Shown: positions 1-25,266 of the stretch, piece after piece
How the letters are laid out: every line of letters starts with the position of its first letter
Position numbering within the stretch: position 1 is the first letter of the stretch
From: a virus
IMG/VR virus record: IMGVR_UViG_3300047370_000404
Coordinates: 1-25,266 of that record
DNA: 25,266 nucleotides
Strand: one strand, 5' to 3'
Notes under the pieces: model-generated
What the model was told of the DNA's origin: nothing
Database searches by the model: none
Seen by the model: only the letters and a program-made list of their open reading frames with translations
Made by a program: the position numbers and the translations under genes

Positions 1-1242
1 GCACCAGATCCAATTGATAATCAGGAAGCAGCATTTGATATTTATGACCAAATGATTGGTCTTAAGAAGATTCCTTCTTCCGAAATTAGAGCGGTTATTC
101 CTAACAAAACATGGGTAAAAGACACCACGTATGACATTTATCGCCATAACTATGGTTCAATTATTAGTAGTAGTGAAAACACTGTAGATTATGTCACAGG
201 TTTAAAAACAGAACCAGCATTATATGAAACTGATTTTTATGTTGTCACTTCAGAGTATAAAGTATATAAGTGTTTAGATAATAATAATGGCGGTCCCTCT
301 ACTGAGGAACCATCAATTACAACTGCTGCTCCATTTACACAATCAGATAATTATATCTGGAAATATATGTTTAGCGTAAATGCTAGTGATTTTGAAAAGT
401 TTAAAAGTGATGAATATATTCCAATTCCACAAAATATAGATATCAATAATGCTATTCTACCAACTTCAAATTATGGTGGATCAATTTATAAAGTTGTAAT
501 TAACTCAGGAGGTATTAATTATACCGTAAACACTGAATATGACATCATTGGTGATGGAACTTCGGGAAAAGTTAAAATTACATCCACGGATGAATTTGGT
601 TCCATTACAGGTCTAAAAGTTATCAATCCTGGAATTGGGTACACCTATGCTCAAATTGCTGCTACAGGAGGTTCTAATGGCATCTTAGAAGCAATTATAA
701 GTCCTAAAGAAGGCATGGCAACTCCTGGATTGGCATTAGAGTTAGGTGCGTATAGATTAGCACTTCATTGCAAATTGGAAACTAGTGATTTTGTATTTGG
801 TAATGATTTCAGTGTTGTCGGTGTTATCTATAATCCGGTAACACCTTATGTCACTGACACCTTAATTGGTGCTAGAAGAATGACTATCGCTACTCCTTTA
901 GCTAATGCACCAGAAACTTATAATGATGATCCAATCTCTCAAGGATCTACAGGTGCTACTGGAAGAATTATTCACTATGAAGCGGATACACAAAATAATA
1001 TATTCACAATTTACTATTATCAGGAAAATGAGGTTGCAACTGGACTTCAAAGTAATGGTTCTAGACCATTATTTGCAGAAGGCGATGTAGTTCTGATTAA
1101 TTCAGAATCACATACAATTAATACAGTTTCCGAACCTGATATCGTAAGAGGGTCCGGTGAGATCATCTACATAGATAATAGGGAAACGATTTCCCGAGCT
1201 AAAGACCAGACAGAAGATTTCAAAATTATTTTAGAGTTCTAA
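1..1242 (+). CDS. gp8: Baseplate wedge protein gp8 (5'-truncated by window edge)
   Basis: The reading frame is open from base 1, so the ATG at 52 is internal and the gene starts upstream. The visible part is 413 residues. By alignment from memory with T4 gp8 (334 aa), roughly 55-60 N-terminal residues are missing. Matching landmarks are the segment reading MIGLKKIPSSEIRAVIP (T4 MMGTVKVLPSMLDAVIP), the conserved YxCLD around base 270, the WKYMF/WEYLF motif near 360, and the C-terminal IIYIDNRETISRAKDQTE (T4 MIYMENRPPIIMAMDQTE). gp8 is a wedge component that, in T4, binds gp10, gp7 and gp6 in the baseplate. A segment of about 80 residues (bases 478-717) is absent from T4 gp8 and carries glycine-rich GI(N/G)Y repeats like those in the downstream fibres. 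The stop is 4 nt before the next start, indicating co-translation. The family call is firm; the precise contacts are inferred from T4. Confidence 0.93.
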   Translation, partial: APDPIDNQEAAFDIYDQMIGLKKIPSSEIRAVIPNKTWVKDTTYDIYRHNYGSIISSSENTVDYVTGLKTEPALYETDFYVVTSEYKVYKCLDNNNGGPSTEEPSITTAAPFTQSDNYIWKYMFSVNASDFEKFKSDEYIPIPQNIDINNAILPTSNYGGSIYKVVINSGGINYTVNTEYDIIGDGTSGKVKITSTDEFGSITGLKVINPGIGYTYAQIAATGGSNGILEAIISPKEGMATPGLALELGAYRLALHCKLETSDFVFGNDFSVVGVIYNPVTPYVTDTLIGARRMTIATPLANAPETYNDDPISQGSTGATGRIIHYEADTQNNIFTIYYYQENEVATGLQSNGSRPLFAEGDVVLINSESHTINTVSEPDIVRGSGEIIYIDNRETISRAKDQTEDFKIILEF

Positions 1243-1246
1243 AGAG

Positions 1247-4200
1247 ATGCCCCAGACAACTAATCTGAACACCCCTCCTTATTTTGAGGACTTCGACGCA
1301 ACAGATAACTTTCATAAAGTTCTGTTTCGACCAGGTTTTCCCCTGCAGGCAAGGGAATTAACTGTTTTACAGTCACTACTGCAGGATCAAATTGAAAAAT
1401 TTGGATCCAGCATCTATAAAGATGGTGCTATGGTGATTCCAGGTCAAATTTCATATGATCTGTATTATACATCCGTACTTATTGAAGATGAGTACTTTGG
1501 AATTTCTTCTGATACAATTAAAGATTTTATTGTTGGACAAACTATTATTGGACAAACGTCTGGGGTAAGAGCAAGAGTTGTTAATGCAATTTCTTCTCAA
1601 GAATCAGAAAAGGGCAAAACCACTCTCTTTGTTAAATATACAAGTGCTGGATCTTCAAATACATCTGCATCTTTCCAAGATGATGAAATTATTTTAGCAG
1701 AAGATTCATTTAGTATTGGAGAAACTGTAGTCCAGGCAGATACGGACTTTGCAAAATGCGTTACAGAAAACGCTACACATGTTGGATCTTCCGCTAAAAT
1801 AACTCCTGGAATTTATTTCGTCAAAGGATTTTTTGTATCTGTAGCAGAACAAGATATTATCCTTGATCAATTCGGTGTATATCCTTCTTATAGAATTGGT
1901 TTACAAGTTTTAGAAACTATTGTAACGCCAGAAACTGATACCTCACTTAATGATCCATCACAGGGATATTCTAACTATTCTGCACCTGGAGCACATAGAT
2001 TACAGTTACAAGCAAAACTTACTAAGAAAAGTTTAAATGATGATTCAGTAACGGACTTTATTGAATTATTAAGATTAGAAGAAGGTGAACTTTTAGAGAT
2101 TGTTCAAACTAGTCAAGCCTCACTTGCTCGTACATTAGAAGATACTTTAGCAAGAAGAACTTTTGATGAATCTGGAAATTATGAAGTAAAAAGATATAAA
2201 TTTACAAAAGACGAATGTCTCAATAATGGCATTAATAATGGAATCTTTTCTACTGAAGGTCTTACTGATAATGGTAACATTCCCTCAAAAGATTTATATG
2301 AAGTCAACGTAAGTCCTGGTAAATCTTATGTTCTTGGATATGAAATTGAAAATATTGTAACCAATTATGTTGATATTGAAAAACCAAGAACTACTGATAT
2401 CGAATTAAATCGACTTATCAGTACTAATGGTAGAGGATTTGAGTTTAGAACTGCTACAGGTAACGAACCAACCTATGACAATCTCAATGCTGCATATCAA
2501 ACGCAACAAATTGCAGCATTAAAAGATGGAGGAAGTGTAATTGGTTATGGATTATTTGTTGGATTTGAAACTGATTCTACTTACGATATAGTTAGAGTTT
2601 GTTCTATTGAATTTATTAACTCTAGTCAAAATATTAATTTAGTAGATAGTATCGTTATTAATGGTTCTATTAACTATGAAACTAATGCTGTTAGTGGTGG
2701 GCACACATTTACTGTAAATGGTACTGGTGGTAGAACACAACCATATATTTTTAAAGTATCTGGTAACAATATTATCAAATCAGTAGAAGGTGTATCTATT
2801 TTTAATCACCTAGGTGTTGCCACAGGAACTATGAATGCAAGTGGAACTGGTGGATCTGTAAATATCCCATTTGCTTCATCTAATCTCGGTGATTACACTT
2901 TAAGGATTGATAATGATGGTGTTAGCACTACTAGAGATCTGACTGTTGCAACGCCAGATATTAGTGGTAGTTCATTCTCTTTTAATATTGCCACTGATGC
3001 AAGTACTGCAAATGATACTTTTGTATTATATGGTCCAAAAAATATATCTAATCCTGTATTGAAATTAACAGCTCTTAAAAAAATGAGAGTGGTTAAACTT
3101 AGAGATTTAGATTCTACAGATAAGTATGATATAAATGATATCAAACTAAGTTTAGGTCTTACCAGAGTATGTAAAGTTCATGCTATTTACAACTATAGTG
3201 ATGAAGCTAGTCAAAATCAAGGTGATGCTGATGTAGTTTATCCAAATGTAACTTATGGTTCAGGTACTCCAGTATTCACACCAGGAGAAATTGTTGTCGG
3301 GAGATCTAGTGGAGCAAAAGGAAGAGTTATTAAGCAACAAAATAGTACATCAAAATTATATTTTGTTTACGAAACATCTTCAAATTTCATTCCTAATGAA
3401 GAACTTTATGGATATCAAAGTGCTTCAACTGCATCTGTAGTATCAGTAAATAGTAACGGTCTTCCAAATATTAAGAGTAGATACAACCTAAATGATGGAC
3501 AAGGAGATCATAGTTTTAATTTCTCTTCACTCGTAAAAACAAACGTAGGAAGTTCTATTACAAACGGAACTTCTCTTTGGGTTGTATTAGATCATTTTGA
3601 AGATGATAATGCTTCAGGATTATTTTACACTAGAAACTCTTATTACAATGCTAGTATTGATGAAATTCCATATTATGAGACAGGTGATACAAAATACTAT
3701 TTGAATGATACTGTTGATTTTAGAATCAACCAAACAGATGTATTTTCAGTTGGTAATGGGGAATATAACTCTCCTCATAATATTGATCAAACTCAAATTA
3801 TTGCCGATACAAAACTTTCAAATTATGGTAACTTTAATTACATTTATGGTGATTCAAAACTTCCTGGTGGGTTTATTGAAGCAAATGAAGTAGAATATTT
3901 TCTTGGAAGAATTGATCATCTTTATATTAACAAAGATGGTGAGTTTATTACTAAAAAAGGAGTTCCTGCATTAAATCCTAAAGAACCTGGTGATGAGATT
4001 AAAAATGCTATGAAGATGCTTTCTATTAGCATGCCTGCATATGTTAGAAGTTTAGACGATATTATTTTCGAGAGATTTACTAACAAACGTTATACCATGA
4101 AAGATATTGGTAAACTTGAGCAAAGATTGGCAAATGTTGAATATTACACTCAATTAAGTTTACTTGAGAGTGAAACTGTCAATTCATTTATTTCAGATTC

Positions 4201-7200
4201 CAATGGATTGAACAGATTAAAGAATGGATTTCTTGTAGATGGTTTTACTTCACACAGTGTTGGTGAACCTAGACATCCAAATTATCGTTGCTCTATGGAT
4301 ATGGCGTTGGGAGAATTAAGACCCCAACACTACACTACTAATGTGCCACTAACTTATGAGGAAGTTCCTACAAATTATATTAAGGGTGATGCACTTATGC
4401 TTGACTACACCCATAAAGTTATGGTCAATCAACCATTTGCTTCTGGTGTAGAAAACGTTAACCCATTTGCTGTCGTATCTTGGGTTGGATTTATGACCAT
4501 TACCCCAGCAATTGATGACTGGGTTGATGAAATTCGTTTGCCAGAATCTCTTACTGAGGTAGAAGGAGATTATGCTGCTACATTATGGGCAAATGAAATT
4601 GATCCTAATACTGGATTTGGACCAACTGAATGGAATGCATGGCAAACCACTTGGTCAAGTACTAGTAGTAGCAGTAGTAGATCTACAAGAACTGAAAGAA
4701 CTAATGGCGGTGCTCCAATCCGAAGAGTTACGACTTCATCTTCGTCGTCCACTACTAGAACTGGTCAAACCAGAACTGGTATCAGACCTTCAGTTGCTCC
4801 TAGAGTTGATAGAGAAGTTCTTGGAGATAGAGTTGTTGATATCAAGTATGCTCATTGGAAGAGATCTAGAAACATTCAAATCAATGCCCAAAGATTAAAA
4901 CCAAATATTCAAGTTTACTCTTTCTTAGAAGGCAGAGATGTAAATGCATACTCTACTCCAAAGATCCTGCAAGTAAATGTTACTAGCACAGTTCAATTTA
5001 GTGTAGGTGAAGATGTTATTGTAAGTGGTAACGTTAATAGAAAATTCAGATCAAAAATTCTTGCTCCAAGGAGTTATTCTGATGTTGATCTATTGATAGA
5101 TCCATATTCTGGAAATGCAATGCCTGAAAATTATTCGGCAAATACTTCAGTATTAAATTTAGATATTGAAAGTATGAATGAATTAGGTGCTTCTGAATAT
5201 GGTGGTTATGTACTTGAAGGAGATACTTTAGTTGGACGTACATCAGGTGCAACTTGCACTGTAACTGGTAAAAAAATGATTGCCGATGAATCTGGTGGTC
5301 TTTATATGTCTCTGTTTATTCCAGAACCATCTGAAGAAGGTAATCCAAGATGGAAAGTTGGTGAATCCACATTAAGATTAACTGATTCTACAACTAATTC
5401 TCTTGTACCAGGAGAAGTAGATAGTTCTGTTATTGGAACTTATAATGCTTCGGGAACCACATTTAGTAAGCAACAAGATGTTCTTTTAGTCAGGAACTCA
5501 GATACTATTCAAAATAACGTTAGTCAAAGTAGAGTTCTTACTAGCAGTTCTTCTAGTTCATCAACCACGTTTGGTGGATGGTTTGACCCTCTTGCACAAT
5601 CATTCTTAGTAGAAGATTCAGGTGGTGTATTTGTATCTAAAATTGACATTTTCTTTAGAACTAAAGATAAAACTCTTCCTGTTACCTTACAGATTAGAGA
5701 GATGGTTAATGGATATCCAGGACCAACTGTCTTGTCAACTATTAACAAACTTCCTTCGCAGGTTAATCTTTCAGAGGATGCTAGTGCTATAACAACTTTT
5801 GAATTTCCAACTCCAGTATATCTTGGAGAACAGAAAGAATATTGCTTTGCTATCTTAACTTCTTCTGTAGAATATAAAGTATGGTTGTCCGAAATGGGGC
5901 AAGATGATATTAATGGTAATAGAATTTCTGAACAACCGTATGCTGGTGTTCTGTTTAAATCACAAAACGCATCTACATGGACAGCAAATCAATTACAAGA
6001 TCTTAAATTTACCATATACAGAGCAGAATTTGATATTTCACAGAAACCTGTAATTAAATTAAAAGCTGATAATAGTGGATTAAATCAGTTCTCAGTATTG
6101 AGAAATGATCCTATTGAACTAACAGTTAATGGTAATTATATGAAGGTTAATCATTATAATCATGGTATGCATGATCCTTCATCTTTTGTTGATATTAAAG
6201 GAGTAAGTACAGAGGAATATGCAGAATTAGCAGGTGATTGGACTGGTACTCCCGCCACTGCTGTTACCGTTAAAGGTAATCGTAGTTATTTTGCATATTC
6301 AACTAATATTGATGGCGCAGTGGCTTCTGCATCTAACCCAGGATACATTAAGATTGGTGATGCTGTTTACAGTTATGATCCAGCTGGTGGTGTTAGTGCT
6401 GAAAGTAACGGAACATACACAATCACTACAATTTCTAGAGTTGAAGGATCAATTCCAAACGGAGGATTTAAAACTGCAGATAAATGGATTGTTGAAAATT
6501 ATGTGAAAGATGGAGTTCCTCTAACCTATATTAATAAAATTCATAGTAATTTAAAATGGATTACACTTGATTCTTATCAAATCGCAATTCCAATTACTAG
6601 AACATCTACAGGTCCATTGAACTTTACCTTTGGTGGTTCTAGAGTATATGCAAGTAAGAATGTTATGTATCATAACGTTCTACCATTAGTTAATTCTATT
6701 GAATTGCCTGGTACTTCAGTAATTGCTTCTTATAAATCATCTTCTGGAACTTCTTTAGAAGATGGAGAATTTTCTGATCCAACAAATTCTTCTACTCCCT
6801 CACAACCTTCTTATGTTAGAGAATCTAGATTTTACGATGTTCTTCTTAATGAAAATAATGAATATTCAACCCCTAGATTGATAACATCTGCTGTTAATGA
6901 AATTAACCAAATGCAGGGAAATACCTCTACAAATCTCTATCTTGAACTTAGTAGTACTAAATCTAATTTAACTCCTATTATTGATACTCAAAGAATTAGT
7001 TTAGTTACTACTGCAAATAGAGTTGCTAATATTGATGGTAATGTTGATAAAGAATATTTCTTTAATGACAATACTAATTACGTTGATATTGGTGCTGAAT
7101 CAGTTGAAGATTTTAACCCTGGAAATTATATTACAAAATTGGTAACATTAGAAAATTCATGTACTGGATTGAGAATAGAATTTGCTGCATTTAATCCTAG

Positions 7201-7480
7201 TAGTTCATGTAATGTTGATGTTTATATTAAAGCATTAACAGGTGAAGAATCTAATCCAAATGATGTTGATTGGCGAGAAATTACTACTCCTAGTTACAGT
7301 TCTCTTCAGGATGAATTTGTCTTTAAAGATTATAAATTTGATTATGATGTTACTGATGTTGCCACTGGAGGTAGTGCCAGTGCTACATTCACTAAGTTCC
7401 AGGTTAAGATTCGTATGAGATCTACAAACCAGGCAATTGTACCAATACTAAAAGATTTAAGATGCATAGCACTAGCTTGA
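1247..7480 (+). CDS. Giant DUF4815-type virion (baseplate/tail) protein, 2077 aa
   Basis: The N-terminus resembles the DUF4815 family found in large structural proteins of T4-like marine phages: PYFEDFDATDNFHKVLFRPG, then LQARELTVLQSLLQDQIE. Residues 1-400 are rich in beta structure. A helical segment near residues 930-1000 includes MKMLSISMPAYVRSLDD. A Trp-rich stretch followed by a Ser/Thr/Arg-rich linker covers residues about 1127-1182. A second poly-Ser patch (about 1431-1441) precedes a conserved block beginning WFDPLAQSFLVED (residues about 1445-1590), a motif I know from large phage tail-associated proteins. The C-terminal 300 residues are beta-rich and end in a sandwich-like segment. 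No signal peptide or membrane segment is visible. It lies directly after gp8, where T4 has gp9/gp10, so a role in joining fibres to the baseplate periphery is a reasonable inference but not shown. The start at 1247 has AAAGAG immediately upstream and lies 4 nt after the gp8 stop. The gene overlaps the next by 19 nt. Confidence 0.88.
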   Translation: MPQTTNLNTPPYFEDFDATDNFHKVLFRPGFPLQARELTVLQSLLQDQIEKFGSSIYKDGAMVIPGQISYDLYYTSVLIEDEYFGISSDTIKDFIVGQTIIGQTSGVRARVVNAISSQESEKGKTTLFVKYTSAGSSNTSASFQDDEIILAEDSFSIGETVVQADTDFAKCVTENATHVGSSAKITPGIYFVKGFFVSVAEQDIILDQFGVYPSYRIGLQVLETIVTPETDTSLNDPSQGYSNYSAPGAHRLQLQAKLTKKSLNDDSVTDFIELLRLEEGELLEIVQTSQASLARTLEDTLARRTFDESGNYEVKRYKFTKDECLNNGINNGIFSTEGLTDNGNIPSKDLYEVNVSPGKSYVLGYEIENIVTNYVDIEKPRTTDIELNRLISTNGRGFEFRTATGNEPTYDNLNAAYQTQQIAALKDGGSVIGYGLFVGFETDSTYDIVRVCSIEFINSSQNINLVDSIVINGSINYETNAVSGGHTFTVNGTGGRTQPYIFKVSGNNIIKSVEGVSIFNHLGVATGTMNASGTGGSVNIPFASSNLGDYTLRIDNDGVSTTRDLTVATPDISGSSFSFNIATDASTANDTFVLYGPKNISNPVLKLTALKKMRVVKLRDLDSTDKYDINDIKLSLGLTRVCKVHAIYNYSDEASQNQGDADVVYPNVTYGSGTPVFTPGEIVVGRSSGAKGRVIKQQNSTSKLYFVYETSSNFIPNEELYGYQSASTASVVSVNSNGLPNIKSRYNLNDGQGDHSFNFSSLVKTNVGSSITNGTSLWVVLDHFEDDNASGLFYTRNSYYNASIDEIPYYETGDTKYYLNDTVDFRINQTDVFSVGNGEYNSPHNIDQTQIIADTKLSNYGNFNYIYGDSKLPGGFIEANEVEYFLGRIDHLYINKDGEFITKKGVPALNPKEPGDEIKNAMKMLSISMPAYVRSLDDIIFERFTNKRYTMKDIGKLEQRLANVEYYTQLSLLESETVNSFISDSNGLNRLKNGFLVDGFTSHSVGEPRHPNYRCSMDMALGELRPQHYTTNVPLTYEEVPTNYIKGDALMLDYTHKVMVNQPFASGVENVNPFAVVSWVGFMTITPAIDDWVDEIRLPESLTEVEGDYAATLWANEIDPNTGFGPTEWNAWQTTWSSTSSSSSRSTRTERTNGGAPIRRVTTSSSSSTTRTGQTRTGIRPSVAPRVDREVLGDRVVDIKYAHWKRSRNIQINAQRLKPNIQVYSFLEGRDVNAYSTPKILQVNVTSTVQFSVGEDVIVSGNVNRKFRSKILAPRSYSDVDLLIDPYSGNAMPENYSANTSVLNLDIESMNELGASEYGGYVLEGDTLVGRTSGATCTVTGKKMIADESGGLYMSLFIPEPSEEGNPRWKVGESTLRLTDSTTNSLVPGEVDSSVIGTYNASGTTFSKQQDVLLVRNSDTIQNNVSQSRVLTSSSSSSSTTFGGWFDPLAQSFLVEDSGGVFVSKIDIFFRTKDKTLPVTLQIREMVNGYPGPTVLSTINKLPSQVNLSEDASAITTFEFPTPVYLGEQKEYCFAILTSSVEYKVWLSEMGQDDINGNRISEQPYAGVLFKSQNASTWTANQLQDLKFTIYRAEFDISQKPVIKLKADNSGLNQFSVLRNDPIELTVNGNYMKVNHYNHGMHDPSSFVDIKGVSTEEYAELAGDWTGTPATAVTVKGNRSYFAYSTNIDGAVASASNPGYIKIGDAVYSYDPAGGVSAESNGTYTITTISRVEGSIPNGGFKTADKWIVENYVKDGVPLTYINKIHSNLKWITLDSYQIAIPITRTSTGPLNFTFGGSRVYASKNVMYHNVLPLVNSIELPGTSVIASYKSSSGTSLEDGEFSDPTNSSTPSQPSYVRESRFYDVLLNENNEYSTPRLITSAVNEINQMQGNTSTNLYLELSSTKSNLTPIIDTQRISLVTTANRVANIDGNVDKEYFFNDNTNYVDIGAESVEDFNPGNYITKLVTLENSCTGLRIEFAAFNPSSSCNVDVYIKALTGEESNPNDVDWREITTPSYSSLQDEFVFKDYKFDYDVTDVATGGSASATFTKFQVKIRMRSTNQAIVPILKDLRCIALA
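4652..4790 (+). other. Ser/Thr/Arg-rich low-complexity linker in the DUF4815-type protein
   Basis: Residues about 1136-1182 are almost entirely Ser, Thr, Arg and Gly, with no aromatic residues after W1136. At DNA level this includes a run of AGT/AGC codons at 4658-4680 and a run of TCA/TCT/TCG/TCC codons at 4735-4752. It is preceded by a Trp-rich stretch (EWNAWQTTW). It probably forms a flexible or protease-exposed linker between the N-terminal and C-terminal halves; that role is inferred. Confidence 0.6.
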
Positions 7481-7701
7481 TTCCTGTTGATGGTCATGAT
7501 AATTTTTATCGTGACCCAAACAGTGGCGCTATAATTAATACAAATAAATCAGATTTTGAAAAATATAAAGCAATTTCTAAAAATAGAAATAAATTTGATG
7601 AAAAAATAGAATCAACTGCAAAAGAAGTTTCTGCTTTAAAAACTGAAATTACAGAAATAAAGCAATTATTACTTAAGTTAGTTGATGGTATAAATACTTG
7701 A
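7462..7701 (+). CDS. Small coiled-coil protein, 79 aa
   Basis: Function unknown. The N-terminal part has LIPVDGHDNFYRDPNSGAII, a pattern I recognise in short hypothetical proteins of T4-like phages (I/V-P-x-x-G-H ... YRD ... GAI). Residues about 30-75 are highly charged and helical with heptad-like Ile/Leu spacing (IESTAKEVSALKTEITEIKQ), predicting a coiled coil. It overlaps the end of the upstream giant gene by 19 nt in another frame. The ATG at 7462 is the longest start; a TTG at 7477, within the upstream stop region, would give a protein starting at the conserved IPVDGH segment and cannot be excluded. An exact T4-type late promoter core lies inside its last codons. It may be a minor virion or assembly factor, judged only from its neighbours. 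Confidence 0.72.
   Translation: MHSTSLIPVDGHDNFYRDPNSGAIINTNKSDFEKYKAISKNRNKFDEKIESTAKEVSALKTEITEIKQLLLKLVDGINT
7689..7696 (+). promoter_or_regulatory. Candidate T4-type late promoter (TATAAATA)
   Basis: This is an exact match to the T4 late promoter core TATAAATA, which is recognised by the phage sigma factor gp55 and has no -35 element. It sits 23 nt before the ATG of the 112-residue gene, so a transcript starting a few bases downstream would have a short leader carrying the AGGAT at 7709-7713. The site lies within coding sequence (Gly-Ile-Asn-Thr of the upstream gene), so the match could be coincidental, but I noticed no other exact copy in the window. Confidence 0.6.
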
Positions 7702-7719
7702 TGATATAGGATATACCTA

Positions 7720-8058
7720 ATGTTAGCTGCGGTAACTAATTTAGTTGTTTATCAAGGAAGTGATTTTCAAAATACCTTCTTTGTAACTAATGATAATGGA
7801 TCGCAGTTTAATTTGACTGGTTTCTCTGGAGAATGCTTAATTAAAAAGCATTATAGTAGTAGTTCTTCTACTACTATGCAGGTTAATATCAATCCTCCAG
7901 AAAATTCAGGGTCAGTTACCATAGCACTGACTAATTCTGTCACTGCTTCTATGACCCCTGGTAGATATGTTTATGATGTAGTTTTGACTGATTCTAGTGG
8001 GATTAAATCCAGAGTATTAGAAGGTATATTAACAGTAGTAGAAGGAGTAACACTCTAA
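7720..8058 (+). CDS. Small beta-sandwich-like virion protein, 112 aa
   Basis: This appears to be a single-domain, all-beta protein. It has an N-terminal VVYQGSDFQNTFFV, then an NLTGFSGECLIKKHYS segment, and a C-terminal MTPGRYVYDVVLTDSSG followed by a final strand. The pattern (plain tag, 'D-[LF]-TG-[YF]' turn, 'PGRYVYD' strand) recurs in small structural proteins of cyanomyoviruses and resembles the N-terminal domain of baseplate upper proteins (BppU-like). A role as a baseplate or fibre accessory subunit is inferred. A poly-Ser/Thr turn at residues 46-52 is encoded by a perfect inverted repeat at 7853-7877. The start at 7720 is preceded by AGGATAT and a late-promoter-like site. The stop overlaps the next start in TAATG, with the strong site AAGGAG (8042-8047) serving the downstream gene. 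Confidence 0.78.
   Translation: MLAAVTNLVVYQGSDFQNTFFVTNDNGSQFNLTGFSGECLIKKHYSSSSSTTMQVNINPPENSGSVTIALTNSVTASMTPGRYVYDVVLTDSSGIKSRVLEGILTVVEGVTL
7853..7877 (+). repeat. Perfect inverted repeat inside the 112-aa gene
   Basis: ATAGTAGTAG and CTACTACTAT form a perfect 10-bp stem around the 5-nt loop TTCTT. It encodes Ser-Ser-Ser-Ser-Ser-Thr-Thr. The stem arises because the first serines use AGT and the later residues use TCT and ACT. There is no following T-run, so it is not a typical intrinsic terminator. Confidence 0.7.
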
Positions 8059-8267
8059 TGGCAAGGATTAGGTTTGGAGATCAGATTTCACCTCAAGTGT
8101 CTCGTGTGGCACTTGGCGGTGCTGCGACGATTCAAAACTTAGGTGATGTTGACACCAACACCAATGGTTTAGGAGATGGTTATCTCCTAATTTATAATCA
8201 ATCAACAAGTAGATTTGAATCTGGTAATGTGTTAAATAACGTAACGGTAAACGGAGGATCATTCTGA
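8058..8267 (+). CDS. Small protein of fibre-associated type, 69 aa
   Basis: Function unknown. The sequence begins MARIRFGDQISPQVSRVA, continues through a Gly-rich segment with DVDTNTNGLGDGYLLIYN, and ends in VTVNGGSF. The phrase 'D-x-N-x-x-x-GDGYLLIYNxxTxRFE' resembles tail-fibre linkers of the form 'L-x-D-V-N...DGDVLvYNssTgkfE'. The C-terminal NGGSF resembles the C-terminal DGGTFT of the following 742-residue protein. The gene is tightly coupled: its ATG overlaps the previous stop by 1 nt (TAATG) and its TGA overlaps the next ATG by 1 nt (TGATG). Its ribosome binding site AAGGAG is strong. It may be a short fibre tip or adaptor subunit; this is inference only. Confidence 0.75.
   Translation: MARIRFGDQISPQVSRVALGGAATIQNLGDVDTNTNGLGDGYLLIYNQSTSRFESGNVLNNVTVNGGSF
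8253..8258 (+). promoter_or_regulatory. Strong Shine-Dalgarno GGAGGA for the 742-aa fibre gene
   Basis: GGAGGA ends 8 nt before the ATG at 8267 and lies within the last codons of the upstream 69-residue gene (Gly-Gly-Ser). It fixes the start of the fibre gene and indicates translation coupling across the TGATG overlap. Confidence 0.7.
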
Positions 8268-10495
8268 TGGCATCAACCATCCTAATTAAAAGAAGTACAG
8301 GTACAGTTGTACCAGCTTCACTAGAATTTGGCGAAATTGCTCTTACGGTTGGTGCTGGCACACAGGTCAACCGTGGCGACAGAGTTTTCGTTGGAGATAA
8401 CAATAGTACAGTTCAGATCATTGGCGGTAAGTATTTTACCGACCTACTCGATCATGTTCATGGAACCTTAACTCCATCTTCAGGAGTTATTGTAGATAGT
8501 AACTCAAAGGTAGATAGATTTAGAGTTGACGATGTTAACATTGATGCTAACGTTGTAGAAACTGATACGACAGATACTGATCTGATCTTCAGAGCAAACG
8601 GCACTGGTAAACTTGTCATCGAAGACGGACAAGAACTAGAGTTTGGTACTAGTGGAGATGTTGAATTACTGTTTAGTGATAGTGATGCAACATTAGATAT
8701 TAAAAGAGTAGGTGCAACTGTACCTGACTTACGCATTCAAGATGATATGCGTATCTACTTTGGTAGTGATAAAGATAGTGGTATCCGTTATGATGAAAAC
8801 CAAACAGACACCCTTAGAGTTAATGGTGCTGATTGGACTTATGATAATGGCGTTGCAATTCAATTCAACGACACTACAAACGCAACAAACTCTACTACTG
8901 GTTCAGTAAAACTTGCTGGTGGTCTGGGTGTTGCACAAACTGCATGGATCAAAGATCTTGTAGTTGATGATGATGTAACTCTTGGTACTGCTAGTACTGA
9001 TATTCTGACTGTTGAATCAACCACTACGTTTAATGCTAACGTAACATTCAACGGAAACAACACTTATAGCGGTACTACAAGTTTAACTGGTCAATTTAAC
9101 ATTGACAACTTGAGAATGGATGGTAACACCATCTCTACAATTGCTGGTTCTCAGATTATTCTGGACCCTGATCCTGCTGCAGGAGACGCTGCTGGTGACC
9201 TGATTGTTCGTGGTAACCTGCAAGTTGCTGGTACGACCACTACTGTTAACTCAACCGAGATGACAGTCAACGATCCTGTTTTTAACATTGGAGATACTAC
9301 TTCACAGAAAGCAGTCACTTTACAAGCACCATCTTCAGGAACAACACTTAATGTTGACAATCCATCTGGTATTGCAACAGGTGGTCTTGTAACTGGTACT
9401 AATGTAGGTACTGGTGGAAGAACTATTACACAAATTGAAGTAGTTTTTCATACTGATGCTGGTTTCAGTTCATCGCCATCTGTTGGCGATCCCATTTATC
9501 ATTATGATGGTGGTGTTTATCAGCAACTTGGTACATTCCAAGCACAAACTTCAAATACTTTAAGAGTTACTCTTCTTAGTGCTCTTTCTTTAAGAGAGAG
9601 TGGATTCTATGAAGGTGACGCTCTTACTGATGGTTCTAGTGGAACTCCACAATCTATTAATTTAGTAAAGGATGTAACTGATCAAACAGTATTTGAAACT
9701 ACAACACTTACTTTAAGTTCTGGCATTTCTGCTCAAATTGAAGTTGGTGATTATGTTACTGTAACTCAAGGATCCAATGATGGTATGGATCGTGGTATTC
9801 AATATTCATACCACAATGGTTCTGCAATTAAGAATGGATTCTTTGGTTTTGACAGAACTGCAGGAGAAGATGGTCTTGGTGCATTTACATTTATTGAAGA
9901 TGCTACTAACACCAACAACATCTTTACTCATGTAAAAGGTGCTGTACAATCAGTTAAGATTGAACAGGATGATCTTGACCAACTAGTTGTTACTACTTTA
10001 CCTGCTGCTGCAAGTCAAACTTATAGCAACCTAACACCAACCGGTGGAGTAGGTAATGGATTTACAGTTACAGTTGCTCGCGATGCTTCTGGCGTTATTG
10101 CAATTGGAAGTATTTCAATTGTAGGTGCTGGTACTTATTACCAAGAGGGTGATTTACTCACCATTGCTGGTAACTTAATTGGTGGTTCTGCTGGTGCAGA
10201 TGACTTGCAATTAAGAGTAACTGCAATTTCAGTTTCAAGAGGTACAGTTTTACTGGGCGATCTTGAACTGGATGTTGATCTTGCAGTTAAGCAAGGTGGT
10301 ACGGGAAGATCTGAGTTCAATACTAACGGCATTCTTTATGGAAATGGCGCTGGTGAACTATTAGAAACCGCTGCCGCAAATATGGCAAGTCCAGGCGTTG
10401 GACCGGATGTTGCTACCTCATTCCAGATCCTGACAGTTACTGCTGCAGGAGTTCCCGTCTGGACTGATACCATCGACGGGGGAACTTTCACCTGA
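8267..10495 (+). CDS. Tail-fibre-like structural protein, 742 aa
   Basis: The N-terminal module (MASTILIKRSTG..., with FGEIALTVG and DRVFVGDNN) is the short 'I-x-[IL]-KRS...GE-[IL]-AL...LFVG' domain common at the start of phage fibre proteins. Residues 60-300 are repetitive beta segments (LIFRANGTGKLVIEDGQELE; IYFGSDKDSGIRY). Residues about 317-345 contain NLQVAGTTTTVNSTEMTVND, a hallmark of cyanophage fibre proteins. Residues about 585-658 hold one GTGY/GD-type repeat (VGAGTYYQEGDLLTIAGN). Near the C-terminus is KQGGTGRSEFNTNGILYGNG, a well-known fibre motif. No enzyme motif is visible. It is probably a trimeric fibre or a fibre-network component. The start is supported by GGAGG and by N-terminal similarity to the 2549-residue protein two genes downstream. 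Confidence 0.85.
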   Translation: MASTILIKRSTGTVVPASLEFGEIALTVGAGTQVNRGDRVFVGDNNSTVQIIGGKYFTDLLDHVHGTLTPSSGVIVDSNSKVDRFRVDDVNIDANVVETDTTDTDLIFRANGTGKLVIEDGQELEFGTSGDVELLFSDSDATLDIKRVGATVPDLRIQDDMRIYFGSDKDSGIRYDENQTDTLRVNGADWTYDNGVAIQFNDTTNATNSTTGSVKLAGGLGVAQTAWIKDLVVDDDVTLGTASTDILTVESTTTFNANVTFNGNNTYSGTTSLTGQFNIDNLRMDGNTISTIAGSQIILDPDPAAGDAAGDLIVRGNLQVAGTTTTVNSTEMTVNDPVFNIGDTTSQKAVTLQAPSSGTTLNVDNPSGIATGGLVTGTNVGTGGRTITQIEVVFHTDAGFSSSPSVGDPIYHYDGGVYQQLGTFQAQTSNTLRVTLLSALSLRESGFYEGDALTDGSSGTPQSINLVKDVTDQTVFETTTLTLSSGISAQIEVGDYVTVTQGSNDGMDRGIQYSYHNGSAIKNGFFGFDRTAGEDGLGAFTFIEDATNTNNIFTHVKGAVQSVKIEQDDLDQLVVTTLPAAASQTYSNLTPTGGVGNGFTVTVARDASGVIAIGSISIVGAGTYYQEGDLLTIAGNLIGGSAGADDLQLRVTAISVSRGTVLLGDLELDVDLAVKQGGTGRSEFNTNGILYGNGAGELLETAAANMASPGVGPDVATSFQILTVTAAGVPVWTDTIDGGTFT

Positions 10496-10504
10496 GGTTA
10501 AACA

Positions 10505-10723
10505 ATGAAAAATGATTTAGATATAAATGTCCTTATTTCTACCCTTCAAAAAAGGGTGACTGACTTGACTCTTACTAATGTTGTGTTGGAAGCGAGAAAT
10601 ACGGATTTAACAAATCGGTTAAATAGTATCATAGAACAGTCACATTCAGAGAATGCTATAAATGGCAAGCAGAATCAAGCTAAAGAGATCCCTAACTCCG
10701 AACTCAGTACCGACGACTTCTGA
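10505..10723 (+). CDS. Small coiled-coil protein overlapping the giant fibre gene, 72 aa
   Basis: Function unknown. Residues 5-45 form a likely coiled coil (INVLISTLQKRVTDLTLTNV and following, with regular Leu/Val/Ile spacing), followed by a polar tail ending STDDF. A GAGG 8 nt before the ATG and the 9-nt gap after the previous stop support the start. Its last 62 nt are also the first 62 nt of the 2549-residue fibre gene, in a different frame. The gene is therefore likely translated just ahead of the fibre, and could be a fibre assembly helper or a structural peptide; neither can be decided from sequence. Confidence 0.75.
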   Translation: MKNDLDINVLISTLQKRVTDLTLTNVVLEARNTDLTNRLNSIIEQSHSENAINGKQNQAKEIPNSELSTDDF

Positions 10724-13700
10724 TCTTACAGATAAGGAAGTTGGACTTAATATTAATGATAGGACGCTATTCGTCAACAATAATGGCAATATTGTTGAAG
10801 TCCTAAATGCGGATCCGAACGATGAAAAAATTGTTCCTTCAATGCTCTCAGGTGCCATCACTGATGGTGTTGGGAAAACTTGGTATGTTTCGACAAACGG
10901 AACTGATCAAGCAACCCTTGGTTCTGTAAACCCTCGCCATGGGGAAACTACTGGAGCAAATGTTTGGGGTAAAACTCCAACGACTTCCTTTGCTTCATTA
11001 AAGTATGCTCTTGATAATTATGTTCAAGAGGGTGATACTGTTATTGTTGCTGCTGGTACGTTTACTGAAACATTCCCACTGACTGTTCCTGTGGGAGTAA
11101 CTATTACGGGAGATAGTTCAAAATCAACATTTATTAAACCAACGGTTGGTACTAATCAACTTGATGCTTTCTTAATTGAAGGCAATTGCACCATTCAAGA
11201 TATTTGTGTAAAAGAATTCTTTTACAATACATCAAATGACACTGGATATGGATTTAGATTAAAGTCAACATATGTTGTCTCTGCTGACGGAAGAAGACCA
11301 TATATTCAACGCTGTAGCGTAATTACACAAGGGAGTAGTGTATCTGGGTCAGACCCCCGTGGATTCGCTGTTGGAGACGCTGGTAGGGGTGCCTTAGTAG
11401 ATGGATCAAGTGTAGGTGCATCATCCGCTGAAGCAGCACTACTGTTTAACGAGTGTACATTTGTTGTACCCAATGCAGTAGGTCTGTATCTTAAGAATGG
11501 AGCACGTGCTGAATGGTTGAACTCATTCACATATTTTGCTTCCGATAGTATTAAAGGTGAAAATCCAGGCGGCACCGGTTTTAAAGGAGCAGGTAAAACC
11601 AGATTAAAACTTAACAATATTACTGGTACGTTTAATTCTGCTGACACTATTACTTACTATGACACTGATGGTGTCACTGCATTAGCATCAGGAACAATTG
11701 ATTCTAATGATGGAACTTACATATATGTTGATGGACAGGGTACTGGTGAATTTACTGAGGCAACTGCAGATACTGACGGTAAATCAATCAGCGTATTTGG
11801 CGATGCTCAAATATCTACAACTCAAAAGAAATTTGGTACAGGATCTGTTCTTCTAGATGGAACAGGTGATTATCTGTCATTAGCAACATCATCTGACTTT
11901 GGTTTTGGGACTGGTGACTTTGCTGTTGAAGCATTTGTACGCCCAACATCTATTACTGCTGGAAAGATCTTTGACTTTAGATCAGCAAGTCCAGATGTAG
12001 CAGTGCTGATTGATATGACAGGTGCAGGTGTGATCCGCCTGAATGTTAATGGATCTAACGTAATTACTGGCGGAACCTTAACTGTCAATACTTGGCATCA
12101 TCTTGCAGTATCTAGAGTTAGTGGTGTAACTAGTTTATTCATTGATGGCACTAGAGTTGGTTCTGCATACACTGATACCAATAACTATGGCACGTCTAAA
12201 TCATTGAAGATTGGTGCTAATTTCAATGGTGCTGATCCATTTACTGGATATATTGACGAGATTAGAATTTCCAAAGGTGCTGCAAGATATGCAAATGCAG
12301 GCACTATTACTGTACCTACTGCTGAATTTGCACCTGATGTAAATACATCACTTCTGATTCATGCTAACGGTCTTTCTGGTAGTACAAATATTATTGATGG
12401 TGGAGTTACCTCTCAAGATATTAGATCTTCCTCAGGTGGTTCTGCTGCTTTCATTACCTTAGCAGATTACACTGATTTTGGTGCAGAACTTCGTTCTATT
12501 GGTTCTGCCTCAGTATATGGAACACGTGGTGTTACTGCAGCAGGTAAAGGCGTAAGATTACGTTGTGTTGTTCATAACTTTGGATATGTTGGTTTAGATG
12601 CTGATCAAAGTAATGATATTAGTAATGTAGTACAAGCAGATGAAGTAATTGAATCTGGTGGCGGTAGAGTTCTCTTTACTAGCATGGATCAGAATGGTGA
12701 TTTCCGTGTTGGTAATGCATTCTTTGTAGATCAAGAAAACGGAACTGTTTCTTTTGCTGGTGGAGATCAAGGATCTGGAACTACATTTGACCAAATTACA
12801 GTTACTGGTACAGGTAATACAACAACTATATTACCAACGCAGATTTCTGTTGGTAACTTAGAATTTTCTGGTGACCTTATTAATAATGCGAGTTCTAATG
12901 GTATTGAACTTGGTTCTACGTTAGAACTTATTGATGGTGCATCAAATGATCCATCGCTCACGTTTGTAAACGACAACACTACTGGATTATTCAGAGATAA
13001 TGATTTTGTAGAGTTAAATTTAGATGCTAATGGAGATGAAGATGTAAACAGTCCTATAGGACCACCATTAGCATTCTCATTTAACAATGCTAGAAAACTA
13101 CAAGTTGGTAGAGAAGTAAGTTCTCTTGTAGATTTCAATATTGCAAAATCAAGTATTGCTTCTATTACAGTTGCATCAGCAGGTACTAATTATCCTCCGG
13201 GTCAGCATACTAGTCCAACAACTGGAGGTTCCGGTAGTGGTGCTAAACTTGCACTTTTAGTTTCTCCATGGGCAGGTAGTATTACCAATCGTGGTAGTGG
13301 TTATACGCCAGCACTCACTCAGGCAGAAGATGTTACTGGTGGTACTGGTACTGGCGGTCAAATTGACCTTGAGATTTTTGGTATTGAAGATGGCACTATT
13401 AATGGTGGTAGTGGATATTACAATCCTACAGGAGATGTACAAGTATATAATAATGTAAACCTACAAAGTGGTAGCGGCACTGGTGCTCAGGCAAACCTTA
13501 CTGCAAGTGGCGGACAGATTACTGAGGTTGAAATTGTAGTTCATGGAACAGGATATAATGTAGGCGATGTTCTTACTGCTTCTAATGCAGATCTTCTGTA
13601 TACTGATCCAGTAACTCAAGATCCTCTTACTTCTGGTGGTAGTGGATTCTCATATACTTTAACAAATGTTCCAGGTTCTGTTAAATCGATTACTCCAAAT

Positions 13701-16700
13701 ACTACACCTTGGACAGGTATTGGATATGTAATAGGTGATGTTATCAGTTTCACTGATAGTTTTGGATCTGGTTCTGGATTCCAATTCACTATTTCTGCTC
13801 TTGGTGTTCCGACTGCGGTTGGTAATACTGATGGTATTACTCTTGGAGATACTGGAGAAGGTTATAACGTAAATGATAGATTAAATACTACCTATAATGT
13901 AGACACTAGTGTTCCTATTGCTGGAGATACTTGGAGTGATCTTATTGATGGTGCTTTTAATTATATTACATATAATGTTCTTGCAAATCCAGGTATTAAT
14001 GACACTCCTGGTAATAAGTATTTCCTTGATCTTGGTGATGGAGCAGGTTATGTTGAGGCACCTGATTTAAATCTTCAAAGAAATTATGTCTATAATTTTG
14101 TATTTACTGATGGATCTGCAGGAACTCACCCCATCCATTTTTCAACTACTCAAGATGGAACTCATAATGGTGGCACCCGTCTGACTGTAGGTGCAACAAC
14201 TGGTAAACCAATCACTAGAGCACACTACGATGCTAATGGTACTCTTGACGGTTATCAATTAATTGTAACTGATGAACTTCCAAACACTCTATATTATTAC
14301 TGCGAAATTCATACCGGAATGGCAGGTAATTCTGGTGGTGGGAATGAAGCACAGGTTAATATTTTAGGAACGTATCAAGGTGGTTTAGCAGTTGATGTTG
14401 CTACACTTGCTAAAACTACAGAAATTGAACTTAGAACTGATGGTGAGATTGTAGCTACTACAATTTCTTCTGGATCTCAAACTAACACTGGTACAATTAC
14501 CAGTCAAAATTTAACTCTTCTTGCACAATCAGGCATCGGTGGTGATCTCACCATGGATGGAAACCTTGATGTTGGTGGTAATATAACTGTTGTTGGCGAC
14601 CTTGCTGTTCAAGGTGCTAGTGAATTTAGTGCTACTGTTGGTGGTGCTGGTGAAATTTCTATTGGCGATGCTGATGCTGATATAGTCAATCTTAGAGGAG
14701 ATATTGTATTTAATGGTGTCTATGGTACACCAACACCTCCTGCAACACTTGGACCTTTAGAAGGTGCAAACTTTATGGTCGATGCTACTGCGAATCGCAT
14801 CGGCATTAATCAGCATTTACCTTTATACGATTTAGATGTTACTGGGGTTGTACATAATACTGGAGATGTGTTCCTTGCATCTACCGCAAATGAAACTGTA
14901 CATATCGGTAGAGATCCTGTCGCATATGTACACAATGAAGGTGTAACTTTAGATGTATCAGGTGACGTAGAAGTTACAGGACATTTATTACTTCAAGATG
15001 GTAGTGAAACTGATCCTTCAATTAGATTTTCATCTTCAGGTGAAGTACAAGGTATTTTTGCTCACAATCCTACCGGGACTACCTATGGTATTTCGTTCAC
15101 AAATGAATCAGGTAGAACAGCAGAATTTAATCCAGGTGAGTTTAAATTCTATAGAAATTTTGAATTTATATATGAGTCAATTAATGAAACTACACTAACT
15201 GGAGGTTCTGGTTATGTAGATGGAAACTATACTAATGTAGTTGCAGTAGGTGGAAATGGTTCAGGATTACTTTATGATATTACTGTTGCATTTGAAACTG
15301 CAATTACAACAGGAGGTGCAGGGTATGATGATGCGTTATATGAGGGCGTAATTGTAACTTCAGTTACAGGTGCCTCTGCCGGTGCATTGCAAACGTTTAC
15401 TATTGCTGATGCAGGTCTAAACTACTTTGATGGAACTTATACTGGCGTTACATTAACTGGAGGAACTGGTAGTAGTGCAACAGCAGATATTACTATTACT
15501 GGCGGTAGCGTAAGTGCTGTATTTGCAAACAATGTAGGTAGTGCTTATACCGTAGGTGATTTATTTACTGTTGATGTTGCAGATGTTGGTGGAAGCAAAC
15601 TTGAAACTTTAACAATTACTAATGGAGGAAGTGGATATTCTGATGGTTCTTATCTAGCAGTTCCTATTGTTACTAGTAGTGGTGCTGGAACTAATGCAAC
15701 AGCAGATATTACAGTTTCTGGTGGTGCAGTTACTGCTACAGTCGTTCAAGGACAAGGTGGTGGATATGCAGTAAGCGATTCATTAACTATTGCTCCTGAT
15801 GATATTACAATTTCAGTCCTTTCTGGAGTTAATATTTCAAATGCTGGAACTGGATATGCAAATGGTTCTTACACTGCAGTAGGATCACTCCAAACTAATG
15901 TTAGAGAAGGTCTTGCAGGTGGTGGTGCAACTTTTGACATTACGGTTTCAGGAAATGTAATTACGGCAGCTACTATTGATTCTGCTGGTACAAATTATCA
16001 AGTTGGTGATACTTTATCAGTTGCTTCCTCTGATATTGGTGGAGATGGTGCTGGTAGAATTAATGGTGTTACAATTACTAATGGTGGCACTGGATATGTA
16101 GATGAAATTTATGCTGGCGTTGCTTTTACTGGAGGAAGTGGATCTGGTGGTATTGCAGAAATTACTATCAATGGTGGTGTAATTGATTCAATCATTGTTA
16201 CCGATCCTGGAACTGGATACAGTGTTGGCGATACCTTATCTCTTAGTGGTTATGGTGGAGCAGCAATAACAGTCAATACTTTAGTCCAACCATCTGGATT
16301 TGAATTAACAGTATCTGGTATTACAGTTGGTAGTGGTTTAGTTTTAACACCTAATACTTTAATTACAGGTAGTGGAATTTCTCTTGAAGCAGCAACAGTT
16401 GCTACTGGAACTGGTGGATCAGGTGCTTCCGCTGATATTACGGTTGTTGCTGGTATTGTTACTGAAGTTGTCATTACTGATGCAGGTTCAGGATTCTCAA
16501 TTGGAGATACGATCAGAGTAAATGATTCTGATATGCTTTATGATGATGGGTCTGGTCAACAAGTACCAACAGCAACTCCAACGCAACAAATGTTGCTAAC
16601 GATTAGTGCTTTAGGTTCTGTTACTGTTGCTAATATCACTGATTTTGGTGAAGGTTATAAAATTGCTGACGTATTATCTTCACCAAATAGTGTTCTCGGT

Positions 16701-18311
16701 GGACAAGGAAGTGGATTTGAATTAGCAGTTGATTCTCTTACAAGTGACATAACTGTCACAATTGATGAAAAATTAGGACAACTTGGAGTTAAGGTATTTG
16801 ATTCTGAAACTCTTACTGTTGGTAATTCTCTTGCACTTACTGCTTCAGGGATTGCTAAAACTGTAGGAGGTAATTTAAATCTAACCACACTAGTTGATAA
16901 CTTTGTACAAATTGGTGGTAGTCAAGCACTCATAATTCCTGCAGGTAATAGTGCTTCTAGACCTGTTGGTATTGAAGGTATGATTCGCTATAATAGCGAA
17001 GTATTACAATTTGAAGGATTTAATGGTATCTCGTTTGTATCCTTAGGTGGTGTTCGTGACGTTGACCTTGATACATTTGTCACAGCAGAAAATACTACTG
17101 CTGAAGATGATGATACATTCAGATTCTTTAATGAGAATATAAGAACTATTACTCTCACTAAAGATAAGTACACACTTAATAATGCTGATGAGGTTGAATA
17201 TACTGATCTTGATAAAGTAAATTTATGGGTAGAAGGAACAACTGTTACTTCTCCTTATGCTGCAACTAGTTTTGTTCCTGATGCTACTGTTGTAAGCACT
17301 GCAGATAGTTCATTTACACTTACTGCACATAATTTAGTAGAAGGAGTAATTGTTGCTTATGCAGCAACTGGTGGAACAGTCATTGGAGGTCTTGGAGATG
17401 GAACTGAATATTATGTACATGTCGTAGATGCTGATACAATTAAACTTGCAGTAGATGAGAATTCATTAACCAATGCAATATATGTTCCAATCTCAGGAAC
17501 CTCTACAGATCCTCAGCATACATTTACACCAGTTGCTGCCTCAGTAACTGATGTACTTTATTATTATGAAAATAGAGTATACTCAATACAAACTTCTGGT
17601 ACATTTGATGCACTAGCAGCATCATTCCCAACTCATGATACAGGAACTGTAACTAATGGCACTGTTGATCTTAGGTATGAAAGAACTACTTACTCAAGTC
17701 CTACATTCTTTGGAAATAATTTTAATACTGTTGTAGATAAATTTCAAATTAATACTGGTGCAATTAATTTAAAGGGCGATATTACTTCTGGTATTATTGA
17801 AACAGAATCACCAGATCTTAAATTACAATTTGATAACGCTGGTACACTGCAACCATTCTTAAAATTAACTAGATCTGGTGGTATTTCAGTTAATACTGAC
17901 TATGGAGTTTCAGAAACATATAAAGAAGTTTTAGATTATGAGTTGCAAAAATTAACTCTTGTTGATACTCAAATTGCAAGTGGTGTTGCAACCTTAGATA
18001 CTTCGGTTGGTGTATCTTCTGCCATTACTTTTGGTGCTTATACCGATTCATACTCAGGCAAATTTATAGTAGAAATTACTGATGACAGTGCAACACCAAG
18101 AAAACAGTTTAGTGAAGTGAGTTACTTGGTAAGTTCTGACGGAACTAATATTTACTACACAGAAAATAGTAAACTATATACTGATATAGTATTATGTGAT
18201 GTTACTGTAGACGTTGTATCTAACAATGTTCAAGTTAACATTAATGATCTGACTTCTTCTAGCACAACAGTATTTACAATTAAGGTTGTTAATCACAATA
18301 TTCAGGCATAA
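10662..18311 (+). CDS. Giant mosaic tail fibre / virion protein, 2549 aa
   Basis: Modules in order, residues approximate. 1-70: KRS/LFV N-terminal fibre module. 70-320: right-handed beta-helix of the phage fibre type (TWYVSTNGTD; GDTVIVAAGTFTETFPL; ARAEWLNSFTYFASDSIKG). 383-570: LamG/concanavalin-like domain (FGTGSVLLDGTGDYLSLATS; TWHHLAVSR; GYIDEIRISKGAARY). 600-700: the beta-helix resumes (YGTRGVTAAGKGVRLRCVVH). 825-1080: glycine-rich GTGY/GD repeats. 1085-1225: cupredoxin-like segment (HPIHFSTTQDGTH; LYYYCEIHTGMAG). About 1290-1400: fibre beta repeats with GINQHLPLYDLDVTG. 1500-2030: tandem GTGY/GD repeats. 2097-2170: conserved MIRYNSEVLQFEGFNGISF followed by SLGGVRDVDLDTF. 2220-2290: H-x-L/GD-like module. 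The C-terminus is beta-rich. The start at 10662 is set by its N-terminal match to the 742-residue protein, with a weak AGAGA upstream. Its probable role is host surface binding, inferred from the lectin-like domains and fibre architecture. Confidence 0.88.
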   Translation: MASRIKLKRSLTPNSVPTTSDLTDKEVGLNINDRTLFVNNNGNIVEVLNADPNDEKIVPSMLSGAITDGVGKTWYVSTNGTDQATLGSVNPRHGETTGANVWGKTPTTSFASLKYALDNYVQEGDTVIVAAGTFTETFPLTVPVGVTITGDSSKSTFIKPTVGTNQLDAFLIEGNCTIQDICVKEFFYNTSNDTGYGFRLKSTYVVSADGRRPYIQRCSVITQGSSVSGSDPRGFAVGDAGRGALVDGSSVGASSAEAALLFNECTFVVPNAVGLYLKNGARAEWLNSFTYFASDSIKGENPGGTGFKGAGKTRLKLNNITGTFNSADTITYYDTDGVTALASGTIDSNDGTYIYVDGQGTGEFTEATADTDGKSISVFGDAQISTTQKKFGTGSVLLDGTGDYLSLATSSDFGFGTGDFAVEAFVRPTSITAGKIFDFRSASPDVAVLIDMTGAGVIRLNVNGSNVITGGTLTVNTWHHLAVSRVSGVTSLFIDGTRVGSAYTDTNNYGTSKSLKIGANFNGADPFTGYIDEIRISKGAARYANAGTITVPTAEFAPDVNTSLLIHANGLSGSTNIIDGGVTSQDIRSSSGGSAAFITLADYTDFGAELRSIGSASVYGTRGVTAAGKGVRLRCVVHNFGYVGLDADQSNDISNVVQADEVIESGGGRVLFTSMDQNGDFRVGNAFFVDQENGTVSFAGGDQGSGTTFDQITVTGTGNTTTILPTQISVGNLEFSGDLINNASSNGIELGSTLELIDGASNDPSLTFVNDNTTGLFRDNDFVELNLDANGDEDVNSPIGPPLAFSFNNARKLQVGREVSSLVDFNIAKSSIASITVASAGTNYPPGQHTSPTTGGSGSGAKLALLVSPWAGSITNRGSGYTPALTQAEDVTGGTGTGGQIDLEIFGIEDGTINGGSGYYNPTGDVQVYNNVNLQSGSGTGAQANLTASGGQITEVEIVVHGTGYNVGDVLTASNADLLYTDPVTQDPLTSGGSGFSYTLTNVPGSVKSITPNTTPWTGIGYVIGDVISFTDSFGSGSGFQFTISALGVPTAVGNTDGITLGDTGEGYNVNDRLNTTYNVDTSVPIAGDTWSDLIDGAFNYITYNVLANPGINDTPGNKYFLDLGDGAGYVEAPDLNLQRNYVYNFVFTDGSAGTHPIHFSTTQDGTHNGGTRLTVGATTGKPITRAHYDANGTLDGYQLIVTDELPNTLYYYCEIHTGMAGNSGGGNEAQVNILGTYQGGLAVDVATLAKTTEIELRTDGEIVATTISSGSQTNTGTITSQNLTLLAQSGIGGDLTMDGNLDVGGNITVVGDLAVQGASEFSATVGGAGEISIGDADADIVNLRGDIVFNGVYGTPTPPATLGPLEGANFMVDATANRIGINQHLPLYDLDVTGVVHNTGDVFLASTANETVHIGRDPVAYVHNEGVTLDVSGDVEVTGHLLLQDGSETDPSIRFSSSGEVQGIFAHNPTGTTYGISFTNESGRTAEFNPGEFKFYRNFEFIYESINETTLTGGSGYVDGNYTNVVAVGGNGSGLLYDITVAFETAITTGGAGYDDALYEGVIVTSVTGASAGALQTFTIADAGLNYFDGTYTGVTLTGGTGSSATADITITGGSVSAVFANNVGSAYTVGDLFTVDVADVGGSKLETLTITNGGSGYSDGSYLAVPIVTSSGAGTNATADITVSGGAVTATVVQGQGGGYAVSDSLTIAPDDITISVLSGVNISNAGTGYANGSYTAVGSLQTNVREGLAGGGATFDITVSGNVITAATIDSAGTNYQVGDTLSVASSDIGGDGAGRINGVTITNGGTGYVDEIYAGVAFTGGSGSGGIAEITINGGVIDSIIVTDPGTGYSVGDTLSLSGYGGAAITVNTLVQPSGFELTVSGITVGSGLVLTPNTLITGSGISLEAATVATGTGGSGASADITVVAGIVTEVVITDAGSGFSIGDTIRVNDSDMLYDDGSGQQVPTATPTQQMLLTISALGSVTVANITDFGEGYKIADVLSSPNSVLGGQGSGFELAVDSLTSDITVTIDEKLGQLGVKVFDSETLTVGNSLALTASGIAKTVGGNLNLTTLVDNFVQIGGSQALIIPAGNSASRPVGIEGMIRYNSEVLQFEGFNGISFVSLGGVRDVDLDTFVTAENTTAEDDDTFRFFNENIRTITLTKDKYTLNNADEVEYTDLDKVNLWVEGTTVTSPYAATSFVPDATVVSTADSSFTLTAHNLVEGVIVAYAATGGTVIGGLGDGTEYYVHVVDADTIKLAVDENSLTNAIYVPISGTSTDPQHTFTPVAASVTDVLYYYENRVYSIQTSGTFDALAASFPTHDTGTVTNGTVDLRYERTTYSSPTFFGNNFNTVVDKFQINTGAINLKGDITSGIIETESPDLKLQFDNAGTLQPFLKLTRSGGISVNTDYGVSETYKEVLDYELQKLTLVDTQIASGVATLDTSVGVSSAITFGAYTDSYSGKFIVEITDDSATPRKQFSEVSYLVSSDGTNIYYTENSKLYTDIVLCDVTVDVVSNNVQVNINDLTSSSTTVFTIKVVNHNIQA
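11797..12375 (+). other. LamG-like (concanavalin A-like) domain within the 2549-aa fibre
   Basis: This segment follows the Laminin_G_3 pattern: 'KFGTGSVLLDGTGDYLSL', a 'F-x-[VI]-E-A-F-V-R-P' strand, 'TWHHLAVSRVSG', 'LFIDGTRVGSA', 'LKIGANFNG', and 'YIDEIRISKGAARY'. Such domains are beta sandwiches that commonly bind glycans. Here it appears to be inserted within a beta-helix, because beta-helix-like sequence is seen on both sides. Glycan binding is inferred from the family. Confidence 0.85.
13140..13900 (+). repeat. First block of glycine-rich GTGY/GD protein repeats
   Basis: The encoded protein cycles through 'G-[ST]-G-Y' followed about 4-8 residues later by 'G-D-V/L', then a Gly-rich 'GGSGSG' loop and a hydrophobic strand. 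Examples are GSGYTPAL, GSGYYNPTGDVQV, GTGYNVGDVLTA, GIGYVIGDVISF and GEGYNVNDRL. It is diverged at DNA level. The regular spacing suggests a beta-solenoid or beta-prism-like stack, inferred from composition. Confidence 0.75.
14011..14340 (+). other. Cupredoxin-like domain within the 2549-aa fibre
   Basis: A segment of about 110 residues contains HPIHFSTT (His1156, His1159) and, about 55 residues later, YYYCEIHTGMAG (Cys1214, His1217, Met1220). The Y-x-Y-C-x2-H-x2-3-M arrangement plus an upstream His is the ligand pattern of type 1 copper proteins such as plastocyanin (C-x2-H-x4-M). Metal binding is inferred and not shown. The position between two repeat blocks suggests a free-standing beta sandwich on the fibre. 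Confidence 0.65.
15170..16745 (+). repeat. Second, tandem block of GTGY/GD protein repeats
   Basis: About five to seven units of roughly 65-80 residues. A unit reads like TITNGGSGYSDGSY, a GG-x-G-rich loop, ATADITVSGG, a strand, then GTGYSVGDTLSL. Unit starts lie near 15408, 15611, 15827 and 16068, with a partial unit near 16400. DNA identity is still visible: the 17-mer GCAACAGCAGATATTAC occurs at 15477-15493 and 15696-15712, and ACAATTACTAATGG at 15612 and 16071. This indicates duplication within the gene. Confidence 0.8.
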
Positions 18312-18315
18312 TTAA

Positions 18316-19092
18316 ATGGCAACACAAAATTTACAATCATTTCAATCTGAGGGTGGATTCTCAGTTACCGAAGCAACTATTATTGATGCTGATAGGAATA
18401 TTATTGATGCTCATACTGTAAAAGTTTTAGATAATTCTAATAATAAAACTTTTAAGAAAGAGTATATGACTCATTTTACATCAACTGATGCAAATGCATC
18501 AGGTGAAATGCTTCCTACTCATGAAGTTGAAGCAGATAGGATTGTATTTTTAACTGGTTTTGTTCTTGCAACTTGGGTTGGATATCCAGTTGCTGTATTT
18601 AATGCAAATGCCAATAGTACTACTGTATCTTGTTCTCTTCCTGATCATGCTCTAACTACTGGTGATATCGTCACTGTTGATTTTGCAAACAATGCTAGAG
18701 ATAGTTTTAATGGATCTTTTGCTGTTACAGTAATAGATAATTCAAATTTTACATTTGATACATTATCACCTTTGGATATAAATGCTCCTGTTCTACAAGA
18801 AAATTTAGAAATTACATCTTATAGTTTAAATTGGGAGTTTGCCGTTAAAGTAGAATCTGCTGTTGTTAGTGATTCATCACAAGTACTTACAATTGCAGCA
18901 ATTGCTAATACTATTGTAAAAGATAATGTTCCTCCAGGTCATACTTGGTCGGTTGAACCAAGCGTAAATAATACAAGTAAAGTATTAACATTTACTCCTT
19001 CAGTTGCTTCTAACGCTGGTCTTGAATTGCGTGGTAGTGGTGTTAGATGGAGTAGTAAGGTAGAAATCGTCTACAGCGAAAGAAACTATTAA
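18316..19092 (+). CDS. Virion-type protein of unknown function, 258 aa
   Basis: The protein starts MATQNLQSFQSEGGFSVTEA and appears all-beta with no signal or membrane segment. Residues about 107-150 contain CSLPDHALTTGDIVTVDFAN and NFTFDTL, the 'H-x-L-x-x-GD-x-V ... F-x-F' module that recurs in phage fibre proteins and in the neighbouring 2549-residue protein near residues 2220-2290. The C-terminal half (LNWEFAVKVESAVVSD; GLELRGSGVRWSSKVEIVYS) looks like one further sandwich. It begins 4 nt after the previous stop with only a weak AGG at 18303-18305, so translational coupling is likely. A structural role is inferred from the operon; I do not recognise a named family. Confidence 0.78.
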   Translation: MATQNLQSFQSEGGFSVTEATIIDADRNIIDAHTVKVLDNSNNKTFKKEYMTHFTSTDANASGEMLPTHEVEADRIVFLTGFVLATWVGYPVAVFNANANSTTVSCSLPDHALTTGDIVTVDFANNARDSFNGSFAVTVIDNSNFTFDTLSPLDINAPVLQENLEITSYSLNWEFAVKVESAVVSDSSQVLTIAAIANTIVKDNVPPGHTWSVEPSVNNTSKVLTFTPSVASNAGLELRGSGVRWSSKVEIVYSERNY

Positions 19093-19098
19093 TAATTA

Positions 19099-19106
19099 GA
19101 TAAATA
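19099..19106 (+). promoter_or_regulatory. Candidate T4-type late promoter (GATAAATA)
   Basis: GATAAATA differs from the T4 late core TATAAATA by one base. It lies in the only real intergenic gap of the window (19093-19133), 28 nt upstream of the ATG at 19134. A transcript from here would carry the GGAGA (19116-19120) and AAAGGT (19125-19130) ribosome-binding candidates. The location in non-coding DNA supports it more than the sequence match alone. Confidence 0.55.
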
Positions 19107-19114
19107 AATCTATA

Positions 19115-19130
19115 CGGAGACCATAAAGGT
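19115..19130 (+). promoter_or_regulatory. Two possible Shine-Dalgarno sites before the last giant gene
   Basis: CGGAGA (19115-19120) and AAAGGT (19125-19130) both precede the ATG at 19134. The first is 13 nt and the second 3 nt from the start codon, so neither has ideal spacing; GGAGA is the stronger match. No other start in this frame lies nearby. Confidence 0.45.
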
Positions 19131-19133
19131 AGC

Positions 19134-22100
19134 ATGGCTTTAGAATTTAATGCAGATCGCCAAGAGATTAGAGCTAATCAACTCAAACTTAAGAATGAAT
19201 CTAGTATCAGGTTAGATCTAGGTGCCGGTGCTGATGAGAAAGTTGCCATTTTTGGTGCTTTAACAAATGATGTTGATAAGTTAGTTCGTGTTGGTATTAA
19301 CACTGCAAATCCTCAATACGAATTAGATGTTGATGGTCAGATCAGAACGACCACATCTATTATTTCAGATACTGCAAGAATTCAGAACCTTGATATTGAC
19401 ACGATTGTCAATCCATCATTGAATCTTAAAGCACCTATATTAAATACGTTTGCTGATCCTGATACTGGCGAGGTCTTGTTCCCAAGATCTACTACTCCAT
19501 CATTTAGTGATGATAGTACGAATATTGCTACCACAAATTTTGTCTATAATATTGCCACTAATGACGTTGGTGGTCGTATCTATGTTTCTGCTCAGATTGG
19601 TTCTGATACATTTGATGGCAGATCTGCTACCAAACCTGTAAGAACTATTAAAAGAGCAACTCAACTTGCTGCTGAAACTACAGATAAAGAAACTTTAATC
19701 GTTGCAGGTGGAGATTATTTAGAAGATAACCCAATCTCCCTGCCAAACCTTTGTTCAGTTGTTGGTGATAACATTCGTCTGTGCATCATTCGACCTGCCA
19801 ATCCTGGCAAGCACATGTTCAAGTCGTCGAATGAGAACTATGTAACTGGTATCACATTTAGAGATCAAATTGACTCCGATAATGTAGCAATTAAAACTTG
19901 GTCTTTTGCTTATGTATTTGACGATAAGCAAAGATTCTTCTACCCCAAATCTTTAGGCGGACAATTTGGTAGAACCTTTAATCTTGGTCATAAAATTGCT
20001 GCTGCTCAAGAATGGGAACTGACGTTCTCATCTAATGGTGGTGGAATTTTACTTGTTCCAGGTCTTACATTAACTGCCCCTGGATCAGCAGGTACTGGTG
20101 TCATTACAAGTGTCGTTTTTGATGATAACACCAGCGATACTGGTAAACTAGTCATTAGTAGTATTACAGGTACTATTGAATCTACTGGTGGCGTTTATAC
20201 GTATGAAGCAAATAATCCTGTAGTTGTTTATAATGTAAGTGTCACTAGAGGGGTTCAGTTAACACCTGATGCTCAAGTTGTTAAGCATGTAACTACCCAT
20301 CCATCATATACAGTTACTTCAATTAAAACTGATGCTGCATATCCAAATGGATTAGTATTTACTACTGTCGATTATCATGAGTTTGAAGTTGGACAATATG
20401 TAGGTATTACTAATTTACCTTCAACTGGTCTATATGCAGATTTAGATAGGTACAATGGTCGTCAATATATTTCACATAGAATTGAAACTGCAGATGGTTT
20501 CAGTAAGAAGTTTGTAGTATATAAGGATACTCCTACAGATCTTGCAGCACTTGGAGCACCTGGTGGTGAATATGGTGTTTCTGCTTTTGGTGTTCTTGTA
20601 GAATCGGATGATCATTATGTTGTATTCTCACTTGACAACTCACCACGTAAGTTTGATGAATCTATAAAGAGTCCAAACAGATTCCTTGATGCAGTTGATT
20701 TGATTGGTAGGAATGAACTTACCATTTCAAAAGAAGCAGTAAGAAGAGTTGAAGAAGAGTATCCAACTTTAATAATTCCAGATAGTGCTCAGTGTGAAAC
20801 TGACATTAAGCACATCATGAATGCTATTAATTATGACCTTACTTGGGGTGGTAATGCAGCAACTCAAGAAGCAGCAGAAAATTACTTTACTTCTGGTGCA
20901 TTAAATCATATTTCAGATCAACTAAAAGAAACTTCTTACGCATTTGAGCAAGCAAGAGACCTGTCTATTCAGGCAATGCGTAACCAGTTGAACACTGTAA
21001 GTACAAGTTCAACTGCTGCAATTACTAGACCAGCTGGTTATACTGGTCAATATAGATCTGTTATTTGGGATAACGAAAAGTTTGTTGCTGTAGGTGATGA
21101 TGGTGCAATCCATACTTCTACAGACGGAACTACTTGGGTAGCACAAACTACTGGTACAACAGAACAACTTAATGATATTAGATGGAATAAATGGGCAGTT
21201 GGTGAAAGAGGAATTCCTGAGTACGTTGTTGTTGGTAATAATGGGACAATTCTCTGGTCAAATAATGCAGAAACTTGGTATAGTATAACCTCTGGAACTT
21301 CAAGGGATTTAAAGGCAATTGCATATAACGGAACAACATATGTTGCTGTCGGTACATTAGGAACTGCTGTATATTCAGATAATGTTAAGGCATGGAATAC
21401 TGGAACTACAGGAACAACTCGCCCTCTTAATGATCTAATTTATAATGACGATTGCGACAAGTTTGTTGCTGTCGGTGGTGGTGGTAAAATTATTATCTCT
21501 TCTGATGGTAATACTTGGACCGAACAAGAAAGTGGTACAGGTACAGAACTTTTTGCCATCTCTTGGTCAGAAGGTAGAATGGTTGTTACTGGCGTAAATG
21601 CCACTGTTGTTATCAGTGATGACAATGGATTAACTTGGGAAACTAATCTTATTAATGGTAATAGTCCTGACAACCCACAAAGTAATAAAGATGCAGATGC
21701 TGCTGATCTAATTCTTGCTAACCAAGCACTTATTGCTAACATTGCTGTTGGCAAGATGCTTGATAACAATAGTGGATACACTATCCCTACAGGTAATCAA
21801 GCATGTAAGGATGACATCATGGCATTTATTGGTGCTATGGTCATCAACCTTGAGTTTGGTGGTAATGATGAAGTGTATGACGCTGCTAATCTGTATGTAA
21901 CAGGTTCTCATGTACAAGGTGAAGAGGATGAATCTGTAGAAGCATTTAACTATGCTAGAGATCTCTGTATTGAGGCGATGCGTAATGATGCATTTGATGC
22001 CGGGGATATGACCGATCATGCAGATGGTCTTACTCAATATATTGATACCTCAGTAACTACAGATACTGGATCTCCTGCTTGTGCAACTCAGGCATCAGCG

Positions 22101-25100
22101 ATCACAACGTTCTTTGGTATTCTAACCACCGCAATCGGCGCTACAGGCGCTCCTGGGTCCCTCTCAGGGACAACTAGGAACCCATTAGCAACTGAAGGAT
22201 TTACTGGTCAAGCAAACAGATACTGGGATGCTTCTGATTTAATCTTAGAAAATAAGAAAGTAATTGCTGCTCAATCAGTATTTGAATATACTACTACAAA
22301 TGGATTTACAATACCAGGTGCTGGTCCAACTGGAAATCAAAATTGTGTTGATGACGTTGTAGATATTCTTGAAGCAATGGCACATGACTTACGTCATGGT
22401 GGTAACGCAAAAACATATGATGCTGCCAGTTATTACGTAGGCACATCTCATGTTGATGGAGAAGAAGCAGAAACTGTTGCTATCATCAACATTGCAAGAG
22501 ATTTGGCGATTACCGCAATGCGTAATCAATCTCTTACTCTTTCATATTTACTGAACAATCTCTTTACAGTAACATTAGATACTGATTTTTACGGTGCAAT
22601 TACTCAATTCACTAAATCTGATATCACTATTGATGGTGCATCTACTGCAAGATGTTCAAACGTAGCATCTGCAATTACAACTCTGACATCTATTGTTACT
22701 ACTGCAGTAACTAATGACAATTTAAACCACGCTGTACAAACAGTTCCAACTGGCACACTTGCCAATAATTATTTTGGTGGATTGTTCCATGATGGTAATA
22801 AGTTCTGGGTACTTTCTGAAGCTGCTAGCACATGTTATGTTCACACTTCTAGCGATAGAGGAAGAACTTGGAAGGAAGAATATACTGGTGCTGCTGCTGC
22901 AGACGGATTGAATACAATTGCATTTAGTTATGATGTTGCTGTTGGACTTGGTGCCAATGGAAGAGATATTGCATTTAATGGTACTGAGAGTGAAATTGCT
23001 TTTTCAATTTCCAATACGTATCCTGTATTCCAGGATGAGACAATCTCTAATACATATGATTCCAATAGATCGTTTGCTTGTGACAATGTATCATCGTCTA
23101 TCTTTACGCTATGGGACATTGTTATTGAAAAAATTAATCAGAGACCTGTCCCTGCAATTACATATGCGTCTTCATATTTTACTGACAGTAATAACACCTT
23201 CTTCAATGTAGGTCACTCATGGGATGATCTTCCTATTATTGAAGTTTCACCATACATCTTTAACTCTTCTGTTATTTCATTCCTTGGTGGTAATGGTTGT
23301 GAGATTGATGGATCTAAAGTTGCAACTCCAAACGTTAGGAGACCTGGACTACCTCCACAAGGTAAGTCGATGGTTGCTGCAGCATTCACGATCATCTCTT
23401 TCGGTGGTATAGGTTATAGTGTTATCAATGATGGATATACTCAACTAGTTTCAGTTTTCTGTATCTTCACGCAAGATGGTGCGGTTGTAGAAACTGGTGG
23501 TTATGCGTCACTAACAAACTCTGCATCCAACTTTGGTACATTTGCACTTAGAGCAAATGGCGTAAGAGAAGAAGCATATTCATTCGATAAAGGTGTCATT
23601 AGTAATATTACCTTTACTGATATTGGCGTACCTAAACTACTTGTTGATGGTCTTGGAGCACCTCCACTTGAGCACTACATTCTTGCACCTCAGGGATTTG
23701 AATTAGAAATTCAAGGCGGTCAAAATCCTCGCTACTTTATTGAAAATACTATTTCTGCTACTCCTGTTAAACCAATTCAAGCAGAAATTCAAGCAAACCT
23801 TGCTATGAGGGTTAGAGGTAACTATAACCGTTACACTGATTCATCAGTTCTTCTTGAAAATAATGCTCGTTATATTGCAGAAGAAGCATACTTCTCAACT
23901 AGTGCAATATCTTCAAATGTATTTGATCAAAATAGAAACAAATGTATTCGTGACGTAGAAGAAATTGTCAAGGCATGGGCACAGGATATTAAATTTGACT
24001 CAAATGATTCTACCTGGGATGCTGCTAAACTTTACACTGATGGAACTTCAATCCAACATGTTTCTGGATATGAATTAGCGACTAAGGAAGTTGTTGATGC
24101 TGCAACTATTCTTGCTAAGAGAGCAATTAATAATTTGCTTCAAAAGAAAGGTGAAACACAACTTACAGCAGATTATTATGTTGCTAGTTGGACAGATGAA
24201 ATTCCATATGTAGATTCGACAATCACTCATGATGTCTCATCTGATCCTAATTATTCAATTACTGATTGTGCTAATGTCCAATCTGCAATCCAAGTACTTA
24301 GTGATCTCTTTGATGAGATTATTGACAATCCAACCACTACCAGTCCACTTCCAAGTACGGCAGAAAGAGTTGATGGGTTCTTTACCATTAATCAATTTAA
24401 TAAAGATAAACTTATTGATCACCCAATTGATTTACAGAGACCTTCTATCTGTAACTCTTCTTCACATACGTGGGAATTTGCGGGGTCAGGAAATGACTAT
24501 AATGCCCTTCCACAGAATGGAGGCACTAAAGGTTCAAGTGAAACTAAAGATTTTGAACAAGTATCTCAACAGAACGGTAGAGTTTATGCCTCAGGTACTG
24601 ACGAATTAGGCGACTTTAAGATCGGTTATTTCGCTAACGTTGAAAACAGAACTGGTAATATTACCTTTGGTGGTACGGTTACAATTTCTGAAGTTGAATT
24701 CCTTAAGATTAAGGGTAACAATGTTGTTGTTACTGGATTCTCGCCAGACAATACTTTAGGTGCTCTAGAACTTGGTGGTCCTGGTGCATCCGATTCATTA
24801 CTGTCAACACAAAAAGCAGTTAAAGATTACATCTCTAACCAGTTAGGTTTGTATATTGGTCGTACATATTCAACCGTTCCTACTCCTAATGCACTAGTCC
24901 AGTTGGATGGATCTGGTAGGATTAACATTGATCAACTACCAGCACTGAGACCATTTAATATCTTTACAGTTGCTGATCAACCTGCACGTGTTGCTCTTGA
25001 AGGTCCTCTTGCAGGTGACATTGCGATTCAACAAGATACTACAATTTCATATATTCTAAACAATGATCTTGATAGTCAAATCTTTGAATTTATTCCTACT

Positions 25101-25266
25101 TCTGGATACTTGTTTAGTGCAGGTGATATCGTCACTACATCTCCAGGAAATAGTCAGAACCAAGTTCTATCATATTCTGAAGGTTTAGTCAAGCAATTTA
25201 TTATTAACAATGGTGGTACTGGATATCTCAATGGTGATACTGTAACAATTAGTGCTCCATCAGGTG
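19134..25266 (+). CDS. Giant multidomain fibre/baseplate-peripheral protein (3' end beyond window)
   Basis: The frame is open from ATG 19134 to the window end, 2044 codons with no stop. Residues approximate. 1-70: fibre linker with VGINTANPQYELDVDG. About 120-137: DDSTNIATTNFVYN, a fibre repeat motif. 145-260: pectin-lyase-like beta-helix start (RIYVSAQIGSDTFDG; TLIVAGGDYLEDNPI). 525-619, 855-952, 1026-1132 and 1575-1669: four copies of an alpha-helical repeat. 635-841: five Asp-box propeller blades. 1213-1283: one or two further blades. 1318-1572: the beta-helix resumes (SPYIFNSSVISF; KSMVAAAFTIISFGGIGYSV). 1770-1850: conserved virion segment (SSHTWEFAGSGNDYNALPQN; GRVYASGTDELGDFKIG). About 1890: STQKAVKDYISNQLG. 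The visible end is a GTGY/GD repeat. Similar mosaics occur in cyanomyovirus tail proteins. Host binding is inferred. It may have its own late promoter. Confidence 0.88.
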   Translation, partial: MALEFNADRQEIRANQLKLKNESSIRLDLGAGADEKVAIFGALTNDVDKLVRVGINTANPQYELDVDGQIRTTTSIISDTARIQNLDIDTIVNPSLNLKAPILNTFADPDTGEVLFPRSTTPSFSDDSTNIATTNFVYNIATNDVGGRIYVSAQIGSDTFDGRSATKPVRTIKRATQLAAETTDKETLIVAGGDYLEDNPISLPNLCSVVGDNIRLCIIRPANPGKHMFKSSNENYVTGITFRDQIDSDNVAIKTWSFAYVFDDKQRFFYPKSLGGQFGRTFNLGHKIAAAQEWELTFSSNGGGILLVPGLTLTAPGSAGTGVITSVVFDDNTSDTGKLVISSITGTIESTGGVYTYEANNPVVVYNVSVTRGVQLTPDAQVVKHVTTHPSYTVTSIKTDAAYPNGLVFTTVDYHEFEVGQYVGITNLPSTGLYADLDRYNGRQYISHRIETADGFSKKFVVYKDTPTDLAALGAPGGEYGVSAFGVLVESDDHYVVFSLDNSPRKFDESIKSPNRFLDAVDLIGRNELTISKEAVRRVEEEYPTLIIPDSAQCETDIKHIMNAINYDLTWGGNAATQEAAENYFTSGALNHISDQLKETSYAFEQARDLSIQAMRNQLNTVSTSSTAAITRPAGYTGQYRSVIWDNEKFVAVGDDGAIHTSTDGTTWVAQTTGTTEQLNDIRWNKWAVGERGIPEYVVVGNNGTILWSNNAETWYSITSGTSRDLKAIAYNGTTYVAVGTLGTAVYSDNVKAWNTGTTGTTRPLNDLIYNDDCDKFVAVGGGGKIIISSDGNTWTEQESGTGTELFAISWSEGRMVVTGVNATVVISDDNGLTWETNLINGNSPDNPQSNKDADAADLILANQALIANIAVGKMLDNNSGYTIPTGNQACKDDIMAFIGAMVINLEFGGNDEVYDAANLYVTGSHVQGEEDESVEAFNYARDLCIEAMRNDAFDAGDMTDHADGLTQYIDTSVTTDTGSPACATQASAITTFFGILTTAIGATGAPGSLSGTTRNPLATEGFTGQANRYWDASDLILENKKVIAAQSVFEYTTTNGFTIPGAGPTGNQNCVDDVVDILEAMAHDLRHGGNAKTYDAASYYVGTSHVDGEEAETVAIINIARDLAITAMRNQSLTLSYLLNNLFTVTLDTDFYGAITQFTKSDITIDGASTARCSNVASAITTLTSIVTTAVTNDNLNHAVQTVPTGTLANNYFGGLFHDGNKFWVLSEAASTCYVHTSSDRGRTWKEEYTGAAAADGLNTIAFSYDVAVGLGANGRDIAFNGTESEIAFSISNTYPVFQDETISNTYDSNRSFACDNVSSSIFTLWDIVIEKINQRPVPAITYASSYFTDSNNTFFNVGHSWDDLPIIEVSPYIFNSSVISFLGGNGCEIDGSKVATPNVRRPGLPPQGKSMVAAAFTIISFGGIGYSVINDGYTQLVSVFCIFTQDGAVVETGGYASLTNSASNFGTFALRANGVREEAYSFDKGVISNITFTDIGVPKLLVDGLGAPPLEHYILAPQGFELEIQGGQNPRYFIENTISATPVKPIQAEIQANLAMRVRGNYNRYTDSSVLLENNARYIAEEAYFSTSAISSNVFDQNRNKCIRDVEEIVKAWAQDIKFDSNDSTWDAAKLYTDGTSIQHVSGYELATKEVVDAATILAKRAINNLLQKKGETQLTADYYVASWTDEIPYVDSTITHDVSSDPNYSITDCANVQSAIQVLSDLFDEIIDNPTTTSPLPSTAERVDGFFTINQFNKDKLIDHPIDLQRPSICNSSSHTWEFAGSGNDYNALPQNGGTKGSSETKDFEQVSQQNGRVYASGTDELGDFKIGYFANVENRTGNITFGGTVTISEVEFLKIKGNNVVVTGFSPDNTLGALELGGPGASDSLLSTQKAVKDYISNQLGLYIGRTYSTVPTPNALVQLDGSGRINIDQLPALRPFNIFTVADQPARVALEGPLAGDIAIQQDTTISYILNNDLDSQIFEFIPTSGYLFSAGDIVTTSPGNSQNQVLSYSEGLVKQFIINNGGTGYLNGDTVTISAPSG
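20706..20990 (+). repeat. Alpha-helical repeat copy 1 (C-x2-D / GGN / AMRN)
   Basis: About 95 residues with the order C-x2-D-x-K-H-I, NYDLTWGGN, EAAENYFTSG, then ARDLSIQAMRNQ. Helix-forming residues dominate, in contrast to the beta-rich flanks. It lies just before the propeller blades. Confidence 0.75.
21036..21656 (+). other. Asp-box (BNR-like) propeller blades 1-5
   Basis: Five consecutive repeats of about 40 residues: a strand ending in F/Y-V-[AV]-V-G, then GxI/V, then an Asp-box turn. Turns are STDGTTW, SNNAETW, SDNVKAW, SSDGNTW and SDDNGLTW; the fifth fits the canonical S-x-D-x-G-x-T-W, the others are shortened or degenerate. This resembles sialidase and Ycf48-type propellers. The sialidase catalytic residues were not identified, so binding rather than hydrolysis is more likely. 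Confidence 0.8.
21696..21990 (+). repeat. Alpha-helical repeat copy 2
   Basis: DAADLILANQALIA begins the copy, then C-x2-D-DIMAFIGAM, NLEFGGNDEVYDAANLYVTG and ARDLCIEAMRND. It is closely related to copy 3, with which it shares DLIL, the GGN turn, YDAA, GSH/TSH-V-x-GEE and AMRN. Confidence 0.8.
22209..22530 (+). repeat. Alpha-helical repeat copy 3
   Basis: WDASDLILENKKVIAAQ begins the copy, then C-VDDVVDILEAMAHDLRHGGN, TYDAASYYVGTSHVDGEEAE and ARDLAITAMRNQ. It adjoins the next propeller blade (22770-22980). Confidence 0.8.
22770..22980 (+). other. Further Asp-box blade(s) after helical repeats
   Basis: GGLFHDGNKFWVLSEA leads to a canonical Asp-box SSDRGRTW, followed by a half blade (NTIAFSYDVAVGLGANG). 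The strand pattern matches blades 1-5, from which it is separated by about 370 residues of helical repeats and linker. Confidence 0.7.
23856..24140 (+). repeat. Alpha-helical repeat copy 4 (diverged)
   Basis: NARYIAEEAYFSTSA begins the copy, then KC-IRDVEEIVKAWAQDIKF, with DSND in place of the GGN turn, WDAAKLYTDG, and a final helix ATILAKRAINNLL in place of the ARD...AMRN end. It follows the beta-helix rather than the propeller. Confidence 0.7.

Follow-up and report, generated by a model that had tools for sequence, protein, structure and literature searches.

Asp-box propellers interrupted by another domain are a described type: in the type 2 organisation a domain is inserted into the blade series and yet one propeller is formed, as exemplified by the V. 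cholerae sialidase (Quistgaard and Thirup 2009, PMC2716378). We analysed the 25,266-base virus record IMGVR_UViG_3300047370_000404 (the window, that is, the whole stretch of DNA), which contains a giant tail-fibre open reading frame (ORF) at 19134..25266 with a broken series of Asp-box blades. The reading that we consider probable, at about 0.77, is a nested-domain tail fibre, in which a seven-bladed Asp-box propeller interrupts one helical unit and is in turn interrupted by others, with a putative role as an adhesin.

The fibre gene and its Asp-box blades

The 19134 ORF lies on the plus strand, as do all of its features given below. It encodes at least 2,044 aa and is open at the record end; its full-length relatives (L005-L008) are ~3,400 aa long. 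It matched the PHROG tail fiber protein family with an E value of 0, and a tblastn search with it hit 377 phage records, almost all of them from cyanophages, in tail-fibre or structural proteins. The source of this tail-fibre protein is a T4-like marine cyanophage. At the other end of the window, an ORF at 1-1242, open at the record start, matches the T4 Gp8 baseplate wedge protein (Pfam Phage-Gp8), indicating that the record belongs to a baseplate and fibre gene cluster, and further ORFs match baseplate wedge families. A short ORF (7720-8058) flanked by large structural genes matches the PHROG family "L-shaped tail fiber protein assembly" and has a weak match to LtfC. A small ORF upstream of the fibre (18316-19092) has a weak match, below the cut-off, to the phage endosialidase beta-barrel domain (E 2e-4). 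Three metagenome contigs, L045, L046 and L047 (3300020109, 3300020196 and 3300020197), were identical over the compared locus.

Ahead of the inserted domains, the fibre scaffold at 19554..19934 has a sequence pattern that is conserved in cultured cyanophages and looks like a parallel beta-helix. The scaffold resumes at 23166..23633 (DDLPIIEVSPYIFNSSVISFLGG...), at a junction shared with cultured phages, and its fold there is likewise a predicted one.

The hallmark of Asp-box (BNR) beta-propellers is an S-x-D-x-G-x-T-W motif repeated once per blade. Six Asp-box-like motifs are found in the 19134 ORF, at residues 662 (STDGTTW), 709 (SNNAETW), 748 (SDNVKAW), 789 (SSDGNTW), 828 (SDDNGLTW) and 1239 (SSDRGRTW), with degenerate forms in blades 2 and 3. 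A profile built from the first five blades recovered each of them with E values of 1e-16 to 1e-22, namely blade 1 at 21051..21167 (2e-22), blade 2 at 21168..21308 (1e-18), blade 3 at 21309..21425 (2e-16), blade 4 at 21426..21548 (4e-19) and blade 5 at 21549..21665 (2e-16). On the same profile the motif of blade 6 (22770..22907) scored 13.6 bits, compared with a best score of 6.3 in 1,000 shuffles of its segment. The original prediction of five Asp-box blades, later followed by a sixth with SSDRGRTW, is thus borne out by both the motifs and the profile.

Blade 7 (22908..22991) has no Asp-box and on its own reached a non-significant 2 bits on the blade profile; it was therefore judged by its Pfam match and by structure models. 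The Pfam family PSII_BNR (PF14870) matches 22710-22958, corresponding to the last two blades, up to near the end of the profile (positions 216-296 of 303, E 3.8e-4), and the last-two-blade segment in the record of L025 matches it with E 4.9e-7. In addition, three strands of blade 7 are present in both AlphaFold2 models described below, and what had been read as a half blade after blade 6 is taken here as a degenerate seventh blade. The five-blade segment alone passed the curated PF14870 cut-off of 27 with 36.9 bits, and the match in the record-wide scan was below that cut-off. A phmmer search of the segment against the PDB gave no match. Together with a nine-residue N-terminal strand just before blade 1 (20991..21017), which is a strand in both models, the ring elements span 20991-22991, slightly wider than the 21036-22980 proposed from the first reading.

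Helical units within and around the propeller

The helical unit begins with a part named AB and ends with a helix named C; four copies are present in the 19134 ORF. Two of them lie between blades 5 and 6, where about 370 residues with two helical repeats had been predicted; the insert is in fact 368 aa long (residues 845-1212), and HMM searches placed the two units at residues 851-1002 and 1028-1194. Specifically, unit 2 occupies 21684..22139 (AB 21684-21989, C 22029-22139; E 1e-41 and 2e-16) and unit 3 occupies 22215..22715 (AB 22215-22529, C 22599-22715; E 1e-40 and 9e-17). Unit 4, at 23826..24329 (E 2e-38 and 2e-15), is outside the propeller.

The remaining copy, unit 1, is split. Its first part, AB1 (20676..20987, residues 515-618, E 3e-43, with the conserved Cys554), lies immediately ahead of blade 1, and its closing helix, C1 (23019..23141, residues 1296-1336, with the conserved Cys1316), directly follows blade 7. 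The order along the ORF is AB1, blades 1-5, AB2-C2, AB3-C3, blades 6-7 and C1, which has the form of nested brackets. C1 was recovered by an HMM stripped of all C1 sequences (E 2e-6), and an HMM made from propeller-free cultured phages only gave it 11.8 bits, compared with 3.7 for the best of 200 shuffles. At the level of sequence, the propeller is nested inside a copy of the helical unit that it also carries, an outer layer that the original prediction overlooked.

In cultured phages without the propeller, AB and C are adjacent, and the first unit of S-PM2 is uninterrupted. S-CAM4 and Sf-CH1b carry a short beta-repeat module at the AB|C point. Given inserts at this point in several phages, the AB|C junction accepts insertions, the propeller being one of them. 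Note that the propeller is missing from this point in all 15 cultured cyanophage records that were examined closely. A beta-repeat array (TYDP.TG....T...HGL......I....F.C..D......YPR) of ~100 to 1,000 residues was also seen within helical units, where it occupies two distinct sites, in cultured as well as uncultured phages (L025:2519-5371, L012, L073, L074 and L076).

A conserved Cys is found once in each AB (C..D) and once in each C helix (C.NV), in cultured phages as well, residues 554 and 1316 being one such pair. From this pattern, a contact or disulfide between the AB and C cysteines is possible, with exceptions. In line with pairing, a unit of S-SCSM2R without the AB Cys also has no Cys in the next 85 residues, but unit 1 of DSL-LC03 has the AB Cys and no detectable C element, so that strict pairing was not borne out.

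The insert in the blade 5-6 loop differs in length among natural relatives. Two helical units are found between blades 5 and 6 in a first group (the analysed protein, L004-L008 and L018) and exactly one in a second (L019, L020, L021, L023 and L024), from which unit 2 is exactly absent, leaving a clean gap in the alignment. In a third group (L025-L028), there is one helical unit, itself opened by a ~1,000-residue array of beta repeats. At one and the same point the insert thus measures ~190, ~370 or ~1,150 residues, and in every group it is followed by blades 6 and 7 and then by helix C1. Two alignment searches returned mostly the same contigs plus a few fragments, and none of the relatives found has an unbroken propeller at this site. 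Because insert lengths differ so greatly among relatives, this loop of the propeller can apparently accommodate large cargo, and the natural series offers a ready test of that tolerance.

The sequence relatives of the helical unit hint at a light-harvesting family. When helical-unit profiles were compared with the PDB, phycobiliproteins were nearly the sole relatives (best E 1.7e-4, 29 units), and with full-unit profiles all 44 matches below E 0.1 were phycobiliproteins; the match covers ~56 residues around the bilin-site Cys. The Pfam family PF00502 (Phycobilisome protein) was found in 19 of 20 cyanophage records, in 10 of them above the curated cut-off, compared with two matches among 14 control genomes, Synechococcus elongatus being one of the two, and a single control above the cut-off. 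Unit 1 passed the cut-off of 22.2 with 24.6 bits. When eight units were scanned singly against PF00502, one matched and the other seven gave nothing at E 1. Of the bilin-site motif C-x-R-D, the Cys and Asp are nearly invariant in the helical units, and the Arg is absent from units 1-3 of the 19134 ORF. Phycobiliprotein-like units were noted at 20676-20987, 21684-21989, 22215-22529 and 23826-24137, and also in L010, L012, L013 and L075. We regard the resemblance across cyanophages as a lead, short of shown homology. A more far-reaching proposal, which we hold only tentatively and rate below even odds, is that the units derive from the host phycobiliprotein family; the fibres would then be built of repeated light-harvesting-type globin domains that keep the bilin-site Cys and Asp, with adhesin modules inserted between the last two helices.

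Predicted role and closure of the ring

In the nested-domain reading, a helical unit of the fibre would be split between AB and C by the seven-bladed propeller, which in turn would be opened in its blade 5-6 loop by further copies of the helical unit. The ring would close once blades 6 and 7 arrive, the strand before blade 1 serving as the outer strand of blade 7. The propeller would be displayed on the fibre as a putative adhesin head, its conserved face seated on helical unit 1 and its variable face, formed by loops B-C and D-A and bearing the insert, turned toward the host envelope as the predicted contact. The inserted units may act as spacers or extra contacts whose gain or loss would leave the fibre core intact.

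Loop variability differs between the two faces. The family mean of loop entropy was 1.58 bits for the B-C/D-A face, compared with 0.63 bits for the A-B/C-D face (p 5e-5, permutation of loops), and the insert sits in a D-A loop, that is, on the variable face. An adhesin head with the variable face outward is the likely role. Note that high variability of the B-C loop is general to Asp-box blades (PMC2716378), so that it is weak evidence for binding. The propeller and its helical inserts could instead be structural spacers or attachment parts that bind no host receptor, a reading to which we give substantial weight, although less than an even chance. It draws on the indirect nature of all the functional evidence, on the position of the domain a long way from the C terminus, a common place for receptor tips, and on the lack of the propeller in most cultured relatives. 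Against it stand the strong variability of one face and the patchy presence of the domain among phages, a pattern that host-range modules would be expected to show.

Closure of the ring was approached with structure models. AlphaFold2 was run on residues 500-1345 of the 19134 ORF with 20 sequences, and the resulting model (pLDDT 72, pTM 0.53) contains the strands of blade 6, three strands of blade 7 and the nine-residue strand before blade 1. Foldseek aligned about five blades of it (~226 columns) to seven-bladed propellers with a TM of 0.60 and an rmsd of 3.4, and did not bridge the 370-residue gap. Because the alignment stopped at this insert, we modelled L021, a natural homologue that is 65% identical and has a shorter insert. 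The L021 model (pLDDT 78, pTM 0.69) has the same strand pattern, and Foldseek aligned both of its blade sets, across the insert, to single uninterrupted propellers: the viral BFVD entry A0A6J5SXG5 (299 aa; TM 0.79, rmsd 3.7 A, 481 columns), M1PQ47 (315 aa; TM 0.78) and the WD40 propeller of PDB 5yzv (288 aa; TM 0.74 over 481 columns). The 481 aligned columns correspond to the length of the target with approximately that of the insert added. Since five perfect blades of seven would give a TM of at most ~0.71, blades 6 and 7 belong to the ring in the L021 model.

Four-strand blades in a closed ring are thus seen in the L021 model, and the model of the 19134 protein has the strands with about five blades matched. 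That blades 1-5 and 6-7 share one ring is supported by the homologue's model and, through homology, would apply to the 19134 protein. The suggestion that the helical pair is a large insertion in one loop of a single propeller gains support from the TM values of 0.74-0.79 and from the insert-length series; the monomer prediction that had been proposed as its check fell short for the 19134 protein, with about five blades matched in its model, and the L021 model closes one ring. In both models blade 7 has three strands and one long strand is left unassigned, from which we infer that the strand before blade 1 may be the outer strand of blade 7 in a velcro closure. A chain that enters and leaves at the C-D hairpin of blade 7 would explain the missing Asp-box of that blade.

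Phage fibres are usually trimers. This habit, together with inserts of up to ~1,150 residues, would permit a domain swap, with blades 6-7 of one chain closing the ring of an adjacent one; we consider the swap improbable, as the single-chain L021 model already closes and as the propeller is directly flanked by AB1 and C1, which belong to the same helical unit, an arrangement that favours closure within the chain. Least probable of all is a type 4 organisation with two separate structures, blades 1-5 as a five-bladed ring of their own and blades 6-7 as a separate small sheet domain: the mainly five-blade Foldseek alignment of the 19134 protein model and the degeneracy of blade 7 speak for it, but it is seven-bladed propellers that the five-blade arc matches, the top 50 of neither PDB search included a recognisable closed five-bladed propeller, and the two parts of L021 fall together on one intact propeller.

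If the single nested ring is correct, a very large phage adhesin would grow by modules inserted in modules at a few fixed points, so that the order along the chain hides the true domain pairs. Reading such proteins from left to right would miscount nested whole domains as two broken ones. The blade 5-6 loop would mark an exchange site of fibre modules in marine cyanophages.

Comparison with known propellers and phage fibres

In the Foldseek searches, the solved structures that came closest include YCF48 and designed seven-bladed propellers. YCF48 (PSII_BNR, PF14870; PDB 2xbg and 5ojr) is, like the predicted ring, a seven-bladed Asp-box propeller and is among the top PDB fold matches. In contrast to the cyanophage domain, which belongs to a tail fibre and carries a 368-aa insert, it is an uninterrupted propeller and a photosystem II assembly factor. 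The giant tail-fibre context and the insert count against membership as a photosystem factor. A sialidase (GH33) reading was also rejected, as there is no F/Y-R-I-P motif in residues 600-1345.

Among phages, the 19134 protein shares its scaffold junctions and its helical AB-C units with fibres of Kyanoviridae, including S-PM2 (S-PM2d088), Syn1_101, S-RSM4 146 and S-CAM4. Phage-borne Asp-box propellers are also found in S-SSM7 gp7, the tail fiber of Caulobacter phage KSC and the BNR protein of S-CBWM1; in these, however, the propeller is in another protein or position, and identity is <40%. In the literature (open-licence papers), no description of this arrangement in cyanophages was found.

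The arrangement had been called unusual for a phage adhesin, which is a fair description, with the qualification that interrupted single Asp-box propellers are already a described type (PMC2716378). As in the type 2 example, the V. cholerae sialidase, a series of Asp-box blades is broken by a domain and, judging from homology to the L021 model, probably still forms one ring. Unlike in that example, the insert consists of one or more helical units and its length is very different among relatives, and the propeller is nested in a copy of the helical unit that it carries. Domain insertion into an Asp-box propeller is therefore known, and the self-nesting and the insert-length series are what is new here.
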